Origin: Echinicola arenosa | GTDB taxonomy: Bacteria > Bacteroidota > Bacteroidia > Cytophagales > Cyclobacteriaceae | Length of the DNA: 64,000 bases | Reading direction: 5' to 3' | Assembly (NCBI RefSeq): GCF_014841125.1 | Contig: NZ_JACYTQ010000004.1 | Location: 1-64,000, forward strand | Shown here: positions 1-64,000 of the stretch, in pieces | Position numbering within the stretch: the stretch's first letter is position 1 | Layout of the letters: every line of letters begins with the position of its first letter | The notes under the pieces: generated by a model | Databases searched by the model: none | What the model saw: only the letters and a program-made list of their open reading frames with translations | Told to the model about the DNA's origin: nothing | Made by a program: the position numbers and the translations under genes

Positions 1-165
1 AATTTAGTGTAAGCAACTGATATTAAACCTATTAAAGCTTTAAAAATCAAACAACTACCGACGTAGGAGGTTTTGTTCAACGAGTGGCTAAACGCATTGC
101 GTTTATATCTCTTATATTTTGATCTGAAAACCTACAACTAATAATTTAAATATCCAATCCTTTTA

Positions 166-193
166 AAGGGCTTTTAATAGAAGAAAAGCCCTT
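166..193 (-). terminator. Hairpin at the 3' end of the integrase remnant
   Basis: Ten-base arms AAGGGCTTTT (166-175) and AAAAGCCCTT (184-193) are perfectly complementary around an 8-base loop. The stop codon of the integrase remnant falls inside the right arm. The downstream tract on the minus strand is only mildly T-rich, so this is a probable but weak intrinsic terminator. It shows that the 3' end of the integrase gene is preserved although its 5' part is gone. Confidence 0.5.
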
Positions 194-416
194 AGTCGTC
201 ACATGTATAAATTTGGGTAGTTTTCGGACTTTTATGACCTAGCAAACTTTGGATATACCTAATATCTGTCCCGTTTTCCAGTAAATGGGTAGCAAAGGAA
301 TGCCTTAGTGCATGTGCAGTTACCTGCTTCTTGATCCCCATTTTATTTACAATCTTCTTTAAAACGTGCTGAATATCCCACCAACATTTGGCATCATTAA
401 ATAGGGATAAAGTCAT
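192..416 (-). pseudogene. C-terminal remnant of a tyrosine recombinase/phage integrase
   Basis: The 74 codons cover only the last part of a XerC/D-like tyrosine recombinase catalytic domain, a family normally about 270-400 residues long. Visible are the [12 protein letters not shown] box (catalytic His and Arg), the [13 protein letters not shown] segment with the second His, and the nucleophilic Tyr. The first catalytic Arg, the core-binding domain and the whole N-terminal half are absent, and an in-frame stop lies two codons upstream of the ATG. The usual ending of such proteins (Tyr-Thr-His plus a short tail) is replaced by CDD and a stop. Family resemblance starts near residue 13, so the first residues probably read through a break point. 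It is almost certainly inactive alone and marks a former mobile or integrative element. Confidence 0.8.
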
Positions 417-520
417 GACTTGCTAACAATAAGTCTCAATAAGTTATGCCGCTTCCCTACACCAGTCAGGCATTAACCTTACCCTTCCTAGGGATTGATC
501 AGGGAACAATTCCAAATTAT

Positions 521-593
521 CTTCGGATTTCACTCGGGTATTTCCGAGCTTGATCCGAAGGTGATCCGAAGGAGATCCAAGAGTGATCCGAAG
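521..593. repeat. GATCCGAAG short repeats with a nested inverted repeat
   Basis: TGATCCGAAG occurs at 551-560, 562-571 and 584-593, with a degenerate copy (AGATCCAAG) between the last two. The first copy also closes a nested hairpin: CTTCGGAT (521-528) pairs with ATCCGAAG (553-560), and inside it CTCGG (533-537) pairs with CCGAG (544-548). The pattern resembles a small dispersed or structured intergenic element. No coding sense is seen. Whether it recurs elsewhere in the genome cannot be told from this window. Confidence 0.6.
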
Positions 594-731
594 AATATTC
601 TGTTTTCCCCCAAATGGAAGTAAGGTCAGCTTAAGGACTATAAGGGAGTTGGGGGTAATAAGACGGAAGGATAGGTAAGGATTCTGTGTCGGTATTGGTC
701 TTTAGAAAAAAGGATCAAATTCACTCAACAT

Positions 732-837
732 TCCTCTCGTACCTAGATTTCGTGGAGTTTCACCTACCAAAGGTTAGGCTTGCCCACCTTATATGGTTTA
801 TCCATATGGTGAACTTGGCTGTTCCAGCTGTCAGAAC
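732..837 (-). other. Structured noncoding segment of unknown origin
   Basis: Several stems lie close together. CACC-ATATGG (785-796, two-base bulge) pairs with CCATAT-GGTG (802-811), CCTACC (763-768) pairs with GGTTAGG (772-778, one bulge), and GTTC (821-824) pairs with GAAC (834-837). On the minus strand the segment contains GTACGAGAGGA, identical to the core of the 23S rRNA sarcin-ricin loop, but the flanks do not match rRNA. Possible sources are a group II intron fragment or another structured RNA. No reverse transcriptase is present, so origin is undecided. Confidence 0.3.
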
Positions 838-858
838 GCTTAGTTTGTAGGTAGTTTT

Positions 859-999
859 TTATTCAAAAAATCCATTTATTTCGTTACCCATTATTTCCCC
901 CCCGTTCACGTACACGGTAATTGTGCCGGCCAATAACAGAAGTGTAACAGGAGTTAGAACAACAATAAGAAATAACCTTTTAAATCCACTGAAAGTCAT
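859..999 (-). CDS. Small single-pass membrane protein, unrecognised
   Basis: An ATG-initiated frame of 46 codons ends in TAA. The predicted peptide has a short basic N-terminus (residues 1-8, with K7 and R8), a strongly hydrophobic segment (about residues 9-31) and a polar, acidic, Gly/Asn-rich tail, the layout of a one-pass membrane peptide or an uncleaved signal anchor. The codons contain an unusual run of seven C/G, so a frameshifted longer gene is possible. It lies in the accessory-looking interval between the integrase remnant and the sulfatase and has no partner gene. I do not recognise the family. The hydrophobic pattern is the only evidence that it is coding, so chance cannot be excluded. 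Confidence 0.4.
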   Translation of the reverse strand: MTFSGFKRLFLIVVLTPVTLLLLAGTITVYVNGGEIMGNEINGFFE

Positions 1000-1005
1000 T
1001 TCTAT

Positions 1006-1017
1006 CTAAGTACTTAG
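1006..1017. promoter_or_regulatory. 12-bp perfect palindrome upstream of the small membrane ORF
   Basis: CTAAGTACTTAG is a perfect dyad centred 12 bp before the start codon of the 46-residue ORF. Its position fits an operator or a short leader hairpin, but nothing else supports a function. Confidence 0.2.
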
Positions 1018-1229
1018 GACAAAGAACTATTACAAAGTGCACAAAAAACTTTGAGATCTCTGTGTCCTTTTTTGGTTTAAAATTATTAGCCTCGAAGGAC
1101 GCTAGGGCTTCAACATTGCCTCAAGGGTGTTTTATTTTGTTTCAGAATTGCAAGCTAGTTTTTTTGGTGGTATCATTGGTTAAGAAAATACCCTGACCTT
1201 CCTAATTTAAAATTTTCATTGTATCGAGG

Positions 1230-2663
1230 ATGAAGTTCAAGTCTTTTTTTGGCCTGGTACTGCCATTGTTATGCTTATTTTCTTGTGAAAGTCAGCAGCC
1301 AAGTGCTCCCAATTTTGTGTTTATTTTGGTAGATGACCTGGGCTGGGCGGATTTGGCCTGCTATGGCAGTGAGTTTTATGAAACGCCGAATATCGATAAG
1401 TTGGCCGCACAAGGCATGCGTTTTACCCAGGCCTATGCAGCCTCTCCTGTTTGTTCTCCTACCAGGGCTTCCATTTTGACGGGAAAGTACCCGAGTAGGC
1501 TGAATATTACGGATTGGATTCCTGGAGATGATCCTCAGAATCGGTCTTTGCTGGGACCGAACGATCTTGATGCATTGCCTTTGGAAGAAGTGACGATGGC
1601 AGAAATGTTAAAGTCAAAAGGGTACAAGACCTTTTTTGCTGGCAAATGGCATTTGGGGGATGAGGGATTTTTCCCGGAGGACCAAGGTTTTGATATCAAT
1701 ATTGGTGGTTATCACAAGGGAAGCCCAGTGAGTTATTATGCCCCTTACCATAATCCCAAATTGAAGGACGGGCCGGAAGGGGAATACCTCAGCGATAGGC
1801 TGGTGGATGAATCCATCCAGTTTTTGAATGCGCACAAAGAAGCCCCTTTTCTGCTTTACCTTTCTTTTTATAATGTCCATACGCCCATTCAAGCCAACAG
1901 AAAGCATGTGGAGCACTTTAAGCAAAAAGCGGAGCGTTTGCCAGATATTGGAGAGGCTGGCTATCGGGTAGAGGGCGATGGATTGACCAAGCTAAGACAG
2001 GACAATTATGCCTATGCTTCCATGGTGGCGGCCATGGATGAGAATGTGGGCCGACTTATGGCGCACTTGGATCAGTTGGGCCTCTCTGAAAATACAGTGG
2101 TGATCTTCACTTCAGATAATGGAGGCCTTTCCACCTTGGAAAAGAACCGCAAGGCCCCTACTTCCAATGAGCCTTTGAGGGCTGGTAAAGGCTGGTGCTT
2201 TGAAGGAGGAATTAGGGTTCCTTTGATTGTCAAAGGTCCAAATATTCCTGCTAAGGCCACTTCAGAAGTTCCCGTGATAAGCATCGATTACCTGAATACC
2301 ATGGCCGAATTGGCGGGAATTGATCAAGAGAAAATCCCAAGCAATGACGGGGAGTCTTTGGTTCCTTTACTGCATCAAAAGGGCAACTGGAACAGGGAGG
2401 CTGTTTATTTCCATTATCCCCATTATCATGGAAGTGCCTGGAAGCCTGGTTCGGCGGTGCGAAAAGGTGACTTGATGTATATCGATTTTTTGGATGAGCA
2501 AAAGGCAGCGCTTTATAATCTGAAAAATGATCCTTCCGAAACGAATGATTTATTGGAAGAGAATCCGGAAAAGGCCCAAGAGCTGAAAGGGATTTTGGCC
2601 AAATTCCATAAAGAAACCCATTCAAAGCTTCCCAGTGTAAATCCAAATTTTAGAAAGGAATAG
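1230..2663 (+). CDS. S1-family sulfatase (arylsulfatase A-like), lipoprotein
   Basis: This is a secreted or surface sulfatase that hydrolyses sulfate esters, probably on sulfated polysaccharide or another organic sulfate. The 477 residues start with a lipoprotein signal ending in LFSC (Cys19). The metal-site DD pair lies in ILVDDLGW (35-36). The sulfatase signature CSPTR (75-79) carries the Cys to be converted to formylglycine, followed by GKWHLG (138-143) and a downstream SDNGG. Length and motif order are typical of the S1 family. The matching maturase is not in the window. The gene stands alone with no SusCD or other sulfatase next to it, so the substrate cannot be named. Ordinary base composition suggests it belongs to the chromosome even though it borders the integrase remnant. 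Confidence 0.93.
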   Translation: MKFKSFFGLVLPLLCLFSCESQQPSAPNFVFILVDDLGWADLACYGSEFYETPNIDKLAAQGMRFTQAYAASPVCSPTRASILTGKYPSRLNITDWIPGDDPQNRSLLGPNDLDALPLEEVTMAEMLKSKGYKTFFAGKWHLGDEGFFPEDQGFDINIGGYHKGSPVSYYAPYHNPKLKDGPEGEYLSDRLVDESIQFLNAHKEAPFLLYLSFYNVHTPIQANRKHVEHFKQKAERLPDIGEAGYRVEGDGLTKLRQDNYAYASMVAAMDENVGRLMAHLDQLGLSENTVVIFTSDNGGLSTLEKNRKAPTSNEPLRAGKGWCFEGGIRVPLIVKGPNIPAKATSEVPVISIDYLNTMAELAGIDQEKIPSNDGESLVPLLHQKGNWNREAVYFHYPHYHGSAWKPGSAVRKGDLMYIDFLDEQKAALYNLKNDPSETNDLLEENPEKAQELKGILAKFHKETHSKLPSVNPNFRKE

Positions 2664-2779
2664 GGGGCTTTTTCATAGGTGAACGTTCAATGCGATCCCG
2701 TACAATAGTCGAGAGAAGCATTTGCAAGGAAAATATGCTGAGATCACTTCGCTCGTGAGGAAGTAATTGCCTTTTTTGA

Positions 2780-2874
2780 AACAGCCTCTTGGCAGCAACT
2801 TCATCCTTGGTGATGTCAATGCTTTTGACATCTTACTTCTTGGTGATGGCCTCTTCTTTATTGCCAAATGTGAC
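2780..2874 (-). pseudogene. Decayed partial copy of the 3011-3349 gene
   Basis: This 95-bp stretch aligns without gaps to 3018-3112, the 3' end of the neighbouring small secreted-protein gene, with about 82 identical positions. Read in the same frame on the minus strand it gives FGNKEEAITKK, a stop codon, then DVKSIDITKDEVAAKRLF, against FGIEEEAITKMYDVKGNDITEDEVATKRLF in the intact gene (given here in pieces for comparison). The stop sits where the intact copy has Tyr. No homology extends beyond the block and there is no start codon. It is the remnant of a tandem duplication. Confidence 0.85.
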
Positions 2875-2933
2875 TACATTGAGAAATGGGATCTTTTAAG
2901 GCTACGAGAGGATCCAATGGTTTGGATGAAAAG

Positions 2934-2980
2934 GATGAACACAGATGTAAGATAATCTATCAATCACATCTGTGTTCATC
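2934..2980. repeat. Inverted repeat with 15-bp perfect arms
   Basis: The left arm GATGAACACAGATGT (2934-2948) is the exact reverse complement of 2966-2980, with a 17-bp spacer. It lies between the decayed gene copy and the intact small-protein gene. Downstream of the latter (transcribed leftward) it could act as a transcript-end hairpin, but there is no T tract. The arms resemble a dispersed intergenic inverted repeat. Confidence 0.7.
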
Positions 2981-3010
2981 TGTATTTAGTTTTGGGTCAA
3001 TAAGTTATTG

Positions 3011-3349
3011 CTACAGGAACAGCCTTTTGGTAGCAACTTCATCCTCGGTGATGTCATTGCCTTTGACATCGTACATCTTGGTGATGGCTTCTTCTTCTAT
3101 CCCAAATATGACTTCATAATGCACTTTGCCTTTGGTTCCGGTTACTTCGTAGGCCTTGGATATGGGGGAGGACTTGGTTTCTTCACTTTCCAAAATGGTG
3201 TCCTTCACATCTTCGGGAAGATCCATGGGTTTGATCTCTACCCGGTCCAAAACACTTTGTGTGATCACCGTATTTTCAATTGAAGTGCTAGCTTGTGCAC
3301 CTGCGAAAGCGAAAATACCTAATGCGAATACTAATGCTAACTTTTTCAT
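3011..3349 (-). CDS. Small secreted protein, PepSY-like
   Basis: The 112 residues begin with a cleavable signal peptide (MKKLALVFALGIFAFAGAQA, cleavage near residue 20), so the product is periplasmic or outside the cell. The mature part has one short domain in which ...KAYEV...HYEVIF...TKMYDVKGN resembles the beta-strand pattern of small PepSY/beta-lactamase-inhibitor-like proteins common in Bacteroidota; no enzymatic motif is visible. I chose the ATG at 3347-3349 because it opens a clean signal peptide; the frame extends upstream without a better start. A broken second copy of its 3' end lies 140 bp downstream. Function is unknown; the family resemblance is an inference. Confidence 0.7.
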   Translation of the reverse strand: MKKLALVFALGIFAFAGAQASTSIENTVITQSVLDRVEIKPMDLPEDVKDTILESEETKSSPISKAYEVTGTKGKVHYEVIFGIEEEAITKMYDVKGNDITEDEVATKRLFL

Positions 3350-3588
3350 GGTAATTAGTTTTTGTTGGTTAAATCCTATTTTTAATGCTATCGGAAATAA
3401 TTTTATATTTCGGATAGGTCTAACTAATTTCACTAACTATGCCATAGGCCCAAAAGGCTTAATCAGGCCGTTTTCAAAAGCTTATAAACTGGAAATTGCT
3501 GTTTTTATGGTCAAAATGTGGAAGGTTTGTAATAGGATTTTTGAAATGCAAGACATCATGCTACCTTATTTTGGATGTAATTTGTAAC

Positions 3589-4164
3589 ATGAAGGAGCTT
3601 TTAAAAGAAATAAGGAATTGTACCGTATGTACTGAAAGTCTTCCCTTTGGCCCTAACCCAGTGGTAAGGGCAAGTGCCAAAAGCCAAATCCTGATTATTG
3701 GCCAGGCACCGGGAAAGAAGGTTCACGAAAGCAGTATCCCTTGGAATGATCAAAGCGGTGACAACCTGAGGAGGTGGTTAGGGGTGGGCGAAGAAACTTT
3801 TTATGATGCCAGTCAAATCGCATTGGTTCCCATGGGCTTCTGCTATCCAGGGACAGGAAAATCAGGAGACTTGCCTCCCAGACCTGAATGTGCTCCACTA
3901 TGGCATGAGCGATTGTTGAAGCTGATGCCCCTCTTGGAACTGACCATCCTGGTAGGTAATTATGCGCAAGCTTATTATCTAAAAGGCAACATTAGAAAAA
4001 CACTGACAGAAACGGTGAAGAATTATGAAAGCTACTTGCCAGCATACTGGCCTTTGCCGCACCCTTCTCCCAGAAATAACATCTGGCAGGCGAAGAACCC
4101 CTGGTTTGCCAAGGAGGTCTTGCCCAATTTAAAAAGCAGGGTGGAGGGAATATTGAAGTTGTGA
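3589..4164 (+). CDS. Uracil-DNA glycosylase family protein, Fe-S type
   Basis: This is a base-excision repair glycosylase of the UDG superfamily, 191 residues from the ATG at 3589. Motif 1 is GQAPG (38-42) and motif 2 is HPSPRN (158-163). Four cysteines at 11, 14, 85 and 101 give C-x2-C-x70-C-x15-C, the spacing of the 4Fe-4S site in family 4/5 glycosylases. The frame is open further upstream, but the first Cys pair fits the usual N-terminus only with this start. It is a single gene, with no repair partners adjacent. The exact subfamily (4, 5 or an unclassified UDG-like group) is uncertain. Confidence 0.8.
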   Translation: MKELLKEIRNCTVCTESLPFGPNPVVRASAKSQILIIGQAPGKKVHESSIPWNDQSGDNLRRWLGVGEETFYDASQIALVPMGFCYPGTGKSGDLPPRPECAPLWHERLLKLMPLLELTILVGNYAQAYYLKGNIRKTLTETVKNYESYLPAYWPLPHPSPRNNIWQAKNPWFAKEVLPNLKSRVEGILKL

Positions 4165-4402
4165 AATTTGAATCTTAGGGCATCGTGCAAAAGAATAATT
4201 CATTTATATCCGCAATTTTAACAGTAGAGATTAAAAGCGAGTAGAAACGACCCTTTTGATTAAAATGACCGCTTTGGTCTTCAGACTTCAGACTCCTGGC
4301 CATTTTAACAAAGGATTTAAGGTTACTGCCAACATTGCGGATAATCAGATAATATATTACCATACTTTTCCGATTAATTGATTTTTACCTTTATTTCGGG
4401 GC

Positions 4403-5023
4403 ATGGATTGGCAATGGATCATGGATGGCTTTGTAGCTGGGCTCCAACAAATGAGCTGGCTGGAAGCAATAGCGGTAATTTTTGGAATATTGAGCGTGTT
4501 CTTTTCCATGCGCGAAAATATTTGGGTCTACCCCACAGGGATCATCAGCACCTTGATTTATGTTTGGATTTGCCTGGAAGTAAAACTTTACGCGGATATG
4601 GGCATCAATGCTTATTATTTCTCCATGTCGATTTTTGGCTGGTACGTTTGGACCCATCCCAAGGAAGGCAAAGCGGTGCTTCCGGTCACTTGGCTGAAAT
4701 GGAAAGGCTGGGTTTATGCCATTGCCCTTTTGTTGGTTTCGTATGGCGTGCTCTATTTTGTGCTTTCCAAATTCACCGACAGTGATGTTCCTTATTGGGA
4801 TTCATTTACGACTTCTTCGGCATTTGTAGGCATGTACCTGATGGCCAAAAAGAAAGTGGAAAACTGGATCGCCTGGATCATCACCGACTTGGTGTCTGTT
4901 CCGCTGTACTTTTACAAAGGTTTGGTATTGACTTCTTTTCAATTCTTTTTCTTCACCATCCTGGCCACATTGGGTTTGATTGCTTGGATAAAATCAGCAA
5001 AGAGCTATGCAGCAGGAGCCTAA
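4403..5023 (+). CDS. pnuC: PnuC-type nicotinamide riboside transporter
   Basis: This inner-membrane facilitator of the Pnu family has 206 residues and about seven hydrophobic helices. The family core is visible as NIWVYPTGIIST (39-50) and NWIAWIITDLVSVPLYFYKG (154-173), the latter containing a WxxW pair (W155, W158) in the substrate-site helix. The last 17 bases overlap the start of a NadR-like kinase gene, a classic transporter-kinase pair in which phosphorylation traps the imported riboside. A TPP-riboswitch-controlled TonB receptor lies 2 kb downstream, so a role in thiamine uptake (PnuT) is an alternative that the sequence alone does not exclude. Confidence 0.85.
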   Translation: MDWQWIMDGFVAGLQQMSWLEAIAVIFGILSVFFSMRENIWVYPTGIISTLIYVWICLEVKLYADMGINAYYFSMSIFGWYVWTHPKEGKAVLPVTWLKWKGWVYAIALLLVSYGVLYFVLSKFTDSDVPYWDSFTTSSAFVGMYLMAKKKVENWIAWIITDLVSVPLYFYKGLVLTSFQFFFFTILATLGLIAWIKSAKSYAAGA

Positions 5024-5537
5024 GAAGGTGGTGGTCATTGGCCCCGAATCCACTGGCAAGAGCACGCTTACCGAAGCTTTGGCATCTCATTACGGGGTGC
5101 CTTGGGCGAAGGAATATGCACGTGAGTACATTGAAAACCTGAACCGTGAATATACTTATGAGGATCTGCTGGAAATTGCCAAAGGACAGGTTGAGGGGGA
5201 AGAGCAGGCAGCAAAAGAGGCCAATGAATTGCTCATTTGTGATACAGATCTTCATGTGATCCACATCTGGAGTGAGCACAAATACCGGAAGACGGATCCG
5301 TGGATTTTGGCACAGGTCCAGCAAAGAAAATATGACCTATATCTCTTACTGGATATCGATATCCCTTGGGAAGAGGATCCCCAGCGGGAATATCCGGACT
5401 TGGGCATGCGTCAGTTTTTTTATGATTGGTTTGAACGATTGCTGTCGGGTAGTGGAGTTCCGGTAGTGAAAGTATCGGGAGATTCTGCTCAGAGAAAGGC
5501 GATGTCTATTGAGGCCATAGACAGCTTGTTGTCTTAA
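5007..5537 (+). CDS. NadR-like P-loop kinase (ribosylnicotinamide kinase type)
   Basis: The 176-residue P-loop protein resembles the C-terminal kinase domain of NadR. It has a Walker A GPESTGKST (12-20), the KEYAREY segment typical of this group, and a CDTDLHVI strand. There is no helix-turn-helix or adenylyltransferase domain, so it is the kinase alone. Expected activity is ATP-dependent phosphorylation of nicotinamide riboside to NMN in the cytoplasm. It overlaps pnuC by 17 bases, implying translational coupling and joint function in pyridine salvage. If the transporter in fact carries thiamine, this could be a vitamin kinase; substrate is inferred only from the family and the pairing. Confidence 0.82.
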   Translation: MQQEPKKVVVIGPESTGKSTLTEALASHYGVPWAKEYAREYIENLNREYTYEDLLEIAKGQVEGEEQAAKEANELLICDTDLHVIHIWSEHKYRKTDPWILAQVQQRKYDLYLLLDIDIPWEEDPQREYPDLGMRQFFYDWFERLLSGSGVPVVKVSGDSAQRKAMSIEAIDSLLS

Positions 5538-5598
5538 AGAATGTTAAAATCTTATTAAGTTTTTTCTATCACTTTGAGATCAATGCTCTTCTGAGGGC

Positions 5599-5653
5599 AA
5601 ATAGGCCTATTTATTTAGGAATAAAAAAGAAACATGACCAAATTCATATTTGG
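5599..5653. promoter_or_regulatory. Two palindromes upstream of the desaturase
   Basis: AAATAGGCCTATTT (5599-5612) is a perfect 14-bp palindrome. CCAAAT (5638-5643) and ATTTGG (5648-5653) form a second dyad with a 4-bp spacer. Both lie in the 235-bp gap before the desaturase gene and could be regulator sites for membrane-lipid control. This is pattern only. Confidence 0.25.
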
Positions 5654-5772
5654 CTTGGACTGGGAGACACAGAGAATCCCCTTTAATTGTCGTACCTTTA
5701 GCAGAGGTGTCTTGAATTGTTCCGTAAGGTTCTACTCAATTTCCCCGCATATTAAACATCAAATATAACATT

Positions 5773-6840
5773 ATGGCTACGCCAAAATTTTCAAGACCTG
5801 ATATTTCGTTTCATCTTGAACTCAAAAAAAGAATCAGCGATTACTTCAAGGAAGTTGGCTATTCTCAAACAGGAAATTCACAACTATTTATAAAGGCAAC
5901 TGTTCTTGTTGTTGCTTTCTTGGCATTTTATGTTCACCTCGTTTTCTTTACCCCTCACTGGGCGTTTGCACTTTTGGAGTGTGTGATTCTAGGTGCCTTG
6001 ACGGCTTCTATTGGTTTTAATGTCATGCATGATGGAGCGCATGGGAGTTTTAGTCGGTACCAATGGCTCAACAAAGCGGCAGGCATGTCCATCAATTTCT
6101 TGGGTGCAAATGTATTCATGTGGAAAACCAAGCACAATGTGGTCCACCATTCCTATACCAATGTGGAAGGGGTAGATGATGATATGAATGCAAGGCCATT
6201 CCTAAGACTTTGTCCAGCACAAAAGCGCTATAAAATCCATCGATTCCAGCATTACTATTTTCTGTTAACTTACTCCTTGTTGTATTTGTACTGGGTGTTT
6301 TTTACGGATTACAAAAAGTATGTCACCCAAAGGGTTGGCTTGGTTCCAATTCAGAAAATGAAGGTGATGGACCATATTTCTTTTTGGGGTTTTAAGTTGA
6401 TTCATGCTGCGTTATTTATTGTATTGCCCATTTATGTAGTAGGTTTTTTGCCATGGCTCGTGGGCTTCACCGTATATGGCTTATTTGCTGGGTTGATGTT
6501 GACAGTGGTTTTCCAGTTGGCACATAGCTTAGAGGAGACCGCTTTTCCCTTGCCGGATGTTCAAACCAATAAGTTGGAGGATGAATGGGCGATTCACCAA
6601 CTGAAGACGACCGCTAATTTTGCCACCAACAATAAAGTCATTTCATGGGTTTTGGGAGGCTTAAACTTTCAAGTGGAGCATCACTTATTTCCAAAGATTT
6701 CCCATGTCCATTATCCTGCTATTAGCAAGATTATCAAAGAGGCCTGTTGTGAATACAATATTCCTTACTTGGAACATGCCAAGATGAGGTTGGCTTTTTG
6801 GTCACATGTAAAGCATCTTAAGATGCTGGGCAGGGCCTAG
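5773..6840 (+). CDS. Membrane fatty acid desaturase (acyl-lipid/acyl-CoA type)
   Basis: This is an integral-membrane diiron desaturase that inserts a double bond into acyl chains and so tunes membrane fluidity. In 355 residues the three histidine boxes are all present: HDGAH (86-90), HNVVHH (121-126) and QVEHH (300-304). The Gln-type third box is the form found in front-end (delta-5/6-like) desaturases. Hydrophobic helices pair up around residues 40-80 and 205-250. No fused cytochrome b5 domain is present, so electrons must come from a separate ferredoxin or similar carrier. It is a single gene; two palindromes upstream may be operator sites. Regiospecificity cannot be assigned. Confidence 0.88.
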   Translation: MATPKFSRPDISFHLELKKRISDYFKEVGYSQTGNSQLFIKATVLVVAFLAFYVHLVFFTPHWAFALLECVILGALTASIGFNVMHDGAHGSFSRYQWLNKAAGMSINFLGANVFMWKTKHNVVHHSYTNVEGVDDDMNARPFLRLCPAQKRYKIHRFQHYYFLLTYSLLYLYWVFFTDYKKYVTQRVGLVPIQKMKVMDHISFWGFKLIHAALFIVLPIYVVGFLPWLVGFTVYGLFAGLMLTVVFQLAHSLEETAFPLPDVQTNKLEDEWAIHQLKTTANFATNNKVISWVLGGLNFQVEHHLFPKISHVHYPAISKIIKEACCEYNIPYLEHAKMRLAFWSHVKHLKMLGRA

Positions 6841-6884
6841 CTGGGACTAAATTTCAATAGTTTTTCTTTCTAAGATAATCCTTC

Positions 6885-6892
6885 TACATTTG
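6885..6892 (+). promoter_or_regulatory. Bacteroidota -7 element before the TPP riboswitch
   Basis: TACATTTG matches the TAnnTTTG consensus of the primary sigma factor in this phylum, and a T-rich -33 region (6861-6868) is about 20 bp upstream. Transcription would start shortly before the riboswitch aptamer at 6913. Confidence 0.5.
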
Positions 6893-6912
6893 CATTAGCA
6901 AAAAGATCAAAT

Positions 6913-6986
6913 AAGGGGTGCCCTAAAGAAACGGGCTGAGATCATACCCATACTACCTGATCCGGGTAATGCCGGCGAAGGGAAAT
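6913..6986 (+). promoter_or_regulatory. TPP riboswitch (THI box)
   Basis: The aptamer is recognisable base by base: GGGGTGC (6915-6921), GGGCTGAGAT (6934-6943), then ACCTGATC (6955-6962) and GGGTAATGCCGGCGAAGGGA (6964-6983), the strongly conserved core of thiamine pyrophosphate aptamers. It lies in the 242-bp leader of the TonB receptor gene at 7083, so receptor synthesis should fall when TPP is abundant. A 7-bp stem at 7031-7049 is the likely expression platform. Confidence 0.96.
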
Positions 6987-7030
6987 GCGATTTCCGAAAA
7001 AAGGAAAGTTACGGGTGAACAATAAACAGG

Positions 7031-7053
7031 GTAGTCTCCCCTAGACTACTTTG
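7031..7053 (+). terminator. Candidate riboswitch expression platform hairpin
   Basis: GTAGTCT (7031-7037) pairs with AGACTAC (7043-7049) around a CCCCT loop, followed by TTTG. It sits between the aptamer and the receptor start codon at 7083 and could terminate transcription in the TPP-bound state. The T run is short, so a translational mechanism is also possible. Confidence 0.45.
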
Positions 7054-7082
7054 ATGTTTAACCAAATTAAATTCATTGCATA

Positions 7083-9470
7083 ATGAAACGCTTATTGATG
7101 ACCGCAGTTTGTTTGTTGGTCGGTTTTGGTGCTATGGCACAAAATCAAGTTAATGGCCGCATTGAGGATGCGGAAACAGGAGAAGTACTGATTGGCGCCA
7201 ATGTAATACTAGAAGGCACCGGTAGGGGAAGCACTGCTGATGTAGAGGGAAATTTCTCTATCAAAAATGTGCCGAATGGAACATTTACACTTAAAGTCTC
7301 TTTTGTGGGCTACGAAACTTTTAACCGGGAGATTCAGGTGCCTGTAGGTCAGCTGGACATTTCTTTGGAGAGGAATAGCCTGCTGACGGAAGAATTTATT
7401 GTGTCGGCTACCAGGGCCTCTGAAACCACCCCAACCACCTTCCAGACTATCACCAAAGAGGAATTGGCCAAAAATAATTTAGGCCAGGATATCCCGCTGT
7501 TGCTGAACTATACCCCGTCCGTAGTGACGCACTCTGACGCTGGAGCTGGAATTGGCTACACAGGACTTAGGATAAGAGGCTCTGACCAAACCCGCATCAA
7601 TGTGACGGTGAATGGAATTCCCATGAATGATGCGGAATCCCATGGGGTATTTTGGGTAAATATGCCCGACTTTGCCAGCTCGGTGGACAATATCCAGATC
7701 CAACGGGGGGTAGGAACTTCCACTAATGGAGCAGCTACTTTTGGCGCAAGCATGAATATTCAGACTGACACCAAAAAAGAAGAATCCTATGCGGAAATAG
7801 CCAATTCTTATGGCTCTTTCAACTCATGGAAGCACACGGTAAAGGCAGGGACTGGCTTGCTCAACAATCGGTGGGCAGTAGATGCAAGGCTCTCCCAGAT
7901 TAGTTCTGACGGATATGTGGACAGGGCTTTTTCTGATCTGAAGTCTTATTTTGTTTCTGGTGGATACTATGGTGATGACCATGTTTTTAAAGTAAATGTA
8001 TTTTCAGGAAAAGAGCAGACTTATCAGTCTTGGTATGGCTTGCCAGAATCCAAGCTGGAGGATGACCGGACTTTCAATTATTATACCTATGATAATGAAA
8101 CCGACAATTACCAGCAAGACCACTATCAGTTCATTTATACCGGTAAGTTAGGCCAAAACTGGAAAGCCAATGCAGCTTTGCACTACACCTACGGCCGGGG
8201 CTACTATGAGCAATACCGTGCGGATGATGATTTTGCCAGTTATGGTTTGGAACCAGTAGTGATTGGAGACGAGACCATCGAAAGCACTGATATCATCAGA
8301 AGAAGGTGGTTGGACAATGATTTTTTCGGTGGGGTATTCTCTTTGAACTATGTGTCCGATGATGGACGTTGGGACGCCATTTTAGGTGGTGGTGCCAATC
8401 GCTATGATGGAGATCATTTTGGAGAAATCATCTGGGCCAGGGTAGCTGGTGATACGGAAATCAGGGATCGCTATTATAATAATAATGCAGTCAAAGACGA
8501 TCGAAATATTTATGCCAAGGCCACCTATGAAGTAGCAGAAAGATTGTATCTTTTTGGAGACCTCCAATTCAGACAGATTGATTACCAATTTCAAGGCGTA
8601 AATGATGATCAACGGGTAGTGGATGGTCAGCAGCACTATGATTTCTTTAATCCAAAAGTGGGCATCAGCTATGAATCAGGCAATGGAAAAACATGGTATG
8701 CCTCCTATGCGGTGGCCAACAGGGAGCCTGTCAGAAGTGATTTTACAGATAATCCTATTACAGAAATTCCTAGACCGGAAAGGCTCAATAACGTGGAGGC
8801 CGGTGTCAGGGTGAAGCAGGGTAATTTCAGCTATAATGCGAACTTCTACTACATGGGCTACCATGACCAGTTGATCCTTACAGGTCAAATCAATGATGTA
8901 GGCGCCTATATACGCGAAAATGTGGAAAACTCCTATAGAGCGGGGATTGAATTGGATGGTGCTGTAAGGTTATCCCCTATGTGGACTTTAGGGGGAAATA
9001 TTGCTTTCAGTAAAAATAAGATTGACGAGTTTACGGAATATGTGGATGATTATGCGGCTGAGGAGTTTCAGCAGGAGTCTTTTAGTTATACTGATACAGA
9101 TATTGCCTTTTCACCAAATATAGTTGGCTCGGCGATGATTGATTTCAGACCGATCAAAAACATGGAGATCAGCTGGATGACCAAATATGTGGATGACCAG
9201 TATTTGGACAATACCCAAAACGAGGGCCGAAAGCTGGATGCTTACATCACCAATGACGTAAGGTTCGTTTATACGCTTCGTCCAAGGTTTGTGAAAGCAT
9301 TGGAGTTCAATGTTAAAGTGAACAATATATTTAATGAAATGTATGAGCCCAACGGCTATACTTTCAGCTATTTCATTCCGGGTGGCAATGGTCGAGAGTT
9401 GGTCACTGAGAACTATTACTACCCTATGGCCGGAACCAATTTTATGGCCGGGGTGAATATTAAGTTTTAG
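7083..9470 (+). CDS. TonB-dependent outer membrane receptor, probable thiamine-compound importer
   Basis: This outer-membrane beta-barrel importer has 795 residues. A signal peptide (residues 1-19, ending AMA before QNQ) is followed by a carboxypeptidase-regulatory-like domain (about 20-105), a plug domain (about 115-225, including GYTGLRIRGSDQTRINVTVNG in pieces and NGAATFGASMNIQT) and a barrel ending in Phe. It is not of the SusC type: there is no SusD partner and the plug is short. Control by the TPP riboswitch just upstream is the best evidence for its substrate, thiamine or a derivative; riboswitch-controlled receptors of this kind are known in Bacteroidota. A perfect bidirectional terminator follows. 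A sequence of its own cannot prove the ligand. Confidence 0.88.
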   Translation: MKRLLMTAVCLLVGFGAMAQNQVNGRIEDAETGEVLIGANVILEGTGRGSTADVEGNFSIKNVPNGTFTLKVSFVGYETFNREIQVPVGQLDISLERNSLLTEEFIVSATRASETTPTTFQTITKEELAKNNLGQDIPLLLNYTPSVVTHSDAGAGIGYTGLRIRGSDQTRINVTVNGIPMNDAESHGVFWVNMPDFASSVDNIQIQRGVGTSTNGAATFGASMNIQTDTKKEESYAEIANSYGSFNSWKHTVKAGTGLLNNRWAVDARLSQISSDGYVDRAFSDLKSYFVSGGYYGDDHVFKVNVFSGKEQTYQSWYGLPESKLEDDRTFNYYTYDNETDNYQQDHYQFIYTGKLGQNWKANAALHYTYGRGYYEQYRADDDFASYGLEPVVIGDETIESTDIIRRRWLDNDFFGGVFSLNYVSDDGRWDAILGGGANRYDGDHFGEIIWARVAGDTEIRDRYYNNNAVKDDRNIYAKATYEVAERLYLFGDLQFRQIDYQFQGVNDDQRVVDGQQHYDFFNPKVGISYESGNGKTWYASYAVANREPVRSDFTDNPITEIPRPERLNNVEAGVRVKQGNFSYNANFYYMGYHDQLILTGQINDVGAYIRENVENSYRAGIELDGAVRLSPMWTLGGNIAFSKNKIDEFTEYVDDYAAEEFQQESFSYTDTDIAFSPNIVGSAMIDFRPIKNMEISWMTKYVDDQYLDNTQNEGRKLDAYITNDVRFVYTLRPRFVKALEFNVKVNNIFNEMYEPNGYTFSYFIPGGNGRELVTENYYYPMAGTNFMAGVNIKF

Positions 9471-9483
9471 GCGTAGATACTAG

Positions 9484-9514
9484 AAAATCCCATGGTGAAT
9501 TGCCATGGGATTTT
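9484..9514. terminator. Bidirectional terminator between convergent genes
   Basis: AAAATCCCATGG (9484-9495) and CCATGGGATTTT (9503-9514) are perfect 12-bp complements with a 7-base loop. The A and T ends serve both the TonB receptor (rightward) and the hydrolase (leftward). Confidence 0.85.
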
Positions 9515-9539
9515 GACTTTGAAAATATAATTCACTTGA

Positions 9540-10304
9540 TCAAGCTTCCAGAAACTCCTTGATCATTTGTAGGGTATCTTGTTCTTGTTCGAACATCCCC
9601 ATATGGCCAGCATTGGGGAGTTCATGATAATAATCCACATAAGATTGATGTTTTCGGCTGGCTTCAATTTTAACCGCCCCATCCAAAACTCCAGCAATCA
9701 TCAGTTTTTTACCGCTGAAATCCCGTAGTATATTCATTCGGTCTTTCCTGTCCCGCATGGCCCGTGTAAATGAAACCAGGCCTTCGAAGGTAGTGGTTTT
9801 AGCAATTTTCACGACTTCTTGTATACTATCCTTCATGGTCTCGCGGTGTTCCTCAGTGAAAAGGGGTGGCACAAAGGAATCGATGAAAGTATTTACCCCA
9901 TGTTTTTCCACAAAGGTAATGGTTCGGTTTCTGACTCCTTTTTTTTCTTCATCATCAGCAAAAGCTGTGGAATGGAATAAGCCTATTCCGCCAAGTTCCT
10001 CACCCATCAATTCTGCAAGAGCTAAACTTACATATCCTCCTAAAGAATGGCCGATGACAATAGGCTTTTCCAGGTTGAGCTTACTGATCCAATCCTTTAG
10101 TAACTCTGCCGTGTACTCCAAGCTGATATTTTCTTCAAACCATTTAGTCTCTCCACAACCTGGAAGGTCTGGACAAAGTACTCGATAATAGGGTGAAAAT
10201 TCCGTTTCAAATCTTTTCCACATCTCTTTGGCTTCACAAAAACCGTGGATAAAAATAACGGGCGCACCATGACCTTGGTCGGTATATTCAATAGAAGTTG
10301 TCAT
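9540..10304 (-). CDS. Alpha/beta hydrolase
   Basis: This cytoplasmic serine hydrolase of the alpha/beta-fold superfamily has 254 residues and no signal peptide. The oxyanion-hole HG (20-21), nucleophile elbow GHSLGG (85-90, Ser87), probable acid Asp208 in GVLDG, and His234 in NAGHMGMF make up a complete catalytic set. The cap region (about 115-190) is helical. The overall sequence resembles small esterase/lipase or haloalkane-dehalogenase-like members, but nothing fixes the substrate. It is transcribed away from dxs, 112 bp downstream of the end of dxs, and separated from it by a strong hairpin. Confidence 0.85.
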   Translation of the reverse strand: MTTSIEYTDQGHGAPVIFIHGFCEAKEMWKRFETEFSPYYRVLCPDLPGCGETKWFEENISLEYTAELLKDWISKLNLEKPIVIGHSLGGYVSLALAELMGEELGGIGLFHSTAFADDEEKKGVRNRTITFVEKHGVNTFIDSFVPPLFTEEHRETMKDSIQEVVKIAKTTTFEGLVSFTRAMRDRKDRMNILRDFSGKKLMIAGVLDGAVKIEASRKHQSYVDYYHELPNAGHMGMFEQEQDTLQMIKEFLEA

Positions 10305-10354
10305 GAAGTGAAGTTAACTTTTAAAAAGATTTTTGCCAAAAGGAATGGCAGAAG

Positions 10355-10399
10355 GAAAAAAATACAAATTCCTGACATGATGCCAAATCATGTCAGGAA
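10355..10399 (-). terminator. Terminator of dxs
   Basis: TTCCTGACATGAT (10369-10381) pairs perfectly with ATCATGTCAGGAA (10387-10399) over a 5-base loop. In the leftward direction it is followed by AATTTGTATTTTTTT. This is a textbook intrinsic terminator 18 bp after the dxs stop codon. Confidence 0.85.
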
Positions 10400-10416
10400 A
10401 GTTTTGAATATATTAA

Positions 10417-12339
10417 TTAAGCGTGTTGTCCTGCCGAAACTGGCTCAGCTAACTTTTTTACCGCAGCTGCGATTCCGTCTGGGTCAAAGCCACACTCTCT
10501 ATGTAGTTCTAATTGCGTACCATGTTCGATAATGTCATCTGGAATACCCAAACGCCTCACCTGAGCTTGGTAATCATGGTCCATCATCCACTCCAAGACA
10601 GCGCTACCAAAGCCTCCCATCAGGCAACCATCTTCCACAGTGATTACTTTCTTGAATTTGCCAAACACTTCATGAAGTAGTGATTCATCCAATGGTTTGA
10701 CAAAACGCATGTCGTAGTGAGCTGGATTTAATCCTTCTTTTTCTAATTGTTCACAGGCCTCAATGGCATAGTTACCGATGTGCCCGATGGTTAAGATGGC
10801 TACTTCATCACCTTCTTTGATGATTCTGCCCTGTCCAGTTGGGATTTCGCGCATAGGTGTTCTCCAGTCAGGCATGACACCTTGCCCTCTAGGATATCTA
10901 ATGGAATATGGCCCATCAAACTTGGAAGCAGAATACATCATGTTTCGAAGTTCTTCCTCATTCATAGGGGCACTTACCACTAGGTTAGGCACACATCTGA
11001 AATAAGCCAAATCATAGGCGCCATGGTGGGTAGGTCCATCTGCACCCGCAAAACCTGCGCGGTCCAGGCAAAAGACTACAGGAAGGTTTTGCAGACATAC
11101 ATCATGTACTACTTGATCGTAAGCCCGCTGCATAAATGTACTGTAGATGTTACAGAATGGCTTTAGGCCTTGGGTGGCCAAACCTGCTGAGAAGGTGACC
11201 GCATGCTGTTCGGCAATGCCCACATCAAACGCCCTATGAGGCATTTCCTTCATCATGATGTTCATGGATGAACCTGAAGGCATAGCAGGCGTGATGCCCA
11301 TGATGGTTTCATCCTCTTCAGCCAGTTCTACCAAAGTATGTCCGAAGACATCCTGATATTTGGGAGGCTGGGGTGTGTCATGTATCTTTTTGGCGATTTC
11401 GCCCGTGATTTTATCAAATTTACCAGGAGCGTGCCATTTGGTTTGGTCTTTTTCAGCCAAGTCATAGCCTTTCCCTTTCACAGTTAGGCAATGAAGGATT
11501 TTAGGTCCTGGGATTTTCTTTAAATCATTGAGTACTTCCACCAAGTGATTGACATCATGGCCATCTACTGGGCCGAAGTAACGAAGATTTAAAGATTGGA
11601 AAAGATTACTTTGTTTGAGCAAAGCTGATTTGACAGCTCCCTCCACTTTGGAGATGATTTCTTGGGCACTGGATCCAAATTTGCTGAACTTGCCTAATAT
11701 CCTCCAAAGATCATCTTTGAACCTGTTATAAGTCTGGGAAGTGGTAATGTCCGTAAGATAATCTCTCAATGCACCCACATTAGGGTCTATGGACATGCAA
11801 TTGTCATTGAGGATGATGATCATGTTGGTGTCAGATACTCCTGCATGGTTCATGGCTTCAAAAGCCATTCCCCCAGTCATGGAGCCATCCCCGATCACAG
11901 CAACATGTTGTTTTAAATCATCACCTTTATACTTTGAAGCCATGGCCATTCCCAGTGCTGCAGAAATGGAAGTGCTGGAGTGACCCACTCCAAAACTGTC
12001 ATATTCACTTTCCTTTCGCTTGGGAAAACCTGAAATGCCTTTATAAAGTCTGTTTGTGTGGAATTTCTCCCTTCTTCCTGTCAAAATTTTATGGCCATAT
12101 GCCTGATGGCCTACGTCCCAAATTAACTGGTCTGAAGGGGTGTTGAGTACATAATGCAATGCAACAGTTAGTTCAACTACCCCTAAGCTGGCGCCGAAAT
12201 GTCCTCCATAGACAGACACACTGTCGATGATATACTGACGCAACTCTTCACATATTTGTACGAGTTGATCCTTACTGAACTTTTTCAGTTCATCTGGAGA
12301 GTTGATTTGTGCGAGTAGTTTTCCTGGTTCTATTAGCAT
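10417..12339 (-). CDS. dxs: 1-deoxy-D-xylulose-5-phosphate synthase
   Basis: This cytoplasmic TPP-dependent enzyme condenses pyruvate and glyceraldehyde 3-phosphate, the first step of the MEP route to isoprenoids and a branch to thiamine. In 640 residues the N-terminal TPP domain shows GDG (150-152) through LNDN (177-180), the diphosphate-metal motif. The central domain shows GIAEQHAVTFSAGLA and the DRAGFVGADGPTHHG-like segment DRAGFAGADGPTHHG. Length and domain order match the family. It is read divergently from scpA across a 193-bp spacer with a 22-bp palindrome, and ends in a strong terminator. Confidence 0.97.
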   Translation of the reverse strand: MLIEPGKLLAQINSPDELKKFSKDQLVQICEELRQYIIDSVSVYGGHFGASLGVVELTVALHYVLNTPSDQLIWDVGHQAYGHKILTGRREKFHTNRLYKGISGFPKRKESEYDSFGVGHSSTSISAALGMAMASKYKGDDLKQHVAVIGDGSMTGGMAFEAMNHAGVSDTNMIIILNDNCMSIDPNVGALRDYLTDITTSQTYNRFKDDLWRILGKFSKFGSSAQEIISKVEGAVKSALLKQSNLFQSLNLRYFGPVDGHDVNHLVEVLNDLKKIPGPKILHCLTVKGKGYDLAEKDQTKWHAPGKFDKITGEIAKKIHDTPQPPKYQDVFGHTLVELAEEDETIMGITPAMPSGSSMNIMMKEMPHRAFDVGIAEQHAVTFSAGLATQGLKPFCNIYSTFMQRAYDQVVHDVCLQNLPVVFCLDRAGFAGADGPTHHGAYDLAYFRCVPNLVVSAPMNEEELRNMMYSASKFDGPYSIRYPRGQGVMPDWRTPMREIPTGQGRIIKEGDEVAILTIGHIGNYAIEACEQLEKEGLNPAHYDMRFVKPLDESLLHEVFGKFKKVITVEDGCLMGGFGSAVLEWMMDHDYQAQVRRLGIPDDIIEHGTQLELHRECGFDPDGIAAAVKKLAEPVSAGQHA

Positions 12340-12420
12340 TGCAAGTTAGTCCCGTGTGCAATTATAACTGAGACTTGATTCTATTGTTTTCAATATAGCT
12401 AAAATTTAGCCAATCTTTTT

Positions 12421-12442
12421 ATCAATAAGAATTCTTATTGAT
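12421..12442. promoter_or_regulatory. 22-bp perfect palindrome between dxs and scpA
   Basis: The half-site ATCAATAAGAA (12421-12431) is followed immediately by its exact reverse complement (12432-12442). It sits in the divergent dxs-scpA spacer, 82 bp before the dxs start and 91 bp before scpA, where it could serve both promoters as an operator. There is no loop and no T tract, so a terminator is unlikely. Confidence 0.5.
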
Positions 12443-12532
12443 TTTGAACGGTCTCATGTTGATTTTTGTATATATGTAATATCTTTGATATTCAATTCGA
12501 TCGCAAAATTAAGAGAAATTTAATAGTATCCA

Positions 12533-13279
12533 GTGAGTTTCGAGATCAAATTACCGCTTTTTGAAGGACCATTCGATTTGCTCCTGTTCTTTATTGAGCG
12601 GGATGAATTGGATATTTATGATATTCCCATCTCAAAAATCACACATGATTTCCTCGATTACCTGCAGCATTTGGAGAAAATGGAGATAGAAGTGGCCAGC
12701 GAATTTATCCTTGTAGCCGCTACTTTGATGAAGATAAAATCCAAAATGTTGATCCCACGACCTGAGTTGGATGAGAATGGAGAGGAGATTGATCCAAGAG
12801 AGGAATTGATCAAGCATTTATTGGAGTATAAAAGATACAAGTCCGTCATTTCTGATTTGTCGGAAATGGAGGCGGAGAGAATGACCAAAGAAAAACGTGG
12901 CAATATTGCTGCAGAGCTTAAGGAGCTTAGCAAGATTGACAATGTGGAAAGTGAAATCCAGGATTTGGATTTGTACAAAATCCTCAAGGTTTTCCAAAAG
13001 GTGATGGCGAAGTATGCTTCGCGTACAGATGAAACCACACATACGGTCATCCAGTACCCCTACACTATCGATCAGCAAAAAAACTTTGTACTAGACAAAA
13101 TTAGTTTTAAGAAACGAATGCCCTTTTCTGAGTTTATTGAATATAAACCTGATAAAATATTTGTGATCTACACCTTTTTGGCAATTTTGGAGCTCTTGCA
13201 ACTTTCCATGGTGACTATCAAGTTGGGAGAAGGGTTTAATAATTTTTGGGTAGAGAAAACAGAAGAAATTCCGGCCTAG
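12533..13279 (+). CDS. scpA: Segregation and condensation protein A (ScpA kleisin)
   Basis: This kleisin subunit bridges SMC heads in the chromosome-condensation complex. The 248 residues begin FEIKLPLFEGPFDLLLFFIER, split by the conserved FEGPFDLLL motif (9-17), followed by the helical IPISKITHDFLDYL region and a C-terminal winged-helix part (about 180-245) that contacts the SMC ATPase. The start is GTG at 12533; no ATG in frame preserves the N-terminal motif. ScpB is not adjacent. The next gene starts 6 bp downstream, so the two are probably co-transcribed. Confidence 0.92.
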   Translation: MSFEIKLPLFEGPFDLLLFFIERDELDIYDIPISKITHDFLDYLQHLEKMEIEVASEFILVAATLMKIKSKMLIPRPELDENGEEIDPREELIKHLLEYKRYKSVISDLSEMEAERMTKEKRGNIAAELKELSKIDNVESEIQDLDLYKILKVFQKVMAKYASRTDETTHTVIQYPYTIDQQKNFVLDKISFKKRMPFSEFIEYKPDKIFVIYTFLAILELLQLSMVTIKLGEGFNNFWVEKTEEIPA

Positions 13280-13284
13280 TACTT

Positions 13285-14334
13285 ATGAAGTTAGACAACA
13301 AAGAGATTTTCAAAACACTTAACCCGAATAAGGTTTGGATTCCCGTGCTTATAGGTATTGGAATAGTCTTTTTGATGTTCTATACCGATCCTTCGATCAC
13401 AAGGGAGAATTTGGAAAGTGTATTTGATGCTTCCTTGCTTAGCTTAGGGATAGCCTTTTTGGTAATAGCCATGAGAGATGCGGGCTATGTATATAGAATC
13501 CGGGAAATTACCGACAAGAAATTGACTTGGACCAGGGCGATCTATGTCATTATTCTCTGGGAGTTTGCTTCCGCGGTGACGCCATCTATTGTAGGAGGAA
13601 CAGCTGTAGCGGTATTTATATTGCACAAAGAAGGGATCAAGCTAGGCAAAGCCATTGCTTATGTGATGATCACTGCTATTTTGGACAACCTGTTTTTTGT
13701 GATTGGAGCTCCTATTGTTTTGTATTTGGCCCAAGGAAGTATTTTTCCGGAAAGCAGGGTGCTGGAACTTCGGTTAGGAAAGAGTTTGAATTTGATCTTT
13801 TGGCTGAGTTATTCCTTGTATGCGGTTTATTCTTTGGTTATGGCTTTGGCTTTGTTTTATCGTCCGAGGGTTTTTAAGTGGGTGCTTTTAAAAATATTTG
13901 GCATCAAATGGATCAGGAAGTGGAAGCATAATGCGAGTGAATATGGTGATCAAATCATAGAATCAAGTAAAGAGCTTCAGGGTAAGAAATTGGGATATTG
14001 GCTGACCATTATATTTGCAACTATCTTTATTTGGTCCTCCAGGTACTTGATGCTGAATGCACTGATAACAGCTTATGTGGACCTGAGTTTGTCACAGCAC
14101 ATTATCGTATTTGCAAGGCAAATTATCATGTGGATCGTGATGATGATTTCTCCAACACCAGGCAGCAGTGGAACGGCAGAATTCTTCTTTGCCCAGTTCT
14201 TTTATGAGTTTTTGTCCAATTACACCTTTGTAACCAGCATCCTGTGGAGGATGTTGTCCTACTATCCCTATTTACTTTTGGGAGCGATCTTTTTGCCAAG
14301 GTGGATCAGGCAGGTTTTTTTCAAAAAGAAATAA
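13285..14334 (+). CDS. Flippase-like membrane protein (LPG synthase TM / UPF0104 family)
   Basis: This inner-membrane protein of 349 residues has about eight hydrophobic helices and matches the transmembrane part of MprF/AglD-type proteins. Signatures are TPSIVGGTAVAVFILHKEG (near residues 93-111) and SPTPGSSGTAEFFFAQFF (near 289-306). Relatives move or modify lipid-linked compounds, but a bare TM domain like this one has no assigned substrate. The start chosen is the ATG six bases after the scpA stop; a TTG 39 bases earlier overlaps scpA and gives an unlikely polar extension. Confidence 0.8.
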   Translation: MKLDNKEIFKTLNPNKVWIPVLIGIGIVFLMFYTDPSITRENLESVFDASLLSLGIAFLVIAMRDAGYVYRIREITDKKLTWTRAIYVIILWEFASAVTPSIVGGTAVAVFILHKEGIKLGKAIAYVMITAILDNLFFVIGAPIVLYLAQGSIFPESRVLELRLGKSLNLIFWLSYSLYAVYSLVMALALFYRPRVFKWVLLKIFGIKWIRKWKHNASEYGDQIIESSKELQGKKLGYWLTIIFATIFIWSSRYLMLNALITAYVDLSLSQHIIVFARQIIMWIVMMISPTPGSSGTAEFFFAQFFYEFLSNYTFVTSILWRMLSYYPYLLLGAIFLPRWIRQVFFKKK

Positions 14335-14440
14335 GCAAAGGCCTTCTGTAAGGCAATCAATCAGCTGACTCCAATTGAGTTTTCATTGTATCAGTTTTTG
14401 ATAGACTTGCGTCTAGGCAGTAGCAATAAAGTTCTTAAAA

Positions 14441-14674
14441 ATGAAAAAGCTTTACTTAATAGCTGGAGTGATACTATTACTAGCCTTTCAGTGTGAAGAC
14501 AATGAACCTGGTGCAGGAGATAATTGCATTGATCCGGATAAAATCAATCCTAGCGCTGCTTGCTATGAAATCTATGCGCCAGTTTGTGGATGTGATGGAA
14601 AGACTTATGCAAATGACTGTTATGCAGCTGCTGCTGGAGTGAGGTCTTGGACAGAAGGAGCCTGTGAAAAGTAA
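14441..14674 (+). CDS. Kazal-domain small lipoprotein
   Basis: The 77-residue product has a hydrophobic signal ending at Cys18 (LAFQC, a loose Bacteroidota lipobox) and a single Kazal-type serine protease inhibitor domain. Six cysteines lie at 29, 41, 49, 51, 60 and 75, with the family pattern C-x7-C-x6-Y-x3-C around PVCGCDGKTYANDC (48-60). Kazal domains block serine proteases by inserting a loop into the active site, so this would be a surface- or periplasm-tethered inhibitor, perhaps against self or predator proteases. It is monocistronic, with a terminator directly behind it. The target protease is unknown. Confidence 0.82.
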   Translation: MKKLYLIAGVILLLAFQCEDNEPGAGDNCIDPDKINPSAACYEIYAPVCGCDGKTYANDCYAAAAGVRSWTEGACEK

Positions 14675-14701
14675 AACTCCCCTGTTTTTCCAGAGGAGTT
14701 T
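14674..14701. terminator. Bidirectional terminator, Kazal gene and ndk
   Basis: AAACTCC-CTG (14674-14684, one mismatch) pairs with CAG-GGAGTTT (14691-14701) around a T5 loop. It lies in the 36-bp gap between convergent genes and can end both transcripts. Confidence 0.65.
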
Positions 14702-14710
14702 AGAGTGATA

Positions 14711-15133
14711 TTATAGTACTCTTTCGAATTGGCTGAAGTAGAAGTTTCCTTCGATTTCGGCATTTTCGTCAGAATCAGAGCCGTGAACGGCATTTGCTTC
14801 GATAGACTTGGCAAACAACTTACGGATGGTTCCCTCAGCTGCATCAGCAGGGTTGGTAGCACCGATCAATTTTCTAAAGTCTTCCACTGCATTGTCTTTT
14901 TCAAGGATGGCAGCGATGATAGGGCCTGAAGACATGTAGTTGCAAAGGTCATTGTAAAAAGGACGCTCCTTATGTACAGCGTAGAATTTACCTGCTAGCT
15001 CAGCTGTAAGCTGAGTGGCTTTGATAGCTACAATTTTGAATCCTGCCTCTTCGATCATTTTAAGGATCGCACCTGAATTACCTGCGCCGAAAGCATCAGG
15101 CTTGATCATAGTGAATGTTCTGTTACTTGCCAT
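14711..15133 (-). CDS. ndk: Nucleoside diphosphate kinase
   Basis: This cytoplasmic enzyme passes the gamma-phosphate from ATP to other NDPs through a phosphohistidine, balancing NTP and dNTP pools. In 140 residues it shows [10 protein letters not shown] (6-15) at the N-terminus and the active-site motif NAVHGSDS (114-121) with His117. Length is exactly that of the family. The gene is monocistronic and divergent from nrnA over a 193-bp spacer. Confidence 0.97.
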
Positions 15134-15326
15134 TTGTATTTATTTAGAATATAAGGTTTATATTTCGGCTGCAAAAATAGTGTTTTTAATGGAAAGTCAT
15201 GGTATATGAGGTTATTTGTAGGTTATCTTATTCATTTTTAGTGGCTTATATAAATTGGGATTTTTAAAAAATTATAATGACCTTTGCATCTTGTGTACTG
15301 TGAAAAGTGCTACTAAAATAATGTAG

Positions 15327-16367
15327 ATGCTAGAGTTAGAGTCATTTAAAAAACTACTGTCCTCACCAAAGAAAATCGTAATCACCACACATCATAAGCC
15401 CGATGCAGATGCTTTGGGATCATCCCTTGGGATGGCCAATTACCTCAAGAAAAAAAATCATGAGGTAACTGTGATTACGCCTTCTGATTATCCTTCCTTT
15501 TTGTATTGGATGAAAGGTAATGATGAAGTACTTAACTTTGAGGAGAAGGGCCATGCAAAGGAAATCAATGATAAAATGACAGCTGCTGAAATGGTCATTT
15601 GCCTTGATTTTTCCTGTCTTAGCAGGATCAATGAACTAGGGGAGATGGTCAAACAATCCACCGCTGTCAAAGTGAATATTGATCATCACCTAGACCCGGA
15701 AGATTTTGCGGATTTTAGGTATTGGAGCACAGAGGCTGCTGCTACCTGTGAGTTGGTTTTTGACCTGATTGTTAAATTGGGGGATAAAGATCTCATTGAT
15801 GCTGACATCGCAGATTGCCTGTACTCGGGTATCATGACTGATACAGGAGGTTTTCGCCATCCAAATACCACCAAGCATGTGCATATGGTCACGGCTGAGT
15901 TGATTGGCTTGGGCGCTGACAATGCAAAAATATCCCGTTTGATATACGATACCAATTCCGTAAACCGTCTAAAGTTTATAGGTTTTGCCTTAAGTAGAAG
16001 ATTGATCATTCACAATGATCTTCGTACTGCATATTTTTGGATTTCTAAAAGAGATCTTAAGAAATATGATTCACGTACGGGTGATACGGAGGGATTAGTA
16101 AATTATGCCCTTTCATTGGATGGGATAAAAATAGCCGCTTTGTTTACCGAGCGTAAAGACGGTGTCAAGATTTCCTTCAGGTCTGTGGAAGATATTGCAG
16201 TAAACAAGTTTGCAGCAAAATATTTCAATGGTGGAGGGCACAAAAATGCCGCTGGTGGCAAATCAGACTTGCCACTTAAGGAGACAATTGAGAAATTTGA
16301 AAAATTAATAAAAGAAAATCAGGAAAGATTATTAAATCAACTAGAGTTAGTCAATGAAAAACATTAA
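15327..16367 (+). CDS. nrnA: NrnA-type oligoribonuclease / pAp phosphatase (DHH-DHHA1)
   Basis: This cytoplasmic DHH phosphoesterase degrades very short RNAs or pGpG-like dinucleotides, and in some members removes phosphate from pAp, a by-product of sulfur metabolism. In 346 residues the metal-binding motifs are HHKPDADALGS (22-32), CLD (92-94), DHH (119-121) and the DHHA1 substrate motif GGGHKNAAGG (302-311). The 3' end overlaps the next gene, an FKBP lipoprotein, by 14 bases, so the two are translationally coupled. Note that the window's sulfate pathway uses APS rather than PAPS reduction, so pAp disposal is not an obvious reason for it here. Confidence 0.92.
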   Translation: MLELESFKKLLSSPKKIVITTHHKPDADALGSSLGMANYLKKKNHEVTVITPSDYPSFLYWMKGNDEVLNFEEKGHAKEINDKMTAAEMVICLDFSCLSRINELGEMVKQSTAVKVNIDHHLDPEDFADFRYWSTEAAATCELVFDLIVKLGDKDLIDADIADCLYSGIMTDTGGFRHPNTTKHVHMVTAELIGLGADNAKISRLIYDTNSVNRLKFIGFALSRRLIIHNDLRTAYFWISKRDLKKYDSRTGDTEGLVNYALSLDGIKIAALFTERKDGVKISFRSVEDIAVNKFAAKYFNGGGHKNAAGGKSDLPLKETIEKFEKLIKENQERLLNQLELVNEKH

Positions 16368-17298
16368 AAGTTTGATGTTGTCAGCAGGTGTGTTGGCAAC
16401 ATGTTTCGGCGTAGTATCTTGTCAAAAGAGCAAAACCACTGAAGATGGGACAGAGTATACTTACATCGAAGAGGGTACTGAAAAGCCAGAAAATGGCCAG
16501 TTTGTAATTTATGAATTTACAGCTAAAAACAGTAAGGACTCCGTCTTTATCTCAAGTATAGAAAATGGTGCACCAGCTTATATGATGCACAATGATTCTA
16601 TCAAAAGGTATGATACCACTAAGGTAAGACCAGGGATCGATGAGATTTTTTCCAATCTTTGTAAAGGCGACAGCATCCAATTCTCCTCTACTGCATCCAA
16701 AATTTTTGGTGAGATGAATACGCCGCCATTCTTAAGCGCTGATGAGACCGTGACCTTGAACATCGGGGTGACAGATATCTTGGATGAATCTGAGATGCAG
16801 GACTTCATGAGTAAGGTGCAAGAGAAGCAACGTGCCAAAATGGAGAAAAAGTCTGAAGAGCAACTGGCCACTGATATCAAAACGATTCAGGACTATATGG
16901 CAGAAAACAACCTGAATGCGACAAAGACGGAATCTGGTCTTTTCTATATCATTGAAGAGGAAGGTGATGGCGAATCGGTGGAAGATGGAAATACTGTTTC
17001 TGTAAACTATACAGGTTATGTGCTTGACGGAACAGTGTTCGATACTAGTGTAGAAGAAGTGGCCAAAGAAAATGATATCTTCAATGAGGGTCGTCCTTAT
17101 GAGCCTTTCAGTGTAATGGTAGGCCAAGGAAGAGTGATTCCTGGTTGGGATGAAGGTTTGCAGTTATTGAAAGGTGGAAGTAAAGCAAAATTGTTGATCC
17201 CATCTACTTTAGCTTATGGCCCTAGACAGGCTGGAGAGGTCATTAAGCCAAACTCTATTTTGGTTTTCGACGTTGAAGTAGTGGATGTTCAGAAGTAA
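16354..17298 (+). CDS. FKBP-type peptidyl-prolyl isomerase lipoprotein, two-domain
   Basis: The product has 314 residues, with a lipoprotein signal ending VVSC (Cys23) and so an envelope location. An N-terminal domain (about 30-155) shows a diverged FKBP-like arrangement, a charged helical linker (about 155-195) comes next, and a canonical FKBP domain follows (about 205-312). The catalytic pocket is intact: NYTG, GTVFDTS, VIPGWDEGL with its Trp, AYG, and the final FDVEVV. It should catalyse proline isomerisation on exported proteins; relatives include gliding-associated lipoproteins such as GldI. It overlaps nrnA by 14 bases and is followed 4 bp later by a second FKBP. Confidence 0.9.
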   Translation: MKNIKSLMLSAGVLATCFGVVSCQKSKTTEDGTEYTYIEEGTEKPENGQFVIYEFTAKNSKDSVFISSIENGAPAYMMHNDSIKRYDTTKVRPGIDEIFSNLCKGDSIQFSSTASKIFGEMNTPPFLSADETVTLNIGVTDILDESEMQDFMSKVQEKQRAKMEKKSEEQLATDIKTIQDYMAENNLNATKTESGLFYIIEEEGDGESVEDGNTVSVNYTGYVLDGTVFDTSVEEVAKENDIFNEGRPYEPFSVMVGQGRVIPGWDEGLQLLKGGSKAKLLIPSTLAYGPRQAGEVIKPNSILVFDVEVVDVQK

Positions 17299-17302
17299 TT
17301 GA

Positions 17303-17845
17303 ATGAAAAATCTTATTGTGATATTTGCAGCAGCCCTTATTTCAGGGCTGTTTGCTTCTTGTATTTCTGATCAGGAAACTGCCCAAGAAATATATCAAAA
17401 AGATCTTGCTAAAATAGATACTTATTTGGAGCAGACAGACTATCAATTTGTAGATTTCTATCAGGATGAAACAACTGGCATAGTGATTTTGTGGGAGTAT
17501 CTTTCTTATTCAGGTGTTCTTCCGGAAAAAGATGATAGCTTGCATGTGGATTATACCGGCATGCTATTAGATGAAACTGTTTTTGATACTTCGCTTGAAG
17601 CAGTAGCTCGAGAAAATGGCATTTACTCCTCAGAAAGGGATTATGAGCCTTTGGAATACATCTATGGTTACAATAATTTAATTTCTGGGGTGATCTTTGG
17701 GCTTTCGAAAATGGAAGAAGGCGATAAGGCAAGGGTGATTATGCCCTCTTATTATGGTTATGGTAATTCAGAGATTTCTAGTCGGATACCAGCCAATTCA
17801 GTATTGATCTTTGATTTAGATCTAAAGGAAATTGATAAAGACTAG
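17303..17845 (+). CDS. FKBP-like lipoprotein, pocket partly altered
   Basis: The 180-residue lipoprotein has a signal ending FASC (Cys20) and one FKBP domain (about 75-178). The early pocket residues remain (DYTGMLLDETVFDTS), but the motif that is VIPGWDEGL in the upstream paralogue reads LISGVIFGL here, so the pocket-floor Trp and its neighbours are lost. The YYGYG and FDLDL strands are kept. The domain probably keeps its fold while isomerase activity is reduced or absent, suggesting a chaperone or binding role. It starts 4 bp after the preceding FKBP gene and is 17 bp before the next. Confidence 0.82.
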   Translation: MKNLIVIFAAALISGLFASCISDQETAQEIYQKDLAKIDTYLEQTDYQFVDFYQDETTGIVILWEYLSYSGVLPEKDDSLHVDYTGMLLDETVFDTSLEAVARENGIYSSERDYEPLEYIYGYNNLISGVIFGLSKMEEGDKARVIMPSYYGYGNSEISSRIPANSVLIFDLDLKEIDKD

Positions 17846-17862
17846 TACAACTTTAAAGTAAT

Positions 17863-18429
17863 ATGAAGCAGTATATTTTTGGGATATTAGGTTTGATGTT
17901 GATAGCAGGGATGATTTCTTGTGAGCCCAATAATCCTTATGATTTAGGTCCGGTTTATGACGTGGCGGGGAATTTGGAGAAAGACAGTGTGAAGATTGCT
18001 GAATACTTGGAAACTGCTGAATACGATAGTCTGTACAGGATCCATGACCCTAGTGGAGTGGTAATTATTGTACAGGAGGAAGGAGCTGGCTCAAGACCTT
18101 TTAATGGTAATTTGGTTTATACCAATTTTGTAGGCAAGTTAACTGATGGGACTGTTTTTGATACCAATATTCAGTCTGTAGCGGAGGAAAATGGCCTGCA
18201 TGAGGAAGGGGATGAGTACAATCCTTTTCCGTTCTATGTGGTTAGCGCTTCTAATTCAACTTCTTCTGGAGCTATTTATGGCTTCAGCTTGGGTTTCAAA
18301 AGGCTTAGAAGTGGATCCAAAGGAGTAATCATTATTCCTTCCCCTTATGCATACAGGGACGTAGATCGCGAAAAAATTCCTGCCAATTCCGTATTGGTGT
18401 TCGAGGTGGATTTTCTTGGAATGGATTGA
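17863..18429 (+). CDS. FKBP-like lipoprotein, degenerate pocket
   Basis: This is the third member of the tandem set: 188 residues, lipoprotein signal ending MISC (Cys20), and one FKBP domain (about 80-187). Only the outline survives: TNFVGKLTDGTVFDTN, then ASNSTSSGAIYGFSLGFKRL where VIPGWDEGL would be, then PYAYRD and VLVFEVDF. The pocket Trp is missing and a short insertion is present, so catalysis is unlikely. Shared layout, orientation and spacing point to successive tandem duplication from the upstream genes. A strong terminator follows 27 bp after the stop. Confidence 0.8.
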   Translation: MKQYIFGILGLMLIAGMISCEPNNPYDLGPVYDVAGNLEKDSVKIAEYLETAEYDSLYRIHDPSGVVIIVQEEGAGSRPFNGNLVYTNFVGKLTDGTVFDTNIQSVAEENGLHEEGDEYNPFPFYVVSASNSTSSGAIYGFSLGFKRLRSGSKGVIIIPSPYAYRDVDREKIPANSVLVFEVDFLGMD

Positions 18430-18455
18430 TCAGTCAAGTCAGATATAATTTTAAT

Positions 18456-18488
18456 AAGAGCTCAATCTACGATGAGCTCTTTTTTTAT
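18456..18488 (+). terminator. Terminator of the nrnA-FKBP operon
   Basis: AAGAGCTCA (18456-18464) pairs with TGAGCTCTT (18473-18481) over an 8-base loop and runs into seven or more T. This is a clear rightward intrinsic terminator. Confidence 0.9.
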
Positions 18489-18519
18489 TTAAGCTTAAGT
18501 TGATTTCGAAATGATTGAA

Positions 18520-18557
18520 AAAGCAAAGGCGATCCCATATGGGATCGCCTTTGCTTT
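18520..18557 (-). terminator. Terminator of guaB, 38-bp perfect palindrome
   Basis: The arm AAAGCAAAGGCGATCCCAT (18520-18538) is followed directly by its exact reverse complement (18539-18557). Leftward, the stem ends in a T-rich run complementary to AAAAA (18518-18522). It lies 21 bp after the guaB stop and faces the operon terminator just upstream. Confidence 0.85.
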
Positions 18558-18578
18558 CTTATGAAGTTATTTTCCTTC

Positions 18579-20078
<1,500 letters not shown>

Positions 20079-20216
20079 CTATTTGCCCGTCAAAGATACA
20101 AACAAATTTGAATGTGAATCAACGATAGTTGAAAAATAATTTAAATTTTCGGCTAAAAAATAAGTCCTGAAGGAATATTCTTTGGAAAGTAAACAGGGAA
20201 GTTGTAGGTGTGTAAA

Positions 20217-20253
20217 CTAGGGAAATGCTCGATATTGAAAGTCATTTCCCTAG
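20217..20253 (-). terminator. Hairpin after the RsmB-type methyltransferase gene
   Basis: CTAGGGAAATG (20217-20227) and CATTTCCCTAG (20243-20253) are perfect 11-bp complements with a 15-base loop, 11 bp beyond the stop codon. The leftward T tract is poor, so termination may be partial. Confidence 0.55.
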
Positions 20254-20263
20254 CATGCCAAAT

Positions 20264-21451
20264 TTACTTTCGTTGAAGCTTGGCGATGTAAAATCCATCA
20301 AAACCACTTTCATGAGCCAAAACTTTTTGATCTTCAAGTAGTTTGAAGTTTTGACCTTTGTCACTTTGAAGGAATTGCTCTACTTGCATTTGATTTTCTG
20401 TTGGCAAAATACTACAAGTAGCGTAGATCATTACTCCCCCAGATTTGACCATTGAGCTGTAACCTTGTAGGATGTCTTGTTGGATTAGCCGTACATTTGA
20501 AATGGATTCTGGGCTAAGTTTCCACTTGGTATCAGGGTTTCTTCTTAAAACACCCATGCCAGAACAAGGAACGTCCAATAGTAATCTATCAGCGGAATTC
20601 GCCAATCTTTTAATCGTTTTGCTGCCTTCAATCGTCTTGGTTTCAATGATGCTAATGCCGTTTCTCCTCGCTCTTAGTTTGGTGTTTTTGAGTTTCCACT
20701 CTTCTACATCCATCGAGAGGATTTTACCTTTGTTTTGCATTAGTGCGGCCAGGTGTAAGGATTTGCCTCCAGCTCCCGCGCATGCATCGATTACCCGCAT
20801 TCCTGGTTGAGCGTCCAAAGCATCGGCTACCAATTGGGAAGAGGCGTCCTGCACTTCGAAGAGTCCTTCCTTAAAAGCGGGGTTTCTGAATATATTTTGT
20901 CTTTTCGCAAGGACCAGGGCATCCCGATATCCTTTGGGTGCAAACGTTTCGATATTTTCTTCTTTAAGGCGATTGGCTAAATCCTCGCGGGTTATTTTTA
21001 AAGAATTGGCTCTGATGACTACTTGGGCTTGCTCGTTGAGTGCATTGATTTCATCATCCCATTTATCACCCAACAATTCGGAGCCCATTTCGTCCATCCA
21101 ATCAGGAATGGACTGTAGTACTGCTCTACTAGAAATTGCTTCGTAGCGCTGCTTTACTTTGTCGACATCTATGCCCTCAAATTCCCTCCAAGGTGGCACT
21201 TCGTTCCCCTGCATTAACCAATAAGTGGCAAAAAGATGGAACAAGTCATCTGTAGGACTGACCTCATTGATCAAACGCCACCATCTGACCATTTCATAGG
21301 CAGATTCAGCGATAAATCCTCTGTCCCTTGAGCCCCATTTAGGATTGGATTTCAGCGTTCTTTCTATCACCTTGTCAGCATATTGCTGATTGTTGAAAAT
21401 TTCGTCTATGGCATTGACAACTCCGTATACGGTATTGGAATGAAGCCTCAT
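20264..21451 (-). CDS. RsmB/NOP-family RNA m5C methyltransferase
   Basis: This SAM-dependent enzyme methylates cytosine C5 in rRNA (RsmB type, position 967 in E. coli 16S) or tRNA. It has 395 residues from the ATG at 21449-21451; 16 further codons upstream would give a hydrophobic, unlikely extension. An N-terminal helical NusB-like region (about 1-140) precedes the Rossmann domain. SAM motif I is DACAGAGGKSLHLA, and the two catalytic cysteines lie in DVPCSGMGVLRR and YATCSILPTEN. It is downstream of hmgA in the same direction with a 97-bp gap. The exact target base is inferred from the family. Confidence 0.88.
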   Translation of the reverse strand: MRLHSNTVYGVVNAIDEIFNNQQYADKVIERTLKSNPKWGSRDRGFIAESAYEMVRWWRLINEVSPTDDLFHLFATYWLMQGNEVPPWREFEGIDVDKVKQRYEAISSRAVLQSIPDWMDEMGSELLGDKWDDEINALNEQAQVVIRANSLKITREDLANRLKEENIETFAPKGYRDALVLAKRQNIFRNPAFKEGLFEVQDASSQLVADALDAQPGMRVIDACAGAGGKSLHLAALMQNKGKILSMDVEEWKLKNTKLRARRNGISIIETKTIEGSKTIKRLANSADRLLLDVPCSGMGVLRRNPDTKWKLSPESISNVRLIQQDILQGYSSMVKSGGVMIYATCSILPTENQMQVEQFLQSDKGQNFKLLEDQKVLAHESGFDGFYIAKLQRK

Positions 21452-21548
21452 GTGTGTTAAATTGATTTGAATCTGCAAAGATAGGGAAATTAAAAGCAAG
21501 GCTGGGGAAAGCAGCCAGAAAGATACAAGGCTTTCAAAGTTTAATGGG

Positions 21549-22733
21549 CTATTCAGACCAACTCATGGGGTAGTTTTTGTCCACAAATCTCAAAGCATCT
21601 TGGGTAAGGTAAAGCGATTTGAAAGTATCCAACATGACAGCTGTTTCCTCTGTTTTTTTCTTTCCAATGCTTTTTTCAACGGTTCCGGGATGCGGTCCAT
21701 GGGGTAAACCTCCCATATGCAGGGTGAATGAGCCTCTATTGATACCTTTTCTGCTCATAAACTCTCCATCCACATAATATAATACCTCGTCAGAATCTAT
21801 ATTGGAATGATTATAAGGTGCAGGAATGGATAAAGGATGATAGTCAAACAGCCTAGGGACAAAGGAACAAATGACAAAGCCGGTTGACTGAAATGTTTGG
21901 TGGACTGGTGGTGGCTGATGGATCCTTCCCGTGATGGGTTCAAAATCATGGATGGAAAGGGCATAAGGGAATAAGTATCCGTCCCAGCCAACTATATCTA
22001 AGGGGCTGTGTTCGTAAGTATATTGATGTAATTGCTCCTGTTTTTTGATTTGAACTAGGTAGTCGCCTTTTTCTTTTTCTATTTGTAACTTGTCTGGAAC
22101 TCTGATATCCCTTTCACAGTAAGGGGAGTGCTCGAGGAGCTGGCCTACTTCATTCCTATATCTTCTGACGGTTTCGATTGGGCTGGCCGATTCAATCACC
22201 AGTAACTTTACCTTACCTTTCTTCCATTCAAACTTATAAATGGTAGTTCTTGGTATCACAACATAATCACCTGGTTTTACCTGCAAGCGGCCAAATTGTG
22301 AAAGCAAAGTGCCATTCCCTTCATGGATAAATATTACTTCGTCTCCATCTGCATTTTTGAAGAAATAATCCATTTTTCGATCTTCGGGAATACAGATCCC
22401 CATCATTACATCACTGTTTTTTAGAAGTATTTTTCTGGCGTGAAGGTAGTCTTTGCCGGTGGTGCTTATATCAGAAGTGTTGAGGTGTGTTTGTTTTAAC
22501 CCATATTCTTTTGCAATCTCCCAGTCAAAGGCCTTGGGTTTACCAATGGATTTCACTTGATTAGGGTTATGGATATGGTACAAAATGGAATAGATTCCCG
22601 AAAAACCTTTTGAACTTACCAGTTCTTCCTTGTACAAGCTTCCGTCAGCTTGCTTAAATTGGGTATGTCTTTTAGGCGGAATGTTGCCTAGTTTATGATA
22701 AAATGCCATTCTGTTTTTGGGTTTATATGCCAT
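21549..22733 (-). CDS. hmgA: Homogentisate 1,2-dioxygenase
   Basis: This cytoplasmic non-heme iron enzyme opens the ring of homogentisate in tyrosine and phenylalanine breakdown. The 394 residues show the cupin core DEVIFIHEGNGTLLSQFGRL and the iron-site region YNHSNIDSDEVLYYVDGEF with LHMGGLPHGPHPG towards the C-terminus. The start at 22731-22733 gives the usual N-terminus (MAYKPKNRMAFYHKLG); an ATG eight codons earlier lies in an AT-rich repeat. The other pathway genes (HPPD, fumarylacetoacetase) are not in the window. An inverted repeat overlaps the start and may be regulatory. Confidence 0.92.
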   Translation of the reverse strand: MAYKPKNRMAFYHKLGNIPPKRHTQFKQADGSLYKEELVSSKGFSGIYSILYHIHNPNQVKSIGKPKAFDWEIAKEYGLKQTHLNTSDISTTGKDYLHARKILLKNSDVMMGICIPEDRKMDYFFKNADGDEVIFIHEGNGTLLSQFGRLQVKPGDYVVIPRTTIYKFEWKKGKVKLLVIESASPIETVRRYRNEVGQLLEHSPYCERDIRVPDKLQIEKEKGDYLVQIKKQEQLHQYTYEHSPLDIVGWDGYLFPYALSIHDFEPITGRIHQPPPVHQTFQSTGFVICSFVPRLFDYHPLSIPAPYNHSNIDSDEVLYYVDGEFMSRKGINRGSFTLHMGGLPHGPHPGTVEKSIGKKKTEETAVMLDTFKSLYLTQDALRFVDKNYPMSWSE

Positions 22734-22757
22734 ACAATTTAATAAATTATATGGCAT
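22727..22757. promoter_or_regulatory. Inverted repeat across the hmgA start
   Basis: ATGCCATA (22727-22734) and TATGGCAT (22750-22757) form a perfect 8-bp dyad with a 15-bp AT-rich spacer. The left arm covers the hmgA start codon. It could be an operator for aromatic-amino-acid control or a translational hairpin; no regulator gene is nearby. Confidence 0.3.
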
Positions 22758-22802
22758 AATCGAATGACTGTGAAACTATCTTGTTGGAAAGGCTAGGAAG
22801 GC

Positions 22803-23597
22803 TTAAGCAAAAATACTAATACTCTCTTCTTCAAAATGCGTGACTACTTTTTCTTGTCGATTAGGTATTTGTTGCTTGCCTGCTATTTCTCTAAATATAA
22901 GCTGGAGGCTCTGGCGAATGCCGCGGTCTACTGCTTTAAAGTTTTGGCCTTTGCTTAGCTGCTTTACTCCCGGGATTATTCTATGAGTTGTTTCCAATTT
23001 TTGCAAATACTTTACAATAGTCTCTCCAAGTAATTCTGATGTTTTGATGTCAATGGAGGTTTCTGAATCATCTTTGTTTAGGGCAGGGTAAACTTCCGCC
23101 AACAAATTTCCAGTGTCTACTCCTTTGTTAATGTGATGAAGACAGCCTCCAATATAATCGTAGTCTTTATGAAATAGCGGCCAAAATAAGGTGTCATTAC
23201 CCCTGTATTTGGGTGAGATTCCGTAATGGACATTCACGGAGGCGATTGATGGTATGTTGATTACATCCTCCTTGAGTAATGGAGCTCTGCAAGTAATCAA
23301 TAGGTCTGGGGATAGTCGCTTTAAGAAATTTATTCCTTCTTCAGAATTTATTTTTTGAGCCTCAAAGGGAATGCGGTTGACTATTTCCGGTAATTTTTTA
23401 TTGCTATAAAGTGCTTTTTTTAGCTTTCCATACCTTGCCTTGATAAGGCCTCTTCTAAGTAGTCCTTTCCAATTTCTTCTTTTTTTGTTTTTGGAAAAAG
23501 TAGGTTGCAATACCACTGCCCTAGGGTAATGGAGGAGAATTTTCTCCAATACAAGCATTTCTCTTGCTTTGCATTCACTGATGATAACTATCTTCAT
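22803..23597 (-). CDS. Formyltransferase-family protein
   Basis: The 264-residue product has the N-terminal fold of methionyl-tRNA/GAR formyltransferases. The catalytic triad can be placed at Asn122 and His124 (VNVHYGISPKYRG) and Asp161 (HHINKGVDTGNLL), with spacing close to Asn106, His108 and Asp144 of E. coli Fmt. It lacks the C-terminal OB domain of Fmt, so tRNA is not the likely substrate; amino-sugar or another N-formylation using 10-formyl-THF is an alternative. A basic stretch (about 37-68) is unusual. The start is the ATG at 23595-23597. The gene lies upstream of hmgA in the same direction, but no functional link is apparent. Confidence 0.75.
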   Translation of the reverse strand: MKIVIISECKAREMLVLEKILLHYPRAVVLQPTFSKNKKRRNWKGLLRRGLIKARYGKLKKALYSNKKLPEIVNRIPFEAQKINSEEGINFLKRLSPDLLITCRAPLLKEDVINIPSIASVNVHYGISPKYRGNDTLFWPLFHKDYDYIGGCLHHINKGVDTGNLLAEVYPALNKDDSETSIDIKTSELLGETIVKYLQKLETTHRIIPGVKQLSKGQNFKAVDRGIRQSLQLIFREIAGKQQIPNRQEKVVTHFEEESISIFA

Positions 23598-23928
23598 ACA
23601 CTGTAAAAATTGACATGATAATATAAAGTCCAACTGACTTTTGCAGCGGATTAAAGTCGGAAATATTTGGGTTTTAGAAATTCAATTAGTTAAATATAAT
23701 TATTTTTAATATCAAAAAAATGTTATTTGATGATAAATAAAGCCTTTTCGTAATAAACGCAGGATTTAATTAAAATGTTTCCGGCGACTTAATAGTTTTT
23801 ACCAGTGGTGATTTCTTACTGTCATTGGTTGTCAAGTGGGCTGTCAATTTGACACAGAAAATGGATTGGAACGAGCCTTGATATGATGGAAATAGTTAAA
23901 TCGAAAAACATTCAAAATCTATATAATT
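23598..23928. other. AT-rich divergent intergenic region before htpG
   Basis: This 331-bp gap separates the leftward formyltransferase gene from rightward htpG. It is very AT-rich in its left half and shows no ORF of note. The only distinct signal is the TGTCAATTTGACA dyad at 23842-23854. Confidence 0.5.
23842..23854. promoter_or_regulatory. Candidate operator or heat-shock promoter element of htpG
   Basis: TGTCAA-T-TTGACA is a perfect 13-bp dyad 75 bp before the htpG ATG. A third GTCAA copy lies at 23831-23835. A repeated GTCAA/TTGAC unit ahead of a chaperone gene suggests a stress-regulator site; the regulator is not in the window. Confidence 0.35.
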
Positions 23929-25812
23929 ATGCAGGAGAAAGGTACAATCTCGATCCATACCGAGAACATATTTCCGATCATTAAGAAGTTTCTGTACTCA
24001 GATAATGAGATTTTTTTGAGAGAGTTGGTTTCCAATGCAGTGGATGCTACTCAGAAGATCAAAAGATTGGCGCAGCTTGGACAGTATTCAGGAGAGCTGG
24101 GAGATATTACCGTAGAGGTTAGCTTTGACAAGGAGAAGAAGACCATCACCATAGCTGACAAAGGGCTTGGTATGACGGCTGAAGAGATCAAAAAATACAT
24201 CAACCAAATTGCGTTTTCCGGCGCGACTGAGTTCGTGGAGAAATTCAAGGATGCCAAAGATGCCAATGAGATCATCGGTAAATTTGGATTAGGCTTTTAC
24301 TCAGCCTTTATGGTGGCCCATCGTGTTGACATTCACTCCTTGTCTTATCAAGAAGGAGCTGAGCCTGCCAAATGGACATGTGATGGAAGTACCTCATTTG
24401 AAATTTCTGCTGGGGATCGAACTGAAAGAGGTACAGAGATAACGCTCCACATCAATGAGGAGTCTGAGGAATTTTTGGACAAGTGGAAGCTACAGGAAAT
24501 TCTAGACAAGTATTGTAAGTTTTTGCCGGTTCCTATCAAGTTTGAGACCAAGACGGAAAGTGTAGAAGATGGTAAAGATGATGAAGGTAAGACGAAGTAC
24601 AAATCTGTAGAGGTTGATAATATTATCAATACCACTGAGCCAATTTGGACGAAGTCTCCAAGTGATTTAAAAGATGAGGATTACTTGTCTTTCTATAAGG
24701 AACTATATCCAATGAGTGAAGATCCACTTTTCTGGATTCACCTAAATGTGGATTATCCATTTAACCTGACAGGAGTGCTTTATTTTCCTAAGGTCAAGAA
24801 CGAATTTGAGCTGCAGAGGAACAAGATCAAGCTATTTTCTCGTCAGGTATTCATTACTGACGAAGTAAAGGATATTGTGCCTGAATTTCTGATGTTGTTA
24901 CATGGGGTAATTGATTCTCCTGATATTCCATTGAACGTATCCAGAAGCTTTTTGCAAGCGGATGGTAATGTGAAGAAAATCAATAGCTACATCACCAAAA
25001 AAGTGGCGGACAAGCTGGCTGAACTGTTTAAGAAAGACAGAACATCTTATGAATCCAAATGGAGTGATATAGGGCTATTTGTCAAGTATGGAATGATCAG
25101 TGAAGATAAATTCTACGACAAAGGGAAAGATTTTGCTTTACTGACCAATACCAAAGGAGAGCATTTTACTATTGCTGAATATCAGGAGAAGGTAAAGGCT
25201 AATCAAACCGATAAGGATGGTCAGGCTATTTTCTTGTACAGCACAGATGCTGAGAAGCAGGATGCCTTTATTCAGTCAGCTAACAAGAAGGACTATGATG
25301 TATTGGTTTTGGATTCACCTATAGATAGTCACTTTATCAATAATTTGGAACAGAAGCTAGAGAAAACATCCTTGAAGCGTGTGGATGCAGATGTAGTGGA
25401 TAAGTTGATCAAAAAAGATGATGCTACCGCAAACGTGCTTACAGAAGATCAAAGTAAGGCGGTCAAGGAGATTTTTGAAAAAGCCATTGGTAACCAAAGC
25501 TATTCGGTCGAGGTGGAAGGGCTAAGTCCTGATGAACTTCCTGTCACCATTACGATGGAGGAATTTATGCGGAGAATGAAGGACATGGCGCAGACTGGTG
25601 GCGGAATGGGCTTTTATGGTGCCATGCCTGATAGCTATAAAGTGGCCATTAATGGTAATCACAAGGTGATCGATAAGATCCTTAAGGCAGAGGGTGAAGA
25701 AACGCAAGCAAAGCTAGCCAAGCAAGCTTTTGATTTGGCGATGCTTTCACAAGGAATGCTTTCTGGTAAAGATCTGACTGAGTTTGTGAAGAGAAGTGTG
25801 GATATGATTTAA
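23929..25812 (+). CDS. htpG: HtpG, bacterial Hsp90 chaperone
   Basis: This cytoplasmic homodimeric ATP-dependent chaperone acts late in folding. In 627 residues the GHKL ATPase domain shows EIFLRELVSNAVDA (27-40, with Glu32 and Asn36), ADKGLGMT and GKFGLGFYS. The middle and C-terminal dimerisation domains follow in the usual order, and NVSRSFLQAD contains the conserved middle-domain Arg. Length is standard. The gene is monocistronic, with a clear terminator and a TGTCAATTTGACA dyad in its promoter region. Confidence 0.97.
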   Translation: MQEKGTISIHTENIFPIIKKFLYSDNEIFLRELVSNAVDATQKIKRLAQLGQYSGELGDITVEVSFDKEKKTITIADKGLGMTAEEIKKYINQIAFSGATEFVEKFKDAKDANEIIGKFGLGFYSAFMVAHRVDIHSLSYQEGAEPAKWTCDGSTSFEISAGDRTERGTEITLHINEESEEFLDKWKLQEILDKYCKFLPVPIKFETKTESVEDGKDDEGKTKYKSVEVDNIINTTEPIWTKSPSDLKDEDYLSFYKELYPMSEDPLFWIHLNVDYPFNLTGVLYFPKVKNEFELQRNKIKLFSRQVFITDEVKDIVPEFLMLLHGVIDSPDIPLNVSRSFLQADGNVKKINSYITKKVADKLAELFKKDRTSYESKWSDIGLFVKYGMISEDKFYDKGKDFALLTNTKGEHFTIAEYQEKVKANQTDKDGQAIFLYSTDAEKQDAFIQSANKKDYDVLVLDSPIDSHFINNLEQKLEKTSLKRVDADVVDKLIKKDDATANVLTEDQSKAVKEIFEKAIGNQSYSVEVEGLSPDELPVTITMEEFMRRMKDMAQTGGGMGFYGAMPDSYKVAINGNHKVIDKILKAEGEETQAKLAKQAFDLAMLSQGMLSGKDLTEFVKRSVDMI

Positions 25813-25830
25813 TCTATGGAATCATAGCTG

Positions 25831-25867
25831 AAAGCCTCCATGGATGTACTTCTATGGAGGTTTTTCT
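25831..25867 (+). terminator. Terminator of htpG
   Basis: CCTCCAT (25835-25841) pairs with ATGGAGG (25854-25860), extended by G-U and A-T pairs, and is followed by TTTTTCTTT. This is a good intrinsic terminator. Confidence 0.8.
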
Positions 25868-25952
25868 TTGCTAATGAATTTCTTACTGAAAAAGATTTCA
25901 TGAAAAAAAATCAGAAATGGGGTGGTTTCAGGAATTATTTTATTTTTGTAAG

Positions 25953-26369
25953 ATGTTATCCAAAAAAACCAAATATGCTTTCCATGCTTTGACCTATCTT
26001 GGAAAGCATAAAGAAGAAGGGTCCGTGTTGATACAGGATATTGCTACCGAACACGGTATATCGCATAAGTTTCTGGAAAATATTTTGCTGGAATTAAAAA
26101 AGGCAGGTTTTCTTGGAAGTAAAAAAGGAAAAGGTGGAGGTTATTATCTCATCAAAGAGCCTAAGGATATCCCATTGTCAAGAATTATCAGGCTTTTAGA
26201 TGGACCGATAGCTTTGTTGCCTTGTGTCAGTTTGAACTACTATGAAGCTTGTGAAGAATGTAAAGATCAAGTAAAGTGCGGGTTAAATAAAGTGATGATT
26301 CAAGTGAGAGATGAGACACTTAATATACTGGAAAACAAGACGTTATCTGATATACTGGATAAGGAGTAA
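25953..26369 (+). CDS. Rrf2-family transcriptional regulator
   Basis: The 138-residue winged-helix regulator has KKTKYAFHALTYLG at the N-terminus, the IATEHGISHKFLENILLELKKAG recognition region in pieces (about 30-52) and the GGGYYL wing (61-66). Four cysteines at 91, 100, 103 and 109 are placed like the ligand cysteines of IscR/NsrR/CymR-type members, so an Fe-S cluster or thiol sensing is possible. It lies 73 bp upstream of the sulfate assimilation operon in the same direction; Rrf2 proteins such as CymR control cysteine metabolism, so local control is likely. A -7 element TATTTTTG (25941-25948) ends only 4 bp before the ATG, implying a leaderless or very short mRNA 5' end. Confidence 0.88.
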   Translation: MLSKKTKYAFHALTYLGKHKEEGSVLIQDIATEHGISHKFLENILLELKKAGFLGSKKGKGGGYYLIKEPKDIPLSRIIRLLDGPIALLPCVSLNYYEACEECKDQVKCGLNKVMIQVRDETLNILENKTLSDILDKE

Positions 26370-26383
26370 AAAAATTTTCCTAC

Positions 26384-26444
26384 AAACCCTACTTTTTTTA
26401 TAGGTTTTATATACTTTTGTATTTCAACAAATTATAAAACCTAT
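26384..26444 (+). promoter_or_regulatory. Candidate Rrf2 operator of the sulfur operon
   Basis: Three half-sites are seen: AAACCCTA (26384-26391), ATAGGTTTTATA (26400-26411) and TATAAAACCTAT (26433-26444). The last two are exact reverse complements, 12 bp each with a 21-bp spacer, and they bracket the -7 element at 26412-26419. The right arm covers the start codon at 26443. A protein bound here would block both polymerase and the start of the gene. The regulator encoded directly upstream is the natural candidate. Confidence 0.7.
26412..26419 (+). promoter_or_regulatory. -7 element of the sulfur operon promoter
   Basis: TACTTTTG matches TAnnTTTG. It begins directly after the left arm of the inverted repeat, so transcription would start near 26425, giving a leader of about 18 nt. 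Confidence 0.6.
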
Positions 26445-26685
26445 GATTTTTGATCAATCAATCAAAAAATGGTTTGAAGATGAAGAGGGAAAAGACAGTA
26501 ACATCAAAAGCGTGGTGAAGTCTATTTCCTGGAGATTGGTGGGAACCATTGACACTATGGTTATTTCTTATATCATAACCGGTCAAATAAAAACCGCCCT
26601 GTCAATAGGCTCGATAGAAGTAGTAAGTAAAATGGTACTTTATTATTTCCATGAAAGAGCTTGGGCTAAAATCTCAAACAGATAA
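26443..26685 (+). CDS. DUF2061 small membrane protein
   Basis: The 80-residue protein matches the DUF2061 family through VVKSISWRLVGTIDTMVISYIITG (24-47, in pieces) and SIGSIEVVSKMVLYYFHERAW (54-74). It has two hydrophobic helices and a charged N-terminus, so it should sit in the inner membrane. It is the first gene of the sulfate assimilation operon, 10 bp before cysH and directly behind the operator. The family has no established function. Its place here suggests a part in moving or handling sulfate, sulfite or APS-pathway intermediates, which is inference from position only. Confidence 0.85.
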   Translation: MIFDQSIKKWFEDEEGKDSNIKSVVKSISWRLVGTIDTMVISYIITGQIKTALSIGSIEVVSKMVLYYFHERAWAKISNR

Positions 26686-26695
26686 ATAATTGAAG

Positions 26696-27397
26696 ATGAA
26701 GAAGAACCTTTTAAAAGACTTGTCTATACGTGTTGATAATCTTCCCATAGCTGAGGGTATTGCCCAGTTGTGTGAGTTGTTTCCAGGTAAAGTGGTGTTT
26801 TCCACTTCTCTTGGGCAGGAAGATCAGGTGATTACCGAAATCATCGCGAAAAATAACCTTCCGGTAAAGATATTTACATTAGATACCGGAAGACTTTTTT
26901 ATGAAACGTATGACCTTCTTTCAAGGACTGAAAGTAAATACAAAATCAAAATCAAGCCTTACTACCCCAACACCACTTCTGTAGAGAAGTTGGTCATTGA
27001 GAATGGTATCAATGGCTTTTATGAGTCTACTGAGAATCGGAAAAGCTGCTGTTATGTCCGCAAGGTGGAGCCATTGAAGAGAGCCCTTGCTGGTAACAGC
27101 ATCTGGATCACTGGTTTGAGAGCTGAGCAAAGTGAAAACAGAAGTGAGATGAGAAAGCTTGAATGGGATCAAGGTAATCAAATCATGAAGTTTAACCCCC
27201 TATTGGATTGGAGCATGGATGATATGCTGCAATACATCAATGACAATAAAATACCCTATAACCCACTTCATGACAAGGGTTTCATCAGCATTGGCTGTGC
27301 CCCTTGTACCCGGGCGATCGAGCCTGGAGAGGACCCACGTGCCGGCAGATGGTGGTGGGAAAGTTCAAAAAAAGAATGTGGTTTACATATAAAATAG
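26696..27397 (+). CDS. cysH: APS reductase (CysH family, Fe-S type)
   Basis: This cytoplasmic enzyme reduces adenylyl sulfate to sulfite with thioredoxin. Its 233 residues show FSTSLGQEDQV (35-45), the pyrophosphate-loop region and LDTGRLFYET. The cysteines CC (118-119) and C201-x2-C204 form the 4Fe-4S site that distinguishes APS reductases from cluster-free PAPS reductases. The catalytic Cys is C228 in ECGLH at the C-terminus. So APS, not PAPS, is the likely substrate, in line with the absence of cysC in the operon. The start chosen is the ATG at 26696; a TTG six bases earlier is possible. Confidence 0.93.
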   Translation: MKKNLLKDLSIRVDNLPIAEGIAQLCELFPGKVVFSTSLGQEDQVITEIIAKNNLPVKIFTLDTGRLFYETYDLLSRTESKYKIKIKPYYPNTTSVEKLVIENGINGFYESTENRKSCCYVRKVEPLKRALAGNSIWITGLRAEQSENRSEMRKLEWDQGNQIMKFNPLLDWSMDDMLQYINDNKIPYNPLHDKGFISIGCAPCTRAIEPGEDPRAGRWWWESSKKECGLHIK

Positions 27398-27406
27398 ATT
27401 TTAAGC

Positions 27407-28306
27407 ATGAAGAATATATTTGTTCCAAATCCTAAAGAAGCCGAATCCATTCAGATTATCAGAGAAGTGGCTGCACAGTTCGAAAGACCTGTATTGTTGT
27501 TTTCTGGAGGTAAGGACTCGATCACCCTTGTAAGATTGGCTCAAAAAGCTTTTTATCCTGCAAAAATTCCTTTCCCTTTGTTGCATGTGGACACGGGACA
27601 TAACTTTCCGGAAACCATCCGATTCAGAGATCAGTTGGTAGAGGAATTGGGACTGGAATTGATCGTTCGGAATGTACAAGATGCCATTGATCAAGGGAAA
27701 GTACAGGAAGAGAAAGGTCGCTATTCCAGTAGAAATTCACTTCAGACTACCACGTTGTTAGATGCTATTGAAGAGTTCAAGTTTGATGCTTGTATCGGTG
27801 GGGCAAGGAGAGATGAGGAAAAGGCGAGGGCTAAAGAGCGCGTTTTTTCCGTTCGAGATGATTTTGGGCAGTGGGATGAGAAAAACCAAAGACCAGAGCT
27901 TTTTGACATGTTAAATGGAAAGGTTCATCAGGGTCAGAATGTAAGGGCTTTCCCTATTTCCAACTGGACTGAGTTGGATGTGTGGGAATATATTAAGACA
28001 GAAAATATCCAGATTCCTTCCATCTATTTCGCACACAGGAGAGAGACTTTTGTGAGAGATGGTATGATCTGGACAGCGTCTGAACATGTTTATCGTGAGG
28101 AGCATGAAGAGGTGGAAGAAAGAATGGTTCGATTTAGAACGGTAGGGGATATGACCTGTACTGCAGCAGTGCTTTCAGAAGCGGAAACCTTGGAGGAGGT
28201 AGTGGATGAAATCAGGGCCAGTACGATCTCTGAACGTGGAGCAAGAATTGATGATAAACGCTCTGAAGCAGCGATGGAGAGCAGGAAGAAAGTGGGATAT
28301 TTCTAG
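27407..28306 (+). CDS. cysD: Sulfate adenylyltransferase subunit 2
   Basis: This is the small, catalytic subunit of ATP sulfurylase, which makes APS from sulfate and ATP. In 299 residues it shows the PP-loop VLLFSGGKDSITLVRLAQKAF, read in pieces (FSGGKDS near 33-39), LHVDTGHNFPET, and GGARRDEEKARAKER, all diagnostic of CysD. It works as a heterodimer with CysN, encoded next. It starts 9 bp after cysH in the same operon. Confidence 0.96.
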   Translation: MKNIFVPNPKEAESIQIIREVAAQFERPVLLFSGGKDSITLVRLAQKAFYPAKIPFPLLHVDTGHNFPETIRFRDQLVEELGLELIVRNVQDAIDQGKVQEEKGRYSSRNSLQTTTLLDAIEEFKFDACIGGARRDEEKARAKERVFSVRDDFGQWDEKNQRPELFDMLNGKVHQGQNVRAFPISNWTELDVWEYIKTENIQIPSIYFAHRRETFVRDGMIWTASEHVYREEHEEVEERMVRFRTVGDMTCTAAVLSEAETLEEVVDEIRASTISERGARIDDKRSEAAMESRKKVGYF

Positions 28307-28387
28307 AATGACCAACGCTTGAACTCAGCGGCATTTCATTTAACGTTGACCCTTTTGCCACATTTCAAATTCCCTAAAAAGAAAACA

Positions 28388-29647
28388 ATGAGTACTGAAA
28401 ATAGAAAACTGATTAATATAGCTACAGCTGGTAGTGTGGATGATGGAAAGAGCACACTTATCGGTAGACTGCTTTATGATACCAAATCCTTGACAACAGA
28501 TAAACTGGAAGCTATTGAGCGGAACAGTAAGCAAAAAGGATTTGATTATCTTGATTTTTCCTTGGCTACTGATGGATTGGTGGCTGAGAGGGAGCAAGGC
28601 ATTACCATTGATGTAGCGCATATTTACTTCAATACCCAAAAGACAAATTACATCATCGCGGATACCCCAGGTCACGTGGAGTATACCAGAAATATGGTTA
28701 CTGGAGCCTCTACTTCGCAAGTGGCTATAATCCTGATTGATGCCAGAAAAGGTGTGATAGAGCAAACTTACCGTCACTTTTTTATCAATAACCTACTTCG
28801 TGTAGGCCATGTCATTGTGGCAATTAACAAAATGGATTTGGTGGACTTTGACCAACAGGTTTTTGAAGATATCAAGGCGGATTTTGAAGGACTGATAGAA
28901 AAGAGTGATTACAATGATGACCAGGTGACATTTATTCCTGTAAGTGCACTTCATGGAGATAATATCGCTACCGGATCAGATAAAATGGATTGGTATCAAG
29001 GACCTTCCTTGTTGGATTATCTGGAAGATTTAGAGATTGACGAGTTAGAAGACCACAGTGCAGCGCGTTTTTCCGTACAATATGTAGTAAGGCCAAAGAC
29101 AGATGCCCATCATGATTTCAGGGGATTTGCGGGTAAGCTTTACGGAGGAAATATTGCTGTTGGAGATGAGGTAACTGTTTTGCCAACATTTACCACAACT
29201 AAAGTCAAAGCCATTCATTTCTTTGATCAGGAGTTTGATGAAGCAGTGCCTGGAAGCTCCATTACGATTACTTTGGAAGACGAAGTAAATGTAAGCAGAG
29301 GGGACATGTTGGTAAAATCCAGCGAACTTCCGAAATCAGAAAAGCAACTATCCGCTACCATTTGTCAGGTGAACAGTAAACCTTTGAAAATTGGTGCAAA
29401 ATATATTCTTCAACATGGCGTGAACCAAGTTTTAGCCAAAGTGGACAGCATAGAGGGCTTGGTACACACAGATTTCTCCGGAGGAGAAGCAGCGGATCAG
29501 TTGAAGTTAAATGATATCGGTAAAGTGAATTTTAGGTTGAGTAAGCCTATTCACTTTGACCCTTACAAAGAAAGCAAGTCTAACGGAAGCTTTATTTTGA
29601 TCGATGAAAGTTCCTATGATACGACCAGTGTAGGGTTCATCCAGTAG
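28388..29647 (+). CDS. cysN: Sulfate adenylyltransferase subunit 1, GTPase
   Basis: This is the regulatory GTPase subunit of ATP sulfurylase. In 419 residues the elongation-factor-like G domain shows GSVDDGKST (15-23), DTPGHVEYTRNM and NKMDLVD, followed by two beta-barrel domains. There is no fused APS kinase (CysC) domain, consistent with an APS reductase pathway. The start ATG is at 28388; an upstream TTG (28319) would add a non-conserved segment. The 81-bp gap after cysD has no terminator, so co-transcription continues. Confidence 0.95.
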   Translation: MSTENRKLINIATAGSVDDGKSTLIGRLLYDTKSLTTDKLEAIERNSKQKGFDYLDFSLATDGLVAEREQGITIDVAHIYFNTQKTNYIIADTPGHVEYTRNMVTGASTSQVAIILIDARKGVIEQTYRHFFINNLLRVGHVIVAINKMDLVDFDQQVFEDIKADFEGLIEKSDYNDDQVTFIPVSALHGDNIATGSDKMDWYQGPSLLDYLEDLEIDELEDHSAARFSVQYVVRPKTDAHHDFRGFAGKLYGGNIAVGDEVTVLPTFTTTKVKAIHFFDQEFDEAVPGSSITITLEDEVNVSRGDMLVKSSELPKSEKQLSATICQVNSKPLKIGAKYILQHGVNQVLAKVDSIEGLVHTDFSGGEAADQLKLNDIGKVNFRLSKPIHFDPYKESKSNGSFILIDESSYDTTSVGFIQ

Positions 29648-29714
29648 AAAGATCCAGAGGACAAGTAAATGTCTCTTGAGATCATTCAACAACAACCAAA
29701 ACACAACAACCACT

Positions 29715-31817
29715 ATGCAAAGTTTTAGAACAGAAATTGAAAATCCACTCGTGGAAAAAGATATTATCGAACTAGAAAAGAAGATTGCACTTTTCAAGGA
29801 CGGTAAGATAGATGAAGAAAAATTCAGAAGCCTAAGACTGGCAAGAGGCGTTTATGGCCAGCGTCAGCAAGGTGTGCAGATGATTCGGATCAAATTGCCA
29901 TATGGTAAGGTGACAGGCAAGCAGCTGCATAGAATCTGTAAGGTATCCGATGAATATTCCACGGGAAGATTACACATCACCACGCGTCAAGATATCCAAA
30001 TCCATTACGTAAGCCTTGACCGCACACCGGAACTATGGGCCGAATTGGAGAAGGATGATGTGACCTTGAGGGAAGCTTGTGGTAATACGGTTAGGAATGT
30101 AACCGCTTCAGAAACTGCAGGCGTAGATCCTAAGGAAGCGTTTGACGTAACACCTTACGCAGATGCCACATTCCGCTACATGTTGAGAAACCCAATTTCT
30201 CAAGAGATGGGAAGAAAGTTCAAAATGGCCTTTTCTTCCAGTGAGGAGGATACTGCTTTGACCTATCTTCATGACTTGGGTTTTATCCCAAAGATCAAAA
30301 CCGTCAATGGTGAAGAAGTAAGAGGCTTTAAGGTAATGCTTGGAGGTGGTCTTGGTTCTCAACCAAGAAATGCAGACATCATCACTGATTTTCTAGAAAC
30401 TGATCAATTAATTCCTTTTATCGAAGGCGTAGTAAGGATCTTTGACCGTCATGGAGAAAGAGCCAAAAGGATGAAAGCGAGAATGAAATTCCTTATCAAG
30501 GAAATTGGTGTGGAAGCATTCTTACAACTAGTGGAGGAGGAGCAAAAAGCACTTCAGTTCCAATCATATCCGATTGATTATAAAAGCTATGAGGAGAAAC
30601 AACAATTGCCAAATCCTGAAATTCCAAGTGTAACTGCGCCTCAGGGCGAAGCCTATGAGAGATGGTTGAAAACTAACGTGATTCCTCAGAAGCAAGCAGG
30701 TTATGTGTCTATTGGTATCAAAGTTCATTTGGGAGATTTTTATACAGATAAAGCTAGAAAGCTAGCGGATTTGGTCAGCAAATATGCCAACGACGAGATT
30801 CGTTTGACGCTGCGACAAAATATCCTGATCAGGGATGTAAAAGAAGAAGCCCTGCCATTCTTCTATCAGCAATTGGAGGAATTGGATTTTGTGGCCTATG
30901 GCTACAATACACTTGCTGACCTGACTGCCTGCCCAGGTACGGATACTTGTAATTTGGGAATCGCTAGCAGCACAGGGGCTGCTCACATTTTGGAAGAGGT
31001 GATCTTCAAGGAATATCCTCAGCACTTGTTCAATAAGGATTTGACCATCAAGATTTCAGGTTGTATGAATGCATGTGGTCAGCATAATATGGCGTCTATT
31101 GGATTCCAGGGTATGTCCATAAAAGTGGGCAAATCAGTGATCCCAGCATTGCAGGTGCTTTTGGGTGGTGCTACTTTAGGTGATGGTGAAGGAAGATTTG
31201 CGGATAAAGTTATCAAAATCCCAAGTAAAAGAGCTCCCCAAGCACTGAGGGTTATTTTGGATGATTATGATAAGAATGCAGCAAGCGGAGAGGCATTTGT
31301 AGATTACTATGACCGTCAAGGACAGATGTATTTCTATGAAAATCTCAAGCCTTTGGCCAGTACAGAGGATGTGGTAGATGCAGATTTCATTGATTGGGGT
31401 AATGAACAGCCTTATGTGAAAGCCGTTGGCGTAGGAGAATGTGCCGGTGTAGTGATTGATTTGGTGGCAACTTTACTCTTAGAAGCGCGTGAGAAACTGG
31501 CCAATGCTGAAGATAGTATCAATGACCAGAAGTGGTCTGATAGTATCTATCATACCTATGCCACTTTGGTAAATACGGCAAAAGCTATTTTGGTTTCTGA
31601 AGGTAAGAAAACCAATTCCTATGCAGATATTGTCAACCAATTTGATGAGACATTTGTCGCGACAGGCAAGATAGATTTGGGAAGTAGTTTCGCGGATGTA
31701 GTTTATGAAATCCAAAGAAATGAGCCTACAGAGGAGTTTGCCAAAGCCTATTATAAAAAAGCAGAAAAAGTATATCATTTGATCAGTGATTTCAGAGCGA
31801 AGGAGGTAGAAGCATGA
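29715..31817 (+). CDS. Siroheme sulfite (nitrite/sulfite) reductase with C-terminal helical extension
   Basis: This enzyme reduces sulfite to sulfide with six electrons. Its 700 residues contain two ferredoxin-like and two siroheme-binding halves. The siroheme-4Fe-4S site is C406-x5-C412 (TACPGTDTCNLG) and C450-x3-C454 (SGCMNACGQH). No flavoprotein subunit gene is present, so ferredoxin is the likely donor. Residues from about 565 to 700 form an extra helical domain after the usual end; the pattern around DSIYHTYATLVNTAKAIL resembles HEPN domains, though no RNase motif is clear. The start ATG at 29715 fits the family N-terminus. It overlaps cobA by 4 bp. Confidence 0.9.
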   Translation: MQSFRTEIENPLVEKDIIELEKKIALFKDGKIDEEKFRSLRLARGVYGQRQQGVQMIRIKLPYGKVTGKQLHRICKVSDEYSTGRLHITTRQDIQIHYVSLDRTPELWAELEKDDVTLREACGNTVRNVTASETAGVDPKEAFDVTPYADATFRYMLRNPISQEMGRKFKMAFSSSEEDTALTYLHDLGFIPKIKTVNGEEVRGFKVMLGGGLGSQPRNADIITDFLETDQLIPFIEGVVRIFDRHGERAKRMKARMKFLIKEIGVEAFLQLVEEEQKALQFQSYPIDYKSYEEKQQLPNPEIPSVTAPQGEAYERWLKTNVIPQKQAGYVSIGIKVHLGDFYTDKARKLADLVSKYANDEIRLTLRQNILIRDVKEEALPFFYQQLEELDFVAYGYNTLADLTACPGTDTCNLGIASSTGAAHILEEVIFKEYPQHLFNKDLTIKISGCMNACGQHNMASIGFQGMSIKVGKSVIPALQVLLGGATLGDGEGRFADKVIKIPSKRAPQALRVILDDYDKNAASGEAFVDYYDRQGQMYFYENLKPLASTEDVVDADFIDWGNEQPYVKAVGVGECAGVVIDLVATLLLEAREKLANAEDSINDQKWSDSIYHTYATLVNTAKAILVSEGKKTNSYADIVNQFDETFVATGKIDLGSSFADVVYEIQRNEPTEEFAKAYYKKAEKVYHLISDFRAKEVEA

Positions 31818-32578
31818 CAGGTGGAGTCAAGCCAAAACTTACGCTTGTAGGTGCTGGTCCTGGTGATCCAGAATTGATTACCTTGAAAGGGATTTTAGCA
31901 CTGGGCAAGGCAGATGTGGTATTGTATGATGCCTTGGTGGATAAATCTTTATTAAAGCATGCCACAGAAAATGCCATTAAAGTTTTTGTGGGCAAACGTC
32001 ATGGGAGCAAAATGAATCCTCAAGAGGAAACCAACAAGTTGATTGTTGAATATGCTCTTAAATATGGGCATGTTGTTCGGTTAAAAGGAGGTGATCCATT
32101 TGTCTTTGGGCGTGGAGCTGAAGAAATAGACTATGTTCAACAGTTTGGGATAGAAACAGAAGTAGTTCCAGGGATAACTTCCAGTGTGGCAGTTCCTGCT
32201 TTACAAGGAATCCCCGTTACCAAGAGAGGCGTCTCGGAGAGTTTTTGGGTGATTACGGGGACCACTTCATCGGGACAGCTATCCAGAGACATCAAGATTG
32301 CTGCCCAATCCACCGCGACAGTTGTGATTTTGATGGGTACTAGAAAGCTTAGGGAAATTGTCGATGAATTTAGCCTAAATGGGAAAGAAGACACGCCTAT
32401 TGCTTTGATTCAAAATGGAACGACAGATGCTGAAAGAATTGTAGCAGGCTACATCTGTAATATAGAAGAAAAAGTACATAGTTCTGGGATTGGAGCTCCA
32501 GCTGTTATCATAGTTGGGGATGTTGTGCGAGAAAGTCCTAAATTGATGGAAATTTATAGAGAAGCCATTCGTGTGTGA
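31814..32578 (+). CDS. cobA: Uroporphyrinogen-III C-methyltransferase (SUMT)
   Basis: This SAM-dependent methylase converts uroporphyrinogen III to precorrin-2, the first committed step to siroheme. In 254 residues it shows LVGAGPGDPELITLKG (near 10-25), the RLKGGDPFVFGRGAEE motif and VPGITSSVAVPALQGIPVTKRG in pieces, all family signatures. It overlaps the end of the sulfite reductase gene by 4 bp (ATGA), so its product supplies the cofactor for that enzyme. The CysG-N/Met8 gene that completes siroheme follows after a hairpin. Confidence 0.95.
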   Translation: MTGGVKPKLTLVGAGPGDPELITLKGILALGKADVVLYDALVDKSLLKHATENAIKVFVGKRHGSKMNPQEETNKLIVEYALKYGHVVRLKGGDPFVFGRGAEEIDYVQQFGIETEVVPGITSSVAVPALQGIPVTKRGVSESFWVITGTTSSGQLSRDIKIAAQSTATVVILMGTRKLREIVDEFSLNGKEDTPIALIQNGTTDAERIVAGYICNIEEKVHSSGIGAPAVIIVGDVVRESPKLMEIYREAIRV

Positions 32579-32599
32579 TGCCGTGCATCCTCACTACAG

Positions 32600-32632
32600 A
32601 TGTCAGGATAAACACGTGTCCTGACATTATTT
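32600..32632 (+). terminator. Intra-operon hairpin between cobA and the siroheme synthase gene
   Basis: ATGTCAGGA (32600-32608) and TCCTGACAT (32619-32627) form a 9-bp stem with a 10-base loop, followed by TATTTT. The T run is weak, so partial termination or RNA stability control within the operon is more likely than a full stop. Confidence 0.5.
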
Positions 32633-32655
32633 TAACCACTAAATAGCATATAAAA

Positions 32656-33231
32656 ATGAACGAACTTTACCCTGTGTTCCTTAAAGTGGCGCAACTGAAT
32701 ACGCTGATTGTAGGAGCGGGAAATGTTGGATTAGAGAAATTGTCTTTCTTGCTAAAGTCAAGTCCCAATGCGCAAGTAACGATCGTGGCTAAAGAGATTT
32801 CTCCGGAAATCAAAAAGATTGCAGATCAGAGTGATGCGATTGCCTTGGTAGAAGACAGTTATAAGGAGAAATATTTGAATGGAAGGCATATTGTGATCGG
32901 TGCTACTGATGACAAGGATGTGAACAAACAGATTCATTTGGATGCCAAGGCAAGAAACCTTTTAGTGAACATTGCCGATACCCCAGCGCTTTGTGACTTT
33001 TATTTGGGAGGAATTGTAACTAAAGGTAATGTCAAGATAGCCATCAGTACCAATGGCAAATCACCAACAACTGCGAAAAGATTAAGGCAGCTTTTGGAGG
33101 AAATCATTCCTGAGGATATTAATGAAATGGTGGAGAACATTCATTTGTACAGGGATACTCTAAAAGGTGATTTTGAATATAAAGTGGAAGCTTTGAATAA
33201 ACTGACCAAAGAGTTATTGGTGAAAAACTAA
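32656..33231 (+). CDS. Precorrin-2 dehydrogenase / siroheme synthase N-domain protein
   Basis: This 191-residue protein of the CysG-N/Met8 type oxidises precorrin-2 with NAD and probably inserts iron to give siroheme. It shows the NAD-binding loop LIVGAGNVGLEKL (17-29), VIGATDD, NIADTPALCDFYLGG and ISTNGKSPTTAKRLR. There is no fused methyltransferase, which is supplied by the cobA gene upstream. A strong terminator 50 bp after the stop marks the end of the sulfur operon. Confidence 0.9.
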   Translation: MNELYPVFLKVAQLNTLIVGAGNVGLEKLSFLLKSSPNAQVTIVAKEISPEIKKIADQSDAIALVEDSYKEKYLNGRHIVIGATDDKDVNKQIHLDAKARNLLVNIADTPALCDFYLGGIVTKGNVKIAISTNGKSPTTAKRLRQLLEEIIPEDINEMVENIHLYRDTLKGDFEYKVEALNKLTKELLVKN

Positions 33232-33280
33232 GACAAAAGTCAGAGAGATTTTAAATATGCGGTTGATTTAATTTGAAAAT

Positions 33281-33307
33281 GCAGGTGGCGGTCTACCTGC
33301 TTTTTTT
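33281..33307 (+). terminator. Terminator of the sulfur operon
   Basis: GCAGGT (33281-33286) pairs with ACCTGC (33295-33300) over an 8-base loop and runs into seven T. This is a strong intrinsic terminator. Confidence 0.88.
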
Positions 33308-33703
33308 ATCTAGAGGCAAAAGTTTACAAATATTAATTTTTTTATTTATGCGGAATGGACTTTTTGTTGCATCCTTCCCAAATTTTAATTTTTAATTAAT
33401 ATAAATTTACGCTTTAATTTATTTCTATAGCGATTTAATATGTTATAAATTTAATTTTTCCAATTATTAATATTGTTTTATTTTTTGGAGAGTGACATTT
33501 CTAAAAGGACCACTGATTTACTGTTAATTTTTACTTAAGGATTTAAAATTCAATTAAAGAATTGATAATTGAGTAATTCATTCATGTGCTATTCAGATTT
33601 CTAATTTTGCGATCAAATACTCCCAAGATATCTTTTTAACTGCTGTCAAATAGCTGGATTTCAATTATTTATATTCAATAGTCTCACGCAAACGTAATAA
33701 CGT
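33308..33703 (+). other. Long AT-rich leader region before susC
   Basis: The 396-bp region is very AT-rich and has no convincing ORF. TAATTTTG at 33602-33609 matches the -7 consensus and would give a leader of roughly 90 nt for the SusC gene. No sigma/anti-sigma or hybrid two-component gene is adjacent, so the regulator of the locus is elsewhere. Confidence 0.45.
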
Positions 33704-36700
33704 ATGAAACAGGTTTTTACAATTTTAATTTTACTCTTGATGAGCTGTCCCTTTATAGCTATGGGACAGGATCAGGTAAAAGGTCAAATCACGGATGTAT
33801 CCGGACTTGGGCTACCTGGTGTCACGGTAATGATCAAAGGAACTACCACAGGTACTGTGGCGGATTTTGATGGTAACTATACCATTAATGCTGCTGGAAA
33901 TGATGTGTTACAGTTTAGCTTTATTGGTTTTGCCGCTCAAGAAGTAGCCGTTAACGGACGTTCCGTAATCAATGTTGTATTAGAAGAAGACCAGCAGAGT
34001 CTTGATGAGGTAGTGGTAACCGCTATCGGGATTAAGCAGCAAAAGAAGAAATTGGGTTATGCCACTCAGGAAGTAAACACTGATGTTTTGGGTGAAGCTA
34101 GGACCATGAATTTGGGAAATGCCCTTTCTGGTCAGGTAGCTGGTTTGACCGTAAACAACCCAACTGGTATTTTCCAGTCCCCTTCATTTAAGTTGAGAGG
34201 TAAGACTCCTTTGATCGTATTGGACGGGATTCCCGTGGAAACAGATTTCTTTGATATCTCTCCAGAGGATATTGAAGGAATCAACGTGCTAAAAGGTGGA
34301 GCTGCTTCAGCCCTATATGGTGCAAGAGGAAAAAATGGTGCGATTTTGATTACCAGAAAAAATGCAGCCAAAGAAGGTTTGACAGTTACCGCTACAACTA
34401 GTAACATGGTTACGGCTGGTTTTACCGTTTTTCCAGAGACCCAAACCCAATACGGAAATGGATCCAATGGGAAATATGAATTTTGGGATGGTGCTGATGG
34501 TGGTATTTCAGATGGTGATATGATCTGGGGCCCTAAGTTTGAGCCAGGTGTAGAAATCGCACAATGGAACAGCCCAATCAGGGATAAGCAGACTGGTGAG
34601 GTAATAGAATGGTATGGCAATGTAGCAGGAACTGTTTATGATGATAAGTCTAGGTATGAGCGTGTACCAATTGCTTGGGAAAGACATGACAACCTGAAGG
34701 ATTTCCTCAATACAGGTGTAGTAAGCAAAAATGATTTCTCTATTGCCTATCAAGGTGATAAATCAAGATTTTACCTTTCTGGAAATTACTCTTACCAGAG
34801 CGGTCAAGTCCCAAATACTTCTCTTAACACAGGTGGCTTGAATTTTAATAGCTCCACTGAATTAACAGATAAACTTCAGTTGGATGCTTCCTTGAGCTAC
34901 AACAAGGTTTATTCGCCTAATTATCCTCGTTACGGATACGGCCCTAAGAATCACATGTATACCATCTTAATTTGGATGGGAGATGATGTCAATGGGCAAG
35001 ACCTAAAAGACCATATGTATGTGCCTGGTTTGGAAGGCTATCGTCAGGCAAACTACAACTATGCTTGGTATAACAATGTGTACTTTGCAGCATACGAGCT
35101 AAACCAAAAGCACAATAGAAATACCTTGGATGGTAAGATGAAATTAAAGTACCAAATTACTCCAGATCTATATGTTCAAGGTAGGATTTCGGCTAGGGAA
35201 AAGCGATTGTTCGAAGATATGCAAAGTCCAAAATCTTATATGAACTATGGAGATTCCAGAAACGGTGATTATAAGATGTGGAATGACAACCAGCTGAATT
35301 TGGATACTGATTTCTTGGCTTCTTACACCAAGTCTCTTAATGAAAATGTTGGCTTGACGGTGAATGCGGGCGCTTCAAGTTTTTATAGAACTTACCAGCA
35401 AGAATATGCATCCTCGGACGGTTTGATTGTGCCTTGGGTATATAGTTTAAGTAATACCCAAGGACCGGTTCAAGCGAGTAACTACTTTGAAGAAAAAGCG
35501 ATCCGAAGTGCTTATGGTTCAGCTAACTTGGATTTATGGAATTCGATTTTCCTGAACTTCTCAGCTAGAAATGACTGGTCTTCTACCCTTCCGACAAGTA
35601 CAAACTCCTACTTCTACCCTTCTGCATCAGTGAGTGCCATGCTTTCTGAATTTATCAAAATGCCAAAAGCAATTGATTACTTGAAAGTATATGGATCATG
35701 GTCTCAGGTGTCCAGCGATTTAAGTCCATACAGTATTTATGCAGCCTATAATAAAGGAGTAACTTATGGCTCTACTCCTTCTGTTTATTATCCTTCAGGT
35801 TTGGTGAATTCTGAGATCATGCCAGAAAAATCGACTTCGTTTGAAGCTGGTTTCTCCACCTCATTTGTCCAGAAACGATTGACTTTTGAAGGTACTTATT
35901 ATAGAATTTTGGATGAAAATCAGATTATTGACTTGAATGTATCAGAAGCTTCAGGCTTCAACTCCAGAAAAGTAAATGGAAACGAGTATACCACACATGG
36001 TTTTGAAGCCATGGTAAACTTTGCCGCCATTGACCACAATAAATTTTCTTGGGATATTGGAATGAACTGGACAAGGTACGTGAAAAAAATCACCGACATC
36101 TATGGGGACAATGAAAAATTCGGTAACCTCAAAGTAGGTGATCGTGCTGATGCCTATTATGCTACAGTTTGGCAGAAAAGTGCAGACGGACAGGTAATCC
36201 TAGATGCCAATACAGGCCTTCCAACAAGAGATCCCTATCCTACTAAAATTGGTCACTTGGACCCTTCTTGGAGACTGGGAATCCAAAATAGATTCAAAGT
36301 TGGAGACTTCAGGGTGGATATGGATGTTGATGGTGCTTGGGGAGGTTTGATCCGTTCTTTGACTATTGAAAAAATGTGGTGGGGTGGAAAGCATCCAAAC
36401 TCTGTTCTCTACAGAGATGAGGAATATGCTGCAGGACAGCCTGTTTATGTACCGGATGGTGTAGTGGTGACTGGAGGTGAATTGGTAAGGGATGTAGATG
36501 GAAATGTGATCTCCGATACACGTGAATACACCCAAAACACTACAGCAGTGAGTTGGCAGACTTGGTCTCAGATCTACCCTTATCGTGCCCAAGTTACTGA
36601 AGACGAAAGTGAACTTTTCGCCAATGTATATGATAGGTCATACTTTAAGTTAAGAAGACTTTCTGTGACGTATGACTTGATGAATATCATGACTTCACAA

Positions 36701-36850
36701 AAGATCAAGAAGTTGGATCTATCAGTCTATGGTTACAACCTTGCTGTATGGAAGAAACTTCCTTTGCTCGATCCTGACTATGGTAATGATGATAACCTTC
36801 AGGATCCATCCTCTAGATATATTGGTTTCACGCTTCGAGCCATGTTTTAA
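33704..36850 (+). CDS. SusC/RagA-family TonB-linked outer membrane protein
   Basis: This outer-membrane transport barrel works with the SusD lipoprotein encoded next. In 1048 residues it has a signal peptide (about 1-21), a carboxypeptidase-regulatory-like domain (QVKGQITDVSGLGLPGVTV, FIGF), a TonB-box region (EEDQQSLDEVVVTAIG), and a plug with PLIVLDGIPV and KGGAASALYGARGKNGAILITRK in pieces. The barrel ends TLRAMF. The family imports oligomers through a lidded SusCD complex. The partners here (SusD-like, then a phospholipase C) suggest a phospholipid-derived ligand rather than a glycan, which is inference. Confidence 0.93.
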   Translation: MKQVFTILILLLMSCPFIAMGQDQVKGQITDVSGLGLPGVTVMIKGTTTGTVADFDGNYTINAAGNDVLQFSFIGFAAQEVAVNGRSVINVVLEEDQQSLDEVVVTAIGIKQQKKKLGYATQEVNTDVLGEARTMNLGNALSGQVAGLTVNNPTGIFQSPSFKLRGKTPLIVLDGIPVETDFFDISPEDIEGINVLKGGAASALYGARGKNGAILITRKNAAKEGLTVTATTSNMVTAGFTVFPETQTQYGNGSNGKYEFWDGADGGISDGDMIWGPKFEPGVEIAQWNSPIRDKQTGEVIEWYGNVAGTVYDDKSRYERVPIAWERHDNLKDFLNTGVVSKNDFSIAYQGDKSRFYLSGNYSYQSGQVPNTSLNTGGLNFNSSTELTDKLQLDASLSYNKVYSPNYPRYGYGPKNHMYTILIWMGDDVNGQDLKDHMYVPGLEGYRQANYNYAWYNNVYFAAYELNQKHNRNTLDGKMKLKYQITPDLYVQGRISAREKRLFEDMQSPKSYMNYGDSRNGDYKMWNDNQLNLDTDFLASYTKSLNENVGLTVNAGASSFYRTYQQEYASSDGLIVPWVYSLSNTQGPVQASNYFEEKAIRSAYGSANLDLWNSIFLNFSARNDWSSTLPTSTNSYFYPSASVSAMLSEFIKMPKAIDYLKVYGSWSQVSSDLSPYSIYAAYNKGVTYGSTPSVYYPSGLVNSEIMPEKSTSFEAGFSTSFVQKRLTFEGTYYRILDENQIIDLNVSEASGFNSRKVNGNEYTTHGFEAMVNFAAIDHNKFSWDIGMNWTRYVKKITDIYGDNEKFGNLKVGDRADAYYATVWQKSADGQVILDANTGLPTRDPYPTKIGHLDPSWRLGIQNRFKVGDFRVDMDVDGAWGGLIRSLTIEKMWWGGKHPNSVLYRDEEYAAGQPVYVPDGVVVTGGELVRDVDGNVISDTREYTQNTTAVSWQTWSQIYPYRAQVTEDESELFANVYDRSYFKLRRLSVTYDLMNIMTSQKIKKLDLSVYGYNLAVWKKLPLLDPDYGNDDNLQDPSSRYIGFTLRAMF

Positions 36851-36883
36851 TTGATTTTCTAGCCTAAGAAAAAAGGAATAAAG

Positions 36884-38356
36884 ATGAAAAATATATTAGG
36901 TATTCTATTATTAGTAGTTGGGTTGGCCTCTTGTCAGAACCTAGAGGAGATGAACATCAATCCCAACTTGCCTACAGAAACACACCCGCAGCTTTTGCTG
37001 ACCAATATCGAATGGGATGCATTTAGGGCTTACCGCGGCACTTCTCCTTTGTATGCATTAAAAATGTTGGTGCAGACTGATGGGGAAAATGCCAACCAAT
37101 ATTATAAGTGGGACAGAGGTAGTTATGGTGACTATGGTGTACTCAGAAATATCACCAAGATGATAGAGGAAGGAGAGAGAATCAATGACCCTTCTTATGT
37201 GGCTTTGGGTAAATTCTTTAGAGCTTATTATTTCTATAACCTGACGTTGACCTTTGGTGATGTTCCATATTCATCTGCTCTTCAAGGTGAAATTGCTGAA
37301 AACTATTCTCCAGCGTACGATGACCAGAAAACGGTTTTTGAAGGAATATTGACTGAGTTAAAAGATGCCAATGCTATTCTGGAAGCTAGTAATAACATTA
37401 TAGCCGGTGATGTTATTTACGGTGGTGATATGTTGAGCTGGAGAAAGTTGATCAACGCTTTCAGGTTGAAAGTATTGCAAACACTGTCTGAGAAGGAAGG
37501 TGAGATTAACTTAAGTGAATTTGCTTCCATCTACCAGAATCAACCCTTGATGGAGAATGTGGAAGAAAGCGGCCAGTTGGTTTTCTTGGATCAGCAAAGC
37601 AACCGTTATCCGACCTTTAACAGTAGTGGGTTTAGTTCTGGAATGTATATGGATTCCACTTTCGTCCAAAGGTTGCAAGAGAGAGAAGACCCAAGATTAT
37701 TTATCTATTGTACGCAAACAAAATCAGCTAAGGAAGCTGGTAAAGCCATTGATGATTTCAGTGCTTATGAGGGCGGAGATCCAGCAGCTCCATATGCTGA
37801 GGTAAATGAAAAAGCTACCCAAGGAAATGTTTCCAAAGTTAATGATCGCTACCATAGAGATCCTGTAAATGAGCCATACATGCTTTTAGGTTATTCTGAA
37901 CAGCAGTTGATCTTGGCAGAGGCAGCAGTGAAAGGGTGGATTTCAGCAGACCCGCAAGCATTATATGAGTCTTCGGTAAAAGCTTCTTTTAAGTTTTATG
38001 AGATGTATTCTGAGAACTATGGTTCTTACGTGACAGAAGAGGCAGCAAATACCTATTTGGCCAAGCCGATCAATAATTTTGCTACAGCGATGAGTGAGGA
38101 AGAGCAGGTTCAGTTGATCATTATGCAGAAGTATTTGCAGTCTTTCTTCCAGTTGGGATGGACCTCATTCTATGATCATCACAGGACAGGTGGCTATCCT
38201 AGCTTCAGAAGACCAGCAGGGGTAGACATCCCTTACAGATGGATTTACCCTCAGTCAGAATACAATTATAATGCTGAGAATGTAACTGCAGCGATTACCA
38301 GACAGTTTGGAGAAGGTAATGACCAAATTGATGAAATGACTTGGTGGCTGGAGTAA
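36884..38356 (+). CDS. SusD/RagB-family lipoprotein (SusD-like 2 type)
   Basis: This surface lipoprotein forms the lid of the SusC barrel. In 490 residues the signal ends GLASC (Cys17), and the TPR-rich fold is marked by KFFRAYYFYNLTLTFGDVPYSSAL (near 108-131, in pieces) and a C-terminal region QLGWTSFYDHHRTGGYPSF. This subtype is often found at loci handling peptides or other non-glycan nutrients. It starts 33 bp after susC in the same transcript and is followed by a terminator-like hairpin. Confidence 0.92.
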   Translation: MKNILGILLLVVGLASCQNLEEMNINPNLPTETHPQLLLTNIEWDAFRAYRGTSPLYALKMLVQTDGENANQYYKWDRGSYGDYGVLRNITKMIEEGERINDPSYVALGKFFRAYYFYNLTLTFGDVPYSSALQGEIAENYSPAYDDQKTVFEGILTELKDANAILEASNNIIAGDVIYGGDMLSWRKLINAFRLKVLQTLSEKEGEINLSEFASIYQNQPLMENVEESGQLVFLDQQSNRYPTFNSSGFSSGMYMDSTFVQRLQEREDPRLFIYCTQTKSAKEAGKAIDDFSAYEGGDPAAPYAEVNEKATQGNVSKVNDRYHRDPVNEPYMLLGYSEQQLILAEAAVKGWISADPQALYESSVKASFKFYEMYSENYGSYVTEEAANTYLAKPINNFATAMSEEEQVQLIIMQKYLQSFFQLGWTSFYDHHRTGGYPSFRRPAGVDIPYRWIYPQSEYNYNAENVTAAITRQFGEGNDQIDEMTWWLE

Positions 38357-38376
38357 CAACTACTTGACCCAATATA

Positions 38377-38424
38377 AAATAGTGGAATTGTTGCCGTTTA
38401 AACCGGCAATGTTCCACTATTTTT
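38377..38424 (+). terminator. Terminator after the SusCD pair
   Basis: AAATAGTGGAA (38377-38387) pairs with TTCCACTATTT (38412-38422), with an inner TTGCCG/CGGCAA stem, and a T-rich tail follows. It separates susCD from the phospholipase gene, so the latter may have its own promoter or depend on read-through. Confidence 0.8.
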
Positions 38425-38486
38425 ATTTAATATCGGAAGCCATTTGGAGTTGAATTATTTTAAGAGATTGGAAGTATATAGAAAAT

Positions 38487-41015
38487 ATGAAGGATTCAAG
38501 AAGAGACTTTCTTAAGAAAGCAGCACTTTTAACTGGAGGAGCAGGCATTTGGAGTGTTTTGCCAGCATCAATAGAAAAAGCCATGGCGATTTCACCTGAC
38601 TCTGGCACTACTTTTTACAATGCAGAGCACGTCGTGCTTTTGATGCAGGAAAACAGGTCTTTTGACCATTGCTTTGGAACTCTCAAAGGGGTTAGGGGCT
38701 ATAACGATCCTCGGGCCATTTCCTTGCCAGATAAGAACCCTGTCTGGTTGCAGCCAGATAAAAATGGCAATCGCTTTGCCCCATTTAGATTTGATATCAA
38801 AGACACCAAAGCCACATGGATGAGGGATATTCCCCACTCTTGGGAAAACCAGGTGGATGCCCGCAATGAAGGTAAATATAATGGCTGGATAGAAGCCAAA
38901 AGATCCGGCCGAAAGGAATTTAGGGATGTACCCATGACCATGGGGTATTACAGTCGAGAGGATATTCCATTTTATTATGCCTTGGCAGATGCATTTACAG
39001 TTTGTGATCAGCATTTCTGCGCTTCTTTGACGGGTACCACAACTAACAGAAATTATTTTTGGACAGGAAAAACGCACGCTAATGGTGAAAAAGCAAAAGT
39101 AAGAAATGGAGAAATGGGCTATCGAGAAGAAGTTAACTGGACTACATTTCCAGAGAGATTGGAGGATAACGGCATTTCTTGGAAAGTTTATCAAAATGAG
39201 GTGAGCGTGGGTTCAGATGTAGAGGACAGTTCATTATTGGCTAATTTTACAGATAATAACCTGGAGTGGTTTACCCAGTTTGGCGTTCGCTTTACTCCTG
39301 GCCATTATGATTACCTGAAGAAAAGGCAAAAAGCCCTTCCTAAAGAGCTAATGGAATTGGAGAGGGAATTGAAAAATCCGGAAGCCAACCAAGAGGAACT
39401 CCAGAAAAAGATTGCAGAGAAAAAGGAGGACATTATTCAGCTAAAAACCTATTTGGCCAAATGGAATCCAAAACAGTTTAAGAAGCTAACCGCAAGAGAG
39501 CAAAGTCTGCATCAGAAGGCATTTACAACCAATATAGGCGATCCTAATTACCATAAAGTAGAAACTTTGGCTTACATCGATAATGGGGAATCCAGAGAAA
39601 CCAAAATACCTAAGGGAGATATTCTCCATCAGTTCAGAAGGGATGTGCAGGAAGGTAAATTGCCTGCAGTCTCTTGGGTTGTGGCACCGCAGAAATTTTC
39701 TGATCATCCAAGTGCTCCTTGGTACGGCGCATGGTATGTCTCGGAAGTGATGGATATTTTAACTCAAAATCCTGAGGTTTGGAAGAAGACCATTTTCATT
39801 TTAAACTATGATGAAAATGACGGTTATTTTGATCATGTTCCTCCTTTTGTAGCTCCAAATCCCAATGATCCTGACGACGGAAAGGTTTCGTCTGGCCTCG
39901 ATGTAACCGGCGAATTTGTAAACAAAGAAGAGGAGTTGAAGGTTGGTTTTAAAGAACGAGATGCCAGAACCAGTCCAGTGGGCTTAGGGTACAGGGTACC
40001 TTTAGTGATTGCTTCTCCATGGAGCAGAGGAGGTTGGGTAAACTCACAAGTTTGTGATATTACTTCTACCATCAAATTCATGGAAAAATGGTTGTTCCAT
40101 AAGACAGGAAAAAATATTCATGAGCCTAATATCAGTGCTTGGAGAAGAGAAATAAGTGGTGATTTGACTTCTGCATTTCGACCTTATAATGGTGAGGAGA
40201 TTGATTTACCGGAATGGGTAGATCGTAATCAGCATGTTCAGCAGATTTATAATGCGCAGTTCAAAGAATTGCCAACCAACTTTAAGGCCCTTTCTGCGGA
40301 TGAGGCCAAAGATATTGGTTTGAACCCTATGAGTTCAAATGTCCTTCCCCAGCAAGAACCAGGTACCAAGCCTTCGAATGCATTAAAGTATGAGTTGTAT
40401 GCCGATGGTCATGTCAGTGCTAACGGAAAATATTTTACAGTCAAGTTCAAGGCTGGCCAAGATATTTTTGGTGAAGAAGCTTATGGCGCACCATTTAATG
40501 TGTATGCACCTGGCAATTATTGGAATAAGGAGAAATCGATTTTCGAACCGGTGAAAACCTGGGCTTTTGCGGTCAAATCAGGAGATGAGTTGGAGTATCA
40601 ATGGCCATTAGAGGCCTTTGAAGATGAGCAATATCATTTGAGGGTATATGGGCCGAATGGATATTTTAGGGAATTTATGGGCAATGCCCAGGGGCCAAGG
40701 GTTGAGGTCAGTACCGAACCAATAAAGAAGAAAGGTGACTTTACCAACAGTCTGAAAATTACCATTTCTAATTCCAGTAATTTACAGGCAGTGAATTTAC
40801 GCTTGGCCGATGATACATATCAGCAATTGGAGAAGACGTTTACCGTTCAGTCTGGTTCCTCAGAAAACTTCACTTTGGATGTGAGCAAGAATCATGGCTG
40901 GTATGACTTTAAGTTGCAATCTCCTGGGGTAGAAAATTTTGAAGTACGTTATGCTGGAAGGTTGGAAATTGGGAAAGACAGTATTTCTGATCCGTTTATG
41001 GGAAGAGAAATATAG
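38487..41015 (+). CDS. Phosphocholine-specific phospholipase C, Tat-exported
   Basis: This enzyme of the phosphoesterase superfamily splits phosphatidylcholine, or sphingomyelin-like lipids, into diacylglycerol and phosphocholine. In 842 residues a Tat signal (SRRDFLKKAA, twin Arg 5-6) leads to the catalytic domain with ENRSFDH (55-61), a metal site region, and NYDENDGYFDHVPP. A coiled-coil insert (about 285-325, rich in Lys/Glu) interrupts it, and two C-terminal beta domains (about 640-840) match the DUF756 pair of this family. It follows susCD after a terminator. A Tat signal implies folding before export. Acid phosphatase is a less likely alternative. Confidence 0.88.
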   Translation: MKDSRRDFLKKAALLTGGAGIWSVLPASIEKAMAISPDSGTTFYNAEHVVLLMQENRSFDHCFGTLKGVRGYNDPRAISLPDKNPVWLQPDKNGNRFAPFRFDIKDTKATWMRDIPHSWENQVDARNEGKYNGWIEAKRSGRKEFRDVPMTMGYYSREDIPFYYALADAFTVCDQHFCASLTGTTTNRNYFWTGKTHANGEKAKVRNGEMGYREEVNWTTFPERLEDNGISWKVYQNEVSVGSDVEDSSLLANFTDNNLEWFTQFGVRFTPGHYDYLKKRQKALPKELMELERELKNPEANQEELQKKIAEKKEDIIQLKTYLAKWNPKQFKKLTAREQSLHQKAFTTNIGDPNYHKVETLAYIDNGESRETKIPKGDILHQFRRDVQEGKLPAVSWVVAPQKFSDHPSAPWYGAWYVSEVMDILTQNPEVWKKTIFILNYDENDGYFDHVPPFVAPNPNDPDDGKVSSGLDVTGEFVNKEEELKVGFKERDARTSPVGLGYRVPLVIASPWSRGGWVNSQVCDITSTIKFMEKWLFHKTGKNIHEPNISAWRREISGDLTSAFRPYNGEEIDLPEWVDRNQHVQQIYNAQFKELPTNFKALSADEAKDIGLNPMSSNVLPQQEPGTKPSNALKYELYADGHVSANGKYFTVKFKAGQDIFGEEAYGAPFNVYAPGNYWNKEKSIFEPVKTWAFAVKSGDELEYQWPLEAFEDEQYHLRVYGPNGYFREFMGNAQGPRVEVSTEPIKKKGDFTNSLKITISNSSNLQAVNLRLADDTYQQLEKTFTVQSGSSENFTLDVSKNHGWYDFKLQSPGVENFEVRYAGRLEIGKDSISDPFMGREI

Positions 41016-41036
41016 ATTTGGGTAATAGGAATTATT

Positions 41037-41090
41037 ATTGAGTAGTGAGGATGAGGTGTTTGTCAAAGCACTCCACACGCACTACTCAAT
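41037..41090. repeat. Inverted repeat between the phospholipase gene and ridA
   Basis: ATTGAGTAGTG (41037-41047) and CACTACTCAAT (41080-41090) are perfect 11-bp complements with a 32-bp spacer that itself holds GAGGTG and CACTCC. There is no T tract. It may be a processed-transcript hairpin or a dispersed repeat. Confidence 0.55.
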
Positions 41091-41143
41091 ACTTACTACT
41101 TCAAGTGAGCAAAATTCCCTACATTTGGATAAAATTTTAGAAA

Positions 41144-41527
41144 ATGGCAAACAGTATTATTTATTCAAAGGATGCACCAGCTCCTATTGGTCCTTATAGC
41201 CAAGCAGTGAAAGCTGGAAATACACTTTTCGTTTCGGGTCAGATAGCATTGGATTCCGAAAGTGGTGAGTTGATCAATGAAAACATTACGGAAGAAACCC
41301 ATGCTGTAATGAAAAATTTGGATGCAATTTTGACAGAAGCAGGATATAGTTTTGGTGATGTCGTAAAATGTTCTATTTTTATTAAAAACATGGATGATTT
41401 CGGGACCATTAACGAAGCTTATGGTCAATACTTCAAGTCTAACCCACCTGCTAGGGAGACTGTGGAGGTAAGCAGATTACCTAAAGATGTACAGGTAGAA
41501 ATTTCCTGCATCGCAATAAAAGCCTAA
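41144..41527 (+). CDS. ridA: RidA-family enamine/imine deaminase
   Basis: This cytoplasmic trimer hydrolyses reactive 2-aminoacrylate and related enamines released by PLP enzymes. In 127 residues it shows APAPIGPYSQAVKAGNTLFVSGQI, in pieces, near the N-terminus, and the conserved C-terminal NPPARETVEVSRLPKDVQVEISCIA with the family Arg. Length is standard. It is followed 23 bp later by a membrane protein of unknown role in the same direction. Confidence 0.95.
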   Translation: MANSIIYSKDAPAPIGPYSQAVKAGNTLFVSGQIALDSESGELINENITEETHAVMKNLDAILTEAGYSFGDVVKCSIFIKNMDDFGTINEAYGQYFKSNPPARETVEVSRLPKDVQVEISCIAIKA

Positions 41528-41550
41528 TTAGCCTGTGGAGGCAGGATTAA

Positions 41551-42042
41551 ATGGTCAAGTACTTGCCCCATCATACTGAAGTGTTGGTTTCCTCGATGAC
41601 TTGCGAGGAAGTCATCACTCGTCTATATCATGTCACTCAGGAAGTGGATTACCTGTCCCATCCCTCTAGTCAATCTGACAATGAACAACTTTTCAATGGC
41701 AAGGTGGAAGAAACTACTTTTAGGCTTTCCAAAGTAGTTACTCGTGCCGACAGTTTTTTACCATTGATCAAGGGGAATATTGAGCCTACCCGAACTGGCT
41801 GTATCATATTTTTGGACTATAGCCTTTTTCCAGGATCTGCATTTTTTATGATCTTTTGGTCGGTAATAACATTGGCCATGGGGATATTTTTCTTTTTTGC
41901 AGCAGGTCAGCCTGTTTTTGGAATTGTGAGTTTAGCGGTAGGAGTTGGAAATGTACTCTTTGCGTGGTCTCATTTCAAGCGTAAAGTCAAGCAGTCCCAG
42001 CAAATTTTTCATGAAATGTTAAGTCTTCAAAAAAACCGTTGA
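41551..42042 (+). CDS. Membrane protein of unknown function
   Basis: The 163-residue product has a soluble N-terminal region (about 1-90) and two adjacent hydrophobic helices (about 92-112 and 118-138), followed by a short basic tail. A hairpin of two helices near the C-terminus resembles small membrane proteins that sense or scaffold, but I do not recognise the family and see no catalytic motif. It begins 23 bp after ridA, so co-transcription is likely. The ATG at 41551 is the first in frame and gives a hydrophilic N-terminus. Confidence 0.65.
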   Translation: MVKYLPHHTEVLVSSMTCEEVITRLYHVTQEVDYLSHPSSQSDNEQLFNGKVEETTFRLSKVVTRADSFLPLIKGNIEPTRTGCIIFLDYSLFPGSAFFMIFWSVITLAMGIFFFFAAGQPVFGIVSLAVGVGNVLFAWSHFKRKVKQSQQIFHEMLSLQKNR

Positions 42043-42271
42043 TTTTAAAGGACAAAATTACCCTTCATTTATGGATTGTGCCCCTCAGGTAGTAATTTAG
42101 TGCCGCTGTTGATAGCCAGTGCCTTGATGCAGGGATCGGTTGGCTATCAGTTGAATTTCGATTAAATCAATATTAATTGTACGATGAAACCGAGCATTAA
42201 AAGAATGTAATTCATAAGGATAATTATGAAGTGGGAGGTTTCATGTGACAGTTGAAACAAATTATTAACAC

Positions 42272-43672
42272 ATGAAATATAGAATAGAAAAAGACACCAT
42301 GGGTCCGGTGGAAGTCCCTGCGGACAAATACTGGGGTGCCCAGACCCAAAGATCCATCAACAACTTTAAGATTGGTGGTGAACGTAACCGAATGCCTTTG
42401 GAGATCACGCATGCTTTTGCCATTTTGAAAAAATCAGCGGCCTTAACCAATGCTGCCTTGGGAGTTCTGGCACAAGAAAAAGCCGATACCATTGCCAAAG
42501 TTTGTGATGAGATTTTGGAAGGTAAGCTGGATGATCAATTCCCATTGGTGATCTGGCAGACGGGTTCTGGTACCCAATCCAATATGAATGCCAATGAAGT
42601 GATTGCTTACAGAGGCCATGTGCTGAATGGCGGTACTTTGGAAGACGAGAAGAAAACCATCCACCCAAATGATGATGTGAACAAATCTCAATCTTCTAAT
42701 GATACTTTCCCTACTGCCATGCATATCGCTGCCTATAAGATGGTGGTGGAGACTACCATTCCGGGAGTGGAAAAGTTGAGAGATACCTTGAAGAGTAAAT
42801 CAGTGCAATTCATGGATGTGGTGAAAATTGGTAGGACTCATTTTATGGATGCCACTCCTTTAACCTTAGGGCAAGAGTTCTCCGGGTATGTTGCTCAACT
42901 TGATCATGGGGTGAGAGCCTTGAAAAATACTTTGGCCCACCTTTCTGAGTTGGCTTTGGGGGGTACTGCTGTAGGTACCGGTCTGAATACTCCAAAGGGC
43001 TATGCAGAGTTGGTCGCTGAAAAAATTGCAGAGTTTTCAGGTCAACCATTTATCACTGCTCCAAACAAATTTGAATCATTGGCAGCGCATGATGCCATTG
43101 TGGAAACTCACGGAGCCTTGAAGCAATTGGCCGTTAGCTTGATGAAGATAGCTAATGACATTAGAATGCTTTCTTCTGGCCCTAGGTCTGGAATTGGTGA
43201 AATTCTTATTCCAGAAAATGAGCCAGGTTCTTCCATCATGCCGGGCAAGGTAAATCCTACCCAAGCGGAAGCTATGACCATGGTTTGTGCCCAAGTGATA
43301 GGGAACGATACGGCAGTTTCTGTCGGTGGTTCTAACGGTCATTTTGAACTAAATGTGTTCAAACCGATGATGATCCACAACCTACTGACATCTGCTAGAT
43401 TGTTGGGTGATGCATGTGTTTCTTTCCATGATAATTGTGTGATTGGTATTGAGCCAAACAGGCCATTTATCAAGAAGCATTTGGAGAATTCTTTGATGTT
43501 GGTGACCGCCTTGAATACACACATCGGTTATGAAAATGCTGCGGCAATTGCCAAGAAGGCGCATAAAGAGGGGACAAGCCTTCGTGAAGCAGCCATTGCA
43601 TTGGGTTTGTTGACTGATGAGCAGTTTGATGAATGGGTGAAGCCGGAAGATATGATTGGGAGTTTAAAGTAA
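42272..43672 (+). CDS. fumC: Fumarate hydratase class II
   Basis: This TCA-cycle enzyme interconverts fumarate and malate. The 466 residues show the family signature [11 protein letters not shown] (319-329), [16 protein letters not shown] and NDTFPTAMH. There is no iron-sulfur site, as expected for the class II homotetramer. It is monocistronic, with a terminator 70-120 bp downstream. Aspartase and argininosuccinate lyase relatives differ at the substrate loop, and overall similarity favours FumC. Confidence 0.96.
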
Positions 43673-43742
43673 TCCTAAAGTTTTAGGATTGAATATTATC
43701 TCCAAAGACGGATGTTTTAACTTTATTTTATCCAAATTTTAA

Positions 43743-43791
43743 AAGGGGAAGTATATTTCGTATTTTACACGGGATATGCTTCTCTTTTTTT
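43743..43791 (+). terminator. Terminator of fumC
   Basis: AAGGGGAAGTATAT (43743-43756) pairs with ATATGCTTCTCTTT (43774-43787), including G-U pairs, and a T7 run follows. The loop is 17 bases. It is a plausible rightward terminator before the SPOR-like gene. Confidence 0.6.
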
Positions 43792-43818
43792 GTTTAAACT
43801 AAAATATAACTGGAGAAT

Positions 43819-44442
43819 ATGATTTCGAAATACTTTGTAGGATCATGCTTGATGGTGGCATTGATGGTGTCTGGAATGAATGCAGCTTGGGCACAACTTT
43901 CCAAAGATGAAAAGAAGGCCTTGAAAAAGGAACTTAAACGCATGACTCCAGAGCAGTTGCGTCAAATGCAGGAAATGCAGCAATCTCAAAAAGTGAGCAT
44001 CATGGAACTTGAAAAGGAAAACAAGCAGCTCCAGGAGGAAGTGATCAGCAAGTCGGAAGATTTGGAAATTCTTCAAAAACGTCATGAGGAGTTAGAAGAA
44101 AAATATACCGGCGCCATGATGGAAGATGCCCATGAAGAATTGCATGGCGAAGCTCCTGCCAAGCTTACGGGCAAATGGAGTGAAGGAGTCGTTTTTCGGG
44201 TTCAGATAGGTGCTTTGACGAAGGAGGAATATGGTCAGGAAATACCCTCGGGATTTAGCATGGACGTAGAGGAAAAGGATAATCTGAAACGAATGCTTTT
44301 GGGATATTATCGTGACTATGACGAGGCAAATACTTTTAAAAAACTAATGAGAAAACTTGGAATCCGAACCGCATGGATTGTCCCTTATAAAGATGGTAAA
44401 AGGGTGCCGCTCAAAGAAGTTTTGGGTACCGTAGTGGATTGA
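43819..44442 (+). CDS. Secreted coiled-coil protein with SPOR-like C-terminus
   Basis: The 207-residue product has a signal peptide (about 1-25, ending AWA before QL), a long charged coiled coil (about 28-98, rich in Lys, Glu and Gln), and a C-terminal domain (about 120-207). The domain has FRVQIGALTKEEYG and GYYRDYDEANTFKKLMRKLGIRTAWIVPYKDGKRVPLKE, in pieces, the strand-helix order of SPOR domains that bind denuded peptidoglycan at division sites. It is probably periplasmic and cell-wall associated. Its stop is 15 bp from the stop of the convergent cyclophilin gene. The SPOR assignment is by resemblance. Confidence 0.7.
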   Translation: MISKYFVGSCLMVALMVSGMNAAWAQLSKDEKKALKKELKRMTPEQLRQMQEMQQSQKVSIMELEKENKQLQEEVISKSEDLEILQKRHEELEEKYTGAMMEDAHEELHGEAPAKLTGKWSEGVVFRVQIGALTKEEYGQEIPSGFSMDVEEKDNLKRMLLGYYRDYDEANTFKKLMRKLGIRTAWIVPYKDGKRVPLKEVLGTVVD

Positions 44443-44457
44443 TTTTCCTGCTTTTAT

Positions 44458-45045
44458 TTATTCTTTTACTTCATAGCCGTTTTCTTTCAATTCTTGGGCT
44501 GTCATTTCGATCAGGTTCACCTGCATGGTGACATCTTCGTAAGGCGTGTCCGTAGAGTCGGTTGGGACATGGGCGATGGCATCCAACACATCCAGTCCCT
44601 TAAAAACCTGCCCGAAAATAGTGTAATTCCCATCAAGCCTTTCAATGCCGTTTTTGTCATGGACAATATATAGCTGACAACCGGCAGATAGTTTTTCAGG
44701 GTTATCATCACGACCAGCCCCCACTGCTCCATAAACGTGCTTGATGTTATTGTCAAATTCAGGATTCAACAAATAAGGAGAGTCGCTAAAACCTTCAGGT
44801 GTATCTGGGCAACCTCCCTGGATAACAAATCCTTCGATTACCCGATTAAAAGTCAAGGAGTCCCAATAATGGGCTTTGGCCAATTCGATAAAGCTTTCTT
44901 TGTGAATAGGAGTTTCTTCATAAAGCCAAAAAAGCATCTCACCCTTAGGCGTGATGATCTGTCCAATGGGGTAGGTTTTGTCTGTCCTAGTATGACAAGA
45001 AGCCACAGAAAAGACCAACGTGAGAAGGATGAGAAGCTTTTTCAT
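44458..45045 (-). CDS. Cyclophilin-type peptidyl-prolyl isomerase lipoprotein
   Basis: This envelope proline isomerase has 195 residues, with a lipoprotein signal ending VASC (Cys17). The cyclophilin fold is marked by FNRVIEGFVIQGGCPD, GAVGAGRDDNPEKLSAGCQLYIVHD and FGQVFKGLDVLDAIA. The canonical FH.VI..F..QGGD is changed to FNRVIEGFVIQGGCPD, with the Arg kept, so activity is plausible. It is the second proline-isomerase fold in the window, after the FKBP set. The gene is convergent with the SPOR-like gene. Confidence 0.9.
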   Translation of the reverse strand: MKKLLILLTLVFSVASCHTRTDKTYPIGQIITPKGEMLFWLYEETPIHKESFIELAKAHYWDSLTFNRVIEGFVIQGGCPDTPEGFSDSPYLLNPEFDNNIKHVYGAVGAGRDDNPEKLSAGCQLYIVHDKNGIERLDGNYTIFGQVFKGLDVLDAIAHVPTDSTDTPYEDVTMQVNLIEMTAQELKENGYEVKE

Positions 45046-45124
45046 AGAATAAAGAGTTTGTTAACTTAATGGTAAATTAATCACTCTTAAAGAAATAAAA
45101 ACAATTAGTTAATGGTATATCTCA

Positions 45125-46006
45125 TTATTCGCCAGAACCGAAGATTTTTTTCCTAAATGCTGTAAAAAAGCCTCCGACAGCCAAAGCAATTACTTTCCAG
45201 AATTTTAGCAATAGGACAAAAAAACCAGTTTTTGCCAACATTTTTCCAGCGATGAGCCCACCGATGCCATAAGCTGCAATTTCATCCACTTCTGGATTGA
45301 AATCACCATAACGATAACCATCGTTAAATTCCACGCTTGCCAAAATATCATTGATGTCTTGCTTCACGATGGGGAGAGCCTCCATATTACTGATAGCATT
45401 CATATTTAGGTATCCTTTTCTGCCTAAGATCCTGATGTTATAATTGAGTGTATTTATTTCTTGCTCACCAAACTTCAGTTCTTTTGCCCAATGAAGCTTT
45501 TTTGATTTATAATCATAAAATGGCTCGGAAGCCCATCCCACCAGTTCAATTTTTTCATATCCTTCTTCAATTCTGTAAGAATTGGCTTCATCAGTGTCCG
45601 ATTGCATTTCTTCCAGCAAGTCATCGTAATCAATTTCTTGGGCATCTTCATCATCAATATAACCTTCTTCGGCATAATTGATCTCTACGGCATAGGTAAA
45701 ATCGTCACTCATTGGATCAATATCTTCAGGAAATAATAGGCCTAAAACTTCTTCTGGTGGATTTCCCCACAGCTCTGTCAATACGTAGCTACTTTGTTCC
45801 GTATCAAGATATTTGTATCCCTTAGGAACCTGCAAAGTGGCAATATTATCGCCCAATATAATTGTGCCGTATTGGTAGGTAAATGAACTGTTTATGCTGT
45901 CAACCAAGGCGAAGTATTCTTCATCACTAAGTTCCTCTTCTTGAGCGTGTATTTGGCCAATAATACCAATAAGAAATAAATGGAAAACGAGTAATTTCTT
46001 AATCAT
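45125..46006 (-). CDS. DUF2167 membrane-anchored protein
   Basis: The 293-residue protein has a signal peptide (about 1-21), an acidic periplasmic domain with TIILGDNIATLQVPKGYKYL and ELWGNPPEEVLGLLFPED, in pieces (the DUF2167 hallmark), and a C-terminal hydrophobic segment (about 258-283) ahead of a short basic tail. So it is exported with a C-terminal membrane anchor. The family is widespread in Bacteroidota and Proteobacteria, without established function. It is 79 bp upstream of the cyclophilin gene in the same direction. Confidence 0.85.
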   Translation of the reverse strand: MIKKLLVFHLFLIGIIGQIHAQEEELSDEEYFALVDSINSSFTYQYGTIILGDNIATLQVPKGYKYLDTEQSSYVLTELWGNPPEEVLGLLFPEDIDPMSDDFTYAVEINYAEEGYIDDEDAQEIDYDDLLEEMQSDTDEANSYRIEEGYEKIELVGWASEPFYDYKSKKLHWAKELKFGEQEINTLNYNIRILGRKGYLNMNAISNMEALPIVKQDINDILASVEFNDGYRYGDFNPEVDEIAAYGIGGLIAGKMLAKTGFFVLLLKFWKVIALAVGGFFTAFRKKIFGSGE

Positions 46007-46286
46007 AATAAGTAGTGTGAAATAAAAATTTGTAAAAATGAACAGGCAATTATATGAAAAATTAGGTTGATAAATAGTGACAAACAGTAAAATTATGGCA
46101 TAAAGTAACGATAATGAAGAGTATTTGATGTGGGTAATGCCCTTTAATGTATAAATCTTTACATCATTTTAAGATGTTGAGTTCATAGCCTTAAACACAA
46201 CCACTTAGAGCTTTTGGGTAAGTAAGGGTTAAATAATTGCAAATTTTTTTAATAAAGAAGCGGTTTAGTTTAGTAATTTAGGCGGC

Positions 46287-48056
46287 ATGGAGTTTAGGTG
46301 GGAAATAAAAAGTAAAGCAGATCAAGAAACCGTTCAATCCCTTAGCAGCGAAATCAATGTAAATCCGACATTGGCTAATTTATTGGCCAATCGAGAAGTG
46401 GGTGATTTTCAGCAGGCCAAAGATTTTTTTAGGCCGGATTTAGATAAGATCCATTCGCCATTCCTGATGAAGGACATGGACAAGGCGGTTGATAGGCTTG
46501 TGGAGGCAGTGAATAAAGAGGAGAAAATCTTGGTCTACGGAGATTATGATGTTGATGGAACCACTTCTGTGGCACTTTTTTATGGGTTTTTAAAGGAGTT
46601 TTATCCCCATGTGGATTTTTATATTCCTGATCGATACCAAGAAGGATATGGTGTGTCGGAGAAAGGAGTACTCTTTGCTGCTGAAAATGATTTTAAGTTG
46701 ATCGTTTCCTTGGATTGTGGTATTAAGGCCTTGGAAAAAATTGATTTGGCCAATAGCCTTGGACTGGATTTTATCATTTGTGATCACCATACTCCGGGAG
46801 AGGTGCTTCCAGCGGCTTTGGCTGTTTTGGATCCCAAAAGACTGGATTGTGAGTATCCTTATAAAGAACTCAGTGGATGTGGTGTAGGTTTCAAATTGAT
46901 TCAAGCTTTTACAGAGCGTACAGGTAAAAATGCCAGTCACCTTTTTGGCTTGTTGGATTTGGTGGCGGTAAGTATAGCGGCAGATATTGTTCCCATCACT
47001 GGTGAAAATAGAATTTTGGCGCATTATGGTCTGGAGCGTTTGAACAATAATCCAAGACCAGGCTTGATGGCATTGATACTCGCAGGCAAAGGCCAAAGAA
47101 GTCTTAATGAATTACAGGAAAACCGACAATTGCTCCAAAGGGAAATGTTGCAGCTGAAGTCGGATAAGGACATTGAAATTTCTGATATTGTTTTCCGGAT
47201 AGGCCCTAGGATCAATGCTTCTGGAAGACTGGAACATGCAAAAGCCTCTGTGGAGCTGTTGATTTCCAAAGACATCATGGATGCCCTTCAGCGGGCAGAG
47301 CTGGTGGAAGATGTCAATGCAGCCAGAAAAAACTTTGATGAGAATATCACTAAAGAAGCCATTCAGATGATTGAGGACCGTGAGCAGTTGAAGCCTTATA
47401 AAAGTACGGTGCTGTACAAGGAAGATTGGCACAAAGGGGTCATCGGGATTGTGGCATCGCGCTGTATTGAGCAGTTTTATCGGCCCACGATCATTTTGAC
47501 CGAATCTAACAATAAAGCAACTGGCAGTGCAAGGTCAGTTTATGATTTTGACATCTATGAAGCGATAAGCGAATGCAGCGACTTGCTTGAACAATTTGGG
47601 GGACATAAGTATGCTGCGGGCCTGACCATGGAGCTGGATAAAGTGCCAGCCTTTCAGGATAAATTTGAAGAAGTGGTGAGTCGGAGAATTTCTGAGATCC
47701 ATACCAAGCCCGTGTTGGAGATTGACGATGAGTTGGAGCTGGATCAGATTAATTATAAATTCTATAATATTTTGCGTCAAATGGCACCTTTTGGCCCTGG
47801 GAATCCAGAGCCTATATTTTGTGCCAATCAAGTTTATGCACAAAATATCAAAGTACTAAAAGATAAACACCTGAAGTTTGAAATCGTACAAGATGGTCAA
47901 GTGACTACTCCAGTATGTATTGCTTTTGGCTTTGCTACTTACTATGAAATGTTGAGAAGCAAAATGCGTTTCAATATTGCGTTTGAAGTAAGGGAAAATA
48001 CCTTTCGCAATACTAGTAGTTTACAGTTGTACGTAAAGGATATAAAATTCGATTGA
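46287..48056 (+). CDS. recJ: Single-stranded-DNA-specific exonuclease RecJ
   Basis: This cytoplasmic 5'-3' exonuclease takes part in RecF recombination and mismatch repair. In 589 residues the DHH core shows [10 protein letters not shown] (85-94), DCG (143-145) and CDHHTPG (165-171). The DHHA1 part has [10 protein letters not shown], and an OB-like C-terminal region follows. Length and motif order are typical. The stop codon is separated by one base from the lptB start, so the recJ-lptB-GH3 genes form a tight operon. Confidence 0.95.
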
Positions 48057-48057
48057 G

Positions 48058-48789
48058 ATGAAACTTAGAGGAGAAAACCTGATCAAGATATACAAAGGCC
48101 GAAAAGTAGTTAATAATATTTCTGTAGAGGTGGAGCAGGGGGAGATTGTAGGGCTCTTGGGACCCAATGGAGCGGGAAAGACAACTTCATTTTATATGAT
48201 CGTAGGTTTGATCAAACCCAACAGTGGAACGGTATTTTTAGATCAGGAGGACATTACTCCTTTGCCAATGTATCGAAGGGCAAAGCGTGGAATTGGTTAT
48301 TTGGCCCAGGAAGCTTCCGTGTTCAGGAAATTGTCTGTGGAAGAAAACATCATGGCTGTGCTGGAGATGACCAAGCTTTCCAAAGTTGCCCAAAGGGAAA
48401 AAATGGAAGAGCTTCTGGAGGAATTTAGCCTTACGCATGTTCGTAAAAATCTTGGCATGGTTCTTTCTGGTGGAGAAAGAAGGAGAACTGAAATAGCTCG
48501 GGCTTTGGCAGTGGATCCCAAGTTTGTGTTATTGGATGAACCCTTTGCAGGGGTAGATCCCATTGCAGTGGAAGAAATCCAATCCATTGTAGCGAAATTA
48601 AAAAATAAAAATATTGGTATCTTGATTACCGACCACAACGTAAACGAAACCCTTTCAATAACCGACCGTGCTTACCTGATGTTTGAGGGTAAGTTGCTCA
48701 AAGCGGGAACTGCTGAAGAACTAGCAGCCGATGAGCAGGTTCGGAAGGTTTACCTTGGTAAACATTTTGAGCTGAAACGTAAGATTTAA
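48058..48789 (+). CDS. lptB: LPS export ABC transporter ATPase LptB
   Basis: This cytoplasmic ATPase drives LptFG extraction of lipopolysaccharide. In 243 residues it shows Walker [10 protein letters not shown] (35-43), signature LSGGERRR (136-143) and Walker [12 protein letters not shown] (158-168). The SGGERRR-EIARAL context is characteristic of LptB rather than amino acid transporters. It starts 1 bp after recJ and is followed 4 bp later by a GH3-family gene. The other Lpt genes are not in the window. Confidence 0.93.
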
Positions 48790-48793
48790 ATTT

Positions 48794-50314
48794 ATGGATG
48801 TACTGAATACTTTTATGACCTGGATTTTCAAAATCCGGATCGGTCAGATTGATAACTTCAAGGAAAACCCGATTGAAGTTCAACAAGACATTTTTTTTGA
48901 CCTTATAAAAACAGCAAGAAAAACCCAGTTTGGAAAGAAGTATGGGTTTTCTGATGTCAAATCTCATAGGGATTTTATTAATCAAGTTCCCATTCATGAT
49001 TATGAACAAATGCAGCCTTATATCGAACAGACGATGAGAGGTGAGCAGAATGTAATATGGCCCACAGACATCAATTGGTTTTCCAAGTCTTCAGGTACCA
49101 CGGGCAGCAGGAGTAAATTCATCCCTGTTTCTCAAGAATCACTAGAAGATTGCCACTTCAAAGGAGGCAAGGATATGCTCTCACTTTATGTAAATAATTA
49201 TCCCGATAGTAAGCTCTTTACAGGAAAAAGTCTGGCCATAGGGGGGAGTAGTGAGGTAAATAAGTTGGATGTCAACCAGAATAGTTATTATGGAGATGTG
49301 TCGGCGGTGATTATGCGGAATTTGCCCATGTGGGCCCAACTGGCAAAAACACCAAGCTTGGAGACAGCGCTGATGAGTGAGTGGGAAGAAAAAATCGAAA
49401 AGATGGCCCATGAAACAATGGAGGAAAATGTGGTCAGTATCTCGGGCGTTCCCACTTGGACCATTGTTTTGTTGCAGCGAATCATGGAATTGACGAATTC
49501 GAAGAACATTCTTGAGGTGTGGCCGAATTTGGAGGTTTTCTTCCATGGCGCAGTGGCTTTTGGTCCTTACAGGAAATTGTTTCAGGAGCTGATTCCTTCT
49601 GATAAGATGCATTACATGGAAACGTATAATGCCTCAGAGGGATTTTTCGGGATTCAGGATCAAAAGAATTCTGATGAGCTTTTGTTGATGTTGGATTATG
49701 GGATTTATTATGAGTTTATCCCCATGGAAGAATGGGACCGGGAAGATCCCAAAGTGATTCCTTTGGAAGACGTTGAGTTGGGCAAAAACTATGCGTTGTT
49801 GATCAGCACCAATGGAGGGCTGTGGCGCTATAAGATTGGCGATACGGTAAAATTCACTTCTATCAGGCCATATCGCATCAAAATATCTGGAAGGACAAAA
49901 CACTTTATCAATGCATTTGGGGAAGAAGTGATTGTGGAGAATGCCGAAAAAGCGATTGAGGTAGCTGCTGATGCCACAAACTCCATCATTGTCAACTTTA
50001 CAGCTGCTCCCGTTTATTTTGATAGCTCGGATAGCAAAGGTGCACATGAATGGGTGATTGAATTCAGCAAGCAACCTGATGACAAGTCGCTATTTATAGA
50101 AAAGCTGGATGCAACCTTGCGCGAGATCAATTCCGATTATGATGCCAAACGCTATAAAGACATGGCTTTGGACAAGCCCAGGATTCATTTTGCCCAAGAA
50201 GGGCTTTTTGAACAATGGATGAAATCCAGGGGCAAACTGGGCGGACAAAATAAGGTCCCTAGGTTGGCCAACAACCGGGAATACATTGATGGAATTATTG
50301 AAATGATAGGGTGA
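48794..50314 (+). CDS. GH3-family acyl-acid amido synthetase-like protein
   Basis: The 506-residue protein belongs to the GH3 (auxin-responsive promoter) branch of the ANL adenylating superfamily. The ATP loop is visible as SKSSGTTGSRSKFIPVS (near 95-111), with HGAVAFGPYRKLF and the YNASEGFFGIQ motif further on. Plant members join amino acids to hormone acids; bacterial members have no agreed substrate. Tight coupling to lptB (4 bp) hints at an envelope-lipid or cell-surface role. No signal peptide is present, so it is cytoplasmic. Confidence 0.88.
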   Translation: MDVLNTFMTWIFKIRIGQIDNFKENPIEVQQDIFFDLIKTARKTQFGKKYGFSDVKSHRDFINQVPIHDYEQMQPYIEQTMRGEQNVIWPTDINWFSKSSGTTGSRSKFIPVSQESLEDCHFKGGKDMLSLYVNNYPDSKLFTGKSLAIGGSSEVNKLDVNQNSYYGDVSAVIMRNLPMWAQLAKTPSLETALMSEWEEKIEKMAHETMEENVVSISGVPTWTIVLLQRIMELTNSKNILEVWPNLEVFFHGAVAFGPYRKLFQELIPSDKMHYMETYNASEGFFGIQDQKNSDELLLMLDYGIYYEFIPMEEWDREDPKVIPLEDVELGKNYALLISTNGGLWRYKIGDTVKFTSIRPYRIKISGRTKHFINAFGEEVIVENAEKAIEVAADATNSIIVNFTAAPVYFDSSDSKGAHEWVIEFSKQPDDKSLFIEKLDATLREINSDYDAKRYKDMALDKPRIHFAQEGLFEQWMKSRGKLGGQNKVPRLANNREYIDGIIEMIG

Positions 50315-50323
50315 TTTAAAAGT

Positions 50324-50361
50324 AAAAAGGAGACAGAAATAATATTCTGCCTCCTTTTTTT
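50324..50361 (+). terminator. Terminator of the recJ-lptB-GH3 operon
   Basis: AAAAAGGAG (50324-50332) pairs with CTCCTTTTT (50351-50359), with an inner CAGAA/TTCTG stem, and a T run follows. The A-rich left arm lets it serve the leftward hflC transcript as well. Confidence 0.75.
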
Positions 50362-50378
50362 GTCCCATGTGCTGAATT

Positions 50379-51317
50379 TTACTTTAATCTATTTAAGTAG
50401 CGGAAAAACTCACTATCCGTGGAAAGGATAATGCTGGTGTTTTCATCCATGGACTTCTCAAAACTCTCCATGGTTCTTAGGAACTTATAAAGCTCTACTG
50501 CCTGTCGATTCTGATTATATGCCTCTGCATAGATAGCCGTTGCTTCAGCATCAGCGCGGCCTTTGATTTCTTCTGCTTCTCTAAAGGCTTCCGATTGTAT
50601 TTGGGCGAGATCTCTTTCCTTGTCCCCTTGGATTTTACGTGCCTCCCCTTGACCTTCCGAACGGAATTGATCTGCAATTCTATTTCTTTCAGAAATCATT
50701 CGATCATATACTCTATCCCGAACTTCATTTACATAGTTCATGCGTTTGAACTTAAAATCCAAAACCCTCACTCCGAGGTCAGCTGTTCTTTCATTGGCCT
50801 TGGCCAAGACAATTTCTTCTATTTTAGCCCTGCCTACGGAAATTTCCTCCAGCACTTCCAATTCTTCCATAAAATCTTCTGTTACCTCCGGATCACGGTT
50901 GGTTGACCTTACCACATCCAAAAGGTTGTGACTGGCAATGGCGTTGCGGGTTTCTCCATCCAAAATGTCATCCAGTCTGGATTGGGCAGATCTCTCATCC
51001 CGAAGTCGGATAAAAAACTGCAGTGGATTGGTAATTTCCCACCTGGCATAAGTATCCACAAAGATGAATTTTTTGTCTTTGGTAGGTACTTGGTTTCTGT
51101 CTCCGTCCCATTCCAAATAACGCTTGTCAAAGAATTGTACCTTGTGCAGAAATGGTATTTTAAAATTTAGTCCTGGCGTAGTTCTTGGTTCCCCCACAGG
51201 CTTTCCAAATTGGGTGACAATGGCTTGTTGTGTCTCATCCAAAATATACACGGAGCCATTGATCGCGATGATAAGAACCAGTCCTAAAACGATATATAAA
51301 ATTAACTTTCTGTTCAT
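50379..51317 (-). CDS. hflC: HflC, SPFH-family protease modulator
   Basis: This inner-membrane partner of HflK forms a large cage around FtsH and limits its proteolysis. In 312 residues an N-terminal TM helix (about 5-25) is followed by the SPFH/Band 7 domain, beginning VYILDETQQAIVTQFGKP, and a helical region ending EFFRYLNRLK. The start codon overlaps the hflK stop (ATGA at 51314-51317), so the two are translationally coupled. Confidence 0.92.
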   Translation of the reverse strand: MNRKLILYIVLGLVLIIAINGSVYILDETQQAIVTQFGKPVGEPRTTPGLNFKIPFLHKVQFFDKRYLEWDGDRNQVPTKDKKFIFVDTYARWEITNPLQFFIRLRDERSAQSRLDDILDGETRNAIASHNLLDVVRSTNRDPEVTEDFMEELEVLEEISVGRAKIEEIVLAKANERTADLGVRVLDFKFKRMNYVNEVRDRVYDRMISERNRIADQFRSEGQGEARKIQGDKERDLAQIQSEAFREAEEIKGRADAEATAIYAEAYNQNRQAVELYKFLRTMESFEKSMDENTSIILSTDSEFFRYLNRLK

Positions 51318-52294
51318 TTTTCAGTCCCTCCTTTCTTAGTGTCCAGATTTAAAAGAGGCAAAACATTATTGCCTTGTTCATCCACTATGACCTTATTGCC
51401 CAGCTTAGGAAGAATCTTTTCCATGGTTTCCAAATAGATCCTTTGCTTGGTGACCTCCGGTGCTTTGATGTACTCTTTGAAAAGTGAGTTGAATCGATCC
51501 GCTTCACCTTTGGCTCTGTTTACCCTGTTGAGGGCAAATGCTTCGGCGAGTTCAATGGTTTCTTGGGCCTCCCCCCTCGCGCGCGGGATGATTCGGTTGT
51601 AGTCTGCTTCAGCTTTATTGATAAGCGTTTCACGTTCCTGTTGTGCTTCATTTACGGCATTGAATGATGGTTTGACAGGATCTGGTGGATTGACATCCTG
51701 CAATACCACTTGATCGATCCGGATACCATTTTCATATTCATCACAATATTGCTGAAGTAAAGTTTCCACGCTGGAAGCAATTTCCTGCCTTCCCACTGTG
51801 ATGACTTCGTTGACCGTTCGGTCTCCTACGATTTGCCGCATAGCCGCCTCAGCCATATCATGAAGTGTTTTGTCAGCGTTTCTTACTTTAAAAAGATATT
51901 TGTAGGAGTCACTGATTCGATATTGGACTACCCATTCCACATCCGTGAGGTTGAGGTCACCTGTAAGCATGGTGGATTCATCCCGATAGCCATCTTTGAC
52001 ATAATCAGAGCGAGTACCTGCCGAGGAAGTTCTAAATCCAAATTCCTGCTTCAGCTGCCTTTGGACAGGGATTTTGTATATCTTTTCAATTCCGAAAGGA
52101 AGAATGAAATTAAGGCCCGGTTGTACGGTTCTATTGTATTTTCCCATTTGGACTACTACACCTTCTTCTTCTGGCCCCACCGTATATATCGCACTGAATG
52201 CCGCATAGAGTATGATAAGTCCCAAGATTATTTTCCTGAGGTATTTTTTAATCCAACTAGGATCTATATTGACATCAAAGTTTCTATTTGCCAT
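51314..52294 (-). CDS. hflK: HflK, SPFH-family protease modulator
   Basis: This is the partner of HflC in the FtsH-regulating membrane complex. Its 326 residues have a TM helix (about 20-42), the SPFH domain with GPEEEGVVVQMGKYNRTVQPG, and the AQQERETLINKAEADYNRIIPRARGEAQE coiled-coil region, in pieces. The start is the ATG at 52292-52294; the open frame upstream of it encodes a non-homologous stretch that overlaps the next gene. The C-terminus is shorter and less proline-rich than in E. coli. It lies 77 bp downstream of an oxidase subunit III-like gene. Confidence 0.92.
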   Translation of the reverse strand: MANRNFDVNIDPSWIKKYLRKIILGLIILYAAFSAIYTVGPEEEGVVVQMGKYNRTVQPGLNFILPFGIEKIYKIPVQRQLKQEFGFRTSSAGTRSDYVKDGYRDESTMLTGDLNLTDVEWVVQYRISDSYKYLFKVRNADKTLHDMAEAAMRQIVGDRTVNEVITVGRQEIASSVETLLQQYCDEYENGIRIDQVVLQDVNPPDPVKPSFNAVNEAQQERETLINKAEADYNRIIPRARGEAQETIELAEAFALNRVNRAKGEADRFNSLFKEYIKAPEVTKQRIYLETMEKILPKLGNKVIVDEQGNNVLPLLNLDTKKGGTEK

Positions 52295-52371
52295 AGAATT
52301 AAAAGTTTGGTTGTTTAAGAATTGAAGTTTGAAAAAAATATTGGAATAAGCACAGTAAATGGTAAAAAATG

Positions 52372-52983
52372 CTAGAATGCTATGGAAAAGAGGATGAAAA
52401 GCAACAGCCAAATGAAGTCCACAAAATGCCAGTAAGTAATAAACAGTTTTAGCTTCATCTTTACAAAAGGGTTGGTGATGAAAACCAAGTCTTTGACGGG
52501 GTCTAAGACGGATTGATGCACTTCCCAAAGTAGTACGATCACAAAGATCAAAACACCCAAAAGGTGTAAAATATGAATGCCTGTCAATACAAATAAATAA
52601 CTACCACTGGGAATCCCTGCAAAATCAATCCCTTGTTGGTTCAGGTCACTCCAGCCCCAGAATTGTAGGGCAGTGAATAGAAGCCCCAAGCTGAATATCA
52701 CCCAAAGAAAGCGCTCAAGGTGATAGGGTCTTCCTTTGTGATAGAAATGAATCAATCTATTGATCAAAAAGCTGGAGGCTACTAAAACAAAAGTGCTGAG
52801 CCAAAATGGTGTGGGCAATTGATATCCCTCAAGGTTATTTTGAGGATAAAAAGAGGAGAGAAAAGCTATGGTAAGAAATAGGAAAATCAATCCACTTCCT
52901 ACCATACCCAAGTAAACAATGGTCTGATAAGGGTGCATTTTTTCCATTTTCTGGACCCAGCCATGATCTGTCTTTGTTTTCAT
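52372..52983 (-). CDS. Orphan cytochrome c oxidase subunit III-like protein
   Basis: The 203-residue polytopic membrane protein has five hydrophobic helices and matches heme-copper oxidase subunit III: GIHILHLLGVLIFV (near 141-154) and TYWHFVDFIWLLLF (near 183-196) are the conserved late helices. Subunit III binds lipids and stabilises proton uptake. There is no subunit I or II gene beside it, so it either works with an oxidase encoded elsewhere or has another role. The start is ATG at 52981-52983 or three codons earlier; both are possible. It is transcribed towards hflKC. Confidence 0.8.
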   Translation of the reverse strand: MKTKTDHGWVQKMEKMHPYQTIVYLGMVGSGLIFLFLTIAFLSSFYPQNNLEGYQLPTPFWLSTFVLVASSFLINRLIHFYHKGRPYHLERFLWVIFSLGLLFTALQFWGWSDLNQQGIDFAGIPSGSYLFVLTGIHILHLLGVLIFVIVLLWEVHQSVLDPVKDLVFITNPFVKMKLKLFITYWHFVDFIWLLLFILFSIAF

Positions 52984-53186
52984 ATATACCATACTATCTC
53001 CAACGCTCTTATGGTTTTCATTACTATGGCTTAATAACCTTATTTGGGTGTTTTTGGTTGCAAGATCTGGAAGAATGAAAGTATTATCTTATTTGCCTAG
53101 TGACTTCAGGTGTTACATTTCCATAAAGAGGCTTCTTTTTCCTAACTTGCGGAAGTTAAAGCATTACTCAAGAAGAAAGTAAGATT

Positions 53187-56100
53187 TTGGATAAAAAAGC
53201 ATTTCTCACTCTTTACGAACAAGATTCTTATATAAAGACTGTTGCAACCACCATCCTAGGTGGCAAGGAAAAAAGGTTTCAGTTAAAAGGAATTTCAGGA
53301 AGTATGGATATGGTGCTGGTGGCCACTTTTGCAAAGCTGCAAAAAGGCACCCAGCTGATCATTGCGCACGACAAGGAAGAGGCGGCTTATCTTGCCAGTG
53401 ACTTGCAGGCTTTATTGGGTGGGAAAGAAGTTTTGTTGTTCCCCTCCAGTTATAAGCGGCCATATCATTACGATGAAGTGGAAAATGCCAATGTGCTGAT
53501 GAGGGCTGAAATCCTGAACAAAGTATTGTCCAAGGAAAAGGAGCAGGAGATCATTGTTACCTATCCTGAGGCACTTTATGAAAAGGTAATCAATAAGAAA
53601 TCCCTTAAGGACAATACCTTCACGGCCAAGGTGGGAGAAAAGGTCGATACGGAATTTATTGCAGAACTGCTGGCTACCTATGATTTTGAAAAGACAGATT
53701 TTGTTTATGAACCCGGTCAATTTGCCATCAGGGGAGGGATTATAGATGTATTTTCCTATTCCAATGAACAGCCGTACAGGATAGAACTTTTCGGGAAAGA
53801 AATTGAGAGCATCAGGACTTTTGATGCTGAAACACAGCTATCGGTGGAGCAGCTTTCCCAGATCAGTATCATCCCCAATGTCCAGACTAAGCTGATGCAG
53901 GAGGTGAGGCAGCCCTTTGTGGAATTCCTTCCTGAAAGTGCCTTGATTTGGTTCAAGGACACCCAACTTACTTATGATGTGCTGGACGATAACTTTGACA
54001 AGGCCAGTCAGAAATTTGATCAGATAGTTGGGCAAACCGGCAATAAAGAATTGCTTCTGAAGCCCGAGGGTTTATTTGATAATGGAGCCAGCTTCTCGAA
54101 GTCAGCTGAAAAATTCACACAACTAGAATTTGGCAATCAGTTTCACTTAAAGGGTGCCCAAAGTTTTGAGTTTGACATCAAACCACAGCCTTCTTTCAAT
54201 AAGAAGTTTGATATGCTGGTGGAAAACTTGGTCGATAATGAGCGCAAAGGTTTATTAAACATTATCTGTTCAGAGAGTGAAAAACAGGTAGAGCGACTTC
54301 AAAATATTTTTCAAGAGCTAGATCCTACGCTGAAAGTCCAGTCAATGCCCATCAGTTTGAGAGAAGGTTTTTTGGATCACTCTGTGAGGATAGCCTGCTA
54401 TACAGATCATCAAATATTTGAACGTTTTCACCGCTATAAATCGAACCAAAAGGCCAGCAAAACCAAGGCCCTTACTTTAAAAGAACTGAAAACCCTTCAG
54501 CCTGGAGATTACGTTGTTCACGTGGATTATGGAGTGGGTCGTTTTGCGGGATTAGAGAAAGTGGAAGTCAATGACAACCTTCAGGAAGCGGTTAGGTTGG
54601 TGTTTAGGGACGATGATTTGCTTTATGTGAACATCCATTCCTTGCATAAGATTTCCAAGTATTCTGGACAAGAGGGTACTATGCCGTCTATGTCTAAGTT
54701 GGGCTCTCCTGAGTGGGAAAACAAAAAGAAGAAGGTAAAGCGGAAGGTCAAGGATATTGCCAAAGACCTGATTTCATTGTATGCCAAAAGGAAGAATGCT
54801 CCAGGCTATAAATATTCCCCGGACAGTGTTCTTCAAGTGGAGCTAGAAAGTTCATTTATTTATGAAGACACCCCAGATCAAGCTTCTGCTACTGGTGATG
54901 TGAAAGATGATATGGAAAAGCCCTATCCAATGGACAGGTTGGTTTGTGGTGATGTTGGTTTTGGAAAAACCGAAGTGGCCATTCGGGCAGCATTCAAGGC
55001 TATCAATGACAGGAAGCAGGTGGCAGTTTTGGTGCCTACTACCATTTTGGCCATGCAGCATTACCAGACATTTAAAGAGCGGTTGGGTGATTTTCCTGTA
55101 AAAGTGGACTATATCAACCGTTTCAGAACGACCAAACAAGTCAAAGAAATTACGCAACAGGTAACTTCTGGTGAGATAGATATTTTGGTTGGCACGCATA
55201 GGATTGTGAATAAAGATATCAAGTTCAAGGATCTAGGTTTATTGATCATTGATGAAGAGCAAAAGTTCGGGGTAAAAGTAAAGGACCAACTGAAAGAACT
55301 TCGGGTCAATGTGGATGTATTGACTTTAACTGCGACGCCTATTCCGAGGACCCTTCACTTTTCTCTCATGGGAGCGAGAGACCTTTCGGTGATTGCTACC
55401 CCGCCACCCAACCGCCAGCCAGTAACCACAGAGATTCACAGCTTCGAAGAAGAAGTGATCAGGGATGCTGTTTCTAATGAACTAAGACGCGGGGGACAGG
55501 TTTTCTTCGTACATAATAGAGTGGGGGAAATTGACAGCATTGCTAACTTAATAATGAGACTGGTACCAGATGCAAAAGTCATTGGGGCTCATGGCCAGAT
55601 GGACGGGCGGCAATTGGAGAAAGTGATGGTCAGCTTTATTGAAGGTGAATATGATGTGTTGGTTTCGACCAATATCATTGAGTCAGGTTTGGATATACCC
55701 AATGCCAACACGATCATCATCAACAGGGCCCATATGTTTGGTTTGAGTGATTTGCACCAGATGCGCGGAAGAGTGGGAAGGAGCAATAAAAAAGCTTATT
55801 GCTATCTATTGACATCTCCTATGTCTGGTCTAACAGCAGAGGCAAGAAAGAGGTTACAAACTTTGGAGGAATTTTCTGATCTGGGAGATGGTTTTAAAGT
55901 GGCCATGCGGGATTTGGATATCAGAGGAGCGGGGAATCTATTGGGCGCAGAGCAAAGCGGATTTATAACTGATCTGGGTTTTGAGATGTATCATAAAATT
56001 CTGGATGAGGCGGTTCAGGAGTTAAAGGAAAATGAATTTGCAGCCCTGTTTGAGGAAGACCTGAAGGAAAAGGTAGAGATTTTGGTACAGGATTGTGTTA

Positions 56101-56537
56101 TTGAAACTGATATGGAATTGTTGATTCCTGAAGATTATGTGACCAATATTTCGGAAAGGTTGAGTTTGTATTCCAAGCTAGACAATATTAAGACAGAAGA
56201 AGAGCTTGAGAAATTTGCTGCGTCAGTACTGGATCGATTTGGACCGATACCAGAGGTAGTTACAGCTTTGTTTGAAACGGTTCGGTTACGTTGGTTGGCG
56301 GAGAAGCTAGGTTTTGAAAAGTTGGTTTTGAAAAGCGGATTGATGAAATGTTACTTTGTACCGAGCACAAGGGAAAGTTATTTTAGATCGCCAATTTTCG
56401 GAAATATCATTAAGTTTATTCAGGTGCATGGTAAATATTGCAAAATAAAAGAACACAAAAATCGTTTAATTCTTACGATAAGTGGTGTCAAATCAGTGGA
56501 TAAGGCGAAGTCTTGGTTGGGAGATATGAGTAAATAG
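53187..56537 (+). CDS. mfd: Transcription-repair coupling factor Mfd
   Basis: This large DNA translocase displaces stalled RNA polymerase and recruits UvrA. In 1116 residues it shows the UvrB-like N-domain, the RNAP-interaction domain (GDYVVHVDYGVGRFAGLEKV, in pieces), a RecG-like motor with GDVGFGKTEVA, DEEQKFGV, ATPIPRTL and MRGRVGRS, and a C-terminal TRCF domain. The start is TTG at 53187, since no ATG in frame lies nearby and the N-terminus DKKAFLTLYEQD is conserved-looking. It is a single gene, divergent from the oxidase subunit III gene. Confidence 0.95.
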   Translation: MDKKAFLTLYEQDSYIKTVATTILGGKEKRFQLKGISGSMDMVLVATFAKLQKGTQLIIAHDKEEAAYLASDLQALLGGKEVLLFPSSYKRPYHYDEVENANVLMRAEILNKVLSKEKEQEIIVTYPEALYEKVINKKSLKDNTFTAKVGEKVDTEFIAELLATYDFEKTDFVYEPGQFAIRGGIIDVFSYSNEQPYRIELFGKEIESIRTFDAETQLSVEQLSQISIIPNVQTKLMQEVRQPFVEFLPESALIWFKDTQLTYDVLDDNFDKASQKFDQIVGQTGNKELLLKPEGLFDNGASFSKSAEKFTQLEFGNQFHLKGAQSFEFDIKPQPSFNKKFDMLVENLVDNERKGLLNIICSESEKQVERLQNIFQELDPTLKVQSMPISLREGFLDHSVRIACYTDHQIFERFHRYKSNQKASKTKALTLKELKTLQPGDYVVHVDYGVGRFAGLEKVEVNDNLQEAVRLVFRDDDLLYVNIHSLHKISKYSGQEGTMPSMSKLGSPEWENKKKKVKRKVKDIAKDLISLYAKRKNAPGYKYSPDSVLQVELESSFIYEDTPDQASATGDVKDDMEKPYPMDRLVCGDVGFGKTEVAIRAAFKAINDRKQVAVLVPTTILAMQHYQTFKERLGDFPVKVDYINRFRTTKQVKEITQQVTSGEIDILVGTHRIVNKDIKFKDLGLLIIDEEQKFGVKVKDQLKELRVNVDVLTLTATPIPRTLHFSLMGARDLSVIATPPPNRQPVTTEIHSFEEEVIRDAVSNELRRGGQVFFVHNRVGEIDSIANLIMRLVPDAKVIGAHGQMDGRQLEKVMVSFIEGEYDVLVSTNIIESGLDIPNANTIIINRAHMFGLSDLHQMRGRVGRSNKKAYCYLLTSPMSGLTAEARKRLQTLEEFSDLGDGFKVAMRDLDIRGAGNLLGAEQSGFITDLGFEMYHKILDEAVQELKENEFAALFEEDLKEKVEILVQDCVIETDMELLIPEDYVTNISERLSLYSKLDNIKTEEELEKFAASVLDRFGPIPEVVTALFETVRLRWLAEKLGFEKLVLKSGLMKCYFVPSTRESYFRSPIFGNIIKFIQVHGKYCKIKEHKNRLILTISGVKSVDKAKSWLGDMSK

Positions 56538-56706
56538 AATTTGCTTTTATCTTTTCAAATACTTTATTTGTTGTGCTTTTTCAGATGTTCTTTTATATTG
56601 AAAGGGAATGGCTTAAAGTAGTCATGGAGTATAAAAAGTATTGTGATAAGTCATTATTGATTATATATTAGCATTATATTTAGGTAGGGTAAAAACAAAC
56701 CATAGC

Positions 56707-57936
56707 ATGGTGAAAATCAATAAAAATCTAAATTCTGTAGTTGGTGCATTTTTGGTGTTATCAATGGCATTTATGGCCTCTTGTGCGAAAAACAGTGGGC
56801 CAACGTACGGAAGAAGGACTGCCGGTGATCCCGGTAAAGTCAGTGCTTCCACTGGGGCGGAATTCAATTTTGACCTTGAAGACACGACTCAGTTTACTGT
56901 GGTCAAGTTAAAAGATCAGGTGGTTGGTCCTAAATTAAAATACATACAAGGTGGACGTGCTGTCTTGGGAACCCAAGAGCAGGATGTGATGGCTTTTCGG
57001 GATAATGTCGAAAGGACTGTTACTGTGGCTTCGTTCTATATGGATGAGACAGAAGTGACCAATGTGGATTACAAAGAATTCCTTTTCAATATGAGAAGTC
57101 GCGTAAGTGCGGATTCTATCAGAAAATTGGAGCCAAGGGAGGATGTATGGAAAGAGGCTCTTTCTTATAATGATGTTTATTCCACTTATTATTTCAGACA
57201 CCCAGGGTTTAACTTTTACCCTGTAGCTGGAGTGACTTGGAATCAAGCTAACGCTTATGCCACATGGAGAACTATCTATGTCAATGAGCTTTATAGAAAA
57301 GAGAATGAACTGGACTCCACCATGAGCAAAAACATGCTGATAGAGCGTGGTGTTGTTTTGCCCAATTATCGTTTACCGAATGAGGCAGAATGGGAATATG
57401 CAGCCAAGGCAATGATTGGAACCCAGTATTTGGATGAAAATCAAGAAAATGGCCGTATTTACCCTTGGGACGGCAGAGGTGTTAGAAATCCTTACGATGT
57501 AAAAAGAAAATCCCGTCAAGGAGATTATTTGTCCAACTTTAAGCGTGGACGCGGTGATTATGCAGGTATTGCTGGAGGTATCTCCAATGATGGAGAGATC
57601 ATTCCTGCCAACGTATACGAATTTCCTCCAAATGATTTCGGTTTGTACAACATGTCTGGTAACATGAATGAGTGGGTTGAAGATGTTTATCGTCCACTTT
57701 CATATCAGGACTTTGAGGACTTGAACCCTGTTAGAAGAGACGGTACCAATGATGAAGCTGAATCTTATGGTACTACTTTGATTGATGACAATTACCGCGT
57801 GTATAAAGGTGGTTCTTGGAAAGATGTAGCCTATTGGTTATCTCCGGGAACCAGAAGGTTTATGCATCAGGATTCTGCTACTAACAGCATTGGATTTAGA
57901 TGTGCCATGATCTCCGTAGGGGCAGATGATAGATAA
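56707..57936 (+). CDS. gldJ: GldJ-type gliding/T9SS lipoprotein (FGE-sulfatase fold)
   Basis: This envelope lipoprotein is needed for gliding and T9SS stability in relatives. In 409 residues the signal ends MASC (Cys26), and the formylglycine-generating-enzyme fold has FYMDETEVTNVDYKEFL, GVTWNQANAYATWR, LPNEAEWEYAAKA, NMSGNMNEWVEDVYRPLSYQDF and SIGFRCAM. The two active-site cysteines of true FGE, expected in the GGSW segment, are absent, so it is structural rather than catalytic. The DVYRPL...NP stretch resembles GldJ more than GldK. It is monocistronic, with a terminator behind it. Confidence 0.85.
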   Translation: MVKINKNLNSVVGAFLVLSMAFMASCAKNSGPTYGRRTAGDPGKVSASTGAEFNFDLEDTTQFTVVKLKDQVVGPKLKYIQGGRAVLGTQEQDVMAFRDNVERTVTVASFYMDETEVTNVDYKEFLFNMRSRVSADSIRKLEPREDVWKEALSYNDVYSTYYFRHPGFNFYPVAGVTWNQANAYATWRTIYVNELYRKENELDSTMSKNMLIERGVVLPNYRLPNEAEWEYAAKAMIGTQYLDENQENGRIYPWDGRGVRNPYDVKRKSRQGDYLSNFKRGRGDYAGIAGGISNDGEIIPANVYEFPPNDFGLYNMSGNMNEWVEDVYRPLSYQDFEDLNPVRRDGTNDEAESYGTTLIDDNYRVYKGGSWKDVAYWLSPGTRRFMHQDSATNSIGFRCAMISVGADDR

Positions 57937-57959
57937 TCAATAAGATATTTTAACGTCAT

Positions 57960-57990
57960 AAAGGCCAGATTTCTCTGGCCTTTTCTTTTT
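57960..57990 (+). terminator. Terminator of gldJ
   Basis: AAAGGCCAG (57960-57968) pairs with CTGGCCTTT (57975-57983) over a 6-base loop and is followed by TCTTTTTT. This is a strong intrinsic terminator. Confidence 0.88.
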
Positions 57991-58092
57991 TGAAATCATT
58001 TTGCCGTTTATCATTTTTTAGAGAGGCTTATCTACTTGAAAGTAGATCGAAAATTGAATTTTTGTAATTTCAGGAGGTAAACAACTAAGAAT

Positions 58093-60531
58093 ATGATCCA
58101 AAAATTTTACTTATTTCAGAGAGCTTCGTGTCTATTGGTGACAATGTTGCTTTCCGTGGGCTGCTTGAAAGCTCAAGAGCATTCTGGTTATAAATTACCG
58201 CCAAAGGAGATACTGGAGCTGGTGGATGCGCCTACTACCCCTTCTGTTTATTTTAGCAAGAAAGGCGACTTGATGCTGATTCTAGAGCGACCGGGTTACA
58301 AATCCATCGAAGAAGTTTCACAGCCAGAATTGAGGATTGGTGGAATCCGTATCAATCCAGTGACCAATGGACCAAGCAGGTCGTCGAGTTACAGTGGCAT
58401 AAAGGTAAAAGCAGTTGGAAAGGGTACAGAGACTGCTATAAAAGGCTTACCAGAAAATGTAAAGATAGACGGTGTTAGTTGGTCTGATGATGAAAAGTAT
58501 TTGGCCATTAGTGTTGTGGGCAAGGCAGGTATTAGCCTTTGGATAGCTGATTTGGAAACAATGGAAGCCAAGCCGCTTACAGGTGAGATGCTAAATGAAG
58601 TATATGGCAATTCTTATACTTGGTTGCCGAACAATAGCTTATTGATCAAAGCAGTGAACCCGAACAGAGGCTCTCAGCCTAAAAAGCCAATTGTTCCTGC
58701 TGGGCCTATAATTCAAGAAACTTCAGGCAATGCGGCGCCAAGCAGAACCTATCAGGATCTTTTGGAAAATGAATATGATGAAAGACTCTTTGCTTACTTT
58801 ATGGATTCGCAGTTGATGATCGTGGATTTAGAAGGAGGAATGAAGCCTTTGGGTACGCCCAATATGATTAAATCCATGGAATTGTCACCGGACGGGAGCT
58901 ATGTATTGGTAGAGATGATCCAAAAACCTTTTTCATATTTAGTACCAGCCTCTAGGTTTCCTTATGATGTGGAGACTTGGAGTATTGATGGAAGTAGTAA
59001 AAAGACGATCGCAGAAATACCTTTAGATGAAGAAAGGCCAACAGGTTTTGATGCCACGGTTACCGGACCAAGGAATATTTCATGGAGAAGGGACGAGCCG
59101 GCCACATTATATTGGGCGGAAGCTCAAGATGGTGGAGATCCAAAAATGGAAATGGAGGAAAGAGATGTCGTTTATACTTTGAAAGCGCCATTTACTGGTG
59201 AAAAAAAGAAACTAGCTTCTACCAGCCTAAGGTTTGGTGGAATCAGTTGGTCTGATGATGATTTTGCGATATTGAATGAAAGATGGTTTGCAAGTAGACA
59301 AGAGAAACGTTCTTTGATCAATCCTAGTAATCCGGATACAGGGCAGAAAGTGATCATTGAAAGGAGTTATTCAGACATTTATAATGATCCGGGAGATCCT
59401 GTTTACACCACCAATGAATTCGGTGAATATGTTTTGCTTAGAAAGGGCGATAAGATTTTTATGACCAGCGAAGGTGGTTCACCAGAAGGAAGCATGCCTT
59501 TCCTCTCCACTTTTGATGTAAAAAATAAGGAGCAGGAGATTCTTTGGAGATGTCAAGCTCCTTATTATGAGCAAGTAGTGAAAGTGTTGGATGATAAGGG
59601 TCAAACTTTTGTTACCAGTAAGCAAAGCACTGATATCCAACCAAACTATTGGCTGGTCAATACCAAAAAGAGAATAGCTCCTATTCAGCTGACTTATTTT
59701 GAAGACCCTTATCCTTCTCTGAAGGGTATCCAGAAAGAGTTGGTGACTTATGAGCGTAATGATGGCTTGAATCTCTCTGCCACCATTTATACACCTAAGG
59801 GCTATGATCCTGAAAAGGATGGTCCTTTACCGGTATTGATGTGGGCCTATCCGAGAGAATATAAATCCAAAGAAGTAGCCGCGCAGGTAAGAGGTTCAAA
59901 ATATGAGTTTACCCGCTTATATTGGGGAACACCACTATATTGGGTGACTCAGGGGTATGCGATCATGGACCGTACAGAGATGCCCATTGTGGGAGAAGGT
60001 GACCAAGAACCCAATGACTTCTTTATTGAACAGTTGGTGGCGAATGCGGAAGCGGCCATAGATTATATTGTAGAACGAGGAATTGGTGATCGAGAACGAA
60101 TTGCGGTGGGAGGACATTCATATGGAGCTTTTATGACTGCCAACTTACTTTCTCACAGCGACTTGTTTGCGGCAGGAATTGCCCGAAGTGGGGCTTATAA
60201 CCGAACTTTGACACCTTTTGGTTTCCAATATGAGCAGCGTACTTATTGGGAAGCGCCAGATGTGTATTTTAATATGTCTCCGTTTATGCATGCTGATAAA
60301 GTCAAAACACCAATTCTTTTGATCCATGGGGTAGCGGACAATAATTCCGGTACTTTTCCAATCCAGTCAGAGCGTTACTATAATGCCTTGAAAGGTCACG
60401 GGGCAACGGCAAGATTGGTTTTCTTGCCTAATGAGAGCCATGGCTATGCTGGTCGGGAGTCGATATTGCACACACTTTATGAGATGAACGAATGGTTGGA
60501 TAAATGGGTGAAAAATAAAGATTCTGAATAA
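58093..60531 (+). CDS. S9-family prolyl oligopeptidase-like secreted peptidase
   Basis: This serine peptidase has a signal peptide (about 1-28, ending LKA before QEH). In 812 residues a beta-propeller domain (about 40-540) precedes the alpha/beta hydrolase domain. The catalytic triad is Ser676 (GGHSYGAF), Asp749 (GVADNN) and His783 (ESHGY). The closest type is the glutamyl endopeptidase/acylaminoacyl peptidase branch of S9. It probably trims exported peptides in the periplasm or outside. It is monocistronic between two terminators. Confidence 0.92.
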   Translation: MIQKFYLFQRASCLLVTMLLSVGCLKAQEHSGYKLPPKEILELVDAPTTPSVYFSKKGDLMLILERPGYKSIEEVSQPELRIGGIRINPVTNGPSRSSSYSGIKVKAVGKGTETAIKGLPENVKIDGVSWSDDEKYLAISVVGKAGISLWIADLETMEAKPLTGEMLNEVYGNSYTWLPNNSLLIKAVNPNRGSQPKKPIVPAGPIIQETSGNAAPSRTYQDLLENEYDERLFAYFMDSQLMIVDLEGGMKPLGTPNMIKSMELSPDGSYVLVEMIQKPFSYLVPASRFPYDVETWSIDGSSKKTIAEIPLDEERPTGFDATVTGPRNISWRRDEPATLYWAEAQDGGDPKMEMEERDVVYTLKAPFTGEKKKLASTSLRFGGISWSDDDFAILNERWFASRQEKRSLINPSNPDTGQKVIIERSYSDIYNDPGDPVYTTNEFGEYVLLRKGDKIFMTSEGGSPEGSMPFLSTFDVKNKEQEILWRCQAPYYEQVVKVLDDKGQTFVTSKQSTDIQPNYWLVNTKKRIAPIQLTYFEDPYPSLKGIQKELVTYERNDGLNLSATIYTPKGYDPEKDGPLPVLMWAYPREYKSKEVAAQVRGSKYEFTRLYWGTPLYWVTQGYAIMDRTEMPIVGEGDQEPNDFFIEQLVANAEAAIDYIVERGIGDRERIAVGGHSYGAFMTANLLSHSDLFAAGIARSGAYNRTLTPFGFQYEQRTYWEAPDVYFNMSPFMHADKVKTPILLIHGVADNNSGTFPIQSERYYNALKGHGATARLVFLPNESHGYAGRESILHTLYEMNEWLDKWVKNKDSE

Positions 60532-60580
60532 GTTATCGCCAGTTTTGAGCATTAATTAAATTATAGAAATAAATATGTTG

Positions 60581-60615
60581 AAAATCCCACAAGATGGTAT
60601 CTGTGGGATTTTTTT
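60581..60615 (+). terminator. Terminator of the S9 peptidase gene
   Basis: AAAATCCCACA (60581-60591) pairs perfectly with TGTGGGATTTT (60602-60612) over a 10-base loop and ends in T7. It is a strong intrinsic terminator. Confidence 0.88.
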
Positions 60616-60682
60616 GTAAATTACTTGTAATGAATGGATAGCAAACTTCATGGTACTTGGTGGATTATGAAGAATTTAAATT

Positions 60683-60690
60683 TATTTTTG
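60683..60690 (+). promoter_or_regulatory. -7 element before the T9SS cargo gene
   Basis: TATTTTTG matches TAnnTTTG and lies 32 bp before the ATG at 60723. TTGG at 60657-60660 is a weak -33 candidate. Confidence 0.45.
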
Positions 60691-60722
60691 CAAGTGATTC
60701 GCTTTAAACACTTAAGTGTGGT

Positions 60723-63524
60723 ATGAAAAAAACTCTACTGTTATTTTTGACACTGATAATTTGCCATTGTTCTTTTTCACAAAGTTGGAGACGCGTTGGA
60801 AGTTGGGGAAATGAGCTCACTGATATCCATTGGGTCAATGATGACGTGGCTTATATTTCAGGAGATCAGATTATTCTTAAGACCGTGGATGGAGGGGAGA
60901 ATTGGGTAGAGCAAGAAGCACCTCTTGATGCAAAGATTCTGACCTTGGACTTTTTTGATCACAACAATGGGATAATGGTTGGAGAAGGAGGCTTGATTTT
61001 CAAGACCAACAATGGTGGAGATTCATGGAATATTGTAAACTCAGGTATTTCAGAGGACCTTTATTCTGTTAAATTTATTAGTCAAAATAAAGTATGGGTT
61101 GCAGGAGAAGCTGGGCAGTTATTGGTTTCAGAAAATGGTGGAAATACATGGACAAAGCAAAATGTAGGAACAACTGCTTCTTTGAATTCCATTTGTTTTG
61201 TGAATGCAGACTCCGGGTATATCGCAACTTCAGCTGCCAAAATCCTAAAAACCACCAATGGTGGAAAAAGCTGGCAAAGCATAAGCACCCCTGTGAGCTT
61301 TCCGCTAAATGACGTGCATTTTTCTAATGATACGACAGGATACACTGTCGGTGATAAGGGAACGATCTTAAAAACTATTGATGCGGGACTGTCCTGGGCA
61401 TATATCCAAAGCGGAACCAACTATGATTATCACCGAGTAGCTTTTAATGAAAGTAATGCCAATATCGGTATAATTGGTGGAGAAGGAGGAATTGTTTTAT
61501 ATACCAATAATGCTGGGCTAACTTTTGTGGAGAGGACCAGCCGAACCACTGAAGATATAGCTGGGATTGATTATAAGTTAAGTTCCAATACAGTTTTTGC
61601 CGTGGCCAATAGTGGTGTGCTGATTTCTTCCACTAATTCTGGCAGCTCTTGGTCCCTTCGGATGTCTGGTCGAAATAATCATTTTTCAGCTATTGATTTT
61701 GTCACAGATGTCAGAGGCTATATAGCTGGCGAGGAAGCCCTGATCCTATTGACAACCAATGGAGGTACTTCCTTTACGGACCGCTCAAGACCCTTGGATG
61801 TGGATTTTTACGATATTGAGTTTGAAACTGCAGCATTTGGTTATGTGGTGGGTGATGGAGGTACTATTTTAAACACAACCAATTCAGGCGGCTCTTGGAC
61901 AGCTTTAAACCCTAATACAGAAAAGAACTTGTATGGTCTCCACTTTTTTGATACAGATGTAGGCTATATAGTCGGTGAGGGTGGTTACATTGCTAAAACG
62001 GAAAATAGAGGTGTAAATTGGGAGACCATTCAGGAAGGAACAGGAAGTGTCAATTTTAAGGATGTCAATTTTTTTAACGACCAAATAGGTTTGATCATCG
62101 GGGAGCAGGGTAAGCTTTTTAGAACCACTGGTAATGATGTTTGGGAAGAGATTTCTTTAGCTGAATCCAATGATTTAAATAGCTTGGTGGTTTTGGATGA
62201 GGGAACTGCCCTGGTAGTTGGAAATTCAGGCGTTCTTTACAAGACTTCTGATGCAGGGGTTAATTGGGAAAAGCTGAATACCATTTTTAACAGTGATTTT
62301 AAAGACATTGACTTTTTGGATGGTGAGGTTGGTTTTATTGTGGGAGATAAGGGCTTGATTATTCAGACCATGGATCAAGGCCTTTCGTGGGAGCAGGTTT
62401 CTACCAACACTTTTCAGGATTTTATGGCCATCAGCTTTGGAGATATCAATACAGGATATGCAGTTGGCGAAAATGGTATTTTCTATCAATATAGCTGTTT
62501 ATTGCCAGAGGCTACCAGTGGTATTTTTGGCTTGGATAATATTTGCATGAGCCAGCAAATCTACACTATCCAAGATGAAGCAGTAGGTGATTTGAGTTTT
62601 GAGTGGCGAGTAGATGGTGGACGGATCATTCAAGGGCAAGGCAGCAATAGGATTATCGTGGAGTGGAATACTCCTGGGAGAAATGCGGTTCTGGTACAGG
62701 GACAAAATGTTTGTGGCAAAGGTCCTACCACTGCTTTGGAGGTATTAGTTTCAGAAGAGCCTATGCAGCTTGTGGAGGTAATTGGTGATGGAGTGGCCTG
62801 TTATGGGAGTACACAGCTTTTTGAAGTGGATTCTGTTGCTGGAACAGAATACGTTTGGGAGGTTACTGGAGGAGCGATTCAATCTGGACAAGGTACCGCA
62901 CATATCATGGTGGATTGGACAGAGTTGGGAGAACAACATCTTACCGTGTTTGCTAGAAACGCTTGTGGACAAGGACCTGATTTAAACAAATCCATTACCG
63001 TGATCCAATCCCCTGAGCAGCCTGGGGTAATACAAGGGGCAGTTCAAGTGGGGCTGGTGGAAGAAACTTATGAGGTGCCAGCTGTATCAGGTATCAACTA
63101 CCAGTGGGAAACTGGAGGTGGAGGAAATATCATCAGTGGTCAAGGCACCAGTAGCGTTGTAGTGAGTTGGGAGAAAGAAGGTGATTTTGAACTGAAAGTG
63201 ACTCCTATGAATGCCTGTAATGAAGGACAAGGTCAGAGCCTAAATGTAAATGTCAATTTAATCACTGCGATAGAAAATGAAGAGGGAAATCCCAATGTAA
63301 AAATCTATCCGAATCCATCAGAAGGAGATATCCACATTTCGGTGAAAGGAATAGGTGATGTCAAGGAAATCAGGGTGTTGAACTCTCTTGGTCAAAATTT
63401 ACAGAAAATTAGTCCTGGTTTCGGAATATTTGATTTTGATATACAGAATTTGCCAAAAGGAGTGCTGTTTGTTGTGGTTGAATCAAGCGTGGGAAAAACA
63501 GTGGATAAAGTGTGGATAAAATAA
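60723..63524 (+). CDS. Large secreted YCF48/BNR-repeat protein with T9SS sorting tail
   Basis: The 933-residue exported protein has a signal peptide (about 1-19). About ten or more repeats of a TTNGG-SW unit (residues about 30-590) form one or two Ycf48/sialidase-like beta-propellers, the type found in photosystem-assembly factors and in bacterial surface proteins of unknown role. Three PKD-like Ig domains follow (about 600-850, with WRVDGGRIIQGQG and WEVTGGAIQSGQG), then a type A T9SS C-terminal domain (about 860-933, YPNPSEGDIHI ... KVWIK). It should cross the outer membrane by T9SS and be attached or released. No catalytic motif is seen. Confidence 0.9.
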   Translation: MKKTLLLFLTLIICHCSFSQSWRRVGSWGNELTDIHWVNDDVAYISGDQIILKTVDGGENWVEQEAPLDAKILTLDFFDHNNGIMVGEGGLIFKTNNGGDSWNIVNSGISEDLYSVKFISQNKVWVAGEAGQLLVSENGGNTWTKQNVGTTASLNSICFVNADSGYIATSAAKILKTTNGGKSWQSISTPVSFPLNDVHFSNDTTGYTVGDKGTILKTIDAGLSWAYIQSGTNYDYHRVAFNESNANIGIIGGEGGIVLYTNNAGLTFVERTSRTTEDIAGIDYKLSSNTVFAVANSGVLISSTNSGSSWSLRMSGRNNHFSAIDFVTDVRGYIAGEEALILLTTNGGTSFTDRSRPLDVDFYDIEFETAAFGYVVGDGGTILNTTNSGGSWTALNPNTEKNLYGLHFFDTDVGYIVGEGGYIAKTENRGVNWETIQEGTGSVNFKDVNFFNDQIGLIIGEQGKLFRTTGNDVWEEISLAESNDLNSLVVLDEGTALVVGNSGVLYKTSDAGVNWEKLNTIFNSDFKDIDFLDGEVGFIVGDKGLIIQTMDQGLSWEQVSTNTFQDFMAISFGDINTGYAVGENGIFYQYSCLLPEATSGIFGLDNICMSQQIYTIQDEAVGDLSFEWRVDGGRIIQGQGSNRIIVEWNTPGRNAVLVQGQNVCGKGPTTALEVLVSEEPMQLVEVIGDGVACYGSTQLFEVDSVAGTEYVWEVTGGAIQSGQGTAHIMVDWTELGEQHLTVFARNACGQGPDLNKSITVIQSPEQPGVIQGAVQVGLVEETYEVPAVSGINYQWETGGGGNIISGQGTSSVVVSWEKEGDFELKVTPMNACNEGQGQSLNVNVNLITAIENEEGNPNVKIYPNPSEGDIHISVKGIGDVKEIRVLNSLGQNLQKISPGFGIFDFDIQNLPKGVLFVVVESSVGKTVDKVWIK

Positions 63525-63630
63525 TGTTTTTCTGATCAAAATATGCGCGTAAGTATATTTTAAATCACCATGGAATATTCAGTCTAAGAAGACTATTTTA
63601 AAATAAATAGTAAATCAGTTCCACCTCAAA

Positions 63631-63666
63631 CAAAAGCCCCAAACCATTTATGGTTTGGGGCTTTTG
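63631..63666. terminator. Bidirectional terminator between convergent genes
   Basis: CAAAAGCCCCAAACCAT (63631-63647) and its exact reverse complement (63650-63666) form a 17-bp stem with a TT centre. It lies between the cargo gene and the convergent phosphatase gene. Confidence 0.88.
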
Positions 63667-63680
63667 TAATGGATTAATTC

Positions 63681-64000
63681 TTACTTAGTGATTTCCTGAA
63701 TAGGCTGGCCAGAGGCGCCGTTAGGAATCCTGATATTCAATAGCATAGAAACCGTTGGAGCAATGTCTGTGATTGTACAGTACCTGGTGCTGGTTCCAGC
63801 TTCCACATTCCAACCGTAAAATAAAATAGGAACATGCGTGTCATAAATGTAACCAGTACCATGGGTAGTACCTCGGGAAGAGTTGGTCAGCCAAGCTGGT
63901 TCCATAACCAATAGTACATCTCCTGAAGCTTTATGGTTAAAACCCATTTGAAGCAAATGCTTTCTGCCTTCAGTATATTCATTGCTTTTCATATCGGCAG
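63681..64000 (-). CDS. PafA-like alkaline phosphatase, 3' end only
   Basis: Only the last 106 or so codons lie in the window; the frame runs off the right edge without a start. The segment THGTGYIYDTHVPILFYGWNV, in pieces, followed by TRYCTITDIAPTVSMLLNIRIPNGASGQPI is typical of the C-terminus of PafA-type alkaline phosphatases/phosphodiesterases of the nucleotide pyrophosphatase superfamily, with Asp and His of the metal site (DTHVP). Such enzymes are periplasmic and release phosphate from organic esters. The stop codon is at 63681-63683, beside a bidirectional terminator. Confidence 0.8.
   Translation of the reverse strand, partial: ADMKSNEYTEGRKHLLQMGFNHKASGDVLLVMEPAWLTNSSRGTTHGTGYIYDTHVPILFYGWNVEAGTSTRYCTITDIAPTVSMLLNIRIPNGASGQPIQEITK

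Follow-up and report, generated by a model that had tools for sequence, protein, structure and literature searches.

A mirrored site ahead of a sulfate assimilation operon very probably lets a cysteine-rich Rrf2 regulator, predicted from the gene directly upstream, switch sulfur assimilation on and off. The best explanation of the data, which we consider probable, is that a dimer of this protein represses the cys operon through a 21-bp palindrome at 26386–26406 of the window (the whole 64-kb stretch of DNA that was analysed) and binds a second copy of the palindrome at a marR-fnr promoter. The site, its position, its conservation, its co-occurrence with the regulator gene and the second copy are all read from the sequences described below.

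The Rrf2 gene (25953–26369, + strand, 138 aa; stop codon at 26367–26369) is followed, after a gap of 73 nt, by a gene for a small DUF2061 membrane protein (26443–26685, +; Pfam PF09834, E 1.8e-24), the first gene of the operon. The gene order in the window is Rrf2–DUF2061–cysH–cysD–cysN–sir–cobA–cysG, with all operon genes on the same (+) strand as Rrf2. The operon encodes a (P)APS reductase (cysH, 26696–27397; NCBIfam TIGR02055, 260.3 bits against a cut-off of 235.3), the small subunit (cysD, 27407–28306; NCBIfam CysD, 414.1 against 396.6) and the GTPase subunit (cysN, 28373–29647; NCBIfam CysN, 502.6 against 336.1) of sulfate adenylyltransferase, a NirA-like siroheme sulfite/nitrite reductase (sir, 29718–31817; Pfam NIR_SIR and NIR_SIR_ferr, two stretches each) and two enzymes of siroheme synthesis, uroporphyrinogen-III C-methyltransferase (cobA/cysG-C, 31814–32578; NCBIfam TIGR01469, 275.8 against 185) and precorrin-2 dehydrogenase (cysG-N, 32656–33231; NCBIfam TIGR01470, 130.6 against 62.3). 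Every one of the 11 NCBIfam matches of sir fell under its cut-off, and the product is assigned as a sulfite reductase by context, with ferredoxin its presumptive electron donor. The C-terminus of the sir product (residues 585–687) carries an odd addition, a weak HEPN match (E 8.4e-5; 23.2 bits, cut-off 22).

An Rfam search of the window revealed a TPP riboswitch at 6904–7000 on the + strand (62.3 bits). At the cys promoter no riboswitch or other known RNA was found in Rfam at gathering level. In genera that lack DUF2061 (L027, L037, L040 and L051–L056) cysH starts 77–174 nt after the Rrf2 stop codon, and the leader reaches up to ∼125 nt as compared with ∼20 nt ahead of DUF2061. The long leaders before cysH gave no credible Rfam match in seven loci (best E 0.1), and the two leaders that were folded did no better than their shuffles.

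A four-cysteine Rrf2 gene directly upstream of the operon had been proposed in an earlier reading made from the sequence only, and the assignment was confirmed. The product matched Pfam PF02082 with E 4.2e-37 (127.7 bits against 30) and TIGR00738 with 112.6 bits against 73.3, passing both superfamily cut-offs. It is the one Rrf2 gene of the genome above the Pfam cut-off, three weaker matches lying under it. Scores against the CymR, IscR, RirA and NsrR equivalogs were far under their cut-offs, so the protein can be filed only as an Rrf2 family member. Four C-terminal cysteines (C91, C100, C103 and C109, spaced C-X8-C-X2-C-X5-C) are invariant in 202/202 homologues; the Fe–S group of Rrf2 proteins is recognized by at least three conserved C-terminal cysteines, and four are present here. 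This is as expected for a cluster-binding Rrf2 protein and would fit one, short of proving a cluster. Judged from its sequence, the protein most likely represses sulfate and sulfite reduction as an Rrf2 regulator of the Fe–S type.

The same sequence-only reading had described two exact 12-bp arms that flank the −7 element and reach the start codon, together with a third half-site just upstream, and had taken the two arms as the operator. The repeats are present as described. The left arm ATAGGTTTTATA (26400–26411) and the right arm TATAAAACCTAT (26433–26444, unstranded, overlapping the DUF2061 start codon) are 100% complementary with 21 nt between them; the promoter −7 element TACTTTTG (26412–26419, +), of the TAnnTTTG class and read directly in the sequence, sits between the arms, and the upstream word AAACCCTA occupies 26384–26391. 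The pairing proposed for them was only partly right, as the right arm is mostly gone outside the genus while the upstream half-site and the left arm stay. Conservation among relatives that keep the gene order thus favours the left arm and goes against the right one.

As predicted from this conservation, the conserved operator joins the upstream half-site to the left arm (26386–26406, unstranded) in a 21-bp palindrome, ACCCTAC-TTTTTTT-ATAGGTT with half-sites ACCCTA (26386–26391) and TAGGTT (26401–26406). Its outer spacing is CC-N13-GG, spelled CC TACTTTTTTTATA GG in this genome. Alignment of the sites in relatives, to which 55 of 58 loci contributed rows (not L060, L062 and L065), yielded 35 distinct sites with the family consensus ACCCTAY-N7-RTAGGnTTT, immediately 5′ of a TAnnTTTG box on which gaps were aligned. 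The box is all but constant in the 35 distinct sites, and C(−7), A(−5), T(+5) and G(+7) of the palindrome are invariant. The CCTA-N9-TAGG spacing is fixed outside the genus, where both upstream half-site and left arm are retained, and the stretch AAACCCTACTTTTTTTATAGGTTTTATATACTTTTG is identical in all 11 genus genomes, as are the palindrome and the −7 box.

We regard it as quite unlikely that the operator is instead the 12-bp inverted repeat at 26400–26444, or that all three half-sites act together, occupied by a pair of dimers or by a looped complex. The arms are perfect in their own genome, AACCTAT stands ahead of the start codon in 10 of the 11 genus genomes, and CCTATG at this place is found outside the genus in L016, L029, L058 and L059. 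However, only 10 of 39 loci have CCTATG at the start codon, six of them from the genus itself (L060 is without a start codon in this count), and by eye the marR-fnr promoters described below carry just the two half-sites of the palindrome. Six of the 11 genus genomes have a perfect right arm, three have one change, one has two changes and another has a broken arm, while the spacer TTCAACAAATTA beside it is intact in 10; the right arm is therefore no better kept than its neighbour. It would also be decidedly improbable that the arms act in RNA, with a hairpin that hides the DUF2061 start codon on transcripts reading through from Rrf2, and with transcripts from TACTTTTG lacking the left arm and being translated. 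Folded as RNA, 26395–26450 scored better than every one of its 200 dinucleotide shuffles (z −5.8), which makes the arm pair a non-trivial feature of this sequence, and the single right-arm change in L010, L013 and L014 keeps G–U pairing. Yet the hairpin is mostly absent outside the genus, is broken in L386 and has no Rfam match at gathering level; if real, it would add to the operator rather than replace it. The right arm, which lies outside the conserved operator, is at most an extra half-site or a hairpin arm at the level of the genus.

The palindrome at 26386–26406, our preferred operator, was followed through the relatives of the Rrf2 gene. Matches to the Rrf2 protein at E ≤ 1e-15 were found at 139 places in 113 of 196 family genomes. 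The 110 places examined comprise 58 loci with at least 64% identity (L009–L066) and 52 others (L067–L118). With gene context covered to at most 5 kb downstream per locus, sulfate assimilation genes followed Rrf2 in 57 of the 58 closer loci (the exception being L065) and in only one, L102, of the other 52; these 57 loci and L102 make up 58 cys-adjacent family loci. In the 200 nt that follow the Rrf2 stop codon, 57/58 of the cys-adjacent loci had a palindrome scoring at least 12; the 200 nt preceding the gene had none (0/58). The symmetrised 21-bp profile used for scoring is partly self-trained, its 35 distinct training sites having come from the family loci, so that the fair tests are loci outside the training set.

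Two such sets were assessed. Among genomes of the class outside training, in which 40 of 80 Rrf2 places were sampled, the palindrome was found at 11 of 13 cys-adjacent loci, 2/2 SLC13-adjacent loci, 0/1 peroxiredoxin-adjacent loci and 6/24 other loci (p ≤ 0.02, dinucleotide shuffles). A further, named set consisted of the best 80 of 566 relatives, grouped by us, according to locus number, into ‘new’ and ‘train-like’ loci. Here the palindrome was present at 18 of 26 cys-adjacent loci, as compared with 0/25 loci whose first 1.8 kb contained no cys gene (p ≤ 0.01); leaving out L441, which shares a contig (6751 bases in each case) with the training locus L066, the count was 17 of 25. All 29 loci that resemble the training set had it. 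The eight cys-adjacent loci without a palindrome were all titled Chitinophaga in their records, with the cysH match beyond the 220 nt scanned (at 285 nt in one case).

Paralogues of Rrf2 within the family (p ≤ 0.02) showed the palindrome at nine of 10 loci next to an SLC13-type anion permease, at six of eight next to a peroxiredoxin and at 2/34 other loci. The pattern over neighbours indicates that the palindrome accompanies Rrf2 genes standing directly before a co-directional target. Because sites also occur at ‘other’ loci (2/34 in the family, 6/24 in the class) and in regions with no clear sulfur or redox neighbour (see below), the palindrome marks Rrf2 targets generally and not sulfur genes alone. 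The genomes are related, and locus counts are thus not independent events. In a tree of 202 Rrf2 proteins the cys-adjacent label changed 14 times, compared with a mean of 67.6 changes over 50 shuffles; this says only that gene context follows descent, and was given no weight.

A control sample comprised 11 genomes that have cysH and none of which has an Rrf2 protein of the cys-linked group. The five cysH loci of genomes in which Rrf2 gave no match at E ≤ 1e-15 all lacked the site (0/5), a count weakened by L278, which is cut by a contig end, and by L281, in which cysH follows another cysH-like frame and may lie inside an operon. In genomes with paralogues only, 3/6 cysH loci scored at least 12, and L277 scored 8.0 with its core intact; in the remaining two, L280 and L282, cysH follows a siroheme-gene-like frame. 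The regulator-less control points the way that the model would predict, but it is small.

A search of the genome for other copies of the operator, which the sequence-only reading had proposed, revealed a second palindrome before a MarR–ferredoxin:NADP+ reductase operon. A profile of site plus promoter, which includes the cys site itself, gave 38.7 bits at 26386–26419, then 19.9 bits at C3:66836 and 15.3 bits at C1:684117; each genome scan scored 150 first-look candidates, which may leave weaker sites unseen. The C3 site stands 73 nt ahead of a MarR gene, which is followed by a flavoprotein gene. Among solved structures, the flavoprotein has its best match in a ferredoxin-NADP reductase (5ygq, E 4.7e-96). 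Searches with the exact left-arm word and with loose two-mismatch patterns gave counts no higher than the reversed-pattern control and served only as a pointer to C3:66838. L150, one mismatch away from site plus promoter, was dropped because its palindrome profile score was only 6.5. With the palindrome-only profile, all 11 genus genomes had the cys site and all 11 had a marR-type match (20.8–22.6 bits), the marR gene context being seen in seven of the 11, with G485–G488 outside that count. The local Rrf2 circuit on APS reduction that had been proposed fared differently in its two parts: a circuit, as predicted from an operator that touches the promoter and is conserved well beyond the genus, is supported, and its purely local character probably does not, given the same palindrome ahead of marR-fnr in the same genome.

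Some weaker matches were seen in the genus. A third palindrome (16.9 bits) lies at C1:482790–482809 (L398) between arginase-like and small-protein genes. In five genus relatives (L393–L395, L397 and L399) it lies between genes of the same two kinds, and in L396 beside the small-protein gene. In L400 (G486) a palindrome match stands 464 nt before a homoserine O-acetyltransferase-like gene (by eye).

The MarR protein was found in 92 of 196 family genomes, and 70 of its promoters were examined, with genomes assigned by us, according to locus number, to a group with a cys-linked Rrf2, a paralogue-only group and a group without an Rrf2 match; 53 of 61 site sequences were taken on to the subsequent step. 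Of the 50 genomes with a cys-linked Rrf2, 39 had a palindrome 69–74 nt before the marR start codon and 11 lacked it despite the regulator; it was present in 0/12 paralogue-only genomes and in 0/8 without a match. MarR identity was 67–100% in genomes with a cys-linked Rrf2 and 49–62% in those without, so that palindrome-less genomes are also more distant in MarR, and the co-occurrence may reflect few evolutionary events. A separate element, ACTAAnnATT, is present no more than 60 nt from the start codon of marR in 45 of the 70 loci (L301–L370), or 36/50, 7/12 and 2/8 by group, and is probably MarR’s own operator.

In the model that we prefer, the Rrf2 product of the upstream gene would bind the palindrome at 26386–26406 as a dimer. 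The promoter motif known for the phylum combines TAnnTTTG at −7 with TTTG near −33 (excerpt of PMC7366714). The 21 bp of the palindrome cover the −33 element and the spacer of the TACTTTTG promoter, so bound protein should exclude RNA polymerase and would thereby repress DUF2061-cysHDN-sir-cobA-cysG. The same protein would bind the second copy ahead of the MarR–ferredoxin:NADP+ reductase operon, which would supply electrons to the siroheme sulfite reductase. More tentatively, an Fe–S cluster on the four cysteines might report sulfur and Fe–S sufficiency and so close a feedback loop: given enough cysteine and Fe–S clusters the holo protein would repress, and loss of the cluster or another sulfur signal would release the operon. 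Binding, repression at the cys promoter and a role, in repression or in activation, at the marR-fnr promoter are thus what we infer for the protein.

Position bears on the sign of this control. The centre of the palindrome is 16 nt before the −7 box at the cys promoter and 35–39 nt before it at the marR-fnr promoter, 19–23 nt further or about two turns, and the two promoters are not both explained by one repressor geometry. A site some two turns ahead of the core promoter is in the usual position of an activator, and one over the −33 region and spacer in that of a repressor. Activation of the cys operon by the Rrf2 protein, with bound and unbound forms both mattering, as for IscR, could draw on the placement of the second site but sits poorly with that of the cys palindrome, and we think it unlikely; at marR-fnr, activation is as likely as repression. 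The second site also stands upstream of a MarR gene, as it might if another regulator, for example MarR, bound the palindrome and its closeness to Rrf2 were due to chance or operon inheritance. This we hold to be highly improbable. The ACTAAnnATT element occurs in all three groups of genomes, including those without the palindrome, so the palindrome is not simply MarR’s own site; it is absent at marR in 20/20 examined genomes that lack a cys-linked Rrf2; and a similar palindrome lies beside Rrf2 paralogues with different neighbours (SLC13, peroxiredoxin).

The palindrome is directly 5′ of cysHDN-sir and, in relatives, also of a second cysH, of sir and of anion permease genes, as read from sequence only. 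Thirty regions surrounding matches of second rank in the family scan were judged by eye, by tblastn and by Pfam on ten proteins. They comprised the marR-fnr operon (six regions), SLC13/PHO4-type permeases (four), cysH-type genes (four) and sir (one). A further 7/30 were beside a small protein and an arginine-decarboxylase-like gene and linked to a second Rrf2 paralogue, and 2/30 were between an O-acetylhomoserine/O-acetylserine sulfhydrylase gene (∼360 nt off) and a nearer gene of no assigned function; 6/30 were without a clear sulfur or redox neighbour. Part of the second-rank sites may belong to the Rrf2 paralogue. At L235 a second Rrf2 paralogue (45% identical) has three palindrome copies around it, and is flanked by a sulfite-exporter-like membrane protein gene (by eye) and by the small protein and arginine-decarboxylase-like genes. 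No isc or suf genes were recognized beside the inspected sites in a by-eye reading that followed up part of the weak genome matches.

Judged from sequence, the likely targets of the protein are like those of CymR, and its cysteines and the spacing of its operator are like those of IscR. With CymR the protein shares the Rrf2 fold, solved CymR chains (3t8r and 2y75) being among its best matches, and sulfur assimilation genes as targets, here predicted. The excerpt of PMC3828012 describes a CymR DNA motif that resembles the IscR motif, and a CymR that works with CysK and responds to O-acetylserine. In contrast, the NCBIfam CymR score is 70.4 here against a cut-off of 195, and the stretch with C100 and C103 falls in a gap of the alignment to 2y75. 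IscR likewise has an Rrf2 domain and C-terminal cysteines, and the type 2 motif given for it in the excerpted PMC4169559, AxxxCCxxAxxxxxxxTAxGGxxxT, has the CC-N13-GG spacing of the operator here. The protein differs from IscR in its score (68.1 against 207.55), in having four cysteines spaced C-X8-C-X2-C-X5-C, in the inner bases of the operator (CTAY/RTAG) and in its neighbours, which are genes of sulfate and sulfite reduction rather than Fe–S assembly. Rrf2 proteins of the RirA/NsrR type, with a [4Fe-4S] cluster, have at least three conserved cysteines between the DNA-binding domain and the dimer helix (excerpt of PMC5863699), a feature shared here with four. The scores are nevertheless 54.8 against 193 for RirA and 48.8 against 182 for NsrR. 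The target genes of RirA and NsrR differ from those of the present protein.

The open-access titles and abstract openings that were searched contained no description of how this phylum controls assimilatory sulfate reduction, or of the present regulator. With a single regulator, a single operator sequence and a brief list of targets now named, the question of control can be tested directly. We give about an even chance to the broader proposition that this is an ancient, class-wide, Fe–S-sensing Rrf2 regulator. Through one CTAY-N7-RTAG operator it would tie sulfate activation, sulfite reduction, siroheme synthesis and electron supply by ferredoxin:NADP+ reductase, together in certain genera with anion uptake and a second cysH, to Fe–S and cysteine status; with its IscR-like sensor it would then stand alongside CysB and CymR as a third means of controlling the supply of cysteine. 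Should a cluster sit on the four cysteines, control of cysteine supply and sensing of Fe–S would be joined in a single protein.
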